Made by a program: the position numbers and the translations under genes. The notes under the pieces were generated by a model. It saw only the letters and a program-made list of their open reading frames with translations, did not search any database and was not told the origin of the DNA. Below, in pieces: positions 1 to 64,000 of a stretch of DNA of 64,000 nt (positions are counted from its first letter, which is position 1; every line of letters starts with the position of its first letter). The DNA is taken from NCBI GenBank assembly GCA_954871525.1, contig OX940863.1, forward strand, positions 40,224,501 through 40,288,500, in the 5' to 3' direction. This stretch comes from Parietaria judaica (Eukaryota; Streptophyta; Magnoliopsida; Rosales; Urticaceae).

Positions 1-17
1 ATCTTGGTGGATTCCGA

Positions 18-3000
18 ATGGCACCGTTGTTACCTTTACCTTTCGTTATGCTTTGTCAATATACTAGACCTGGGTGTCACCGGTCCGGTATCAGTCAACA
101 TAATTATAATGTCGGAGTTATGAATCAACATAATGTTTTGGGTTCTTCTAGCCTACTGTTACCGGTTCATACTCAATATGGTGCCTGTGGCGTCGGTCAG
201 AACCAACAATTATGATTTTCTCAAGGTCACGGTACTTTTACTAACTTACTTAATCATCAAGGTAAAAATATTCCGGATTGGCAAAGCCTTAGCAACGAAC
301 AACAATACCAAGCACAAATCCAACATCACGAGTCACAACACCAAGCCCGACAATATAAACAACAATATCTTCCACCCGACACCGAGGTAAGTAAAGTCGA
401 TTTTAATTTAAGTAGTTTAATATGATTATTATATTTTGAATTTTTACTTTGTTAGATAACAAATTAAAATTAATTCTTAGATAAATAAATTAATCATACT
501 AGTTTCATAAATAATCATATTAGTTTAATATGTTGTTACTTTTAATTTATTAGTTACTTAATTAATTAAATAATCATATTAGTTTAATCATATTACCTTA
601 ATCATGCTAATTTAATAAATTGTTACGTTTAATTTGTTAGTTACTTAGTTAATTAAATAATCATATTAGTTATTTAGTTTAATAAATTGTTAGTTTTAAT
701 TAAATAATCATGTTATTTTAATTAAATTTTAAATAGTTACTTAAATAAGTTAAAAAAAGTAATTTGTATGTGTGGTGATGATTATAAAATTCAAATGGAT
801 TATGGTGTCTTAGAAAGATTGGTTTTTAAATAAGGTTTGCTTTGCAATATCATCCAAGCTAGCCTGGGAACCTCAGGGAGTTCTGTCTTGAAAAGGTTGG
901 GCCTAAAGTGAGATCATAGCATCCTTTCCAGTCGATCTGGCCTTAGAACCTCGGGGAGTTCTGCCTAAAAGAGCTTGATAATTATTTTCACACATAAAAA
1001 ATACCATTTTTAATTTTGCTAACTTTTTTAATTAACTATATCAAATTTTATTAAAGTAATATGATTAATAATAATCAATATTTAACCCTTGTACTATTCC
1101 TTTGTTTTTTTTAGGAAACGAGGTCGAGGAACCAATCCAACGACCCCGATGACGGCAATGATGATGATGAGGACGATGATGGGGATGACTCGAACTACGA
1201 TCATGGCGAGGAGGAGAAGGAAGGCGAAGAAGTTGAGGAAGTTTGACCAGCAGCGCCACCTGGACGTCTTGCTGGTCTGCCCCCCCATCCGCTGCCGAGG
1301 AAGCGAAAGAAATTAATGGCGCCGGTTAAGAAGAACGACTGCAGATCCGAGTACAGATACAACTATGAAACTCAGCTGGAAGATAGGTTTGGGATTGGCC
1401 GACACTGCGGGAAGGAATTTCCGGCCCATCCAAAAAACCACGGCAACAGCCGCCTAGAAAAACACGCCGAAGTATGCAAAAAGAAAAAGAAGGTGGAGAA
1501 GGTAAGTCGCCTATCCGATGAAATATATAGAATGGTCGTGGCTCAGTGGACTATACGTGATAGTTTGCCTATATCGGCGCCCGAGGGAGAAGGTTTTAAT
1601 GAAATGATGATGCTCGTGGCGCCGATAAACTATAGGGAAATCTCATATTATATAAACCACAAGACCATAATCGAATTTTATAACAAGAAAATGGCCGCTT
1701 TATACGAAATGTTCCAACAATCTTCTTACAAATTTTCTTTAATGTCGGATTGTTGGCAAGGCAATACTAATGATGATTATATTATGGTCGTAGCTCATTT
1801 TATTAACGATAATTGGCTTATGGAAAAGGGAATTATATGTTTTAAGCCGATGAGGGTTAGGCACACATCAGTGAACCTAGCCAAGGCTATATTAGAAGTT
1901 TCGCGTGATTAAAACCTCGGGGATAGAGTTGTTTCTGTTACATTGGATAACGCTAGTGCGCACGCCCGTGTCGTAGAAATAATGAAGGAAATTTTGACCA
2001 ATCTTAGGGAGGGTTATTTTCATCAATGGTGTGCATGTCATATTATTAACTTGATTGCAATCGGGCATCAATATCATTGCCGGAAGTATCGCCAAAATAA
2101 GGAACACTATTTTGTATATACGATCATCTACTATGCGTACAGTTTCTTGGGAAGATTATTGCAGGGCTCATGGTTACCTGGTCAGAACATTTTAACCAGA
2201 TATATCGATCCGCTGGAACTCGACATACATGATGTTGAATGCTATCATACCATACAAGGAGCTTCTTACAAATTGGATCAACAGCCCGGAGCACGACGAC
2301 GGCAAAAACCTTACTCGAGACGATTGGATATCCGCTATCCAATTCCAGACTTTTCTTTACCCTTTTTATCAAATTACTGTTGATTTATCTCACATTTACT
2401 CACCCACGTCTCAGAGAGCTTTGCCCACTATTTTTGATATTCTATGTCATTTTGAAAATGAAAAAAGAAATGTTTTATTTACCAATGTACTAACACCGAT
2501 GATTGAAAAGTTTGAGAATTATTGGTGTTCTGAAAAGCTCCCATTTTTATATTGCACCGCGGTAATCGTAGATCCGACACTTAAGCGTGCCAAACTGCAG
2601 GATGTCTTACATGTGATGCAAGCTATGACGAAGGAGCCCTACATGACGAACAATTACTTCGATGCGGATCAAAAGATGAAGGAGCTTTACTGAAAGTACG
2701 AGCAAAAATTTACCGACTTGGAAGATCAGATGGAGGAAACGAATCCATAACAACAACAAACTCAGGTAAAACTTATTTTTTTAACTTAATTTCTTAAATT
2801 ACTCTAAATTTTAATTTATTAACACTCTAAATGTTAATATTTTTTGTTCATATAGAGTGGACGCGTGGCCGGTGGTTCACCATACATGTACGATCACCGG
2901 TTATTCTACAACCTTACGTATTTTGGGCACGACGGCGGCGTTAAGACTTCACTGGGTTCACAATCACAAGGAGGCAAAAGTTCGGGATCTCAAGTTCTTG

Positions 3001-3359
3001 CTCAACGTCGCCAGCGCAACACCGTCGATGAGTACGCCCAGTTCTGTAACCTTCCTCCAATACCGTGTCCGGAATATGGCTTCGATATCCTTCAATGGTG
3101 GCACGCAAATAGATCTGAGTATCCGGTTTTATCCTTGTTGGCTCGGGACATTCTCACAATCCCGGTATCAACGATATCATCTGAGGCGGCATTTTCATTG
3201 GCCGGAAGGATTTTAGAGCCTCGTCGCAAGTCAACGGCGTAAAAAATGGTCGAGATCCTTATGCTTTCGAGAGATTGGATTATGGCCAACAAGCGACAAC
3301 AAGAAAACGATATGGTAGACATAGAAATGGCGAATTACTTTGCAAATATTCAAATGTAA
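18..3359 (+). pseudogene. hAT-family transposase pseudogene with three exons
   Basis: Exon 1 (18-386) is rich in Q, N and H, has an in-frame TGA at 213-215 and ends at a clean GAG|GTAAGT donor. Exon 2 (1115-2765) begins in frame after TTTTTTTTAG with an acidic D/E stretch, then a BED-type zinc finger (HCGKEF ... LEKHAEVC) in which the expected first cysteine is lost. The hAT core follows: the LDNASAH aspartate region near 1945, QWCACHIINL near 2025 and RWNSTYMML near 2205. Exon 3 (from about 2856) holds the C-terminal dimerisation domain (DILQWW, SLLARDILTIPVST, SSEAAFSLAGR). hAT transposases cut and paste DNA with a DDE/RNase H-like core. Stops near 1243, 1910, 2691 and 3240 and frameshifts near 2100-2230 show the copy is dead. 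The left end of the element is outside the window or lost, and I found no TIR or 8-bp duplication. Confidence 0.88.
387..1114 (+). other. A/T-rich intron 1 of the hAT pseudogene with a short internal duplication
   Basis: A GT-AG intron between the in-frame exons at 386 and 1115. It is almost pure A/T, with many TTAATCATATTAGTTTAAT-type short repeats. Between about 857 and 970 there is a G/C-richer block holding two diverged copies of an AACCTCNGGGAGTTCTG segment. No ORF or RNA gene is visible. Confidence 0.6.
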
Positions 3360-3734
3360 TTCCTTTGTAATTGTTTATTTTCTCGTACTACGCCTTTAAA
3401 ACTTTCTTTGCCTTTGGACCTTTGGTTGTAGTTGTACTTTTCGTATCCGACCTTCCGAGTTTGTTGAATAAAAAACACATATTTACTTTCATTTTTTGTT
3501 GTATACCATTATTGAGAGCTCTTACAAAGATATTAATCTACAATGCAAACACAATTGTAAATACAAGTTACACTGTGTTTATGAGTTTCATAAGGAAGTG
3601 ATTGTTAGATAAAAAAGAGAAATATATGTGAATTCTATTATTGAGGTTGATGAGAGTCACTAGTGTTTTGGTATATATTACATAATAAGAGAATAAGAGA
3701 TGATGTATTGATAAGATAAAATACACAATATCAA
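3360..3734. other. A/T-rich non-coding sequence downstream of the hAT gene
   Basis: It holds the probable 3' flank of the hAT gene and the junction to the gypsy 1 fragment. The short ORF at 3371-3601 has no recognisable motif. I see no promoter, repeat or RNA gene. Confidence 0.4.
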
Positions 3735-3822
3735 CAACACATATTCATCGCCCATCTACCCTCAGGCGAATGGCCAAGTCGAATTGGCCAATGAAAACCT
3801 CAAGAAAATCTTGAAGAAAAAG
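3735..3822 (+). pseudogene. gypsy 1 integrase fragment, left of the Mutator-like insertion
   Basis: Translation gives INNTYSSPIYPQANGQVE followed by LANENLKKILKKK. This is the end of a Ty3/gypsy integrase catalytic core; the E of QVE is the expected third catalytic acidic residue. The same segment in gypsy 2 reads INNTYSSPIYPQANGQVE near 54300 on the other strand. The frame stops abruptly at the three lysine codons at 3814-3822 and resumes at 18006 with the same three codons, so 14.2 kb is inserted in the gene. Homology fades left of about 3730, so this gypsy copy is 5'-truncated. Confidence 0.85.
3814..3822. repeat. 9-bp target site duplication, left copy (AAGAAAAAG)
   Basis: AAGAAAAAG encodes K-K-K in the gypsy 1 integrase and is repeated exactly at 18006-18014, where the integrase frame continues. 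Nine base pairs is the usual duplication length for Mutator-like elements. The match is low complexity, but the uninterrupted host reading frame fixes it. Confidence 0.88.
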
Positions 3823-3875
3823 GGGCAAATCGCAACAATGACCTTATTTGGGATTTGGTAGAGGTTTATACCCTC
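3823..3875 (+). repeat. Degenerate terminal inverted repeat, left
   Basis: Aligned without gaps to the reverse complement of 17953-18005, 32 of 53 positions match. Two blocks are perfect and equally placed: ACCTTAT at positions 19-25 and ATACCCTC at positions 46-53 from each end. The very ends (GGGCAAATC versus GAAAGAATT) have diverged. Confidence 0.7.
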
Positions 3876-4196
3876 AGTACTGTTCACATGTTTGGTTCAT
3901 ACCCTTCATTAAACGATGTGGGGCCCTTTGCAGTTCGTTGGGCTCGATTTTCTCTCTCCTCTTATTTTATTATTTTTTCTCTCTCCTCTTTTTTAATATT
4001 CTTTCTTTCCCGCCATGTTTCTCTCTCTTCTGTTATTCGTCTTCTTCTTCGACTCCCCAATTGCCGAGAAACCCTAAGCTCCCATTGTTTCTTCGCCGAC
4101 TCACCGTATTCATTCTCTTCATCTTCTGCGTTACACAGCCAACGATTAGCGAATCTTTCAGCTCTATCATATATCAAGAATTGACTCATTCAAAGG

Positions 4197-4700
4197 TTAG
4201 CCCAGTTTGATAAAGTAATCATAATACTGTTTTCAATTTCTGGATAACATATAGCGGTATGAATATCTTATGTAACGGTACCGAAACCTGTAGGCCGGTT
4301 TTAGGTCTTACACTGTGACTCCTTAATTATAAACTATGAACTAAGGTTAGCCAGTGTAATCAGGTAATTTTATTGCTGTTTTCAATTGCTGGATTAAATA
4401 TAGCAGTATGAATGTTTTGTGTAGCGGTACCGATATACGTAGGCCGAGTATAAACAATAAACTAAGGTTATCCAGTGTAATCAAGTAAATTTTATTTCTG
4501 TTTTCAATTTATGGATAAATTTATAGCGGTATTAATATATTATATAGCGGTACCTATATCTGCATGCCGAATTTAGGTCGTACTCTGTGAATCCTTAAGT
4601 ATAAACTAAGTTGCAAACATACCGCTATGCTATGATATAGTTGTATCCTATAAGCCTATAGCGGTTTAAATTAAGATTGAAGTATTTTTTTCGTTTGCAG
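4197..4700 (+). repeat. Probable leader intron with three motif-bearing repeats before MURA
   Basis: A plausible donor (AAAG|GTTAGC near 4195) and a strong acceptor (TTTTTTTCGTTTGCAG ending at about 4700, just before the ATG) suggest an intron in the 5' leader. It consists of three diverged repeats of about 120-150 bp starting near 4198, 4346 and 4467. Each has a GCTGTTTTCAATT-like segment followed by one or two TAGCGGTA motifs and a CCGAAT/AGGCCG segment. The intron is inferred from splice-like sequence only. Confidence 0.6.
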
Positions 4701-4701
4701 G

Positions 4702-6399
4702 ATGGATATTTACCATTTGATTGTCAGTGTTGGCGGAAAATGGATTTTCAATAGAGATTGTTACAAGTGGTTGTGGGAGGGAATAAGTGATATTGCGAAT
4801 GGTGTTATCGTTTCACAGTCTGCTTTTAACAACATTTCTGATTTGAAGGAGTTTTTATATAACAAGTTTGATATTGTCCGACAATATGATTTGAAGGTAA
4901 CTTATTATCCAGCTAATCGCAGTACTCAGCCAGTAGTCATTGCTGATGAACCTGACTTCGAATCATATATTATGACACCGGATACACCGTCAAGGTTGAA
5001 ACAGCTGTACGTCGAGCTACTGAAAAAGGTATCTCCTGAAGTAGGTACCGAACAAACAACATTTGTGAAAGAAGAGTACCGGGTGCGGCATGTCGACGTT
5101 CCGGATGCTGTTTCATCCCCGGATGCAGAAGGTGTGATACTGTCGCCAATGAGAGGGTGTTCTAATAACTTTACGGGATCCTCTACTTTTCCTATCGGTT
5201 TTGAGTCGGGGGAATAAGGACCGGTGCATAGTTTTCCCGATGGTATGGATCTTATAATTGGTCAGGAGTTTGCATCAAAGGCTGAGTTGAAAAGTGTTGT
5301 GTCCGAGGGTGCTGCAGGACGCTTCGGAGTGAAGTTGATAAAGTCGGACAAGAAATTATACGTGGTCAAATGCCTCGATGAGACACGCGGTTGGAGTTTA
5401 CGTGCAGCGCTGGGGGCAGAGGGGAGGTTTAGAATACGTACATATCACAGCGTCCACACTTGTTCCGTAGACGCATGACAAGGTTTACGCCGGGCCACTT
5501 CGTCGTTGGTTTCCGATGAGATCATAAATAGATACAGTGACCAAAATATGGAAATACCGGACCCGAATGAGATCCGGAGGCATATGGCAGATAAGGGTTA
5601 CAAAATCAGTTACTGGATGGCTACGAGTGGCAAGAGACTTGCCGAATACAAGATTAGAGGTACCCCTGGCAGAATTTTGCGTTGTTACCGGCGTTTCTTT
5701 TTATGGTTGAAAATCAAAACCCGGGTTCCGTGACCTCAATTAAATGTAACCTAGAAGGGGCATTTGAGTATTGTTTCGTGGCATTATACGCGTCGATTCA
5801 AGGATTCAAAAGTATGAGGAAGGTTATTTCGATCGCCGCACATCGATGGCAATCACACAGTTTTTCCACTCGCTTTTGATATTTTATTTTATGAGCGGAT
5901 CGAATCGTGGGAAGAGTTTTTAGAAGATCTGAAAGCAGCGATTCCGGAAACAAGTGAGTTGGTCATCGTAACGGATAGTTGCGGACCTATCAAGAATGCG
6001 TGCAGAAAGGTGTATCGGTTGGCAACTCATGGATCCTCTACTTTTCCTATCGGTTTCGAACAATCGTGGGAAGTGAGGAGTAGCGGAGAGTTTAAGGTGG
6101 TAGATCTTGTAGGCAAGACGTGCTCGTGCAACAAATTTAACTTTGATGGGTACCTATGTGCGCATGCCATCAGCGCAACCACCAGTGCAGGGAAAAACAT
6201 TCACGATTTCTGTCATGCTTTCTACAGTTTCAACCACTGGTTGCTTTCGTATTCTTCGCCCGTAAATGTTATCGAGCTTAATGACGATTGGATGATACCT
6301 GCTTCTGTTACTGCTAATTTTCCGAAGATTGAACCGCCTAGCAGCAAAAAAAAAAAAAAAGAGGATGAAACAAGAGGAAAAGACTACCAAGGAGAGTGA
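4702..6399 (+). pseudogene. MURA-type Mutator transposase, broken and internally deleted
   Basis: The N-terminal part (4702-5217) matches the amino end of plant MURA proteins. The MuDR DNA-binding region follows at 5224-5478 (GQEFASKAELKSVV ... VVKCLDETRGWSLRA). 5506-5733 continues in the same frame, then shifts into LLPAFLFMVENQNPGS ... GFKSMRKVISI (5682-5879). The C-terminal part (5959-6399) has a SWIM zinc finger (CSC ... CAH near 6120-6165). Two in-frame stops (5215-5217 and 5476-5478), a frameshift near 5690, and loss of most of the DDE core between MRKVISI and the ESWEEFLEDL segment near 5905 make it non-functional. A 26-bp segment occurs identically at 5176-5201 and 6031-6056. A poly-A run near 6344 lies at the end of the frame. 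MURA binds and cuts the element ends. Confidence 0.9.
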
Positions 6400-7614
6400 C
6401 GGAAGTATGAGCTGCATATGTAATTTATTATTTATAAGCAGAGGGAAATGTACGCTTAAATTTATTACATCGTTTTAGTACATACTGCTAGACGTTTTAC
6501 GTAAGCGGTACGTACAACTATCTAACTTAATATCAATATATATTTATTACATGTAGTATGTACCACAAATTGTTATACGTACCGCTAGTAGTTTTACGTA
6601 CCGCTAGTTGTTTTACGTACCGCTAGAAATATCTTTGATTCCGGAATATATATCAATCTTAAAAAAGCAAGATTCTATTGGTAAGTACCGCTATATATCT
6701 AACTATTTTGTTTTCCATCTAATAACGGATCTGAGTTGAAATTTCACTTTAATACGAAAGCAGTCGCATATAATCTTGATGTGTTCATCCGAGATGTCAA
6801 TACATTAATACCGCCGCTTACAATACATGAAAATAAAATAATGAATACTTCGGTTACAATACAAAACAACAAAATATTTAGTAGTGTCATCCGAGATGTC
6901 AATACTGGACTTCACCGTAAAATACCGGAGCCATCGTGCTGCCCAAAAATACGCTACACTCTACCGACCTGCTCGACCTTCAATGATAGCATATAGTATA
7001 TACCGCTACAGACAAAAAAAAGTAATTTTGAATCGTTCAACGTCTCTCGCAATAAAGAGAAGCACGGAGCGAAAGAAAAGTTAAATACGCCAAAAAACTT
7101 TTGTCGTATTTAATTTTGATTTCATTCGCCCGATATTCCTCGTTATTGAGAGTTAAGGGGACAGATTCATAAATTAATATTTAATATAATAAATGCTAAT
7201 ACTAAGGTCGAGCTGGAAAGTAAAGGGCAGCATATTTTTGGACGACAGAATGACTCGGGGTGCTTCGGATCGAGTGTGACTGATGGTGACGTTACTGTTA
7301 CATCGTCTGCATTAATAAAAATATTCAAATAAATGATGTTAAGGTCACAAAATAAATAATGTACAAATGGCAAAGCTTTGTAGAGGTAAACAATATAAGT
7401 AAGTACCGGTATTCAAATTCGATGAAATCGGGGACGGCAACGGCGAGAGGTTGAGCCACACGAGCATCTAGGAAGATTAAGCAGAAACATGGTAACCTGG
7501 TCCCCAAAGACAAATCAGATCTGTTAGCTGCCCGACAAGCAACTCTTACGACTCTAACTGTGGTCTATTGAATCAACAATTTTTGTACGTTCAAATTTTT
7601 ATACTATCTCGAAG
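6400..7614. other. Non-coding spacer after MURA with motif copies and short direct repeats
   Basis: TACCGCTA motifs occur near 6582, 6597, 6617, 6684 and 7003, the first three spaced by GTTTTACG. A CATCCGAGATGTCAATAC segment occurs near 6786 and again near 6888. No coding sequence is convincing; the small ORFs at 6736-7084 and 7167-7513 have no motif. Confidence 0.5.
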
Positions 7615-10600
7615 GGTACAAGTAGAATGTAATTATTGCTTCGAAACCTTCACGCATGTTTGGTTAACCATCTTAATGTCCTCGAGGGGCACCACCAACT
7701 ACTGAATTGGGTGAACAATTACTCATGACCACCGACCCGTATTAAACGAACCTATGCGTATCAAATCGCGGGGGGATGGACGCGTGGATGTAAATATTTC
7801 AATTAAAATGTTCGAGAAAACCTGAAACACTAGCAACCGCTAGAAGGACTCCGTCGTCTACCGCTACGCCTATCTGTTCGACCGCTACTGCGTCCCGATA
7901 GCGGTTTGCACGATCCTTCAACGAAATTTGAGCAGGCGTCACTAAATTGATATGTGTTGATGTCCGTATAATAATTACAAGTATAACGTAATTATTGCTT
8001 CGAAACCATCACGCATGTTTGGTTAACCATCTTAATGTCCTCGAGGGGCACCACCAACTACTGAATTGAGTGAACAATTCCTCATGACCACCGACCCGTA
8101 TTAAATGAACCTATGCGTATCATATTGCGGGGGGATGGATGCGTGGATGTAAATATTTCAATTAAAATGTTCGGGAAAACCCGAAACACTAGCAAGCGCT
8201 AGAAGGGCTCCGTCGTCTACCGTTATGCCTATTTGTTCGACCGCTACTGCTTCTCGATAGCGGTTTGCACGATCCTTCTACGAAATTTGAGGAGGCGTCA
8301 AAAAATTGATACGTTTTGATGTCCGTACTCATATTACAAGTAGAACACAATTATTGCTTCAAAACCTTCAGGCATGGTTGGTTAACCATCTTAATGTTCT
8401 CGAGGGGCACCACCAACTACTCAATTGGGTGAACAATTACTCATGACCACCGACCCGTATTAAATGAACTTATGCGTATTAAATCGCGGGGAGATGGACG
8501 CGTCGATGTAAATATTTCAATTAAAATGTTCGGGAAAACCCGAAACATAAGCAACCGCTAGAAGGACTCTGTCGTCTACCGCTATGCCTATCTGTTCGAC
8601 CGCTACTGCTTCCCGATAGCGGTTTGCACGATCCTTCAATGAAATTTTAGGAGGCATCACAAAATTGATACGTGTTGATGTCCGTATAATAATTACAAGT
8701 AAAACGTAATTATTGCTTAGAAACCTTCACGCATGTTTGGTTAACCATCTTAATGTCCTCGAGGGGCACCACCAACTACTTAATTGGGTGAACAATTACT
8801 CATAATCACGAACCCGTATTAAATGAACCTATGCGTATCAAATCGCGGGGGGATGGACGCGTGGATGTATATATTTCAATTAAAATGTCGGGAAACCCGA
8901 AACACTAGCAACCACTAGAAGGACTCCGTCGTCTACCGCTACACCTATCTGTTCGACCGCTACTGCTTCCCTATAGCGGTTTGCACTATCCTTCAACGAA
9001 ATTTTAGGACGCATCACAAAATTGATACGTGTTGATGTCCGTATTCATATTACAAGTAGAACGTAATTATTACTTCGAAACCTTCACGCATGGTTGGTTA
9101 ACCATCTTAATGTCCTCGAGGGGCACCACCAACAACTCAATTGGGTGAACAATTACTCATGACCACCGACCCGTATTAAATGAACCTATGCGTATCAAAT
9201 CGCGGGGGGATGGACGCGTGGATGTTAATATTTCAATTAAAGTGTTCGGGAAAACCCGAAACACTAGCAACCGCTAGAAGGACTTCGTCATCTACCGCTA
9301 CGCCTATATGTTCGACCGCTACTGTGTCCCGATAGCGGTTTGCACGAACCTTCAATGAAATTTGAGGAGGCGTCACAAAATTGATACTTGTTGATGTCCG
9401 TATAATAATTACAAGTAGAACGTAATTATTGGTTCGAAACCTTCACGCATGGTTGGTTAACCATCTTAATGTCCTCGAGGGGCACCACCAACAACTCAAA
9501 TGGGTGAACAATTACTCATGACCACCGACACGTATTAAATGAACCTATGCATATCAAAACACGGGGGGATGGATGCGTGGATGTAAATATTTCAATTAAA
9601 ATGTTCGGGAAAACCCGAAACACGAGATACCGCAAGAAGGACTCTGTCGTCTACCGCTACGCCTATCTGTTTGACCGCTAGTGCTTTCCGATAGCGGTTT
9701 GCACGATCCTTCAACGAAATTTGAGAAGGCGTCTCAAAATTGATACGTGTTGAGGTCCGTATAATAATTACAAGTAGAACGTAATTATTGCTTCGAAACC
9801 TTCACGCATGGTTGGTTAACCATCTTAATGTCCTCGAGGGGCACCACCAACTACTCAATTGGGTGAACAATTACTCATGACCACCAACCCGTATTAGATG
9901 AACATATGCGTATCAAATCGCGGGGGGATGGACGCGTGGATGAAAATATTTCAATTAAAATGTTCAGGAAAACCCGAAACACTAGCAACCACTAGAACGA
10001 CTCCGTCGTCTACCGCTACGCCTATCTGTTCGACCGCTACTGCGTCCCAATAGCGGTTTGCACGATCGTTCAACGAAATTTGAAGAGGCGTCACAAAATT
10101 GATACGTGTTGATGTCCGTATAATAATTACAAGTAGAACGTATTTATTGCTTCGAAACCTTCACGCATGGTTGGTTAACCATCTTAATGTCGTCGGGGGG
10201 CACCACCAACTACTCAATTGGGTGAATAATTACTCATGACCACCGACCCGTATTAAATGAACCTATGCATATCAAATCGCGGGGGGATGGACGCGTGGAT
10301 GTAAATATTTCAATTAAAATGTTCGGGAAAACCCGAAACACTAGATACCGCTAGAAGGACTCCGTCGTCTACCGCTACGCCTATCTGTTCGACCGCTACT
10401 GCTTCCCGATAGCGGTTTGCACGATCCTTCAACGAAATTTGAGGAGGCGTCACAAAATTGATACGTGTTGATGTCCGTATTCATATTACAAGTAGAACGT
10501 AATTATTGCTTCGAAACCTTCACACATGGTTGGTTAACCATCTTAATGTCCTTGAGGGGCACCACCAACTACTCAATTGGGTGAATAATTACTCATGACC

Positions 10601-11430
10601 ACCGACCCGTATTAAATGAACCTATGCGTATCAAATCGCGGGGGGATGGACGCGTGGATGTAAATAATTCAATTAAAATGTTTGGGAAAACCCGAAATAC
10701 TAGATATCGCTAGAAGGACTCCGTCGTCTACCGCTACGCCTATCTGTTCGACCGCTACTGCTTCCCGATAGCGGTTTGCACGATCCTTCAACGAAATTTG
10801 AGGAGGCGTCACAAAATTGATACGTGTTGATGTCCGTATTCATATTACAAGTATAACGTAATTATTGCTTCAAAACCTTCACGCATGGTTGGTTAACCAT
10901 CTTAATATCCTCGACGGGCACCACCAACTACTCAATTGGGTGAACAATTACTCATGACCACCGACCCGTATTAAATGAACCTATGCGTATCAAATCGCGG
11001 GGGGATGGACGCGTGGATGTAAATATTTCAACTAAAATGTTCAGGAAAACCCGAAACACTAGCAACCGCTAGAAGGACTCCGTCGTCTACCGCTACGCCT
11101 ATCTGTTCGACTGCAACTGCGTCCCGATAGCGGTTTGCACGATCCTTCAACGAAATTTGAGGAGGCGTCACAAAATTGATACGTGTTGATGTCCGTATAA
11201 TAATTACAAGTAGAACGTAATTATTTCTTCGAAACCTTCACGCATGGTTGGTTAACCATCTTAATGTCCTCGAGAGGCACCACCAACTACTCAATTGGTT
11301 GAACAATTACTCATAACCACCAACCCGTATTAAATGAACCTATGCGTATCAACCTACGCCTATCTGTTCGACCGCTACTGCTTCCCGATAGCGGTTTGCA
11401 CGATCCTTCAACGAAACCTTCGAAACCTTT
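7615..11430 (+). repeat. 359-bp tandem array, ten full units plus one truncated unit
   Basis: Units start at 7615, 7974, 8333, 8692, 9049, 9408, 9767, 10126, 10485, 10844 and 11203. Every interval is 359 bp except one of 357. Each unit carries GGTTAACCATCTTAATG, a CGCGGGGGGATGGACGCG block, and a cluster of four CCGCTA/TAGCGG motifs within about 85 bp. The cluster includes a 7-bp inverted pair, ACCGCTA and TAGCGGT, with an 11-base loop. The last unit is internally deleted near 11350. There are no long ORFs. The regular length and high identity suggest recent unequal exchange or slippage inside the element. This is not a CRISPR array: the units are long and there are no unique spacers. Confidence 0.95.
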
Positions 11431-11519
11431 ACCCGTAGTTCCTTTCTACCGCTAACTATTTTCTCTTACCGTTATTCTCCGTGTAAGTACCAATATACCC
11501 TCACTAGTATTATAAAACG

Positions 11520-12340
11520 ACAATGAAACAAACCCTAAAGTGCAATCTCAATTCACGCCGCTTTCCTGGACCATTTTGGAAACCCTCATCCAAATCTAGT
11601 TTTGTCCGTAACCGAAATTTAACATGTTTGAACTCAACCACCCAAGGCGTTCATGTTTGTCAACATGCCCCCGTCTCCGTCATCGTCGTAAGCTTTCTTT
11701 AAAGCATTTCTTTATTCTCATATTTTTTTAAAAAATTAGCCTGATTCTAACTTCCTTGTTCATTTGTCTTCCGTTTATCAGGGTACGACTTAACTGAGCC
11801 ATTATGCTACCCAAAAAAATAGCTGCGACCCGTGAAGAAAACCCGACATGCCCATCGGGGAAGTACGAAGAAATCCCAAGTACGAACATGTTATGCATTG
11901 CAAAAGGTGTTCGCCATCAATTCTTCCGTCGGGCTCGCAGCGGTGCTGACAGACACAAACTATTGAATTATGGACATTTTGTCTATAGTTCAATGGCTTA
12001 TGTCTGTCCGGTGTTCAATTTTCTTATGAACACCGGACTTGTTGCCACTTTTCTGTCGGGGACGAATCTCGAGGAAGAGAGGTCCAGCCATCAATTCTTC
12101 ACTGGATATTATAAGGCTTATCAGGCTCCCTCCTCCGGTTTTATACGAGTTGTTTTTATCCACGGTTGGTCCCTATATCACCCCGTCCATCAGGAAGTAC
12201 GACGAGGGTGTCCTATGCATTTATATTTGTATTTGTTTTTTTTAAATATTTTTGTATTTTTATTGTTTAATAAACAAAATTCAAAACAATACAAATTGTA
12301 TTCCTGTATTTGTATTCCAATTAAATTATTACTTACATAG
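11520..12340 (+). CDS. Possible third gene of the Mutator-like element, unrecognised
   Basis: A TATAAAA-like stretch near 11510 precedes an untranslated region. A good intron (TCGTC|GTAAGC at about 11690 to TTTATCAG at about 11780) is followed by an ATG at 11804 opening a 178-residue frame. The first 80 or so residues are basic with C and H residues (MLPKKIAATREENPTCPSG); the last 40 run into A/T-rich sequence and become hydrophobic (LYLYLFFLNIFVFLLF), which is probably not real coding. The opening loosely resembles the starts of DUF1985-type proteins, but I cannot assign it. It could be a relic of a second accessory gene. The leader intron supports former transcription; function is unknown. 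Confidence 0.4.
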
Positions 12341-13075
12341 CGGCAAGTATCGATTTATATAGCGGCAAGTATCTATTTACATAGCGGCAATCGTATGCTT
12401 AATACACAACACTAATTATATATACTAATTTTGTATTCTTTAATAAACAGTAGTAATCCAAACAATAGCGGTAAGTATCTATTATATAGCTACATAGCGG
12501 TAATTGTATATTTACAAAGCGGTAAGAATGTCTATACACATCGTTAAGTGTCTATTTACATAGCGGTAATCGTATTTTTAATACACAACGCGAATGATAT
12601 TTACTAATTTTGTATTCTTTAATAAGCAATAATCCATACAATAGCGGTAAGTGTCTATTATATAGCGGCAAGTAACTCTTCACGTAGAAGTAAGTTGTAT
12701 TTACATAGCGGTATGCATGTACTCGATTTATATAGCGGCAAGAATGTTTTTACATAGCGGTAATCGTATTTTTAATACACAACGCGAATGATGTTTACTA
12801 ATTTTGTATTCTTTAATAAGCAATAATCCATACAATAGCGGTAAGTCTCTATTATATAGCGGCAAGTATCTCTTCACATAGCGGTACGTTTGTATTTACA
12901 TAGCGGTAATTGTATATTTACGAAAAGGTAAGAATTTATTTACGCATCGGTTAGTGTCTATTTACATAGCGGTAATCGTTTTTTTAATACACAATGCGAA
13001 TAATATTTACTAATTTTGTATTCTTTAATAAGAAATAATCCAAACAATAGCGGTAAGTATCTGCGTAGCGGTCAT
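12338..13075 (+). repeat. Degenerate tandem repeats packed with TAGCGGTA/TAGCGGCA motifs
   Basis: At least four diverged units share TACTAATTTTGTATTCTTTA (near 12421, 12602, 12797 and 13010; spacing about 180-215 bp), each followed by AATAGCGGTAAG. About 19 copies of AGCGGTA or AGCGGCA lie in 740 bp, nearly all in the same orientation. It lies just beyond the 3' end of the minus-strand Ulp1 gene, between it and the 11804 ORF. Confidence 0.85.
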
Positions 13076-13622
13076 TGTTCTGATAGCCCGTGTGCGTAAA
13101 TTTCCGCGGCATATCTCATTCTGGCTCTATCTACAAATTTGTCGCTGAATAAGTCAACCGGGTGGTTTAGCATATCAAGCTCTATGAACTTCATGCAGAA
13201 GACCCAACAATCTCCGGTTCCTCCCGTTGGCGATCTATTTTGAGGGCAAGCCACCCGCCTCCACGTCCACCTCTCCCTTTGAGACGTTTAAAGTGATCAT
13301 CGAATGTCAAAATCCACGGTATAATTTTCTTCGGAGCAAGCATGACTTCTTCAAGTTTCTTATCATTGGCGTACGTAATGGTGGAATCGTACAGGACAAA
13401 CTCATCCTTCAATAAATCCGCCTTGCATGAAATCTAGTGCTGACTGTCAAGGTTTATCGGGAAGTAGAGACACTCTCTATGCATCCATGCGCGTTCGTAG
13501 CACCTTCCATTAGTACCGTTGATCCATTCATAAGCGGCTACTACGATATTATCATCATGAATTAAATTCTTTGTTTGAGCCCATATATTAATGTTATTCA
13601 TGAACAACGTCGGGAGAACGAC

Positions 13623-13788
13623 GATTTTATCCGAATCTGGAATAGTCTCTAGAAGCTCAATCAGTCTTTTCCTGAGGCCTTGAATGATTTTATCCGAATC
13701 TGGAATAGTCTCTAGAAGCTCAATCAGTCTTTTCCTGAGGCCTTGAATGATTTTATCCGAATCCGGAATAGTCTCTGGAAGCTCAATT
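13623..13788 (-). repeat. In-frame 63-bp tandem repeat inside the Ulp1 coding exon
   Basis: Units at 13623-13685 and 13686-13748 are identical, with a partial third at 13749-13788 carrying two changes. The unit is 21 codons, so the frame is kept, adding repeats of IQGLRKRLIELLETIPDSDK. It lies before the catalytic histidine segment. The two identical units imply a recent duplication. Confidence 0.9.
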
Positions 13789-14647
13789 AATTGTAAATTG
13801 ATTCAATGTTATAATAGAAATAAATGATTAAATTAGTAATGTAATCCTTGAATACTGATTACCTCATCGTCAAGCCATTTGAATTGGGTCAAGAGGGTAT
13901 GCCACCACTTGTAGTCTCTTTTTTGCAGCACGCATCTCTTACCACCCTTTACGTCTGTTTTGATCTTATTCCAACCACTCGTGAACTGATCGTAGATATC
14001 AGCACGACATATATCAAGCGGGTCGAAGGCAAGAGCCGCACTACGATTTCCCTGTGTGATCTGGAAGTAAACAGATATTGTTACTTATGCTTACCGCTAT
14101 TCATAGTAATTAAATAATACTGCTATTCATAGTAAATAAATAATACCGATACTGTCAACTACGATAACCGCTATGTAAGATTTATTCTAAAATATTCGTA
14201 CCGCTCTAGAACCGCCAAGTTTGACGATGGCGTTGGCCGCTTCATTCTCCTCCTTACGCTTCTTCTCCTCCTCAATCTTCCGTGCCTCCTCCTCCTGTTT
14301 CTCCTTCTCCTCCTTCGTCCGCTTCCTCTCCTCCTTCTCCTCCTTCATCCGCTTCCTCTCCGCCGCAATCTTCCGCGCCTCCTCCTCCAGCTTCTCCTTC
14401 TCCTCCTCCTCCTTCATCCGCTTCCTCTCCTCCTCCTCCTTCTCCTTTTCCTCCTTCATCCGCTTCCTCTCCTCCCCAATCTTCAGCGCCTCCTCCTCCA
14501 ACTTCTCTTTCTCCTGCTTCATCCGCTTCCTCTCCTCCTCCTTCTCTTTCTCCTCCTTCTTCCGCGCCTCCTCCTCCTCCTTCCGCTTCCTCTCCTCCTC
14601 AATCTTCCGCGCCTCCTTCTCCTTCTCCTCCTCAATCTTCCGCGCCT

Positions 14648-14715
14648 CATCCCCCTCCTCCTCCTCCTCCTCCTCCTCCTCCTCCTCCTCCTCCTCCTCC
14701 TCCTCCTCCTCCTCG
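14648..14715 (-). repeat. (CCT)n microsatellite encoding a glutamate run
   Basis: About 20 CTC/CCT triplets in a row. On the minus strand they encode a poly-glutamate tract at the start of the E/K-rich coiled coil of the DUF1985/Ulp1 gene. The wider 14260-14720 region is a diverged CTCCTTC-type repeat giving EERKRMKEEKEK-like heptads. Confidence 0.9.
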
Positions 14716-15825
14716 ACATTGACTCCTTCCACCTCGTACGACTTCGCAACTTCGCGGGCATATTCAAATGGATCGGAATGATTCGACCTTTCTTCCGCTT
14801 CATTCTTCTCTCTCACAACGTCGGCATCATACATATGTTGGTACTGAGAGACCAATCCTTTGCTTAAGTTCAAATATTGATCGACGACGCCACTCGCAGG
14901 CACCAGTGACAAATGAGCAGCACCACCATCTGTTTCTTGAACTTGACGTAATCCTTATGATGAGCCTAGTTTGTCAATTGCCTCCTGCTCCCGAATGTTG
15001 TCATTCGTACTCGGGCGGGAATTCACATTCAGAGGTTCTATCTCAACGTCAGACTGCTCTGAATCCGAGGCCTCCCTCGACGATACTCGGCCTGAAGGCA
15101 CCCCCGATCGCAACTATCTATATAAGCACCTTGCCGCTTCGGTTACTGCATCCTCCTCGTGGTTGAGAGGGGAAGGCTGTCGCTGACCAAGCAACATACT
15201 GGTTCAGTTGTGCAATAACCAAGTTATCAAATCTACACAGTGCGAAAGATTTTGTTGATCCGATGCCGAAGGAGGAGTGGTCGCCGTCTCATTTTCCCGT
15301 CGTTCAACCCTCTGACACTTGTTCGTTGTTTTGGATGCCGAGACGGGAGCGGTGGAGTGGGTACTCTGTCTTTTTCTTGAGACTTGTGGTGGCGATGATC
15401 CACTATCGGACGTGCTCTGGCTCTCAACGTACCGTCGGTTGCGACGTGGGCGTCCAGACGCCGAAACAGGGCTCAGTCTCTTACCTCCGCATCGTTGGGA
15501 CTTGGAAACCAACTTCTTCTCTCTTGGAGGGGGTGAAGGCGATTTACGTTGCCTCCCGGAGTATGTTCTCCGTGCTGCTCTACGAGGAGGAGCATTCTCT
15601 TCCTCTCCTGGCCGTTTTTCCCGCGCAGGTGCCGGAGGGGGAGGCGTCTGAATGATCCGCTCACCTCTCTCCAAGAAATCCACGAGCGTTTCAAAGTTCA
15701 AGTTTGGAGACTTTACACGCGTCGGGAGAAATTGAATGGACGACGTCACTTCTTCCTCTGTGGTGGGAAAGAGCATACTCTTTTGCTCCTGTAATATAAT
15801 ATTGGATATCATTACTTAGTTACTG

Positions 15826-16110
15826 CTAGAGATGACTATAACCGCTATGTTACCGCTATCATATCTGCTATACCGCTACAAACGACTATAACCTCTATAT
15901 TACTGCTATGATATAACCGCTATGTTACCGCTATCATATCTGCTATACCGCTACAAGCGATTATAACCTCTATGTTACCGCTATTTTATAACCGCTATGT
16001 TACCGCTATAACAGTTATGTTACCGCTATCATATATGCTATACCGCTAAAACGACTATAACCTCTATGTTACCGCTATGATGTAACCGGTATGTTACCGC
16101 TATCATATCT
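15826..16110 (-). repeat. Motif array in an intron of the DUF1985/Ulp1 gene
   Basis: Repeats of about 76 bp with AACCGCTATGTTACCGCTAT and CTATACCGCTACAA, starting near 15839 and 15915 and degrading to the right. At least 12 TACCGCTA-type motifs are present. It lies between exon 2 (ending 16383) and the next coding block (from about 15790), so it is intronic on the minus strand. Confidence 0.85.
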
Positions 16111-17142
16111 GCCACGTGTAGAGCAACTGACCTCTGGAGCACTTTTCAAAATAACGGGGGTGATATCTTCGAACTCCTTATGCTCTGTCCCGATTGGCCT
16201 AGTTTTCCATCTACACATACGAGGTGCGCCGGCGGGCGACCTCGAGGGTCAGCTAAGTACGCTGCCACCGCCGGCAAACACTCATACGCCAAAAACTGCA
16301 TGAAGTTTGAATGTTAATTTGAATTATGTGTAAGAACCATTTATACGGTGAATATAAATAGATTCAAACACTTTACATATACCTGTATTGGGTGAACGAA
16401 CCCCAGAAGGGTCATATCTACACAATTTAGTTTTTTCTCGATGACGAGAAAATACTTATCCACCAGTTCTCTCGACAGCTTATGATGAAGTTGCTTCATT
16501 GAGTACTCGAAGGACACTGTCCCCCAAGGATAGCCGGCGAAGAAAGCAATGTCCTCTACCATTGCAAGCAGATCATCATCCGGCTTCTGCGTCGGTCTGT
16601 CCTTGAAATAGATCACTCCGAAGACGATGCACAGGTAGGCCAAATGCTTTTTATCATCGCTGCCCAATGGTTTTTTGTGAATATCCTTGAGTCGATCCTG
16701 AATATTCTTGATAGTAATCCGCTTCTTCTCCGAAGGCCATAAGCGTTTTTTGAAATCATTGTAGAACGCTCGTGACTGATCCTCGGTTTGCGGTAACTTT
16801 GGCACTGGGTGGCAAAGCAGCCCGGTGATGATGGCGAATTCCCGAATGCTGTATTGCAGTGGGACGTTGTTTACCAAGAACCACAGCTCACCTGCGTCCC
16901 TTTGTTCTATCGTCATTCTCACCATCAAACTCCACAACAATTGGGCAGCGTGCTCGTAGTGTGTCGGGACATCTAATAGATGCCCAAATTGTATTTCCCG
17001 GAACCAATGAAGCTCATCCGCATTCAGTGATCCTTTAATGATAGTGGTCACTGTTTCGAATTGAGTTTGCCTTGTGGTAAGCTTATTCTTGTAGTGTTCA
17101 TTCTCCTGCAACTCAGTATGTAGAACTAACGGCTGCTGCAAA

Positions 17143-17492
17143 TCGAATCAAGAATAATATATTAAATCGAATCGAATCAAGAATAAACCAGTATAACTAG
17201 CGGTATTTTTCCATGAATAGCGGTATAGGTTACTAGCGGTGTGGATACCGCTAGCCAAAACATAGCGGTATGGCTACCGTAAGCCAAAACATAGCAGTAT
17301 GGCTAGCGGTAGTTTACTAAACCATATCGGGAGTCATCAAATATTACTACATCCATCATCTTAGTATTCCTTTAAACCTTAAACTAGACCAAACCGTAAA
17401 ATCCTTGTACACTATGTAAACCCTAACATCGATACAAGTTCAAAGTTCAAACAGTACCAGAAACATCAAAAAGTTTAAAAATAGACATTTAC
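17143..17492 (-). repeat. First intron of the DUF1985/Ulp1 gene with seven motif copies
   Basis: Bounded by GAG|GTAAAT (donor, 17492) and TTTGCAG (acceptor). Motifs lie between about 17195 and 17310 in both orientations: TAGCGGTATT, TAGCGGTATAG, ATACCGCTAG, CATAGCGGTATGG and variants. It is otherwise A/T-rich with no ORF. Confidence 0.65.
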
Positions 17493-17498
17493 CTCCAT

Positions 17499-17952
17499 TG
17501 AAGATGATTAGTATATGCTGGAGAACAACAAAAGACGATGATCGGTTCCGAAATATGCTTCCTGTTTCCTGGTTGCACGTCTCGAACGAAAGAAGAAGTT
17601 GGTCGTTTATGCAGCAGTCGGAAGGAAAGACAAGAGAGGCACGAAAGTATGCCGTCGGTTGTTGGAAGGAGGTCGGAGGATGAATCGTCGATGGCGGTGG
17701 AAGGAAAAAAAAGGTTCGGTTTAAGAGGGAAAACGAGGGGAAGACGAAGAATATATGTTTGAGAAAAAAATAAGAATAATATTATCAAATCTTACTGTAT
17801 CAACTGCTGCAAAGGGTAAATCCGAGATTTCGTAAAATACAGTGTAAACTAAAAGGGCAAAATCGTCATTCCAAGTTCTTTAGATTTAAAAATAATGCGA
17901 AAAGGAAATAAGGGATTTAAAAATAAATGTAAAAGAAATAGCAGGTTATAAC
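17499..17952 (-). promoter_or_regulatory. Upstream region of the DUF1985/Ulp1 gene
   Basis: About 450 bp between the probable start codon and the right terminal repeat. It should hold the leader and promoter of the minus-strand gene. I could not fix a TATA box or start site. The TAGCGGTA motif does not appear here, unlike in the introns and spacers. Confidence 0.3.
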
Positions 17953-18005
17953 GAGGGTATGCAGCGAAACGACATCTCAGATAAGGTCTGTCAGCCAATT
18001 CTTTC
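17953..18005 (-). repeat. Degenerate terminal inverted repeat, right
   Basis: Counterpart of the left repeat. On the minus strand ACCTTATCTGAGAT begins 18 bases from the end and ATACCCTC 45 bases from the end, at the same distances as on the left. The target duplication AAGAAAAAG follows immediately at 18006. Confidence 0.7.
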
Positions 18006-18014
18006 AAGAAAAAG
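18006..18014. repeat. 9-bp target site duplication, right copy (AAGAAAAAG)
   Basis: Exact copy of 3814-3822. The codons K-K-K lead straight into LDEKKVKWAEEAPSVLWAY of the gypsy 1 integrase. Confidence 0.88.
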
Positions 18015-18519
18015 CTCGATGAGAAAAAAGTCAAATGGGCAGAAGAAGCCCCTTCGGTGCTTTGGGCGTACCGAACAACCACCCGGAATGCCACGGGTGA
18101 GACTCCGTTTACCCTAACCTATGGTGTCGAGGCCGTCATACCAACCAAGATACCCGTCCCGTCACCCTGGGTATAGTTCTTTAATGGAGAGAAAAACGAT
18201 GAGGCTCTACACCTTGAACTCGATCTCATCGAAGAAAAACGGAACGAGACCTACACCCGTCTGGTAGCCAAAAAATGAGTTGTGGAGTGCTACTACAACT
18301 CCAAAGTTAAGGAGAATGCTTCGCCGAAGGAAGCCTAGTCCTAAGAAAAGTAGGCGGAACACGCAAGTTCACGATGCGGCAGTCCTTGGGCCCACGTGGA
18401 AAGGTCCATACTGCGTCAGCAAAGTAGTTCAAGAGGGCACGTATCGAATCGAAGAAATTGGAGGTAGGAAAATCCCCCGCCCCTGGAAAGTGGAACACTT
18501 GAAACAATACCACCAGTAG
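18006..18519 (+). pseudogene. gypsy 1 integrase, C-terminal part
   Basis: Continues the integrase from 3822: KKKLDEKKVKWAEEAPSVLW, then TLTYGVEAVIPTKIPVPSP, and after stops near 18172, 18276 and 18337 the C-terminal module (VLGPTWKGPYCVSKVVQEGT ... PWKVEHLKQYHQ, stop 18517-18519). The same end, LKQYHQ, closes the gypsy 2 integrase at 53724. Integrase inserts the element cDNA into chromosomes. Several stops mark this copy as dead. Confidence 0.88.
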
Positions 18520-19212
18520 CCGCCATGCTAGCCGACATAACGACGGGATTGCAATTTCTTACCGCTTTTGATATACGTCGGGCACGAGAATAGCTCCGAT
18601 CGCGTGTATGTGTAACCATCTACTAATCATGAATAAAGAAAGCTTCGCGAAGCACATTTAGATTCTCTCCATGAAATGATTTCTCCAAGAATACGAGTCA
18701 CCACTTCTGCCTGATCTCTATGGGTTATCAAAAAGTTGATGGAATAACTAAAAACAACTAGGAACAACTCGCTCAAAAAGCAGGACTTCCTGGTAAAAAG
18801 TGCAAAACTGTACGCTGCTCGAGCGCAGACATCGGCAAAATACCAAAGCAAACTTTGGCGCATGTCAATGACCGTAAGTCGCTCAAACCGCGAACACAGG
18901 TAGAAGCTTGTGGGGCTAGACGCTTAGGCGCGAACCCCGACTAAAAGACAACATATATTTGGCATAATTTCAAAATTGTAAGCCGCTCGAGGGTAGACAT
19001 CGGCGAAAGATCAGAGCGAACTCTAGCGCAAGTCCGGACCGTAAGCCGCTTAAAGCGCGAACACCGGAAGAAGCTCCGGGGGCTAAACGCTTAAGCGTGA
19101 ATCCCGACTGAAACACCGAATGACACATTTTAGGCAAAGATCAGAAAAATAAGTCGCTCAGGCGAAAATTCTGACAAAATAAACGTACACGAAAACCCCC
19201 ACGAATATATAT
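18520..19212 (+). repeat. gypsy 1 3' untranslated region with 168-bp tandem repeats
   Basis: Two diverged units (ATCGGC anchors at 18831 and 18999, a third partial unit after 19140) carry AAGTCGCTCA/AAGCCGCTC, ACGCTTAG/ACGCTTAAG and GCGCGAAC elements. Gypsy 2 has related words (AAGTCGCTCACAAAGCGC, ACGCTCAACAAAGCG on its own strand) in its 80-bp array at the same place, between integrase and polypurine tract. Confidence 0.7.
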
Positions 19213-19255
19213 AGTTTCTCGGGAATTTTTAACTCCCGTGAAACTGGGGGGTTAA
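19213..19255 (+). promoter_or_regulatory. Hairpin and polypurine tract before the gypsy 1 3' LTR
   Basis: AGTTTCTCGGGA (19213-19224) pairs with TCCCGTGAAACT (19234-19245) over 12 positions with one T-T mismatch and a 9-base loop. The tract TGGGGGGTTAA (19245-19255) follows, then the LTR. The tract is the expected plus-strand primer. Gypsy 2 has the same arrangement with a different stem sequence. Confidence 0.75.
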
Positions 19256-20136
19256 TGTTAAGGACATTTTACGATTCCGATTTAAAATTATTTATCAAGC
19301 GGAAAATTAATTAAATAATTTTTCTTTTATTAAATAATTTAATTAAAAATCAAAACGCGTTTTCAAAACTCGTTTCTTAAATTTAGAAAGCCCAAAGTAT
19401 AAAAAATATTAAAAACGACTAATGGCTCGATCGACACGCAAAACGGGGGTCCCAAGAGGCTTTGCACACCAGGGCATTCCCACGCGCGCTGCAGCGCGCC
19501 CGCGCTCTGTCTATTTCCGGCGCGTGAGGTATCTTTTGGCCACGTGTTTTGCGCCAATAGCTCGGGAACGAGACGGGGACTCAGAAAACTATATAACTTT
19601 TGCCTGGGACTTCCCAGAGTATTATTTAATTTCATATAGACCGCCGGACCCTCCTATAAATAGGAGCATGATTCATTCAGACGATAACGCATTCCAACGC
19701 TCTCTACTACTATCAAACTCCTGTTTCTACTTCTATACATATATAATCTTCGGCACTAATTCTTAACCGAAGGTGAACATGTAGGTACCCCCTCCCGTTC
19801 CCCCTAACGAAGAGTTTCTTGTTTTACAGGAGTTGAGGCAGAGATAGATAGAAAAGGAGAGATCACTGACCCAATCCCGGTGCCAAAAGAGAGTTTAAGG
19901 TCCGGTCGCCGACCTACCCTACGACGGCTCTTGTTCTCAGTGGTCGCCAACCTATATCTCGAATTCGTTCCGAACGCTCCGAAGTAGGTTCCGAGCGCTC
20001 CGACCAGGTTAGAGGACCCGGTTCTGGATGCACGACTAGTGGAAGGTACGACCAACTTGACCCTCCAAGGCCTGGGAGTCAAGCCTAAGTGAATTCAACA
20101 AACGATGATGGGCCCGGCCCAGAGTCTACATCAAGC
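19256..20136 (+). repeat. gypsy 1 LTR (3' LTR)
   Basis: Begins TGTTAAGGACATTTTACG directly after the polypurine tract; the gypsy 2 LTR begins TGTTACGGGTATTTTACG. A TATA box (CCTATAAATAGG, 19653-19664) lies about 400 bp in. The end is placed at ACATCAAGCA near 20136 by analogy with the GGGCC-rich end and ATCAACA terminus of gypsy 2, so the right edge is approximate. The matching 5' LTR is not in the window. Confidence 0.7.
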
Positions 20137-21270
20137 AAAGATAGCAAATTTTGCACGACCTAACGTATAAGCCGAAGATGCATATTCGACTACAAGAAAT
20201 ACTAGTACAAATAGTTGATAACACCACACGTTTTCCACAACACCTCACAAAACGTGCCTGATCTTCACCGGAACCGTCGCTTATTATTCTAAAGTCCGCA
20301 GCGTTTAACCTTCGACCACGTCCTCAGGGCGTGATTTAAAAAAGCGTGCTTGAACAAGGATAATGAAAACAAGCCTCGGCAGTGTAACATACAAGTCGCG
20401 GCTTACTTGACTTACCACAACATCTTCGTAACGTTGGTTTATCATTGACAAATTCCACACCTGCCGCGGTTGTTCTTAACAGAACACCGCGATTTATGGT
20501 AAGAAAACAAAAAAGCCGCCGCGTTGTCTGAAACCACCCAAAAATAAAACTAAGCCGCGGCTTGTTTTGATACCTGACGTGGCCTTTATTTCTGTAAAGC
20601 CACGGCTTTGGTTTTTTTCATTATATTTATCGACGTTACGATATGTAACGCGGCAGTTTTCTAATCAAGACGAGATTTAAATGCAATATCTAAGACGTCA
20701 CAGAAACATTAATATGTTGAAACATAACCCTCTAATACTTATAGCTGAGGCGTCATGTAACGAACGATAGTTTAATCTAACGATCATACCGAGGCATGGT
20801 TTTACAAATTAATTTAAAAAAGTTACGGCTGTGATCATAGGTTTTTAGCGACTTTATGAACATCAACGCGGCGTTTAGTTTTTACGCGACCCAACAAATG
20901 GTAAAAGAGTAATTGGTCATATATGTGCCACGATATTTTTTATTATGCAAAGCAAAAACAAACTAGCCGAGGTCCGTGTAAAATGTGCTGAGGTTATTTA
21001 TTATGCGAAGGAGAAACAAACCAGCCGAGGTCCGTGTAAAATGTGCCGAGGTTATATCTGGAAACCAACATTTTTTTAATATATAATATAAACTGTTACG
21101 TAGTATATACTAGTACAAACATTTTTAAACATAGGAAGAAATTTGCATTAAACATAAAAATATATACTATTACATAACTAAGAGAACAAAGAGAAAAAAA
21201 TCAAAATACATCAAAACACACTAAGTTTATTTTCCCATTTTTGTTTAAAACTAAACCCTATAACACAATT
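20137..21270. other. Non-coding region with dispersed AACCGCGGCTT-like motifs
   Basis: No ORF of note. Variants of GCCGCGGCTT recur, often with CpG-decay forms (for example AAGTCGCGGCTT, TGCCGCGGTTG, AAGCCGCGGCTTG, AAGCCACGGCTTTG). Two copies of a 58-bp repeat (about 20938-20995 and 20997-21054) contain CCGAGGTCCGTGTAAAATGT. The same motif reappears at 25420-26250, 32440-32700 and 33780-33960, suggesting one interrupted element. Confidence 0.5.
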
Positions 21271-24191
21271 TGTTGGGAGTGGAAACCACCGTAAGGGTTT
21301 GAATCCCGATTCCATTACGCCGAAAATCGCCTCCGAACCGTTCCGGTAACATTTAAAAATTATTTTAAAGCAGAAAACTTGTTATCGGACTAAAGGCACG
21401 GATATCGGGTAATAACCATTTTAACAAGATCCTATAAATATTACATATTTAATATTCACAACTCATTATTAATATCATAGTCGAAATAAGAAATAAATAG
21501 AAAGATGTTAATGTTTGCATTTATTAACCCAATGCATAAGGCCGTACCTCGGTTGACGTTTCTGGCTGCGGACTCTGAGGGAAACACCCGTGATCTTCCG
21601 GGATATTCTCCTGGATTCCTTGTATCGAAGCGTGGGCTTCGCCGGAAGGACTCCGTCGCAAAACTTTAACTGAGGTTCTTTTGAAGCTTCCGGAGAACAA
21701 CGTCTCACTAAGCCGAACCAGAAAAGAGATCAGAAGCAGAAAACTCGCAGACCCTAGAGAGAGAGGGAGAGCTCGAGTTTTTGCTCTGGGGAAGGTGTGT
21801 AAAATGTGTAAAATGAGCCTCCTATTTATAGGCTCAGACTGTAACCGAATTGAAGATATTCCCTCCCTAATTTTCGAATTTATATAATTAAATAAAATTA
21901 ATTATTCTAATCTAATGTTCCAGATTTAATCTCATCTAAATCCAATGGATATAATTAATTAGGGATTTAATTAAATAATAAATACATGATAAGATCAAAA
22001 TATTTAATCTTATCTTCATTTTTATTAAATTCGAATTATATATATTCATATATAATAAAATTCGAATTCTTTAATGATTATCTAGATCCAATGGTTAAAA
22101 ATAAATCTTAAACCAATCCAATGGATCAAATCAATTAGGGATAAAATAAAATACTCTAGGGTTTTAACAAAACCCTAATTCGAATTCTTATCCTTACGTT
22201 ATTCGAATTATATATATATATATAATAAATTCAAATTTTATGATTATCTAGATCCAATGGTTGAGATAAATCTAAAGCCAATCCAATGGATCAAATCAAT
22301 TAGGGATAAAATCAAATATCCTAAGGTTTTATCAAAAACCCTAATTCGAATTCTTATCCTTATGTTTTTCGAATTATATGTGATATATATATTATTAATT
22401 AATTTCTAATCCGACGGTAATGATTAAATCTTAAAACCGATCCAACGGATATAATTAATTAACCAAATTCGAAATACCTAACCTTGATCACCAAGCTACC
22501 AATTTCGAATTATTATTAGGGTTGAAATCAATTATCTTAATCCAACGGTTGATAATAAATCATAACCGATCCAATGGATTAATTGATTTTAGGGATTTGC
22601 TAAAATACCAAAAACATTTTGTACTTATGCCGCAAATATGGAAAGACCAAATCATACTATTCGAATTAGCTAGGGTTTCCTATCATGAAACCGTAATTCG
22701 AATATGCACATTTAAATATATATAAATATATATTTTTATTTATTAATATAATTCTATTAATTAATTATTAATTATTAATTAGTTATTAATAATTAAATCA
22801 AAATAATTAAATTATATTAATAATTCCTGATCTCAATCTTACACATTAAAATGTCATGGTGCCACACCATCATTTAAATTCGTGACATGTGATTTAATTT
22901 CATAGTTTATCGAACCGAGCACAAACTTTGAAAATCCATAAATCACAAACCGTAAGTCGAAATGACTTGGTTCAAAAAGAAAAGTTGCTTAGAATTTAAT
23001 TTCCAACAACATGGTGCTAATAGAAAATCTAAATTCTAACTTTCTTTTATCAGTTAATTTCGTGTACCAAGATATGGTACTTTTGCCACGCTGACGATAA
23101 AACTATCTGACGTCGGCCACTGACCTTTCAGTTTTATAAGTCTAGCCAAATGATTAAACATTATCCAGAATGTATTTTAATCACGTACGTATTATCCGTT
23201 ACGGAGCTATCATGGGGACCATGGACCCGTATCACTTAAGCTCCAACGAACTGCTAGTTGTTCGTCAAACCTCGAAGTGATTCCACTATAGACCCGAGGC
23301 TGCACTATTTAGTGATACGGTATATATTATTCCCTTTATAACAGCAGGGTTTCCATTGATACAATCAAATTCGGGTTATTATTCTTTCACTTGATGACTC
23401 ACACATGAGCAGGCGGTTTTTACCGTATTGCCTCTCATTGCATTTTCCTCCTTGACTCAGTCAGTAATATTATGAGTAACCCACTTATGGTTTCGATTCA
23501 TAAATTGCGCACGGGTACCTCTCACTTCTCACCACCGATAACCAAGGGAATCATCATGACTCTGAAGAGAGCTTTGTGATGCCCATGTCTATGATCAAGC
23601 TACCCTTACTACTGACTATCATGTTCCCAAAATAATAGTGCTGGGAACAACGGTAATATCTTGTGTTCTTGAACGGTTAAATCAAAGAACAATCAAGCCA
23701 GTAGTTCAGACTCAAGAGCACTCAGGACTTAGAAATAATATACATTTGATCATCTATTTGTGACTCAACTACAAGTTATCAGTGATGGTCTTATATGATA
23801 ACTTCTTGAGTTTAAGTCAGGTCCAATCCAGTATGAAGACACTTCACACTTAATGCACTTCTAGTGAGTGTGACACACACATAATCCAGAATAGGATTGT
23901 CACTTAGTCACATTAATGACCTTATACGATTAATGGGCTCCCACCCAGTTAATCAGGTCACGGACATTTTAAGTTCATTTATTATGATTATTAATTCTTC
24001 CTCACATTGACTCTGTTGTGATAATAATAACATAATTGCATCCTTTATGAACTATGGAAACAAACATTCTATTTTACTCTACCAGAAACTATAATAAGAT
24101 TAACATAATAAGTATCATCTTTATTCAATGACATGTCATAATATTTTACAAATGGATAAAATATCTTGTTTAAGGACACATATGTCCAACA
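21271..24191 (-). mobile_element. Solo copia-type LTR, 2.9 kb, with target duplication CAATT
   Basis: On the minus strand it starts TGTTGGACATATGTGTCC and ends CTCCCAACA. The 5-bp sequence CAATT flanks it at 21266-21270 and 24192-24196. It is homologous along most of its length to the 3' LTR of the copia element at 43144-45905 (other strand), for example TAATGGGCTCCCACCCAG here and CTGGGTGAGAGCCCATTA there. No internal region is attached, so it is a solo LTR formed by recombination. Small ORFs inside are not genes. Confidence 0.9.
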
Positions 24192-24314
24192 CAATTTTCA
24201 ACAGCAGTTCGGTGATTAAGATCGAAATCAATGATAACCGTAAATGCCGTTAGTTCGGATACACCGAATTCGAAGATCTAAACAACACGCCAAAATTTCA
24301 ATATTCGGATATAG

Positions 24315-24346
<32 letters not shown>

Positions 24347-24437
24347 TCATGATTACAAAAAACCATAAGCTAATTCAAAACCACCTACATGGTGGTGCAG
24401 TTCCATATACACATAGCTAGCTTATAAGGAAAAAAAA

Positions 24438-25305
24438 TCAAAGAAAAGAAGCGATGCTCTCGACGAACTCATAGGGACGATAAACGCATATCCCGTGCCG
24501 CTCTGCCCATGCTTGCTGCCACGTTCGGACAATCGTCGGGTCCTCTGCTACCGTCGAAAACTCCGTCCCCACCAGGTCGAGATGAAGCACCTCGTCCCAC
24601 AAGTCGACGGAAACAAATGCTTTCTCCTCAGGATTGATTTGAATGCAAAAGGCGCAATGAAGAACCCCGTCAACCATGGTTGTTTCTGGTACCGGCCATC
24701 CCTCTGACATTAACTATGGCAGTCTGAGAGGCGCCGAAACATTTCACCAAGCGATCCCGTCTTTGTCGAACACTTGCATGTATACGAACGAATGACTCTT
24801 CTTGCCGAGGCACAAGCGGAAGACCTTGTAGTCGTTGGTCGTGATGTCCTTTCGAAAACCTAACGCCACATGGAGTTCCTCAAACTAGGGTGAATACGGT
24901 GGTGGAACCGGAAGACGTCTCGCCTCCCGAGTCGCCGGATTCCAAAGCGCGAGTCGCGTCATCTCGTCCCACCCGAGTCTCAGGAAGACCAATCAGCCAG
25001 AGGAGCCCACCATTTGCGTGGCTCGGCTAACGAGGTTATAATGCATCACACGGATTCTCCGCACCCTTTCGCAGTTGATCAGCATCAGTACAAACATTTC
25101 CAACGCCCGTTCAGCGAGGACAATCAGGATTGGCCCATTCTTGGCCTGATGACACATTCAGTGAGCATCGATAAACGACTTATCGCCAGATATAGGAGCC
25201 GGCCAGGTTTTAGACACGCTCTTGAATTGCATCAGGGGTTTCGCTGGGAGTTCCGGTAAAATTTTGGAGAACAAGGAGGTCTTTGGGAAGATTAGGTAGA
25301 GTTTT
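24438..25305 (-). pseudogene. F-box/FBA-type protein pseudogene
   Basis: Read on the minus strand: LPNLPKDLLV near 25300, then after a shift ILPELPAKPLMQFKSVSKTW (F-box signature, near 25260-25200), then LWNPATREARRLPVPPPYSP and LGFRKDITTNDYKVFRLCLG (F-box-associated domain, near 24960-24790), then a 90-residue open frame (24710-24438) with VSVDLWDEVLHLDL. F-box proteins select substrates for SCF ubiquitin ligases. Several frameshifts and stops show it is dead. It lies inside mobile DNA, between a solo LTR and motif-rich sequence, so it may be a captured host fragment or an insertion target. No intron is evident. Confidence 0.75.
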
Positions 25306-26900
25306 TTCCATTGTTTTTTTTAGAGAAGAGAAAGCTGAAGAAACTAACAGGAAGATGGTGAAATGGAAGATTGGGTGAATCTAGTGCTTTATAAAGTCGG
25401 TCAAAAGCGACGTTTAGGTTCCAATACCACGGTAAATATTGCACATAACCGCGGCTTCAGTGAAGTAGTTCGTGGGATATTCAGTTTCTCTGCATGCTTG
25501 GACACGTGTAAGACTCTGATTGGGTTATCGTCTAGTTTGTAATTGCGCCTCCCTCCATCACGTCGAGGCTGATGTGATAAGGTATGGATTTTATATCATG
25601 CTTTTACTATTCCCTATATTTAAGCCATCATTAGCTATGTTTCGGACTTTATAGAGTTATTTAATCCCATTTAATTATTCGATAGCCATCCATCTTGAGA
25701 ATCGTGGTTGCAGTGTTGAGATATCAGCATTTTCGCTTCCAGTCGCGGCTACTGTTTTACACAACCGTGGCTATAATGTTCAAGGCTATCAAATAGGCTA
25801 TAACAAATTATATCTATGATTGACGAATAATTATTATTATATGTCAATTATAATTATTCTCTAAGAATTATCTTCATATAATAAGTCCATTAATAATTAT
25901 TTATGAAATTTTAAAAAATTATCATTCTTAAAAGAATATCATCCATATTTTAATTTATCTTAAATTATAATTATCTTAAACAATGATATCATTCTTAAAA
26001 GAATTATCATCCATATTTTAATTTATGAATTAAAATAAGACATTAATGTTATTTATCCAAAAATAACATCCATATTTTATTTAATTAATTAATCAAACAT
26101 AATTTATTTAATTTATAATATTTATAAGAAAAAGCCGTGGTTAAACTCTTTTACTTTACCCTCTTCGAATTTTGACAGTTTCAATTTTACACCCAACCGT
26201 AGAAGCCATACGCACCCCGTTTGAACCCTTTGTCTACAGAGCCGCGGCCTTTCCCACCATCACCGTCGAACCCACCGTCGTCTTCACCCCGTCACATTCG
26301 CCGGAAAGGTGTGATATTGCTTTTGTTTGGTTTTGTTTTTTAGTCGATAGTTGTGCGAAAATTTGATTTTTTTTAGTTATATAGTTCTGGAATTGATATT
26401 TTTGTTTTAATTTATGTTATAGGCATTTCGGGGTATTAAATTTAAAATAAAAATTGAGTTTCAATTTGTGTACGCCAAGTGTTTGATAAATTACGTTTGT
26501 AGGTTTCTTTGTGTTTATAATGAACAACTTATTTGGTGTGTTTATCGTTTTAAAAACTGCTGTTAATTTTTGTTCTATGTTTGTCGGTAATTTATATGTG
26601 TTTTGTGTTTGTCTGTCTATTAATTTGTGTTTTGAGTTAATTTGTGTTTCGTATACGCCCATTCGGAACAAGAATATCCTAACTTTATTCTTAATAGCGA
26701 TAGCCCCATGGTGTCGGGGGATTATTCATTTGTCGGTTTTATTTGTGATTAGTATTTTTCGGTTTATAAATTTGTGTGTTAAGATTTATTAATTAACTTT
26801 TATTAATTTGTGAACTTATTTGTGTTTTTTTTTATCCATTCTAGTAATCATGTATTTTGTTTATTAATATATTTTGCGGATTGTGTTTGTTGATTTTAAT
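25306..26900. other. A/T-rich non-coding region with AACCGCGGCTT motifs and a leader-like segment
   Basis: Motif copies lie near 25444 (ACCGCGGCTTC), 25741, 25760 (ACCGTGGCT), 26133 and 26241 (GCCGCGGCC). 25790-26125 is homologous, inverted, to about 38160-38520 (shared ATAACAAATTATATCTAT and ATCATCCATATTTTAAT blocks). The C-rich 26190-26310 stretch ending CCGGAAAG|GTGTGA looks like a leader exon for the transposon-protein gene that follows; this is inferred. Confidence 0.4.
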
Positions 26901-29900
26901 ATGCATCCTCGAGCAAATAAGCGACGAAAAGCCACCGCAGGACGAGCCGTTGCCTCACAAGTAGACGGATGGATGAGTGCATCACAAGCATTTTTCGGTC
27001 TTTAAAATGGATGAATTTAGCTGCACACTCGAAAGTAGACGGGAACATAGACATGACGAAGGAGTTATGGTCAAACTTGCCCGATACCATTGAGGAAGGC
27101 TATATGATCGTTCAAAAATTTAGGGTGTGATCTCTCCGAAGATCATAAACGCGCATTACAGCACGCCCGACATTCCCGAGGAGCACGACGCATACAAGAT
27201 TTATCTTAGTAACCTGCAGGAATATGATTTAGCCGATATCCTGGACACGTTGACGACGGAGGGGAATACTTGGCGTCCTCACGAAGACAAACAAAGGCTC
27301 GTCAAAGGTCAACTCGGGTCGCCCGGGCACTCTTATACTTCCTCCACTCGCGTCTCGTTCCGAAGCTTCACTATACCGACGTGACGCTAGATATGGTACC
27401 ATCAAAGGAACTCCCTTAAATATCGGTCAAATTATTTACAACACCATGGTCAACATTACGTATGAATGCGGGAAGAATTCGTTGCTATACCCGATGTTGA
27501 TCACCGAGCTTTGCACGGAAGCCGGCCTCCCCAAGCGCAACAACGGCATAATTAAATCGGGCGGGAGACTGACGTCCACAGCTCTCGCATCATTGAAAGA
27601 GGGGGTAGTTACCCAGCCACGTAAGCCGCTGCCCGCTCAGGGAAATACAATAAGTTAAATATACTTTTTTTTTATTAATCGGTATTAATCCTTACTTGTG
27701 TGTTATTCTAATCAATTAATTGGTTATATTCAGGCGAATATCGACAGAATACTGGCCGTCAATCTTAAATCCATAATGACATATATTGTGTTGGAAATCG
27801 ATATGCTCCGATACCGATTCCCTAGTCGTATCTGCAGATCCAAACACTTAAAGAATCTCAGCCGACCATTTAGAAATTGTAATCATTGATTTGTCACACG
27901 GTTTGACCATTAAAAAATTACTGAGTTAGAGTCCCATAGCAATAATCTTGTCAAACCGTCTGTTTCAAGAACAACTTACAATTAATTTTCCCAGATCGTG
28001 ATGAATTGATTATTTTAATTTATTAACTCGTTCTTTGTTTTATTCCGAGCGTTGAGTATTAATAAATAATATATTTATAATCAATAAATATCAAGAACGC
28101 GTACCTTAACAAATTCAAAGTCTCTGAATCCGTTCTTGAAGCTTTAACAAACTTTCTAACTCTGATCTTGAGGTTGTCTGCGATTTATGTGAAGAAGATT
28201 CACCCAGAAGTCTTCCGATGTATGCTCCGGAACTACGTCGCAGGGATGCGTGAGCTCCCACTGGATAATACTCGAATCCCTAAAACCCGAAAAACCCTGA
28301 GAGAAGCTCAGAGAAAATCGCAGAAACTAAGAGAGAGAGAGAGAGAGCGAGAGATTGATTTCAATTTCTCTGTATTATGAGGTGTGTGTTTTAGAGTTAC
28401 CGGGTTACCCTATTTATAGGGAATGGCCCAACCACATTGTAGAAAATCTCTCTACCAATTCTAAGAGATTTACTCGAACCAATTTGAGATATTCACTCAA
28501 ATACTTGATTTAAATAAATAAATCAAATAAAGAATAAGTCGGATTTAAATCTTTTTTCAAAAAATACCCTAAATATTTAATAAATCAAATCTTTATATTT
28601 TCAAGATTTATTAATTTAAAATAGCATATTTATATATTTATAAATCGATTTTAAATACCTCTCTCATTTAAATATTCCAGGTATAAATACCAATATTTAA
28701 TTTCTCTAATTTTTTTATTTAAATAACAGTGTCATTTTAGTCCTAGACAAAAAACCATTATTATCATAAATCTCAAATCATTAGTCAGATCGACACGATT
28801 CAATAAGATAACTGTACCAGAATTTAATTTCCTACAACCCTAGGGATGTCCAAGGATTAAATTCAATAATATTTTTCCAGATTAATTGGCTTACCAAACT
28901 TTGGTACTTCTGTCACTTATTTAGGGTAATCATTGATTCGTGACAACAATCACGAATCAAGACCGATTGGAATATCCTATGTTCAAATGATACATTTAAA
29001 CATAATTGCGGTATCATCCTTAAGGAGTTACAAAGGGGAATAATGGACGTATACACTCGAGCTACGGTAAAAGTGTAAACTTTTACCAACCTCGATTACA
29101 TTCCACTATAGCTCTCAGCTGAACTGTCAAGTGTGTACTGATATTATCTTCCTGAACATAGGTTTCTATTTATACAATCAAATTTCTGGTGTACCAGGCT
29201 TTCATGTTATTATGATACTCATTAAAAGGGTGATTTTACCATTCTGCCCTTTTCGCGACACTATCTTATTGTATGATTATTACAAACTAGTCACTCATGG
29301 AATGATGAATCCGATGAGCTAATCATGAGTACTTGTTCATTTCCCACAAACCATAATAAGAATATCATAAAGATATTGTCCATATCTGCCATCGTGAAAC
29401 TTATCCCAGTCAACCGTCTAATCCAAAAATAAAAGTGTTAGGAGTACTAAGATGTACTATGTAACGATTAAATCAAAGATTATATAAGTTGAACCACACA
29501 AGTCTACAATGCTCAGGACATCAGCCTATTCCTATCTGATCATCTAAGCGGCCCTAACGTACTATCATCAGTGACAGGCTTAATTGACGATTTTGGATAT
29601 AAGTCTAGTCCCTCAAGTATGAAGTCACTTCACACCTGATAAACTTAATAGTGCATGGACTGCACTATGATCCGGTAATAGATCACCACATTTTTTTTTA
29701 TTAAGTTAATCAATAGTCGTTCACGCCTTAGAAATTCCCATTTCTAATCTAGACCATGGACCTTCTACGTTCCTTATACATGATAGTCAAACCTCCTCAC
29801 AATAGACTACTTGTGATGACTAAGCACGATAGCAAAGTTAAAGAACTACAGATCAAACATTCAATTAATATTCTCTATATATAATCCAAAGATAACTATA

Positions 29901-30302
29901 TAAGATTAACATTAATAAGTACTATTAATTCCTAGGTTAACGACCACAGTCTTATACAAGCACGATTAGCATCTGAATAGAGGGAATATATAAAATATGT
30001 CTAATATATTATCGGGGTTGGAGAGAACGTGATGAGCTTTCTCGAGCGTCAAGACGAGTATTGTCGAAGTACCGTTGCCGTTCCAGTTTGGCAAGACAAT
30101 GACAAGTTATCCAATGCCAATGGAAACGAGGGCGAGAACATGGCGTATGAAGCGGGCGTGGACAAGGGCGCGGGCCATGAAGCTTCCAGGCACGTTTCGA
30201 CTTACGTTCAGGTCAACGAGAACGAAACATTACCCGTTCCGAATGACGGTGTGCTAGTACCCGAGGACACAGTGCTTACAGTTGACTTCAACGGCAGCGT
30301 GC
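26901..30302 (+). pseudogene. Putative plant transposon protein gene, left palindrome copy, split by an LTR
   Basis: The first coding part (26901-27655) starts MHPRANKRRKATAGRAVASQ and, after stops and shifts near 27003 and 27127, includes VISPKIINAHYSTPDIPEEH and then LNIGQIIYNTMVNITYECGK ... LLYPMLITELCTEAGLPK. This is the conserved core of the putative plant transposon protein family seen in many plant mobile elements. After an intron, exon 2 starts at 27734 (CAG|GCG, ANIDRILAVNLKSIMTYIV), is cut at 27788 by a solo LTR, and resumes at 30007 (FLERQDEYCRSTVAVPVWQ ... VNENETLPVPNDG) up to a second LTR at 30303. The right palindrome arm (36343-35573) shows the uninterrupted exon 2. The molecular role of this family is unknown. 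Confidence 0.7.
27789..30006 (-). mobile_element. Solo LTR, 2.2 kb, inserted in exon 2 of the transposon protein gene
   Basis: Ends TGTTGGAAATCG on the left and GTCTAATA on the right, so on the minus strand it reads TATTAGACAT ... TTTCCAACA; the first G is mutated. The flanks are TATTG (27784-27788) and TATTA (30007-30011), a 5-bp duplication with one change. The undisturbed right arm of the palindrome reads ATATTGTGGGGGTTGG at this point, which proves the insertion. Its organisation resembles the copia LTRs elsewhere in the window, with a (GA)n patch near 28331. ORFs inside are fortuitous. Confidence 0.82.
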
Positions 30303-31780
30303 TGTTAGGAATTTCATTACGTTTCCCGAAAATATTATCACGATTTATGCCGTCAAGCCGTCCAACATTCAAAAAATATTTTAAAGCGGAAAAACTTGTT
30401 ACCCATTCAATGATTTGAACATTGTATAATAACCAAAATAAAGATCTGATAAATTATTACTAATTTAACTTTTCATAAATTCATTATTTATAATGTAGTA
30501 TATAGGAAATAAATAAACTGTAAATAAAGGTTTGCATTTATAGACCCAATGCATAAGGCCGTATCTCAGGTGATGACGATTCCGGCTGCGTGTTCTGAAC
30601 TGGGCAGGGCTTCGCCGATGCTGAAGGAAACTCCGGTGATCTTCCGGGATATTCTCCTGGATTCCTCGTACCGAAGCATGGGCTTCGGCGGTAGGACTCG
30701 TCCACAAACCTTTAACTGGTGGTTCTTTTGAAGCTTTCGGAGAACAACGTCTCACTAAGCCGAACCAGAAAAGAGAGATCAGAAGCTAAGAAATTCGCAT
30801 ACTCTAGAGAGAGAGAGATATCGAATTCTCGCTCTGGGGAGGTGTGTGAAATGTGTAGAATGAGCCTTGTATTTATAGGCTCATGGAGAAGCCAATAATG
30901 GAAGTTTCCAAGAATGAATTTTGAATTCTATAATGGGCAAATATAATAAATCACTCCAAACCAATGGCCAAAATGAATCACCAATGATCCAATGGTTAGG
31001 ATTAATTAGGGATTTAACCAAATAAGGAAACCATGAATAAATCAATTATCCAATCACTTCCTTATATAAGAGAATTCGAATTCCCTATGCATGTATATGG
31101 AAATTTCGAAATCAATAATCTAGATCCAATGGTTGGAATTAAATCCATAACCAATCTAATGGACCATGTTGATTTAGCATAAAATCAAGCCTCATTACTT
31201 GTTCACCAAGCAAAAATTCAATCTCCGTTGTAAAGAATTCGAATTTTCCATTTCCATATATACATGTTAATTAATTTCCAATCCAATGGTTAAGATTAAA
31301 TATTAAACTAATCCAATTGATACAATTAATTAGCCATATTCGAAATCCATGCTTGGTCACCAAGTCATTTTTGAATTTAGCTTTACAAATTAATTATCAT
31401 GATCCAATGGTTAAGATCAAACTTGACCGATCTAATGAACCGAATTAATTTCAAGATTTTCCATTAATACCTAAACATAGGTACTTATGCCGCATATTGG
31501 AAAATCCAAATCCAAGCAAAATTCATGTAAGCCCAACTTACACATTTACTTGGGCGCCGCATTATTTCTACACATTCATATATATATCAAATATTTTTTT
31601 TATTTAAATAACATAAATCTATTAATTATTAATAAGAATATTAATAATTAAATCCAAATAATTAAATTATATTATTAACCTTTGATCTCAATATCACACA
31701 TTAAATGTCGTGGTGCAACACCACCATTTAAATTCATGACATGTGATTAAATTTCACATATTTACGAAAACGATTGTAAA
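30303..31780 (-). mobile_element. Truncated copia-type LTR in the left palindrome arm
   Basis: Starts TGTTAGGAATTTC at 30303 and follows the same sequence as the LTR at 61554 onward (for example GCGGAAAAACTTGTTACCC in both), to about 31780. There it breaks off in GTAAACTT and left-arm sequence resumes. About half of a 2.9-kb LTR is present. The arm sequence corresponding to about 35400-36010 of the right arm is missing, so a deletion removed the LTR end together with adjoining arm DNA. Confidence 0.78.
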
Positions 31781-31838
31781 CTTAATGTGTATTTATCGTA
31801 CTTATAAGTTTGTGGTTTACAATTCTACATTATTAATA

Positions 31839-32274
31839 GGGAAACTTGCAAAAATGGCTCAAAAAACCACCATAATTGAACTTTTAAACTCATATTAAAA
31901 AAATACATAATTCTAAACTTCGTCCAATTTAAGACATTTTTACCCCTGATTAATTAATTTCTAAACTGTCCTTAAATTATCAAAAATTGTCCCCAAAATC
32001 TGAAGAAAGGTACCCAAGAATGTTACTCATTCTACCTCTTACAAAACTGCCCATAAAACTGTCCCTAAATTACCAAAAATTGTCCCCTAAATTCAAATTA
32101 CTGTCCCCAAGGATCATTAGAAATTGTCCCAAGAATATTAATCATACAACCTCCCCAATGTTAATCAGGGGTAAAAATGTCTTAAATTGGAAAAAGTTTA
32201 GAATTATGTATTTTTTTAATATGAGTTTAAAAGTTGAATTATGGTGTTTTTTTTAGCCATTTTTGTAAGTTTCC
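31839..32274. mobile_element. MITE, 436 bp, Mutator type with 9-bp target duplication
   Basis: Terminal repeats of about 115 bp: GGGAAACTTGCAAAAATGGC on the left, and on the right the reverse complement begins GGAAACTTACAAAAATGGC. TTATTAATA flanks both ends (31830-31838 and 32275-32283). The right palindrome arm reads straight through TTATTAATATCG, so the empty site is in the same window. No coding capacity. TIR type and 9-bp duplication fit a non-autonomous Mutator-like element. Confidence 0.93.
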
Positions 32275-32802
32275 TTATTAATATCGTGCTTAATCCCGTG
32301 TATATATTAAATACACAATATTATTTATATTAGTAATGTGTATATTAAATTCACAGTATTATAAATACCCAATAAATAAATATAAAAAACGTGTATAAAT
32401 GTATGAATTCATCTTTTCCTGGAAATTGGGTAAACTTTATTAAGAAAACCGCGGTGAATAATATGAAAGCTTCGGCATATGGGCAAAAAAGCAATTTGAA
32501 TAAAACTTGTCGATACTAACCGCATTTGTATTTACAAAGACTCGCGGTTTTCTCAACAGAGAAAATTAAGCAAATTCGAAAATAAAACCAAAAACCGCGA
32601 CTTGTAATGAAAAAAAAAAAAAAGCCAGGGCTTAGTATTGCAAATTTCTCATTTGGAGTCTTACCGAGGCTTTGTAATCATTAAAACCGGGGCTTAAGTA
32701 CTGAGCTTCGAAATTGAATTATTTGTCTGTCATAAAACTAACATTTGGCACCCAACGTTTTCACACAAGCCCACATTATTCGTATAGCTTGGAAGACGAG
32801 CT

Positions 32803-33185
32803 ATGGACGACGTAAATAAAATGTGGTCTTGGCAGCGGACTTGCGGTTGCGGCAGAATATGTAAGATTCAAACGTCTCGGATGACCGCGAATCTCGGTAT
32901 AAGTTAGCGCTTGCTCCACAAAACTGGTAAATATTCAAACGTTTCTGTTATTTTTTCAATGTTAGTGTTTTTGAGCTCACGTTACTGTATTTTTAGTGCA
33001 ATGGAGGATGTGGTTATTTTGAGTGGCTTGACCCACCTATCGTTAAAGAAATACAAGAAGATCAAGGCGTTCATCAAGAGGTTTTGATCAACATAAGCTG
33101 GAAAAAAATTATTTTTCATAGTCTTAATAATTGTGTTGTATTGGTTGTTGAAATAAATAAAAAAATCAATGTTTATTTTGCATAA
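32803..33185 (+). pseudogene. GRF zinc-finger gene, left arm copy
   Basis: Exon 1 (32803-32926) begins MDDVNKMWSWQRTCGCGRIC and carries SRMTAN, but a 2-base loss and a TAG follow where the other arm has NPGRRFRACSTK. The intron runs from CTG|GTAAAT to TTTTTAG, and exon 2 (32997-33185) gives CNGGCGYFEWLDPPIVKEIQ, then a hydrophobic tail (NNCVVLVVEI). GRF zinc fingers (C..C, NPGRRF, C, CGYFEW) bind single-stranded or structured nucleic acid in several repair proteins; many plant copies are short proteins with a C-terminal hydrophobic segment. This copy is inactivated in exon 1, while exon 2 keeps its cysteines. Confidence 0.8.
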
Positions 33186-33289
33186 ATTATATTGTAAGAT
33201 TAATGTACAATAAACATTGATCTTACAATCTAATTTATGCAAAATAAACATTGATTTTTTTTTTTCAACAACCAATACAACACAATCAT

Positions 33290-33614
33290 TAAGACGATGA
33301 AAAACAATTTTTGCAGCTTATGTTGATCAAAATCTCTTGATGAACGCCTTGATCTTCATGTATTTCTTCAACGATAGGTGGGTCAAGCCACTCAAAATAA
33401 CCACATCCTCCATTGCGCTAAAAATACAGTAATGCGAGCTCAAAAACACTAAAACTGAAAAAAATAACAGAATCGTTTGAATGTTTACCAGTTTTGTGGA
33501 GCAAGCCCTAAACCTTCTACCGGGATTCGCGGTCGTCCGAGACATTTGAATCTTACATATTCTGCTGCAACCGCAAGTCCACTGCCAAGACCAGATTCTA
33601 TTCTCGTCGTCCAT
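33290..33614 (-). pseudogene. GRF zinc-finger gene, right arm copy
   Basis: Mirror image of 32803-33185. Exon 1 (33614-33489) gives MDDENRIWSWQWTCGCSRIC, then SRTTANPGRRFRACSTK, and is open. Exon 2 (33417 to about 33294) reads RNGGCGYFEWLDPPIVEEIH; the first cysteine of this half is arginine (CGC instead of TGC). A stop (TCT TAA) cuts the tail shorter than in the left arm. Each arm is damaged at a different place: the left lacks NPGRRF, the right lacks one zinc ligand. The intron and splice signals are preserved. Confidence 0.8.
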
Positions 33615-33971
33615 AGCTCTTATTTCAAAAAAAAATTAATGTGGGGTTGTGTGAAAAATTGGGGGCCAAATGTGGGTTTTATGACAGACGAATAATTCAA
33701 TTTCGAAGCTCAGTACTTAAGCCCCAGTTTTATGGTTAAAAATCCTCAGTAAGACTGCAAATGCGAAATTTACAATACTGAGCCCCGCCTTTTTTTTGTT
33801 ACAAGCCGCGGTTTTTGGTTTTAATTACGAACTTGCTTAATTTTGTCTGTTGATAAAAGTGCGGCTCCTTTAAATTCAGCTGCGGTTAGTATCGACAAGT
33901 TATATTCAAATGACTTTTTTGATCTTATGCCGAAGCTTTATATATTATTAGCCGCGGTGTTGTTCATAAGT

Positions 33972-35170
33972 GTTAATGCGTAAAAATGGCTTTAACTTAG
34001 GGTCGGATCCAAGGTTCGGGTCCCAAGATTGACCCGCTGAACACGTGGATAATTGAATGCTGAGTCAACGCGGGTTGACTAATGATCGTTAAAGCTGGAA
34101 GCGAATCCGTCGTCTTGGATGAGTCTATGGGTTGTCCTTGGCGATCCTCGGCAAACTTCCCTCGTGGGGGCGAAGTCCGTATCACAGCGAAGCTCCTCGT
34201 CGGACTCCCCTTGTGGTGGCGAAGTCCGGGCAGGGTCCTTGTCTTAGCGAAGCTCCTCGTCTGAGCAGAGTCCTTGTCTTGGCAATATCCTCGTCTAGGC
34301 GAACTCCGGTCTTGATGAAGCTCCGAGCTGGTCTTGATGATTCTTCGTGATTCTCCTTCCTTGGCAAGATCCTACGGCGAGGGAGGACCTTCAAAAAAGG
34401 GTGGATTGGGCCCGTGCCCCGACACTTATGGTTCGGCGAGGCTGCCTACGTATCTCAGTTTAAGAGAATCAGGTCCCACCTAGTTCGAGGTTAGTGATAA
34501 ACGGCAGGTGAATGACGATGTGGTTTGACTCGTCGAAAGTACCGATGTTGGCGGCACGGGGGTGACCCTTGGCCAGGCGGCTGGGTATTATCGGCGCGAA
34601 GTGTTCTTCGTTGACCCCGTCGGCGTATGCGAGCTCGTTGTGACGAGGGGCCTTATCCGGACGAGGAGTGCTCCTTGTCGACCTCCAGGGGCCTGTGAAT
34701 TTTTCTCCTGCTGCAGGGTAGTTGCCGCGGCCCCTAGCCCTGTCAAGGGGCTCGTCGGTGCTTCTTGATTCATCTTTGATGTCTTCTGGTTGTCCGCGAG
34801 TTTGTATGTTGAGTCCGGGAGAATCTGGAGGATTTCCCGGGGATCTTCGTGATCTCGGATCTCCTAGTCATGTGGAATAATTAAAGTTATGCCCTCGTCA
34901 AGTTATGACGAGGGTGCTTGTCAGGCTTTCCACCTTGTCGGCCTCGTCGCCTCGTCGGCCTCGTCGCCTCGTCGGCCTTGTCGACTCGTCGGTCTCGTCG
35001 CCTCGTCGGCTTCGTCGCCTAATCGGCCTTGTCGGCTTGTCGCCTCGTCGGCCTTGTCGGCTTGCCACCTCGTCGGCCTTGTTCCCTCGTCGGCCTTGTT
35101 CCCTCGTCGGCCTTTTGACATTTACCAAAAGGGGCCCAGTTTTTATATGTTACTAAAAAAGAACATAACA
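33972..35170. mobile_element. Solo LTR, 1.2 kb, in the right palindrome arm
   Basis: TGTTAATGCG ... ACATAACA flanked by ATAAG on both sides (33967-33971 and 35171-35175). The left palindrome arm supplies the empty site (CGGTTTTCTTAATAAAGTTTACC). It is G/C-rich compared with its surroundings and unrelated to the copia LTRs. Orientation was not determined. It contains a minisatellite of CTCGTCGGCCTTGTC-like units at 34930-35125. Confidence 0.85.
34930..35125. repeat. Minisatellite of CTCGTCGGCCTYGTC units inside the solo LTR
   Basis: About 13 units of roughly 15 bp with variation between GTCGCC, GTCGGCT and GTTCC endings. It produces several spurious R/P/A-rich ORFs on both strands. A palindrome CCCTCGTCA...TGACGAGGG lies just upstream near 34892-34915. 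Confidence 0.8.
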
Positions 35171-35572
35171 ATAAGTTTACCAAATTTCCAGAAAAAGATG
35201 AATTCATACAATTATATACGTTTATTTTTTATTTTATTGGGTATTTATAATAATGTGAATTTAATATACACAATACTAATATAAATAATATTGTGTATTT
35301 AATATATACACGGGATTAAGCACGATATTAATAATGTAGAAGTGTAAACCACAAACTTATAAGTACGATAAGTACACATTAATATACGGTTTTCAAAATA
35401 CACAAAATATTGTTTTCAAAATAATAAACCCCTAAACATAATAATATTGTTTTTAAACATATAATAAAACCGTAAACATAAATAAAGCCCTAACCACAAG
35501 CACAAAAACTAATATTGTTTTTAGAAGAACGTTATTTATACTTACTAATTATATATATATACTATTTACAAA

Positions 35573-36343
35573 CTACTCCTTGTTCTCGTTCTCGTTCCCC
35601 TTTTCCTTCTCCTTCTTAGCTTTTTTGTCCTCCTCTCTCGGCATGTTGTTCCCTGCGTTTATGTCTAGGACGATGTTGTCCATGGTCAGCACTTCTTGCA
35701 CGATGGTTGTGTGAGCATCTTGCACGTCCTCCTCGCTCGGCATGTTGTTCCATGCGTTTGTTTCTATCACGATGTTGGTCAGCACTTCTTGCACGATGTT
35801 GGTGTGAACATTAGCTGCAACGCCGGATTGCTCGATATCTACAACGGTCAGCACAGTGTCATTGGCCGTTTCCATGCTGACGCTGGTCTGAACGTTAGCT
35901 GCGTCGCCGGGTTGCACGAATAAGTTTTCAACAGTCGCCAGTGGGTCATTGGTTTCCAAGACGACATTGGTGGGAAGGTTAGCTACGACACCCGGTTGCA
36001 CACTGCCGTCAGTGTCAATGGTAAACATTGTGTCCTCGGGTACTAGCCAGCCACCGTTCTGAACGGGAAACGTTTCATTCTCGTTGACCTGAACGTTAGT
36101 CGAAAAGTGCCCAGCAGCTTCATGGCACGCGTCCTCGTCCACGCCCGCTCCATACGCTGTTTTCTCGCCATCGTTTTCATTGGAATTGGATAACTAGTCA
36201 TTATCTTGCCAAACTGGAACGGCAACGGGACTCCGACGATACTCGGCTGGACACTCGAGAAAGCACATTAGGTTATCTCCAACCCCCACAATATATGTCA
36301 TTATGGCTTTAAGATTGACGGCCAACATTCTGTCGATATTCGC
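35573..36343 (-). pseudogene. Putative plant transposon protein, last exon, right palindrome copy
   Basis: Starts after CAG at 36343 with ANIDRMLAVNLKAIMTYIV, then FLECPAEYRRSPVAVPVWQ, a stop near 36194, and from 36142 an open frame of 189 residues (MDEDACHEAAGHFSTNVQVN ... KKAKKEKEKGNENENKE). It contains repeated segments such as AANVHTNIVQEVLTNIVIET and AHTTIVQEVLTMDNIVLDI, and an acidic-basic tail. The exons encoding the conserved core are absent on this side because the palindrome ends in the preceding intron (about 36361). Left-arm counterpart: 27734-27788 plus 30007-30302. Confidence 0.65.
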
Positions 36344-36429
36344 CTGAATATAGCCAATTAAATTCAACTTTAAATATTTTTAAAAGTTACACGGTCAGAT
36401 TGACAACTATTTTTTTATATATATATAAA

Positions 36430-37113
36430 TACATCGGGTTACATGTTTTTCCCAACACTTGGTGCCTTGCCTTTTTTGTTCTGAGCCAAAATGTTTTTTT
36501 TCCCAGTAGCACCAATAAATGTCATGAAAGTCTCGACATTTGCTTTGAGAATATTTCGTGGAGCTGGTGCAAACTCTTTGTCTTTGAAGACATATTGTAG
36601 TTCAAAATTATCTGGTTGTAAGAGTCGCAGGGGGAGTTCAACGCAATGTCAATGTAAACGTCTTTTGAAATTTTAATTTACAGGCGATTAAGACTCTCAG
36701 ATTAGATGATCATTTTTAGAACACGATCACTTGCATTGACCCTGCAGTCATTCTTGTTCTGAGCAAGTTTATCATGATCTTGAATCTTGCATGTCGAGAC
36801 TCAATTTCTCATACAACCTTTGGAGATGTTGTATCATTTCCCATGCAGTCATGGGCTCATGCTGCTCCATCAGATTTGCACTTATGGTGGCCAGCATGAG
36901 ACATGAGACTTGGGCTGCGTCATCGGTGTACTTCTTATAAGCATCCCTTTCTGCACGGGTCATAGTTGTTGGTGGTTCATCAGGATGTTAATCGGTGACG
37001 ATGTATTCCTTCTTTTCATGTGTGAGCACTACTTTGAGGATGTTAATCGGAGAATTCTTTCCATTCAATATGTTGTCATTTTCAAGGATCGATCTCAGTG
37101 AGCTGTTAGACAT
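36430..37113 (-). pseudogene. Copia gag remnant
   Basis: From 37113: MSNSSLRSILENDNILNGKN, LKVVLTHEKKEYIVTD, a stop, then AERDAYKKYTDDAAQVSC and LEQ-type LMLATISANLMEQHEPMTAW, EMIQHLQRLYEK. This is the typical plant copia gag amino region. A stop near 36775 and later shifts break it. It ends where the palindrome right arm begins (about 36365), so the rest of the element is missing. The capsid protein packages element RNA. Confidence 0.8.
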
Positions 37114-39490
37114 TGTGTCTTTTCTACAAATGTAAATTAAGATACAATAAATGAGCACAATAATAAAACTAATTTATGCATATTAATTTTAATGAACAAT
37201 TAGTATAAAAGATGCAACTATAATAACATTAGGATTTTAATGAAATTTGGTCAATAAATTAATTATAAAAAAAACCTTCATCGACTCCTTTAATTAAAGA
37301 ATTCGGGTTTAAATAACAGTTATACTTATTATATCTTTTACGATTCCTGATGATTAGAAAAAATACAATTATTAACTTCTAACCGGTTTTTCAAACTTAG
37401 TCTCCAGTACCTTATCCTGTTAGGGTTCCCGGTTAGGTACAACCAACACATTGAGCAGCAGGAATTAGATATGGCATCCTTCGCGCTTGTGTCATACTGA
37501 GTAAAAGCATTCTACCAGGAATTGCAATCCTACTTGGACTGGGTACACACATTACGAGGACTCAACACGTGGAAGACTATAGACCTAGTATTTAATGAGG
37601 GGTTTTAATTGGTGATCCGCTTTCCTATGTCTAGTACTAATATATATATTAACTAATATAATATATTTATAGCAGAAGACTTTGAATATAATTAAAATCC
37701 GATAATGACTCAAATTCAACTTTAAATGTTCAAAATGTGATTTTATAGAAGATTACTCTTATTCCTCTGTATTACTAATAAAAATAAGATCATAGTTATT
37801 TAAAAAAAATAACTATTTATCACATTTAACATTTAAGTTACCTAATATCAGATCTTGTAATATGGTTATTATCCGATGTTCGGACCGTTGGTCGGTTAAC
37901 ATGTTTTTCTGCTTAAAATAATTTTTAAAATGTTACCTGGACGGTTCGAAGGCATATTTCGCGATAATATTTCCCTGGGCCTAGCCCAAGCCCATCGCTC
38001 GCGTGAGCTGGGCGCGCTGCCTGGCAGCGAACCGGCCTTGTGGCCCTGCCTGAGAACTCGGCCCAGCCCAATTGGCAAGGGCTGGGCGCGTGCTTTGATC
38101 CGAGTACACGTGGGCCCAGGTTATAACCCGGATAGCCCACGTGTAATTTTTAAATCGAATTATTAATATTAATTATTATAAATGAAATTAATTATGAATT
38201 AAAATTAATTATGTTTAATTGATTAAAATTAAAATAAAGATGTTATTTCTGGATAAATAACATTGTCTTATTTTAAAATTCATAAAATTAAATATGGATG
38301 TTATTTAATGATTAAATAACATTGTCTTATTTAAAGATTAAAATATGGATGATAATTTTTTGCAAATAAAATCATTGTCTTATTTTAATATTTCATAAAT
38401 AATTATTAATGCGCATAAAATGTTAAATGATAATTCTTAGAGAATAAGTATTATTAACATAACATTATAAATATTCATAATAGATATAATTTGTTATAAC
38501 CTATTTTCAGAACCCTTAAACATAGTGTCTATGTTTGGATCATTATTAATATGTCGCTATAGGATAAATATAAATAATGAAGAGTAAAATGTAAAAGTAT
38601 TTATTATTAGTCGGAAAAATTTCAACTGTACAATCTTGTCTAAGGAAGAGGGAACCAAAAGTGGGGCCGGTTCACCATCCTTTTTTGGGTGACCAGTTAG
38701 GACCCCTCCCATCTACCTGGAGAGCGTACGGATTGATATATCACTACCGACAAAATAATAAACATAAAACTTAGGCTTATTTAAGATTACGTAATGTAAT
38801 AAATAAAGCCAAGATATAAACTTTGAATGTGTCATTAGTAGATAGTTTATATTAAGTTTTAATAACTTAGAAATTAAAAATGTTATTTTCTAAAAACAAT
38901 GGCAAGTATAGAATAAAACAAAGGTCTCTATTATTACTGTCACAAGGTCTGCTGACCACACCGCCTCGAGTCACCTTCGTGTGATTACTCCTCAGGAAAG
39001 GTGTGCTTGTGAGAGGTTTGACACCGTGATAGTTCCAAAAGAATCTGGGGACGGAAGAATCTTTGAAATGGACCGCGATTCAACCTAGTGTGACCATTTC
39101 CTAAGGACGACGTATCCAAGAGGATCCCGAGAACAAAAAATAATGGGTTAAGCTTGCACGGAAGTTGGTGCTTCCCGACCGCCTGTGATGATAGTTAATA
39201 TTCATAGGGAACTTTGGTAGTTCTTGTTTTGAATATTAATTAAGTTTATGACTAAAACATAGTTTAACCAAACTACACGGTTGATACCGCAAGTCAACTT
39301 AGAGTGACCATGCCATTAAGGACGGCAACGACGTGTACAGTCGGTTAAATTATCACGAAATAGTTAAAGGGTGTAATTAACGTTTTCCCAGAACATGTTT
39401 GCATCATGTAACTATTTCAAACAAAATATTTTCCTAAAATATTCTACGTATAATAAAGTTTAATAAGTTTCTTTTTCAATGTTAGTCTAA
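37114..39490. other. Decayed retrotransposon leader and LTR pieces, non-coding
   Basis: 37114-37850 is A/T-rich leader-like sequence upstream of the minus-strand gag. 37850-37970 matches the end of the copia LTR at 45720-45845 in the same orientation (CCGATGTTCGGAC, GGTCGGTTAACATGTTTTTC). 37975-38150 is a G/C-rich insert. 38160-38520 is an inverted homologue of 25790-26125. 38600-39480 shows no coding motif. Element boundaries could not be resolved. Confidence 0.45.
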
Positions 39491-39504
39491 AATGTCTATT
39501 CCAA

Positions 39505-40085
39505 ACAAGGTTCTAAATATCGACATCGATATCGTTTCGCACTCTCCAATTTACCGATATATTGCTTGCCGACGGGCATGCCGATGGATAAATCTGAAGA
39601 AAAAGATATATCGCTTGTCGAGAATATCGCATAATTTCACGGATATAACGCATGCCGATCAAAATATCGACAGATATTTCCGAAAATATTTTTAGTATTT
39701 CAATCATATTTTTATATAGTTTCTAAATTACCAATTTAATAAATATGACACATAGTTATAGCCTAAAAAACACTCATAAATCATAATATAACACAAACAT
39801 ATAACATAAAAGTCATACCTCGTAACATAATATCGACATAACATAAAATAAGCTAGGCATTGTAATAAAGTCATAGAGTACAAAAATATATATGAAGCAC
39901 GATTTTAAATGCCGATATCGATGTCGTTTCGCACTCTCTATTTTACATATATATCGACGCTTGCCGACAGATAAATGTGAATAAATGGATATATCGATTT
40001 TCTACGAATATCGTATCGCACTTCTCATTTTCTGGGCATGTCGTGGATATATTGAGGACATATCTTGATATTTAAAACCATGATC
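39505..40085. repeat. CGATATCG-rich duplicated segment, MITE-like
   Basis: Two diverged copies (about 39508-39690 and 39903-40080) share ATCGATATCGTTTCGCACTC or its variant and GCTTGCCGAC. The second copy has opposed ends (TTTTAAATGCCGATATCG and TTGATATTTAAAACCAT), suggesting a small inverted-repeat element. The ORFs on either strand (39492-39707) are by-products. Confidence 0.5.
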
Positions 40086-40399
40086 CCAAATATATATAGA
40101 ATAATCTGATGTGTATTTAATTTCAAGAAAATAAAAGTTCGAATAAATAATTTTGTTCACTTATTGATTATCTTTTGTGTTTAACTGGTATTTCCACTCG
40201 TTATTACAAGAGAGTAATCCGAAATTTCTTGAACTCTATAAATGGCTAAACGTGAACAAAGAGAAGGTAATCACCCAACCCAATGATTGGTTAAGGTTGA
40301 AACCTTTTACTGAATTTATGATTCAGAAGACAATCATAAGTTGACTGTGTGAGTCAAAGTAATGGGATAATTATTTCAGTGGGAGCAAGTCGTTTAAAT

Positions 40400-43128
40400 A
40401 TAATAAATTGTTGTTTTCAAGAACAATATTTATTATACTCCTGACTTACGTGGAAATTCAAATGTCCACTTATATAAACAAAGTTTTATCATTGTAGATA
40501 ATAATGAAATTATTATTTACGAAATGATCTAGTTGTTTATATTTATTGTCCGGTGAAGTGAAATAAATGAGCTCAAACCATTATGAAATAATGAATGAAT
40601 AATATGGATGTGACATCCAGAAAAGGGTTAACGATGAAAGTGATCGATCATACCTAAGGCATCTAAAAGATAGTGATATTAATTTGGATGAGATAAACAG
40701 GATGAACCAATGCGTGAACTGTTCGTCAGTTCCCTGCCTGTTTGAGAATCTTGTCTAAAGATTAAAATGATTAAAAGACCATTTTTATAAGAAAGGGTCT
40801 AAAGAGGCACAGTTCCTATAAATCTTGTACATACTTGGTGTATATGGTCCATTAAACAAGTTCGAGAAGGATATGAATACTTTATCTAATGATTGGCAAG
40901 TATTCAAAGGTAAAGGTATGAATGCAAAGTAAATTAGAACTTATGTGAGTTCAAGAAATTTATTGCATGAATCGAATTTTAAATTCGATAAATCACTAAC
41001 GGCTCTTCAGTTATTCTGAAGTACTGAGTCTGAACTTTTAATTCAGTGATCACCTGTAACAGAAATTAATTCTCTGTTCGCCAACGGTTCCTTGCACACG
41101 TCAAGCACATTGAGGTGTTCTAGAAAGAAGGAACAAAAACCTTTTAGAAATGATTAAGGGGAAAGAATCATTTTACATTAATCATTTAATGGGACTCGGA
41201 CGAGATATAGTTTATGATCATATAAGAGAGTAATTGTTTTTTTTTTCAGCAATAGTAACTGTTTTGGAATATGACTATAATAAACTATGAACCTCAAGGT
41301 AAAATATTACTGGACGAATTGTTAGATGACAAAGTAATTACACAATCAACAGCGCCTGTTGATAATCAGAGTTCGAAAACCACGGTCCCAAAATCAGAAC
41401 CAAGTGATACTCAGATGTAGTGGGAGGTTGAAGAAACCAGTTAAACACTACGAGTAATCCTAGTTAGAGTTTCACTTGGAACTCAAAGGGGTACTCAGAC
41501 GTAGTGGGAGGTTCAAAAGACCAGTTGAACGCTACGAACACACCCAGTTGGAATTTCACCTAGCTGTTACAAACACTAGCGTTGAAGATACCATAGGCTA
41601 CAAGCAAGCTATGGTTGATCCTGATGAGGGAGAATGGCACGAAGCCATGAACCAAGAAATAGAATCTATATATTCTAATCAAGTCTGGAACTTGTAGACT
41701 TACTGGATGGCTTCAAAACCATTGGCTGTAAGTGTTTATACAAGAGGAAGAGATGAATGGACGGGAAGGTTAAAACCTTCAAAGCTAGTATAGTGGCAAT
41801 GGGTTATACCCAAAGAGAAGGTATTAGTTTCGAGGAAACTTTCTCTCCTGTCACTAAAGTCCATCTGGATTCTCATGGGCATAGCCTGTAGTCTCAATTA
41901 CGAGATTCGGCAGATGGACGTCAAAACCGCTTTTCTGAACGGGTATATTGATGAAAACATCTATATGGACCAACCAGAAGGGTTCGTGCAAGAGGGTCAA
42001 GAAGGGAAGGTTTGCAGATTACTCAAATCCATTTATGGATTGAAGCAAGCTTCCAGATCTTGGAATCTAAGGTTTGATGAGACCATCAAGACCTATGGAT
42101 TCATACAGAACATCACTGAGGCTTGCATTTACAAACTCAATGATGATACCGTGCAAATATTTCTTGTTCTATATGTCGACGATATTCTTCTCATTGGAAA
42201 CAGTATGAAGAGGTTATCGGGTGTGAAAGCGTGGCTATCTACAGACTTCTATGTAATGGGATGAGGCTATTGAAAACAGTTATGTTCTTGGGATCCGTAT
42301 TTTTAGGGATCGCAACAACAGACTTCTAGCCTTATCACAAGAAGCCTACATAGATAAGGTGCTTGATCGTTTTGTAATGGCAAACTCCAAGGGAGGTAAT
42401 TTATCAGCCAGACATGGAGTGTTCGTTAACAGGAAGCAGTGCCCTACTTCTCCGGAAGAGCAAGACGAGATAAGGCGAATACCCTATGCTTCAGCAGTGG
42501 GAGGTCTGATGTACGCTATGCAGTGTACTAGGCCAGACATCTATTACGCTGTGGGAATTGTAAGCAGATACCAATCCAACCCGGGTATGGCTCACTGGCC
42601 TGCAGTGAAGAACATTCTCAAGTATCTTCGGAGAACGAGAGACTATACGTTACACTGACTCAGACTTTATTTCTGATAGAGACGCGAGAAAGTCAACGGT
42701 TGGAGCAGTGTTCACCCTTGCTGGTAGAGCGATATTCTGGAGAAGCATAAAGCTATCCTGTATCGCGGATTCCACAATGGAAAGCCGAATGCATGGCCAC
42801 CTGAGAGGAAGCCAAAGAATCATTTTGGCTCAAGAATTTCTAAATAGAGCTAGGAGTAGCTCCAGATGTAGATGACCCCCAAACACTATACTGTGACAAC
42901 AATGGTGCGGTGGCAAATTCTAAAAAGCCCAGAGTTCATAACAAGGCGAAACATATAGAACGTAAATACCATCTCATAAGAGAGATAGTGTGTCATGGCG
43001 ACATAAGGGTTGTGAAAATAGCTTCGGAAGATAATCTGGCTGATCCGTTCACCAAGACGTTGCTAGAGAAAATATTCAGGAGGCATCTGGAGAATATGGG
43101 TCTAAAAGACATAGGTCATCTTCTTTAA
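40400..43128 (+). pseudogene. Copia polyprotein remnant (integrase to RNase H)
   Basis: Very degraded until 41400: a GAG-pre-integrase-like segment (YLRHLKDSDINLDEINRM near 40650). From 41476: LRRSGRFKRPVERYEHTQLE, then WHEAMNQEIESIYSNQVW, and the reverse transcriptase with QMDVKTAFLNGYID (near 41910) and the catalytic YVDDILLIGNS (near 42170). 42359-42658 has YASAVGGLMYAMQCTRPDI; 42910-43128 is the RNase H end with KHIERKYHLIREIV, stop 43126-43128. Many stops and shifts. A 72-bp segment around the RRSGR motif is duplicated (about 41411-41560). A short purine-rich tract (AAGTGGGAGA) and the 3' LTR follow. Confidence 0.88.
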
Positions 43129-43143
43129 GTACAAGTGGGAGAT

Positions 43144-45905
43144 TGTTGGACATGTGTCCTTAAATAAGCTGTTTTCATCCATTTGTAAAAGATTATGACA
43201 AGTCGTTGAATAAAAGATGGTGCTTATTATGTTAATCTTATTATAGTTTCTGGTAGAGTAAAATAGAATGTTTATTCCTTAGTTCATAAATGATGCTATT
43301 ATGTTATTATTATCACAATAGTGCCAATGTGAGGAAGAATTAATAATCATAATAAATTAACTTCAAATGTCTGTGACCTGATTAACTGGGTGAGAGCCCA
43401 TTAATTGTATAAGGTCATTGGTGTAACTAAGTGACAATCCTATTCTGGATTTTGTGTGTGTCACACTCACTAGAAGGGAATTAAGTATGAAGTGTCTTCA
43501 TACTGGACTGGACCTGACTTCAACTCCGGAAGTTATCATATAAGACCGTCACTGATAACTTGGAGTTTCGTCACTAGTAGAAGATCAAATGGATATTCGA
43601 TCTAAGTCCTGAGTGATCTTGAGTCTGAGTTGCTGGCTTGATTGTTCTTTGATTTAACCGTTAAAGAGAACCATATATTACTGTTTTTCCCAACACTATT
43701 ATTTTGGGAACATGATAGTCAGTAGTAAGGGTAGCTTGGTCATAGACATGGGCATCACACAGCTCTCTTCAGAGTCATGATGATTCCCTTGATTGTCGGT
43801 GGTGAGAAGTACGAGGTACCCGTGCACAACTTATGAATTGAAACCATAAGTGGGTTACTCGTGATATTACTGACTGAGTCAAGGATGAAAATGAAATGAG
43901 GGGCATAACGGTAAAAACCGCATGCTCATGTGTGGATCATCAAGTGAAAGATCAATAACTCGAATTTGATTGTATCAATGGACACCCTGCTGTAATAGAG
44001 GGAATAATATATATTGTATAACTAAAGAGTGCAGCCTCAGGTTTATACTGGACTTACACCGAGGTATGACGAACATCCTAGCAGTTTGTTGGAGCTTAAG
44101 TGGTACGGGTCCATGGTCCCCAGGATAGCTTCGTAACAGATGATTCGTACGTGATAGGAATATTTTGAGATGTTTAATCATTTGGTAATATTTATAAAAC
44201 TGAAGTTTGTGGCAGACATCAGATAGTTTTATCAGTAGCGTTGTAAAAGTACCATATCTTGGTAACCGAAATTAACTGACAAAAGAAAGTATAATTTGGA
44301 TTTATAGTCAACATGAAAGTTGTTGGAAATTAAATTCTAAAAAACTTTGCTTTTTGAACCGAGTCGTTTCGACGTACGGTTTGTGATTTAGAGAATTTCT
44401 AAGTTTGTGATCGTTTCGCTAAACTATGAAATTAAATCAAATGTCACGTATTTAAATGATGGTGTGGCACCATGACATTTGAATGTGTGATATTGAGATC
44501 AGAGGATATTATTATAACTTAGTTATTTGGATTTAATTATTAATAGCTTATTAATAATTAATAGATTTATATTAATAATAAATAATATATATTTATATAT
44601 ATATATATATATATATATTAATATGTGTAAATCGATATGCACCCATGGAATAAGGAATTGATTCCTATTCGCATGATGAGACTTGGTCTTTTCATAATTG
44701 CGGCATAAGTACCAAATATTTTTGTATTTGAGCAAAATCCTAAAATCAATTTAATCCATTGGATCGGTTAGGATTTAATATCAACCGTTGGATTAAGATA
44801 ATTGATTTTAACCCTAAATATAATTCAAAATTAATAGCTTGGTGACCAAGCTTAGGGTTTTCTAATTTTACCTAATTAATTGTATCCGTTAGATCGGTTT
44901 AAGATTTAATTTTTGCCGTCGGATTGGAAATTAATTAATAATATATAATTATCTAATATATAATGTGGATAGAATCGAATTATGGCTTTTACCAAGTCCT
45001 TGGGTATTTGATTTTATCCTGAATTAATTTGATTTATTAGATCGGTTTAAGATTTATCTCAGCCGTTGGATATAGATAATTAATTTTCGAATTATATATA
45101 TATTCGACTTCAAGATAAGAGGATAAGATTGGATTATGATTTTTACCAAGTCTTTCTTATTTAATTAAATCCTTAATTAATTATATCCCTTGGGTTTAAA
45201 TAAGATTAAATCTAGACCATTTGATTGAAATAATAAATTATATTTAATATAAAGAATTCAAAAATTAGGGAGGGAATTTCTCTAATTCGGTTACAGTCTG
45301 AGCCTATAAATAGGGAGCTCATTCTACACATTTTTCACACCTTTCCCGAAAACAAAAAAAAAATCAAACTCTCCCTCTCTCCTTAGGGTCTACGAATTTT
45401 TCCTCTGACCTCTCTCTAGTTCGGCTTAAGAGACTTAGTCCGGAAGCTTAAAAAGAACCATCAGTTAAAGTTTGCGACGGAGTCCTGCCAGCGAAGCCCA
45501 CGCTTCGGTACAAAGAATCCAGAAGAATATCCCAGAAGATCACGGGTGTTTCCCTCAGCACCGGCGGAGCCCTGCCAAGTTCAGAACGCACAGCAGAAAG
45601 TCGACAACTGAGGTACGGCCTTATGCATTGGGTTAATAAATGCGACCATTTACTGCTTTCTATTTATTTCCTATAGACTAGATTATTAATAATGATTTAT
45701 GAATTAAATTACCGAATATTTATTAGATCTTGTAATATGGTTATTATCCGATGTTCGGACTGTTGGTCGGTTAACATGTTTTTCCGCTTAAAATAATTTT
45801 TTAAATGTTACCCGGACTGTTTGAATGCATATTTCGCGATAATATTCACGGGATCCGAGACGTGATCCCCAGAAAATTGGTATCGTAGAGATCCAATTCC
45901 CAACA
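43144..45905 (+). repeat. Copia 3' LTR, 2.76 kb
   Basis: Begins TGTTGGACATGTGTCC right after the polypurine tract and ends CAATTCCCAACA. It is homologous to the solo LTR 21271-24191 (inverted) and to 61554 onward. It includes a (TA)n run near 44600 and a TATAAATAGG box near 45305. The 5' LTR is only represented by the short piece at 37850-37970. Confidence 0.85.
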
Positions 45906-45937
45906 ATTGGTATCAGAGCTAGATCCAATTTCCAACA
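45906..45937 (+). repeat. Primer-binding-site-like sequence attached to the end of the copia LTR
   Basis: ATTGGTATCAGAGCTAGATCC follows the LTR end directly. TGGTATCAGAGC (45908-45919) is the usual plant copia primer-binding site for initiator methionine tRNA. The 32-base block is a near copy of the last 30 bases of the LTR (ATTGGTATCGTAGAGATCC), both ending CCAACA. A primer-binding site belongs after a 5' LTR, so its presence here is unusual. Confidence 0.75.
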
Positions 45938-45949
45938 ACGCATACCAGC

Positions 45950-47720
45950 AGTATTCACCGAAGAGGTAGGTAAACCCACAGGAAGCGCTCGTCCCGCAGG
46001 AGCTGTATCCCTCGCATTAACCGGGGACTTTTCCATAGTCGGACACTGCGTAGGGGCCCTAAAGGGATTGGCACCTGAATAGGCAACAGGTAGTTGAATG
46101 TCTCTTCTGTAACACTGTGGTGTCGTCAGCAACCCTGATAAGCGGAGAAAAAAATCTCTGCGTTGACCAAAGTCTGAGCCTCAATAAAGGCGGAAAGACG
46201 ACCATTCCTCGCTTCATCAACAAAAAAGGCCTCAAAGTCAGTCAAAATGGCAGGAGGCTGACCATTCAGAGGCAAGAATAACGTGCTGAATTCCGAGGTG
46301 CAGACCCAAGGAAGTGGACAGGGGCCCACACCCAAAATGATCGCCAGTCGTCACAAGGTCGGGTGTGGGTAATCCCCAATCTGAGGGTCAGGGTAGTCAT
46401 CAGATAAGAGCCCTCCATACCAGATCGCTCATAAAAGCTGAAAATTTCCCTGAATCGCCTGACAATCAAAGAGCGGCCTAAATGGTGGTGCCATTGGGCA
46501 TCATCCGGAACGCCGGGAACCACATCGAAACCAAGAGGTTCTGTACAAAGGGATGGAAAGGAAGCCTCATTCCGAGGCAATGACTCTCCAAATGGATAAG
46601 CACAAACCATGGCACAACAATGCTGGGAAGATCCCCAGCGAAAGGGAGGCAAAGGCCTCGTATTCACGAAAGCATATTGTCGTAGAACGACCCAACCTCT
46701 TGGCAGTGACGTAACTCGGCATGTCCAGCTTTAGGAAAATAAGCGCATCATAATCGGCGCCTTGACACTCGTCGGTTGCAAAGCCATACGCGCTATCTTC
46801 GAAATAATCATAAAGAACTGAGTATTTGTTCGAACGGTTGCCAAGGCCCTTGCCCGAAACTTGGTACCCCGCGCGAGTTCTCGCCAGAAAGAGCCGATAT
46901 TGAACCCCCCCTCTTCGGAGACGTCGAGGCCGGGGGAATCATCATCCAAAGGTCCTTGCCCGACCTCGAGGCAGCAGGCTCAAGGCAAGGGATAGTGGTT
47001 CCTTCGCCATTAGAAAACCCTTGCCTAGAAGAAGCCAACGCCGAATCAGCTCGGCAATCGGAGACCCAGAGCTCTCAAAATAAAAATAAAAACATCGTTA
47101 AACACTTTTGCGTGACTTCGACTGTCGACATTGACAAAGCAAACACCACAATCGGACGCTCGGCTTTAGCCGAAAGTTCAGGTAAAATGGTTGTGACCAG
47201 AAATTAAGGTGAAAGGCATCACCAAACACCGCTTGCATGGCGACACCAACACGGAGGTCGCTACTCAAAAGTGTCGCCGCCACCTCGCCGAAATGCATTG
47301 TCGTCGTTGGAGCACCTCCAAAGCCCGTCGCCGTCGAGGCGACATTAAACACCTCATCGGTAAAAAATCACCGGAAACCCCAAAACCGCAGCAAGTCGGA
47401 GCAGCCACCGAAGGATTGCAGCCATCGTGGTCACAACGGTTGCCGCCTGAGGACGAGGCACATTGGGAGCCGGGGCCGAAGTCGCGACGATCGTTGCGCC
47501 GAGGCCAAAATTTGGCCTCGGCTGGCGACGAATGAAGGGGACCACCATCAGGCGGTCATCCGGGATGGCGCCGCAGACTTCCACCGCCAGGGAGGTGGCA
47601 TTCGGCGTGCCAGAGTATGCCGCGCCATACCGAGCCGCGGCTGCCGCTAAACGACGTCCACGCCGAGGCCGAGTTCAGCTTCGGTCACCATGGACGCCAG
47701 GATTTCAATCCTAGTACCTC
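45950..47720 (-). pseudogene. Remnant of an antisense extra ORF of a Tat-type gypsy element
   Basis: G/C-rich sequence unlike its neighbours. Minus-strand frames include a low-complexity amino part (47580-46810), then FSFYERSGMEGSYLMTTLTL followed by RLGI and PCDDWRSFWVWAPVHF near 46350. A comparable SRWVWVPSEYL segment is found in the antisense ORF of gypsy 2, and this layout matches the putative gypsy-type transposon protein family (Transposase_28-like). Several frames are needed, so it is broken. The copia LTR cuts it at 45937 and gypsy 2 is inserted upstream at 47864/60757. Assignment rests on remembered family features and is moderate. Confidence 0.5.
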
Positions 47721-47859
47721 CACCTGCGATAAAAATTTCCTCCAACGTCAATGAGGCATCCTCATGGCTCGCTGGAGTTACATGAACACCGTTCGATGTA
47801 AAAATTCACAAAAATTGACTCTAGGTCTGAGGAAAACTCATAAGGTCAATGCTGGGGAG

Positions 47860-47864
47860 ATTAC
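47860..47864. repeat. 5-bp target site duplication of gypsy 2, left (ATTAC)
   Basis: ATTAC directly precedes the LTR end TGTTGATGCTG and is repeated at 60757-60761 after the other LTR. Confidence 0.92.
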
Positions 47865-48915
47865 TGTTGATGCTGAAAATTTGATCAATCACTGGAGCGG
47901 CCCAAGAGCTTGGTTTAAGTCGGGCCCAACGTCATTTGTTGACTTTGAGTGGGCTGAGAGTTTTGACCCTTCGCACTTCCGGGTCAAACAGACCCTCCAC
48001 TGACCGTGGACCAGAAATCTGGGTTTTATCCGCTACCTGTAGCCTCGAGGCCTGGAATGGACAAGGCCCGGGAACAGGTTTGGGACACCCCTAAGTCTGG
48101 TCTCCACTTAGGGGGGATCAGAGTAATAACCTTTTGGTGGGCCCTGATAGATCTGACCTTCGACCTGCGTCACGGATCCTGATCCGGGTCCTCGGTCTAT
48201 CCGTAAAGTCGGTATATCTGCCTGAGATAATAGACTTAAGGATAGCACGAGCACCACGTAGACCTAGAAACATGGAAGGGAAGGTTGTAAATCATGTCAG
48301 AACTTTTTTAAGGGCTTCCGCTCTATATCGACTTCCTCGTATTCGAACCTGAGTAAATATAACCCACGGTCAAAGAGAACCGGGGAGGGCGGAGGGGGGG
48401 GGGGGGGAGCCCCCGAATTCACCTCCAACGCTCAACATTAGTGTAATATTTGAGGGGGGTGTTTAGAGGGTGCTCGAGAGAGTTTTGGTCGAGTTCCGTT
48501 GAGAGAAAGTGAGTTACCGTTTAACTGAAATTGAGTTTCTATTTATAAAGGATTCCGGGGGTTAAAATGCAATCATAAATTACTCTGGGAGGCCCCCGGG
48601 GCAATATTATATAGTTTTTTGGGTCCCCCGAACCATCCCAATCCAATGGGCCCGACCACGTCGCCATCAGACGCTCCACGTGCCTGCACGCGCCCGGGAA
48701 AGGCGGGCTGTGTCTGCCCACGCGCTGGAGGATGTGGACAAACCAAAGTGCTCCCGGGTCCTTTAAGGACTCCTGGAGCGTCTCAAGGCCGTTTTTTAGC
48801 GTCTGGACACTTTATTTTGCGAAAACGGACCTCGGATGAGCATTTTAACCGAAATTGACCTAAATTAATTAGGAGAAAAATTATAGAAAATCAATTCCGT
48901 AAAATACCCGTAACA
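47865..48915 (-). repeat. gypsy 2 3' LTR, 1,051 bp
   Basis: On the minus strand starts TGTTACGGGTATTTTACGG and ends TTTTCAGCATCAACA. Nearly identical to the other LTR where they align, but it lacks three blocks present there (about 62 bp near 60448, about 60 bp near 60560 and about 30 bp near 60700). It has a long G run near 48398. Confidence 0.93.
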
Positions 48916-48958
48916 TTAACCCCCCAATTTCGCGGAAATTTTTTATTTCCGAGAAACT
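48916..48958 (-). promoter_or_regulatory. Hairpin and polypurine tract before the gypsy 2 3' LTR
   Basis: Minus strand: AGTTTCTCGGAAAT (48958-48945), loop of five A, ATTTCCGCGAAATT (48939-48926), then GGGGGGTTAA (48925-48916) and the LTR. The 14-position stem has one mismatch and one G-T pair. Compared with gypsy 1 the stem has paired changes (GGGA/TCCC there, GGAAAT/ATTTCC here). Confidence 0.75.
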
Positions 48959-49229
48959 ATAAATGGAAGGTGGCCGTTGATTTGGATTCATAAAGCGCAT
49001 TTCCACGTGAAAGCTACGGTGAATAGTGGAAAGTCAAGAGGTGCGATTTTTGAAATTCCGTAACTTCCATCTCGGATAGCTTTTTTGAAGTTCCTTTTTT
49101 GCAACGGCATCGTTATCTCGTCTATTGACTTTACTATTTCACGAGTTTCGTTTTAATTTTCGAAAAAAAAAATTGTTTTTGAGTCGAATTCCAAAAACGA
49201 AGAACTTTCTCGCTCCGATCCCATGAAGA

Positions 49230-52030
49230 TCCAAAAGGATTTTGGCTGAACCACTATGCCGGAGCTTACCGTCGTCGGAGAAGACCGCCGCCATGACCAA
49301 CGAGATGAGGCGAGCTCACTGGAGGAGGTCGGGGTCGTGGCTCGCGCAGTGGGAGCTCGATGGAGCACGGAGTCGGGGAGGTTGGGCTTGTAGGGGCTCG
49401 GCACCGAGCTCGCCGGGATCAACGCCGCGGGGCTCGTCGTCGGCGATGGTGGGCGTGGTGATGACCGGAGGACCCAGGCGACGAGATCTGTGCCGGTGGC
49501 GCACGACGACGGCGGTGGGGGAGCTTGGTGGAGATTGGGTTTCTCGTGTGACCCTTCGGCCGGTTCGGTCGATCCCACTGTCGCCGGGGACCTCGCCGTG
49601 ACCGGAGAAAGGTTCCCCGGTGGTCGCAGGGGTCTGGCGACCCCGAGGAGGGTGGTGGAGTCCGGTAATGATGCCGGATTTGTGCCGGTGGAGCCGGGCT
49701 CGCACGGCGTGCGCGGGGGAGGACCCGATCGGGTTTAGATGTCTCCGGCCCGCCTTACGCTGCCGCCGGGAAGGGTCCGTGATGGTCACGGTACTCCGGT
49801 GTCCCCGACGGTGGCGTCGGGGTGTGGTGGCAGCGCCGTGGGAACGGCGGGAGGATCGGGCCCACGCGGCGTACGCATGGGTGGGTCCGATGTACCCGTG
49901 GTGGGCCCGGGCAACCCCGGGGTGGTCCTTGACGGGATCCACGGTGGCCGTCAATCTCCGGTGATCCTGGCGAGGCGGCTTCCGGGTATCGGTGGTGGCG
50001 GTCCGGGGATTCCGACGAGTTTCTCGGGTTTTGATACGGCTCGGATTTGGTCGGAAAGGCCGAATTTACCTCCGATCCCGTCCGAATACCCTGGTGATCC
50101 AAATTTTTGGCGGACCCTCTTAGATGGTTTTCGAGAGATGTCTGCATCGTTGGGCTATTCTCCGGCTGAGACAGTAGTTTCGGGGATTACCTCTCGACGT
50201 GACTTATTGATTGATTCGGGAGTGGGTCTGAGATGCCCCGGGGTAGGTTTAGGTACTCGTAGGGCTTTTGCAGGTGCCACTCGTGAGGCCGTTGACGTGG
50301 ATGGATCACGTCATAGTGCCGGCATAGCAGGCGGATCATGCTCGATTTTTGATCGAGTTGTTAGGAGAAGGGTTGGGTGGGGCTTGTTTCTGCCCATCCC
50401 TCCTTTATTAGAACGGCTTTTGGTGTTGATGGGTTTGCATCCACTGCAGCTTAGTCCGGACGTTTATTGATACGACGTGAGCTGCTATTCGATGTGGCGT
50501 GAGGAGCGCGGGCTTCTGCTGTCATTGGATCAGTTTCTGGGACTCTTCTCTTTTCGCCCTTCAGGGGCGAGCGAGGGGTCGAGAGTTGGGTTATTCCTGA
50601 AGCAATTTGGGGCTTCAGGTTTGGTGAGCTTGGTCCGAACCTGGATCCGGATTGGCGTAGTCGGTGGGTGTGGGTCCCAAGCGAGTATTTGGGATCCACC
50701 CCTACGCGATTTGGAACCCCTCTGTCGCGTCTGGGTCCTTCCCCGGGGTATCGAGATCTTGTCAGCTTCTTTGTGACGAGGTCTATCGTCCCTGGGTTCC
50801 TCGCTTTTAATCTGAGGAAGTCGGCGTGGATACGTACGGGGTGGATGCCTTCCCGTGCGTTGTCTGTGTCGTCGCTGGACCTTTATGCAAGGTTCGGCCT
50901 TTTATATGGTCTCTTCTTTTCCTGACTTGTAGTGACCGTTTGTCTTTATTCGCTCTGAGCTGAATTCTGACGTGATTGTTTTTCTTTTGCAGGGATGGAT
51001 AATAACAACCATGAGCTTCCCGGGGGATAGCCTCTAGCCTCCATAATTCCCATTTCAGGTCGTCGGTCCCGTCCGAGGATGATGGCTCAGCTAGTGCCCC
51101 TTGGTGAGGGCTCTGGTTCCGAGGAGCCGACAAGGGCTCCAGTTGTAGGTGGTGTGCTCACCCCCCAGGTATGCGTTTCTTATTACCTATGATCTGTTTA
51201 TGTTGACTGCTTAGATTTTTTACTGATTTATCTGACGCCTTATTTTCTCCTTGCAGGTCTCTTTCATGCTCCCGCTGCTCCAGTACGGCGGATCTGGTGT
51301 TGGCGCCCATGATCCTGGTGTTGTGGCTTTTCGGTGCCAGGAGCTTGACCTCGCTCGGGATATGCAGAGTTCCGCTGAGAGGGAGACCCGGGAGCTTCGT
51401 TCTCTGCTTGATGCATCTCGTAGCGAGACCAGGGTGGCCGTTCAGTTGATGCGGGACGCCGTCGCTGAGCGCGAGCGTATGGCGGGAGATTTGTCTCGTG
51501 GTTCCGCTGAGTTCTACCATTCTCAGCATATGCTTGTTGAGGCTCGGGGGCTGCTGGCTTCTGCTGAGGGTCGGGTTACTGGACTGCTCTCTACGCTGGC
51601 ATTGAGATATGCCGAGGCTGCCCAGGCCTTCAGCGTGTCTGAGCAGCGAGCCTTTTTGATGTATTGGAACGGCTTTGCCCGTAGTTTCTGAGCTCTCGTC
51701 TGGGAGAACCGCGGGGTTCATCTCTCCACCCAGTTTGTGGAGGATCAGATGATGCCCTCGGATATCCGTCTTTCGTTGCAGCCCACTCTGGATGTGATTC
51801 CTCCGGCTCTTCCGAAGCTTGAAGGGGCACCGATTCACTCTGAGCCATTCCTCGAAGGCAACTTCGAGGCTTTGGAAGCCTGTGCCAGCACCTCTAGTTG
51901 GGTACCCGGTGCTGACGATCCTGATTTCCATGGTACAAAAGCAAGGCCTAGTGTTCCGGTGGTCGACGATGTCGTGGCTGCCGAGCCCGACGACCAGGCT
52001 GGAGCAGGAGGGCGTGGAGATGACGTATAG
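49230..52030 (+). pseudogene. Antisense extra ORF of gypsy 2, spliced, Transposase_28-like
   Basis: Runs opposite to gag-pol. A G/C-rich G/P/R-rich leader (49230-49990) precedes an open frame (49739-50470) with PPIPSEYPGDPNFW and PPLLERLLVLMGLHPLQLSP. A single TGA (50468-50470) separates it from the in-frame continuation YDVSCYSMWREERGLLLSLD ... LGLFSFR; after a shift near 50650 comes SRWVWVPSEYL. Likely introns end TTTTGCAG|G near 50993 and lie at CCAG|GTATGC (51169) to CCTTGCAG (51256). The last exons (51257-51691 and 51737-52030, same frame with one TGA) encode a coiled coil (LARDMQSSAERETRELRSLL). This matches the putative gypsy-type transposon protein family in plant Tat elements. Its function is unknown; splice sites show it is designed to be transcribed on its own. 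Confidence 0.65.
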
Positions 52031-52332
52031 TAACTATGATGGCCTTTGCGGATAGCCTCTTATGTATTGTATGGCAACCGCCTAGCGTATCTCTTTTGCA
52101 TTATTAGACTTTATAGTTGTATTCACTGCCGTATGTGGCGCGGTTTTTTAATGCGCCCTTGGGAGTGCTCAGAGGTCAGATGATCTTCCTGGCTCTGCCA
52201 GACTACTGTGACCTTTGTATTGTCACGTATATATATGCGTGCTATGTTGACCCGAGATTGTTGATCTCCTTATGAGCTTCTTATGCGTCGGCGTTGTGTC
52301 AGCTTTTTTAGGTCTGAGTTTTGGCGATGTCT

Positions 52333-53400
52333 GTGCTAGAAGCGATCTGTAATCTCGGAGCCAGGTCACGCTTTGTCGAGCGTTTAAGAACCCTGGTCTT
52401 ATTTCAAGATGCGCTTTGTGAGCGACTTCTAATCTTTGAGCCAGGTCACACTTTGTTGAGTGTTTAAGAGCCCTGGTCTTATTTCAAGATACGCTTTGTG
52501 AGCGACTTGTAATCTTGGAGCCGGGTCACATTTTGTTGAGTGTTTAAGAGCCCTGGTCTTATTTCAAGATGCGCTTTGTGAGCGACTTGTAATCTTGGAG
52601 CTAGGTCACGCTTTGTTGAGCATTTAAGAGCCCTAGTCTTATTTCAAGATGCGCTTTGTGAGCAACTTGTAATCTTGGAGCCAGGTCACGCTTTGTTGAG
52701 TGTTTAAGATCCCTGGTCTTATTTCAAGATGCGCTTTGTGAGCGACTTGTAATCTTGGAGCCAGGTCACGCTTTGTTGAGCGTTTAAGATCCCTGGTCTT
52801 ATTTCAAGATGCGCTTTGTGAGCGACATGTAATCTTGGAGCCAGGTCACACTTTGTTGAGCGTTTAAGAGCCCTGGTCTTATTTCAATATGCGCTTTGTG
52901 AGCGACATGTAATCTTCGAGCCAGGTCACGCTTTGTTGAGCGTTTAAGAGCAATGGTCTTATTACAAGATGCGCTTTGTGAGCGACTTGTAATCTTGGAG
53001 TCAGGTCACGCTTTGTTGATCGTTTAAGAGCCCTGGTCTTATTTCAATATGCGCTTTGTGAGCGACTTGTAATCTTGGAGCTAGGTCACGCTTTGTTGAG
53101 TATTTAAGAGCCCTGGTCTTATTTCGAGATGCGCTTTGTGAGCGACTTGTAATCTTGGAGCCAGGTCACGCTTTGTTGAGCGTTTAAGAGCCCTGGTCTT
53201 ATTTCAAGATGCGCTTTGTGAGCGACCTGTAATCTTGGAGCCAGGTCACACTTCGTTGAGCGTTTAAGAGCCATGGTCTTATTTCAAGATGCGCTTTGTG
53301 AGCGACTTGTAATCTTGGAGTCGGGTCACGCTTTGTTGAGCGTTTAAGAGCCTTGGTCGTATTTCAAGATGCACTTTGTGAGCGACTTGTACCGAGTGAC
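52333..53400 (-). repeat. 80-bp tandem array in gypsy 2, about 13 units
   Basis: The word CCCTGGTCTT or a close variant recurs exactly every 80 bp at 52391, 52471, 52551 and so on to 53351, with no length change. Each unit contains GCGCTTTGTGAGCGACTTGT and CACGCTTTGTTGAGCGTTTA. It lies between the integrase end and the antisense ORF. Tandem arrays in this part of Tat elements are known and can seed genomic satellites. It is not CRISPR: the whole unit is conserved. Confidence 0.95.
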
Positions 53401-53723
53401 GCATTTGTTAGGCGCTCGGGTTTTTTTTTTTGTAGCTCTTTCTCTCTTTCTCCCTATTAACCCCCTAGTTTTTTAATAATCTGTAAGGTCTATGAAGAAA
53501 CTCATCTTTGGAGACAGCAATTCTTGAGAACAAGAAAGTTTTTCATATATTGCTTGGCGCTTCGTGTGGCGCTCTTCTTTTACATATACTGGCAATCGGG
53601 GCTATTCCCGTGTCAGTGGTACATCTGGATTTTTGTGGTGACGGACTTGGCTTTTTCTTAGCTTCAGGTTGGATCTTAGTTTCATCTACCTTCAGCTATT
53701 TTTTAGCCCTAGCCCTGTTGGGC
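53401..53723. other. Non-coding sequence between the 80-bp array and integrase of gypsy 2
   Basis: It contains a T-run near 53423-53433 and no convincing coding frame. The plus-strand frame from 53508 is the antisense of the integrase tail and is not a gene. Confidence 0.5.
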
Positions 53724-54720
53724 TCACTGATGATACTGCTTCAGGTGTTCGACCTTCCAGGGCTGGGGGATTTCGCTACCCCTCATTTCCTGCAGTCGGT
53801 ATGTTCCGTCCCGAATCACCTTAGAGATGCGGTATGGGCCTTCCCAAGTTGGCCCGAGGACTCCGGCGCCGAGGACTTGGGTGTTTTGGCTTACTTTTCT
53901 CAGGACCAGGCTTCCTTCCAAAAAGTGTCTCGCCTTGACCTTGGAGTTGTAGTAGCGTTCTACAATCCAGTTTTGAGCAACCAGTCGAGTGTATGCCTCA
54001 TTTCGCTTTTCCTCGAGGAGGTCGAGCTCTTATCGCAGTGCTTCGTCGTTGCGTTCTTCATCGAAGAACTCGACTCGTGGCGAGGGGACGCTTATCTCAG
54101 CGGGGATGACTGCCTCGACTCCATAGGTTAGGGTGAATAGGGTTTCACCAGTGGCGTTGCGTGTGGTGGTTCGATAGGCCCAGAGTACCGAGGGTAGCTC
54201 TTCTGCCCACTTGCCTCTTTTCTCGTCGAGTTTCTTTTTCAGGATGGTCTTGATGTCTTTGTTGACTGATTCGACTTGGCCATTTGCTTGGGGGTAGATA
54301 GGCGATGAGTAGGTGTTGTTGATTCTGAGATTTTGGCAAAAAGATCGGAGGTCGACGTTATCAAACTGTTTCCCATTATCGGTTATCAGCGAGGCGGGAA
54401 TCCCGTGCCGGCAAATGATGTTGCGCCAGATGATGTTTGTTGTATTCTTCTGGGTGATTTTTGCGATCGGTTCCGCCTCGACCCACTTAGTGAAGTAGTC
54501 GATGGCTATTATCGTGTATTCGACGCCTCCTGGGGCTTTTGGCAGTTTCCCAATCAGGTCGATTCCCCATTTGGCGAATGGTCGTGGGACCATCACCGGG
54601 CATAGCGGAAATTCGGGCTGACAAAGTATTTTGGCGAATCGCTGGCACTTGTCGCACTTGCGGGATATCTCGTTGGCATCCTTTTTCAGGGACGGCCAAA
54701 AATAGCCTTGTTTGAGGGCT
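53724..54720 (-). CDS. gypsy 2 integrase
   Basis: Reads ISRKCDKCQRFAKIL (end of the HHCC zinc module, about 54670), then WGIDLIGKLPKAPGG (first D), EYTIIAIDYFTKWVEAEPIA, ITDNGKQFDN (second D) and NTYSSPIYPQANGQVE (E), giving the DDE triad. The frame 54596-54030 is uninterrupted. The C-terminal module (VLGPTWEGPYRISKVIRDGT ... PWKVEHLKQYHQ, stop at 53724) is reached through another frame after about 54030. Integrase joins element cDNA to the chromosome. The catalytic core looks intact; the C-terminal shift probably disables the protein. It is homologous to the split gypsy 1 integrase. Confidence 0.9.
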
Positions 54721-55271
54721 TTAAGGGCGAGAGACCGTCCGACGTAGTGGTTGCCACAGAATCCTTCATGGATTTCTCGGAGGTCGAGATTAGCGTCGTC
54801 CTCAGGGAGGCATTTGAGAAGAGGCTACATGAACCCGCATTTGTAAAGATCGGCGTTGTTCATCACGTATCTAGTTGCTCGAAACTTGAGTTATCTCGCT
54901 TCGCTTCGGTCGGCAGGGAGGGTGCCGTGTTCCAGATATTTGACGATTGGAGTCATCCAGTCGTTCGGCGCTTTGTCGGTGGTGGTGAGACTTTGAGATT
55001 TCTCGATGGATGGTCGTTCGAGGGCTTCGATAGGAACCTTTCCTAGCTCCTCGTCATTGGCGCCTGAAGCCATTCTGGCCAATGTGTCGGCCTCAGAGTT
55101 TTTGGCTAGTGGTATCTGAGTGATCTCATACCAGGCTAGGAACTCCAAGCGGCGTTGCGCCTCGGCCAGGTACGCTATCATGTTTTCTTCCTTTGCTTGA
55201 TACTCTTGTTTAACGATCAGCTGAGAGTCACAGTGGATTCGCAGGTTTTTTGCTTTGAGCTTCTGGGCGAT

Positions 55272-55580
55272 CTAGAGTCCGGCCAACAATGCCTCGTATT
55301 CTGCTTTGTTGTTTGAGGCTTTGAACCCGAAAAGGATGGCGTAGCGAAGCTTCCCGCCCTTGGGGTTGGTGAATAGGATACCTGCCCCCGAGCCGTGGGC
55401 GTTTGAGGCGCCGTCGACGTGTAGGCTCCAGATGGGTCTGTTGGGGCTTCCTTTTTGCTTGGCAGCCTGAGGTAGCCTGTCAAGCTCTTGAGTATCGTAT
55501 GTGAATTCGGCGATGAAGTCTGTGATGGCCTGCCCTTTGATGGCGACTCGAGGCTGATACTCTACGCCGTACTTTCCCAA
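55272..55580 (-). CDS. gypsy 2 second RNase H (Tat-type)
   Basis: Open frame with GVEYQPRVAIKGQAITDFIA, WSLHVDGASNAHGSGAGILF and KASNNKAEYEALLAGL. The DGAS and AEYEALL motifs carry the catalytic D and E of an archaeal-type RNase H. A stop after GL (near 55272) and frame changes further on (SEADTLARMA near 55090) show damage. In Tat elements this extra domain lies between the standard RNase H and integrase, as here. RNase H degrades the RNA strand of the DNA-RNA hybrid. Confidence 0.88.
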   Translation of the reverse strand: MGKYGVEYQPRVAIKGQAITDFIAEFTYDTQELDRLPQAAKQKGSPNRPIWSLHVDGASNAHGSGAGILFTNPKGGKLRYAILFGFKASNNKAEYEALLAGL

Positions 55581-55589
55581 TTATTGTGA

Positions 55590-57363
55590 CCAGATCGCCA
55601 TTCGTGACGAGATGCCTTTGAGGATTCCTTTTCGTACGGGGTGATCTGTCCGTACTACGATTTGGTGTACTTGAAAGTAAGGGCGGAGCTTCTTGGCGGT
55701 GGTGATCAGTGCGAGCGCCAGCTTTTCGATCTGCGTGTAGCGCGTCTCGGCATTGAGGAGAGCTTTGCTGACGTAGTAGATAGGTAGTTGTTTTTTTCTT
55801 CTTCTCGGACCAGGACGGTGCTGACGGCCCTGGATGATACAGACATGTAGAGGAATAATGTCTCTTCATCATTCGGCTTCGACAGAAGAGGAGGCGACCC
55901 GAGGTATGCTTTTAGCTCTTAGAAAGTGGCTTCGCATTTCTCGTCCCAGGTGAAGTTCTTTCCGCCTTTGAGGGCTTGGAAGAAGGGTTGACATCGATCT
56001 GTGGCTTTCGACACGAATCGGCCTAGGGCGTTGATGTGTCCGTTGAGACTCTGGACCTCATTTATCTTTTGAGGGCTCTTCATCTCGATTAGGGCTCGGA
56101 TCTTTTCAGGGTTTGCCTCGATTCCTCGTCGGTTGATGATGAATCCTAGGAATTTCCCAGATTCGACCCCGAACGCGCACTTGGCGGGATTCAAGCGCTC
56201 ATCTGATATCTTCGGAGAAGCCTGAATGTTTCTCGAAGGTCTTTGATATGGTCGGTCTCTTTGAGGCTTTTGATAATCATGTCATCGACATAGACTTCCA
56301 TAGTTTTCCCGATGAGTGGGGCAAACATCCGGTTTACCAAACACTGGTGTGTGGCCCCAGTATTCTTGAGTCCGAATGGCATGACTTTGTAGCAGTAGAG
56401 GCCGCGGTCGGTAATGAATGTCGTGTGGACCTGGTAGGGATCGTGCATCCAAATTTGGTTGTACCCAGAGTAGGCGTCCATCATGCTCATGAGCTGGTGG
56501 CCGGCGGTTGCATCCACTAGCTGGTCGATCCTTGGGAGTGGGAAGCACTCTTTTGGGCATGTTGCGTTGAGGTCAGAGTAATCTATACAGATCCGCCATT
56601 TGTCGTTGGGCTTTTTGACCATTACGACGTTAGATACCCAGTCTGGGTATGTCACTTCCGTGACGAAGTCTGCGGTGATGAGTTTGCTGACCTCTTCGTT
56701 GATGGCCTGGTACCTTTCAAGATTGAACGCCCGTCGACGTTGTATCTTCGGGGTTTTTCCTTTCTCGATGTTGAGTCTGTGGACAGCGACTTCAGGATCA
56801 ATTCCTGGTATGTCGGCGTGCGACCAGGCGAAGACATCTTTGAATTCTCGCAAGAAGGCGATCAATTGTATTTTTATTATAACCGGCAGTTGGGCGCCAA
56901 TTGAAATGGTTCTCTCAGGTTTGTCTTCGTCTAACGTGACTTGAGTCACATCGGAGGAAGGTTCCATGGTGGGCTTGCGTCTCTCGTCTCGGGGGTCGAG
57001 CTCGCTGAACATTCGTGTCTCCTTGGGGTTGGTTACGGGCTCATCGTACAGCCGATGAATAGCGTGGATGACTAACTTGTTTCTTCCGTCTCTGGTTCCC
57101 TGGGCGTAGCATGTTCTGGATTCCTGTTGGCTCCCCTTCATAGTCCCTATCCCGTTTTCCGTTGGGAATTTTACGAGTAGGTGAAATGTGGAGATGATGG
57201 CCTGGAGTTTTTGAGATACGGTCTTCCCATGATTATGTTGTAAGACGATGGTTGGTCCACCACGAGGTACCTGATCATTTTGGTGATCAGGGCCCCGTCG
57301 TCTTACCCGAATGTCGTGGGTAGGGTTATGGCCCCTTCCACGAGGACTGGTTTCCCGTTGCAC
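55590..57363 (-). CDS. gypsy 2 reverse transcriptase and RNase H
   Basis: The long frame 57363-56191 holds DVFAWSHADIPGIDPEVAVH, VVMVKKPNDKWRICIDYSDL, DAYSGYNQIWMHDP and the catalytic YVDDMIIKS (near 56285). After a shift it continues at 56194-55919 (MNPAKCAFGVESGKFLGFII ... FTWDEKCEATF). RNase H follows in another frame (YVSKALLNAETRYTQIEKLA, then RTDHPVRKG, near 55770-55620). The first 80 or so residues of the open frame are out of register with the true protein, which starts near DVTQVTLDEDKPERTI. The enzyme copies element RNA into cDNA. Frameshifts at about 56190 and 55920 and a stop near 55585 break the polyprotein. Confidence 0.9.
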
Positions 57364-57740
57364 CCGTAAAGCGGGGTCTGGAAAGGTGTCGGGACGAGTC
57401 CCCCTAGACTCATGCGTACTAAGGCTGCTTTGAAGATGATATCGGCCGAGCTTCCGCTGTCGACCAACACTCGCCTTACTCGGTTGTTAGCGATCAGTGT
57501 TTCCATCACGATTGCATCATTGTGAGGGTGTGAGATTCTTCGAGCTTCTTCCTCCGTGAAGGTAATGGCTTGACTGGGAAGCACTGTCATCGAGCTGGCG
57601 AGGTTTGCAAAGTTGACCTGGTGCTCCCCACCATTGCCTTCTAGGGCCCGAGCGTATCTCTTTCGCTTGTTGTTGGAATCTTTCGTTTCTGGCCCGCCTA
57701 GGATGGTGGATATGACGTTGTACTGGTGTACTTCGGTTCT
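57303..57740 (-). CDS. gypsy 2 aspartic protease region
   Basis: From a TGA near 57740 the frame is open: YNVISTILGGPETKDSNNK, NFANLASSMTVLPSQAITFT, SHPHNDAIVMETLIANNRV, RRVLVDSGSSADIIF and GCNGKPVLVEGAITLP. DSGSSADI is the active-site motif of the retrotransposon aspartic protease. The protease cuts the polyprotein into its mature parts. The TGA upstream separates it from the gag zinc-finger region. It overlaps the RT frame region, reflecting a frameshift near 57300. Confidence 0.88.
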   Translation of the reverse strand, partial: RTEVHQYNVISTILGGPETKDSNNKRKRYARALEGNGGEHQVNFANLASSMTVLPSQAITFTEEEARRISHPHNDAIVMETLIANNRVRRVLVDSGSSADIIFKAALVRMSLGGLVPTPFQTPLYGCNGKPVLVEGAITLPTTFG

Positions 57741-57879
57741 TGTTCATTCTTCGCACTTGTGGGGCATGTTTGGATTGTCACCCTTATGCTGTTCAGATTC
57801 TTGGGGCGGAGGGCTGTCTGATTTCCCGTTCCCTGCTACGAGTTTCTTGATGAATTCCTTCAATTGCCCGTCTTGGATT

Positions 57880-59493
57880 AGTCGCTCAATTGCCAACATT
57901 CTGAGATCCTATGCCCGTGGTCGAGGTGTTATTCGCAGTACCGACTCTTGTCTTTGGTGGCTTTTTTTGGCAGTGGTAGGGGGACCGAACTTTTCCCCAT
58001 GAAGGCTGAAGATCATTGCGGGTGTCGTAGTTAGTGGGGTGAAGTTTATATCCCTTCTAAATTTCTCCGCCCCCCTGGGCTGTTGTTGTCGCCCTTCGAG
58101 GTTTGACTACTGGCGTTGCCTCTTTTTCAGAGGTTCGTCGTCGCTTCCCCTTTCGCTGTCGCGGAGCTGCTCACTTAAATTTAGTTGGTTTCGGCCGTCA
58201 AAATATTCGTCAGCTGCGATGTCTTCGGCTGCCCTTGCCATCAGCTCGGCCATAGAGGTTGGCCTTTTCTTGACAAGAGAGCGTGCGAAGTCGCTTCTCG
58301 GGAGACCGTCGATTATAGCAGTGACGACATCGTTGTCTGTGTAGCTGGCGACTTTGTTTGCTTCCTCGGTGAACCTTTTTAAGTAGGCTTGGAGAGATTC
58401 ATTCCGGCGCTGCTTGAGGGACCGTAGATATGACTTCCCTTTTCGCTGTGCTATCGAGCTCGCGAAGCGGGAGACGAAGCGTTCTTTCAGTTCCTCGAAG
58501 ACTCGATAGAACCCTTTGGGAGTCGCTGGTACCACTTGAACGCGGTCCCAGCGAGGGTGAGGCAGAAAGACTGACACATCGTGGAGGGTGAACACCTTTT
58601 TACGCGCATGGAGAACTGGTACTGTACCAGATGGTGGTGCCGTCGTAAATGAGATTTAACGGGAAGCGTATGTCTCCATCAAGATCCTCGGTGAGCAGAT
58701 GGTCGGCGAGAGGGGACTTGATTCCCTCGACCATGCTTTTGTTGATCGGGTCGGAGCTGTTGGCGGTGAAAAGTTCCCGCATTTCTTTCCTGAGGGCTTG
58801 GACTTCGTTCTTCCATCCCGCGTCGGATGGAGGCGCTGCCACGAGGAGTGTTGGGGCACCATCCATCCTTTTCGTGGTACGACGATTAGCGCATCGAGGA
58901 TTTTCAGATGACTCTGAGTCTGCGTCGCCTGAGCTTTCTTGGTTGTTAGATCTTTCTCTCTGCCTATTGAGGCAATTTCGTAGATCTTCATTGTGATGAG
59001 GGCGATTTAGGTGGTGGCAAAGATCTTCTTTGCCTTCCATTTGTATTCTTGCGTGCGCTCATTGACGTCGGATGTCACTCCGTGCCCTTGCACTGTTGAC
59101 GATATCTTCGTTTCTCACGAGGCGGTCGAAGGCTGACCTTCGAGTCGTTTGTGAATGCGCTGGCCTTTGGGCGTCCTCAGGGACTGGCCGCGATCGTGCT
59201 TCAGGAGGCTTTCTTTGTGCTAGCTCTAAAGCCTCCTCTGGACTTTCTTCTTCGTTGACAACTTCGTGGACTACGTTGTCATCTCCGAAGTGTTTTAGCC
59301 TAGCTAATCGGAAGACGCTGTCTTCTAGCCGAGCCAGTCGCTCATCGCCCTCGTTGACTATTGGCTCTTGGCGAGCGTTCGTCTCAGGCTGGTTTCGAGC
59401 TAGGTTTCGGCGTGCGTTGACCTGAGCTCGTGTATTTTGAGCGATACTTGCCGTCGGACAAGACGATGTGCCTTCTGTTGATTTGGACAACAT
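57880..59493 (-). CDS. gypsy 2 gag
   Basis: The likely start is the ATG at 59493 (MLSKSTEGTSSCPTAS); the longer frame begins inside the LTR. The amino part reads RLARLEDSVFRLARLKHFGD to 59059. A second block in another frame (59040-58600) has SPLADHLLTEDLDGDIRFPL, and the third (58595-58107) has the retrotransposon gag core FEELKERFVSRFASS, SLQAYLKRFTEEANKVA and MAELMARAAEDIAADEYF. A zinc-knuckle-like SRYCE(stop)HLDHGHRISECWQL follows near 57930, where a Y codon has become TAA. Gag forms the particle. At least three breaks make it non-functional. Confidence 0.85.
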
Positions 59494-59567
59494 CTCACTC
59501 GGCGAATGGAGAAATGGTTGCTGGGAGGGTACTTTGAGGCTTGAATTCGATGCTGCGCAATAGCCTC

Positions 59568-59585
59568 CTCCTTCTAGCGCCAAAA
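59568..59585 (-). promoter_or_regulatory. Primer-binding region of gypsy 2
   Basis: Directly after the 5' LTR end (ATCAACA) the minus strand reads TTTTGGCGCTAGAAGGAGG. This is the position and TGGCGC type expected of a tRNA primer-binding site in plant gypsy elements. The tRNA was not identified. Confidence 0.6.
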
Positions 59586-60756
59586 TGTTGATGCTGAAAA
59601 TTGGATCAATCACTGGAGCGGCCCAAGAGCTTGGTTTGGGCCAGGCCCAACGTCATTTGTTGACTTTGAGTGGGCTGAGAGTTTTGACCCTTCGCACTTC
59701 CGGGTCAAACGGACCCTCCACTGTTCGTGGACCAGAAATCTGGGTTTTATCCGCTACCTGTAGCCTCGAGGCCTGGAATGGACAAGGCCCGGGAATAGGT
59801 TCGGGACACCCCTAAGTCTGGTCTCCACGTAGGGGGGATCACAGTAATAACCTTTTGGTGGGCCCTGACAGATCAGACCTTCGACCTGCGTCACGGATCC
59901 TGATCCGGGTCCTCGGTCTATCCGTAAAGTCGGTATATCTGCCTGAGATAATAGACTTAAGGATAGCACGAGCACCACGTAGACCTAGAATCTTGGCAAG
60001 GAAGGTCGTAAATCGTGTTAAAACTTTTTCCAGGGCTTCCGCTTAATATCGACTTCCTTATACTCGAACCTGAGCAAAAATAACCCACGGTCAAAGAGAA
60101 CTGGGGGGGGGGGAGCCCCTGAATTCACCTCCGACGCTCAACATTAGTGTAATATTTGAGGGGGAAGTGTTTAGATGGTGCTCGAGAGAGTTTTGGTCGA
60201 GTTCCGTTGAGAGAAAGTGAGTTACCGTTTAACTGAAATTGAGTTTCTATTTATAAAGGAGTCCGGGCTTAAAATGCAATTATAAATTACTCCGGGAGGC
60301 CCCCGGGGCAATATTATATAGTTTTTTGGGTCCCCCGAACCATCCCAATCCAATGGGCCCGACCACGTCGCCATCAGACGCTCCACGTGCCCGCATGCGC
60401 CCGGGAAAGGCGGGCTGTGTCTGCCCACGCGCTGGAGGATGTGGACAGCCCTCTGGTGACGTGGCAGGGGCTGATTGGCGCGCTGACTGGGCCTGTGGAG
60501 CCCACTGGTGAAACCAAAGTGCTCCCGGGTCCTTTTAGGGCTCCGGGAGCGTCTCAAGGATGTTTTTGATAAATTTTATATCGTTTTTTACTATCTCAAT
60601 ATATTTAGGAGCGTCTGGACACTTTATTTTGCGAAAACGGACCTCGGATGAGCATTTTGACAGAAATTGACCTAAATTAATTAGGAGAAAAATTAACTAA
60701 ATAATTTCCCGTTTAATTAATTTATAGAAAATCAATTCCGTAAAATACCCGTAACA
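59586..60756 (-). repeat. gypsy 2 5' LTR, 1,171 bp
   Basis: Same termini as 47865-48915 (TGTTACGGG ... CATCAACA on the minus strand). It keeps three blocks missing from the 3' LTR. A TTTATAAATAG-like box lies near 60250 on the minus strand. The two LTRs differ by few substitutions where aligned, suggesting a fairly recent insertion; no divergence was calculated. Confidence 0.93.
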
Positions 60757-60761
60757 ATTAC
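60757..60761. repeat. 5-bp target site duplication of gypsy 2, right (ATTAC)
   Basis: ATTAC follows the LTR end CCCGTAACA and matches 47860-47864. Confidence 0.92.
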
Positions 60762-61553
60762 CATCACCAAACTCGCCGGACAACACCATATACGGAGAGG
60801 AAAATGCTGCAAAAAGTTGCCGAAGTCTTCCCGGGGAGAGAAAAATTGTAAAAAGGTGGAGAGGGGAGAGATATATATTCTCTCCCTCAGGCTCAGGATT
60901 AGATGTAATCTTTTTTATTTTATTAGATTTAATTACATTAAATTTAATTAGATTTTATAAAATCTCATTGGATTGGATTGGATTATCTTATCTTCAAAGG
61001 CTTCTAGTGCATATGCGCATTTCCCAAGGCCCGCGAAGCTGATTTTTCAGTTTTTTTTACTCAAAATGATGCTTTTGGCCTTTTTGACATTATTTCGAGT
61101 TAATTTTTTGCTGAAACGTCAACGCCAAATGATCTAAAATTAAATTTTTGGGATTTTTTTAGTCTCAATTTTAATTTTCGAGTCCCTGGAACAAAATAAA
61201 ACTACTACCCGATGCTTTATTACACGCTTTTTTGCAAATCCTGGGTTTTAATTAAAAAATTGCGAATTAAAAAGAAAGGCTAAAAAAGCCCCGAATTAAT
61301 TCGCAATTATTATTTTTCAAAAAAAAATATTTTTATGTGCTTTTACATTTTCTTATTTAATTGACTTTGGATTTATTTAAATTAGAAAATATTTATTTTT
61401 CTAGTTTAATTTATTGTTTTTTTTTTTCAAAAATCCCAACTTTAACAGATCTATTTTTTTACGAGAAAATAAAAGTTTTGTCCTCTTCAGATATTATTTC
61501 AGACATTACAATACTAGTGTCCAAAGCCTCATGGATATTTAGCTCTCCAAAAA
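60762..61553. other. Flank of the older Tat element, non-coding, with a strong inverted repeat
   Basis: Sequence interrupted by gypsy 2 resumes here. No coding frame is supported. AATTGCGAATTAA and TTAATTCGCAATT near 61257-61310 form a 13-bp perfect stem whose loop includes GGCT...AGCC. The rest is A/T-rich with T-runs. Confidence 0.45.
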
Positions 61554-62062
61554 CGTTGGGAAGTTCATTACGTTTCCCAATAATATTATCACGATTTATG
61601 TCGTCAAGCCATCCGGGTAACATTTAAAAAATATTTTAAAGCGGAAAAACTTGTTACCCGTTCAAAGATTTGAACATCGTATAATAATCAAAATAAAGAT
61701 CTGATAAATTATTACCAATTTAACTTTTCATAAATTCATTATTAATAATCTAGTCTATAGGAAATAAATAAACTATAAATAAAGGTTTGCATTTATTGAC
61801 CCAATGCATATGGCCGTACCTCAGGTGATGACGATTCTGGCTGCGTGTTCTGAACTAGGCAGGGTTTCGCCGATGCTCAGTAAAACTCCTGTGATCTTCA
61901 TGGATATTCTCCTGGACTCCTCGTACCGAAGCGTGGGCTTCGCCGGCAGGACTCCGTCGCAAAAAACTTTAACTGGTGGTTCTTTTAAAGCTTTCGGAGA
62001 ACAACGTCTCAGTAAGCCGAACCAGAAAAGAGATATCAGAAGCTAAGAAATTCGCAGACTCT

Positions 62063-62101
62063 AGAGAGAGAGAGAGAGAGGGAGAGAGAGAGAGAGGGAG
62101 G

Positions 62102-62155
<54 letters not shown>
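62063..62155. repeat. (GA)n microsatellite
   Basis: About 90 bp of GAGAGA with some GGGA interruptions inside the LTR. The same site in related LTR copies (near 21760, 28331 and 30805) has only short GA runs, so this is a local expansion. Confidence 0.95.
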
Positions 62156-62159
<4 letters not shown>

Positions 62160-62695
62160 TTGCTCTGGGGAGGTGTGTGAAATCCATTCACTTCCTTATA
62201 TAAGAGAATTCGAATTCCCTATGCATGTATATGGAAATTTCGAAATCAAAAAGCTTGACCCAATGGTTGGAATTAATTTCATAACCAATCTAATGGACCA
62301 TATTTATTTAGGACAAAAAACTTGATCACAAAGCTTTAGAATTCGACCTCCATTATAATGAATTCGAATTTTGCATTCCATATATACATGTTAATTAATT
62401 TCCAATCCAATGGTTAAGATTAAATCTTAAACTAATCCAATGGATATAATTAATTAACCATATTCAAAATCCATGTTTGGTCACCAAGTCATTTTCGAAT
62501 TTAGCTTTCCAAATTATTTATCATGATCCAACGGTTAAGATCAAACATGACCGATCTAATGAACTAAATTAATTTCAAGGTTTTCCATTAATACCTAAAA
62601 ATAGGTACTTATGCCGCATATTTGGAAAGTCCAAATCCAAGCAAATTCGTGTAAGCCCAACTTACACATTTGCTTGGGCCGAAATATTTCTACAC

Positions 62696-62698
<3 letters not shown>

Positions 62699-62756
<58 letters not shown>
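62699..62756. repeat. (TA)n microsatellite
   Basis: About 28 TA dinucleotides inside the LTR; shorter TA runs occur at the matching place near 31577 and 44597. Confidence 0.95.
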
Positions 62757-62757
<1 letters not shown>

Positions 62758-63335
62758 AATATATATGATTATTTAACTAACATAAATATATTAATTATTA
62801 ATTAATTATTAATAAGAATATTAATAATTAAATCCAAATAATTAAATTATATTATTAACCTCTGATCTCAATATCACACATTAAATATCGTGATGCAACA
62901 CCACCATTTAAGTTCGTGACATGTGATTAAATTTTACATATTTACGAAAACGATCGTAAACTTGGAAATTCTATAAATCACAAACCGTACGTCGACACGA
63001 GTTGGTTGCAAAAGCAAAGTCTCTTAAAATTTAATTTCCAACAACCTTTCAGTTGATGAAAATTCTAAATTCAACTTTCTTTTATCAGTTAAATTTCTAG
63101 TACCAAACTTTGGTACTTTTGCCACGTCAAAAATAAAACTTCTGAAGTCTGACACAGACTCTAGTTTTATTAATCCTGATAAATGATAAAACATACCGAA
63201 TGTTTAAATCACATACGTATCAACCGTTCCGGAGCTATCCTGGGGACCATGGACCCGTATCACTGAAGCTCCAACGAACTGCTAATGGTTCGTCAAACCT
63301 CGGTTTTATTCCACTATAAACTCGAGTGTTGAATC

Positions 63336-64000
63336 ATTATTTTCGATTATTGAGTATTCATTATTTCATGATTCGGTTTTGTCTATTTATGGAAAGTATC
63401 GACATCCTTGATGTCATGACAGCTACTAGGTTATTTCAGGAAAGTCATTAGATGGATTCTCAATCAAGGGGTGATTGAGTCGTTATCTCTCCAAAGTTAA
63501 TGATGAATATTACGCAGAAATGAATGAAGAGATTTGCGTGGATATTCGTATCATGTGAGAGATTTCAGGAGCTGATTGATGAAAAGGAATTAGCTTGCAG
63601 CTCCTATATGTCCCGGCTAATGAGGTCCCATTTCGTAAGCACTTACAGAGATATTCTATAGAATCTTCGAGAGAAGTCGATCAGCAAATCACGAGTGAAG
63701 TGAAGAAGGACGGGACGTTCGTAGCTGGTCATTGCAAGGCGATCTTGCAAGTTCATCAAGAGATTACTTCGGATGTCAAAGCTGCTGTCGTGACAACAAG
63801 GGGGAGTTTCCTATTTATGCTTTGCATCATGTTTGTATTACTGATTGTAATCTTCATCTGTAATCTCTTGGTTGATTAATCTGGGTGAGTGCCCCGTAGA
63901 AGTAGTGACAGGAAGTCCGAACTGCGTTACCAAAAAGTTTTTGTGTTCCTTTACTTTTCCGCACTCTCTTTATTCCTATCGTTCACGATTATAACGTCAT
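63336..64000 (+). other. Unrecognised sequence with a 94-residue frame ending in a hydrophobic helix
   Basis: The frame 63595-63879 opens at a TTG-type codon, not ATG, so it may be the last part of a longer broken gene. It contains LHREVDQQ-like charged sequence (SSREVDQQITSEVKKDGTF, then HQEITSDVKAAVVTTRG) and ends FLFMLCIMFVLLIVIFICNL, a clear membrane segment. AAGGGGGAG near 63798 resembles a copia polypurine tract. Upstream frames (FRKVIRWILNQGVIESLSL near 63440) are also open in short pieces. I cannot name the family; a degraded retrotransposon coding end is most likely. Confidence 0.35.

What the first reader, a model, noticed from the sequence alone, without database searches (positions are those of the whole stretch)
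3823..18005. Self-contained 14.2-kb Mutator-like element that may be an anti-silencing system with its own motif field
Seen: exact boundaries, MURA, a DUF1985/Ulp1 gene, and roughly 45 exact AGCGGTA/TACCGCT motifs outside the tandem array plus several per array unit, in introns and spacers. I saw none outside the element. Known: in Arabidopsis VANDAL elements a VANC protein demethylates and activates its own family by recognising short motifs amplified in non-coding DNA, and DUF1985/Ulp1 genes travel in related elements. Inference: TAGCGGTA is the recognition motif of a protein encoded by this family (the DUF1985 product or the 11804 ORF).
Basis: partly seen in the sequence, partly recalled or inferred. 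Interest (0 to 1): 0.88.

Follow-up and report, generated by a model that had tools for sequence, protein, structure and literature searches.

The report
Plant transposon with self-marking DNA motif
A large plant jumping gene, related to ones known to strip the plant's silencing marks from themselves, carries dozens of copies of one short DNA word that is probably the docking site of its own anti-silencing protein; the same word marks deeply diverged relatives and an unrelated retrotransposon in this genome.

Summary
Confirmed and extended. The window holds a 14,183-bp Mutator-like element (3822-18004) with an 8-of-9 target duplication and no detected terminal inverted repeat. It carries a decayed transposase, a decayed DUF1985-Ulp1 gene and a third ORF. 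The DUF1985 exon matches the solved VANC21 protein (PDB 9lnj, E 9.6e-21). All 48 window copies of TAGCGGTA lie inside it; 37 lie outside the tandem array against 0.3 expected, and none of 44 array-free TAGCGGT falls in coding sequence. In the same genome 51 of 52 DUF1985 loci examined carry at least two TAGCGGTA, down to about 35-39% protein identity. The introns around the motif do not align between three groups, so one ancestral amplification does not explain it. Motif pairs are 33 times commoner than a reversed control and mostly two or three helical turns apart. Best reading: a VANC/KIU-type anti-silencing transposon with a new target motif; binding and demethylation are untested. Unexpected: the motif is stable across deep subfamilies, unlike Arabidopsis, and Copia LTRs carry arrays of it, which fits hitchhiking but keeps a host-factor explanation alive.

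The parts
3813..3821 (.). left copy of the 9-bp target duplication
   Evidence: GAAGAAAAA against CAAGAAAAA at 18005-18013, 8 of 9
3822..18004 (.). Mutator-like (VANDAL-like) element, whole
   Evidence: interrupts a Gypsy-type integrase frame; right terminus shared with L010 and with family D, 85% over 86 bp; no inverted repeat found between left 200 bp and right 304 bp (best local score 25)
4252..4665 (.). motif cluster upstream of the transposase start (6 TAGCGGT)
4702..6399 (+). transposase pseudogene
   Evidence: pieces match DBD_Tnp_Mut 5.8e-8, MULE 2.2e-6, SWIM 3.5e-7; stops in frame
6581..7008 (.). motif sites behind the transposase (5 TAGCGGT)
7617..11460 (.). 359-bp tandem array and its edge, 36 TAGCGGT
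11804..12340 (+). third ORF, 178 aa, function unknown, conserved in the family
   Evidence: no Pfam match; 161 matches in the genome, many with longer open frames
12466..13072 (.). motif-rich spacer, 22-bp-type repeats (12 TAGCGGT)
13090..14063 (-). Ulp1 (Peptidase_C48) remnant, several frames
   Evidence: 1.5e-6 on the last piece, 0.048 (below cut-off) on a middle piece; that it is one gene with the DUF1985 exon is read from order and strand, no transcript seen
14093..14173 (.). motif sites between exons (2 TAGCGGT)
14187..14912 (-). charged repetitive exon
   Evidence: open frame, no Pfam match
15204..15812 (-). exon downstream of DUF1985
   Evidence: open frame; counterpart in family D, 45% over 51 aa
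15841..16102 (.). intron motif array (13 TAGCGGT)
16341..17141 (-). DUF1985 exon, VANC21 homologue
   Evidence: Pfam 5e-26; PDB 9lnj VANC21 E 9.6e-21, residues 17-223
17198..17310 (.). motif cluster upstream of the DUF1985 exon (6 TAGCGGT)
18005..18013 (.). right copy of the target duplication

Best explanation
The element is a decayed copy of a VANDAL-like, KIU-type Mutator element whose DUF1985-Ulp1 protein is a VANC homologue. TAGCGGTA is the docking site of that protein, amplified through introns, leaders, spacers and an internal array. Copies with open frames elsewhere in the genome would supply the protein in trans; bound in helically phased groups it would remove silencing marks along the element and its non-autonomous relatives and permit transcription and transposition. 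Shown here: homology to VANC21, the motif field, its recurrence beside DUF1985 genes after turnover of the surrounding introns, the phased spacing. Inferred: that this protein binds this motif, and that binding demethylates.
For: VANC21 homology of the window exon (E 9.6e-21) and of family D's (4.4e-14). Motif 37 against 0.33 expected outside the array, 0 of 44 in coding, 18 flank contexts. 51 of 52 DUF1985 loci carry at least two TAGCGGTA against a genome mean of about 0.03 per kb. Motif-bearing introns do not align between the window, the ~50% group and family D/E, while exons do. In family D TAGCGGTA is the commonest 8-mer, 37 against 0.29 expected. Pairs 2,507 against 75 reversed, spacing 20-22 or 30-34 bp in 28 of 36 spacer groups. 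Published VANC targets are short motifs in non-coding tandem repeats (PMC5735166).
Against: No binding, methylation or expression data. This copy's genes are broken. The motif is the same while DUF1985 drifts to about 35-39% identity, whereas VANC21 and VANC6 read different motifs (PMC5735166); a fast-evolving reader would be expected to change its word. Copia LTRs use the same word. Among 37 close loci motif columns are no better conserved than other intron columns. Exceptions: L046 has no exact TAGCGGTA, 3 of 49 sites of family D lie in its transposase ORF, one AGCGGT lies in a DUF1985 exon of the 30 best loci.
Confidence: 0.68

Rival explanations
1. TAGCGGTA is the site of a host DNA-binding protein, exploited independently by VANDAL-like elements and a Copia family as an enhancer or boundary; the DUF1985 protein does not read it.
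For: Same word in four DUF1985 clades and in Copia LTRs; helical phasing suits any cooperative binder.
Against: 51 of 52 DUF1985 loci carry it. Single sites exceed the reversed control by only about 2,100 genome-wide (16,219 against 14,075), no more than the paired sites (2,507 pairs) can account for; a rough argument. An Arabidopsis element unrelated to VANDAL also carries and answers to a VANC motif (AT9TSD1, PMC5735166), so sharing does not demand a host factor.
Confidence: 0.2
2. TAGCGGTA is a binding site of the transposase or of the 11804 protein, used for transposition or its regulation.
For: The 11804 ORF recurs with the family (161 matches); plant transposon proteins that bind repeated subterminal motifs are known (recalled: TnpA of En/Spm).
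Against: The motif runs through introns and an internal array far from the ends, while the right terminus conserves other sequence (85% over 86 bp with family D). A Copia LTR has no evident use for a MULE transposase.
Confidence: 0.06
3. Passenger: the motif is only part of units that were tandemly duplicated, with no binder.
For: Many sites do lie in tandem units; no column-level conservation among close copies.
Against: 18 flank contexts in the window, 26 in family D, three non-alignable intron backgrounds, none of 44 sites in coding, Copia LTRs.
Confidence: 0.04

Closest known systems
VANDAL21 / VANC21 of Arabidopsis (Hosaka et al. 2017, PMC5735166, passages read; PDB 9lnj, 9lnk)
   Same: DUF1985 protein homologous over about 207 residues; short motif multiplied in non-coding tandem repeats; Mutator-like element
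   Different: Motif TAGCGGTA, not YAGTATTAY; it contains a CG; the gene also has an Ulp1 remnant; the motif is shared by clades with about 35-39% DUF1985 identity
VANDAL6 / VANC6 (PMC5735166, passages)
   Same: As above; its AGTTGTAC motif form shares the frame AG-NNN-TA with TAGCGGTA
   Different: Its other form AGTTGTCC does not fit the frame; different word
KIU-type VANDALs with a captured Ulp1 domain (PMC13317346, passages; primary paper Sasaki et al. 2022 not held)
   Same: DUF1985 and Ulp1 in one element; non-TIR MULE; said to be conserved across eudicots
   Different: I found no report of this motif or of its presence in Copia LTRs (searches)
AT9TSD1 of Arabidopsis (PMC5735166, passage)
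   Same: Element unrelated to VANDAL that carries VANC6 motifs and is hypomethylated by VANC6; parallel to the Copia LTR arrays here
   Different: Here the carrier is a Copia LTR retrotransposon with the arrays in its LTRs; its response is untested

Membership tests
VANDAL-type (non-TIR) MULE | Mutator transposase domains | tested here: met
   DBD_Tnp_Mut, MULE, SWIM on pieces; in family D DBD_Tnp_Mut and MULE on one 524-aa frame
VANDAL-type (non-TIR) MULE | about 9-bp target duplication | tested here: met
   8 of 9 identical
VANDAL-type (non-TIR) MULE | degenerate or absent terminal inverted repeats | tested here: met
   no inverted match between the ends beyond a 22-column AT-rich alignment, score 25
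VANC anti-silencing protein | DUF1985 protein homologous to a proven VANC | tested here: met
   VANC21 E 9.6e-21; next best PDB match 0.1
VANC anti-silencing protein | short motif concentrated in non-coding tandem repeats of the element | tested here: met
VANC anti-silencing protein | motif differs between diverged subfamilies (co-evolution) | tested here: not met
   same 8-mer in 51 of 52 loci of four clades; only a secondary TAGCGGGA in L064 and L066. I treat this as a property reported for Arabidopsis, not as defining
VANC anti-silencing protein | protein binds the motif | not testable with these tools
   needs EMSA or ChIP
VANC anti-silencing protein | expression causes loss of methylation in the family | not testable with these tools
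   needs transgenics and bisulfite data
KIU-type VANC | Ulp1 (Peptidase_C48) domain in the DUF1985 gene | tested here: met
   Peptidase_C48 1.5e-6 on the last piece, same strand, downstream of DUF1985; a single transcript was not shown. In family D the counterpart is 42% over 60 aa without a Pfam match at 0.001 for its frame

The most novel reading that the evidence does not exclude
TAGCGGTA is a long-lived shared password in this plant. A VANDAL-encoded reader has kept one recognition word while its protein diverged to about 35-39% identity, and an unrelated Copia retrotransposon has built 21-bp-phased arrays of the word into its LTRs to borrow the anti-silencing. With the Arabidopsis motifs YAGTATTAY and AGTTGTAC (though not AGTTGTCC) it shares the frame AG-NNN-TA, which would make the three middle bases the part that changes between systems.
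Probability: 0.35. Interest if true: 0.82.

Novelty: new variant of a known kind. Interest (0 to 1): 0.66.

Why it matters
It gives an anti-silencing system outside Arabidopsis with a testable target word, in a genome with well over a hundred DUF1985 matches to each of two query proteins. It questions how general the rapid motif turnover seen in Arabidopsis is. It offers a natural test of whether one transposon class can exploit the anti-silencing of another.

Tried and rejected
The protein-database search for the DUF1985 ORF was not possible (database switched off). A single-sequence fold had mean pLDDT 45 and was not used for fold searches. Column-level conservation of motif sites among 37 loci: no excess over other intron columns (P of random placement reaching the observed value 0.92, 0.93, 0.16, 0.92, 0.62, 0.33 for two introns in each of three reference copies), a negative result. 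First tblastn and blastn of window sequences against L009-L011 gave nothing; L010 was later tied to the family by its terminus, L009 by sequence shared with family D. CG decay: among one-base variants in the 30 best loci TAGCAGTA (28) and TAGTGGTA (19) do not dominate other changes (TAGCGGTT 89, TGGCGGTA 25); not pressed. Phase within one element is not independent because copies are tandem; the spacer-group count is better. The whole-genome Pfam DUF1985 search and the control with the Arabidopsis motif YAGTATTAY did not complete, so DUF1985 loci far from both query proteins, and that negative control, are missing. No clade with a different word was found, and none was reachable with the answered searches.
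Full report
WHAT IS THERE. The element occupies 3822-18004 and interrupts a Gypsy-type integrase frame that resumes after a 9-bp duplication with one mismatch (the integrase label is my reading, not a family search). The two ends show no inverted repeat beyond a 22-column AT-rich alignment. On the + strand lie a transposase pseudogene (pieces match DBD_Tnp_Mut, MULE and SWIM), a 359-bp x 10.4 array and a 178-aa ORF without Pfam match. On the - strand, from the right end inward, lie a DUF1985 exon (5e-26), a further exon, a charged repetitive exon and Ulp1 remnants (Peptidase_C48 1.5e-6 on the last piece; 0.048, below cut-off, on a middle piece). Stops and frameshifts break the transposase and the DUF1985-Ulp1 gene in this copy.

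THE MOTIF. TAGCGGTA (both strands) occurs 48 times in the window, all inside the element; of 52 AGCGGTA one lies outside, at 18560. Outside the array 37 TAGCGGTA stand against 0.33 expected, maximum 2, in 200 Markov sequences. None of the 44 array-free TAGCGGT falls in 5,260 bp assigned to coding, against 5,079 bp of non-coding (exon limits are mine). Comparison of 20-base flanks groups the 44 sites into 18 contexts.

HOMOLOGY TO A PROVEN ANTI-SILENCING PROTEIN. The DUF1985 exon matches VANC21 of Arabidopsis in the PDB (9lnj, 9lnk) with E 9.6e-21 over residues 17-223; the next best chain has E 0.1. VANC21 binds YAGTATTAY in non-coding repeats and its expression causes loss of methylation over its family (PMC5735166, passages). 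A VANC gene with a captured Ulp1 domain is the KIU type, said to be conserved in eudicots (PMC13317346, passages). The primary paper (Sasaki et al. 2022, EMBO J) is not held; from memory its abstract says that motif sequence, density and helical periodicity set specificity. A meeting report mentions a then unpublished VANC21 crystal structure (PMC8756742, passage).

RELATIVES IN THE SAME GENOME. The window lies in a 538.7-Mb assembly, G000:C5. The DUF1985 exon has 147 matches (the tool calls such counts lower bounds). I examined 52 DUF1985 loci: the best 30 (L012-L041, the window's own copy among them), 12 chosen from that list by identity band (L042-L053), one element found through its motif pairs (family D, L056+L057), and 9 chosen by identity band from the 151 matches of family D's protein (L058-L066). 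At least two exact TAGCGGTA occur in 51 of 52: 30 of 30 at 80% identity or more, 5 of 6 at 60-80%, 6 of 6 at 45-60%, 10 of 10 at 30-45%. Without the window's own copy and family D, which was found by its motif, it is 49 of 50. The miss is L046, with two TAGCGGT and no TAGCGGTA. The genome mean is about 0.03 per kb (16,219 in 538.7 Mb), so about 0.1 in a 3-kb locus; a 10-kb stretch beside a family copy that is largely filled by a Gypsy retrotransposon has none (L054). A maximum-likelihood tree gives four DUF1985 groups (A+B, C, D+D', E), each with support 99-100. Against this, among 37 close loci motif columns are not better conserved than other intron columns; if there is selection it shows at the level of whole introns only.

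THE MOTIF OUTLIVES ITS SURROUNDINGS. Between the window and the ~50% group (L049-L053) DUF1985 exons align at 65-67% while the motif-bearing stretches of the two introns do not align, and the repeat unit differs (TAGCGGTAATGTGGTTACA, 19 bp). Family D (DUF1985 41% to the window; transposase 32%) has 37 TAGCGGTA in 12.4 kb, its commonest 8-mer, against 0.29 expected, in 26 contexts; 3 of its 49 TAGCGGT lie in its transposase ORF. For L058-L066, 0 of 41 TAGCGGT lie in sequence alignable to the window or to L050, but 29 of 41 are alignable to family D, so D and E count as one background. That leaves three independent non-coding backgrounds.

SPACING. Two TAGCGGTA with 2-32 bases between occur 2,507 times against 75 for the reversed pattern. 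From 50 distinct strings typed out of the 100 listed, 36 spacer groups remain: 18 have start-to-start distances of 20-22 bp and 10 of 30-34 bp; mean cosine 0.56-0.57 at 10.5-10.75 bp. The listing covers only the first part of contig C1.

OTHER CARRIERS. L010, beside a DHFR gene (Pfam 1.9e-27), has the element's right terminus (local score 69 against at most 28 in five shuffles) and a motif cluster: probably a non-autonomous relative. A Copia retrotransposon family (Retrotran_gag_2, RVT_2, integrase) carries 63-bp repeats with up to three motifs each in its LTRs. A 221-bp probe from L011 finds 42 matches, among them five pairs 5.2-5.4 kb apart, as expected of two LTRs. In L055 both LTRs carry the motif (5 and 2 TAGCGGT) and the interior none. 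AT9TSD1 is an Arabidopsis precedent for an unrelated element that answers to a VANC (PMC5735166).

MECHANISM AND DOUBT. The simplest account is a VANC-type protein that reads TAGCGGTA. What speaks for a host factor is exactly the stability of the word and its use by Copia. Against general host use, single sites genome-wide exceed the reversed control by only about 2,100, no more than the paired sites can account for; this is rough. The frame AG-NNN-TA shared with YAGTATTAY and AGTTGTAC was noticed after the fact (about 1.6% for a random 8-mer on both strands, my arithmetic), and the other VANC6 form, AGTTGTCC, does not fit; it is a hypothesis only.

NOVELTY. The kind of system is known. The word TAGCGGTA, its persistence across deep clades, the CG inside it and its presence in Copia LTRs are what I did not find described, in an open-licence library that lacks the key 2022 paper.

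Noticed in passing
L011:4884-5096; L055:779-869 and 6132-6161; probe hits: A Copia LTR retrotransposon family carries TAGCGGTA arrays (63-bp unit, about 21 bp per motif) in its LTRs and none in the interior of L055.
   Followed up: partly
L010:4188-5030: Motif cluster beside a DHFR gene in a stretch with the element's right terminus: probably a short non-autonomous relative; its other end was not found.
   Followed up: partly
L064, L066: A secondary word TAGCGGGA occurs 5 and 4 times besides TAGCGGTA: possible beginning of motif drift in one subfamily.
   Followed up: no
window 12333-12390: Tandem repeats with TAGCGGCA instead of TAGCGGTA; six TAGCGGCA in the element.
   Followed up: no
L054 and L024 (G000:C3:17174990-17188772): A family copy is cut by a Gypsy retrotransposon next to its DUF1985 gene; that 10-kb stretch has no TAGCGGTA.
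   Followed up: yes
window 52341-53391: An 80-bp tandem array of 13 copies outside the element, not studied.
   Followed up: no
window 34933-35114: A G+C-rich minisatellite with 17-bp units, not studied.
   Followed up: no
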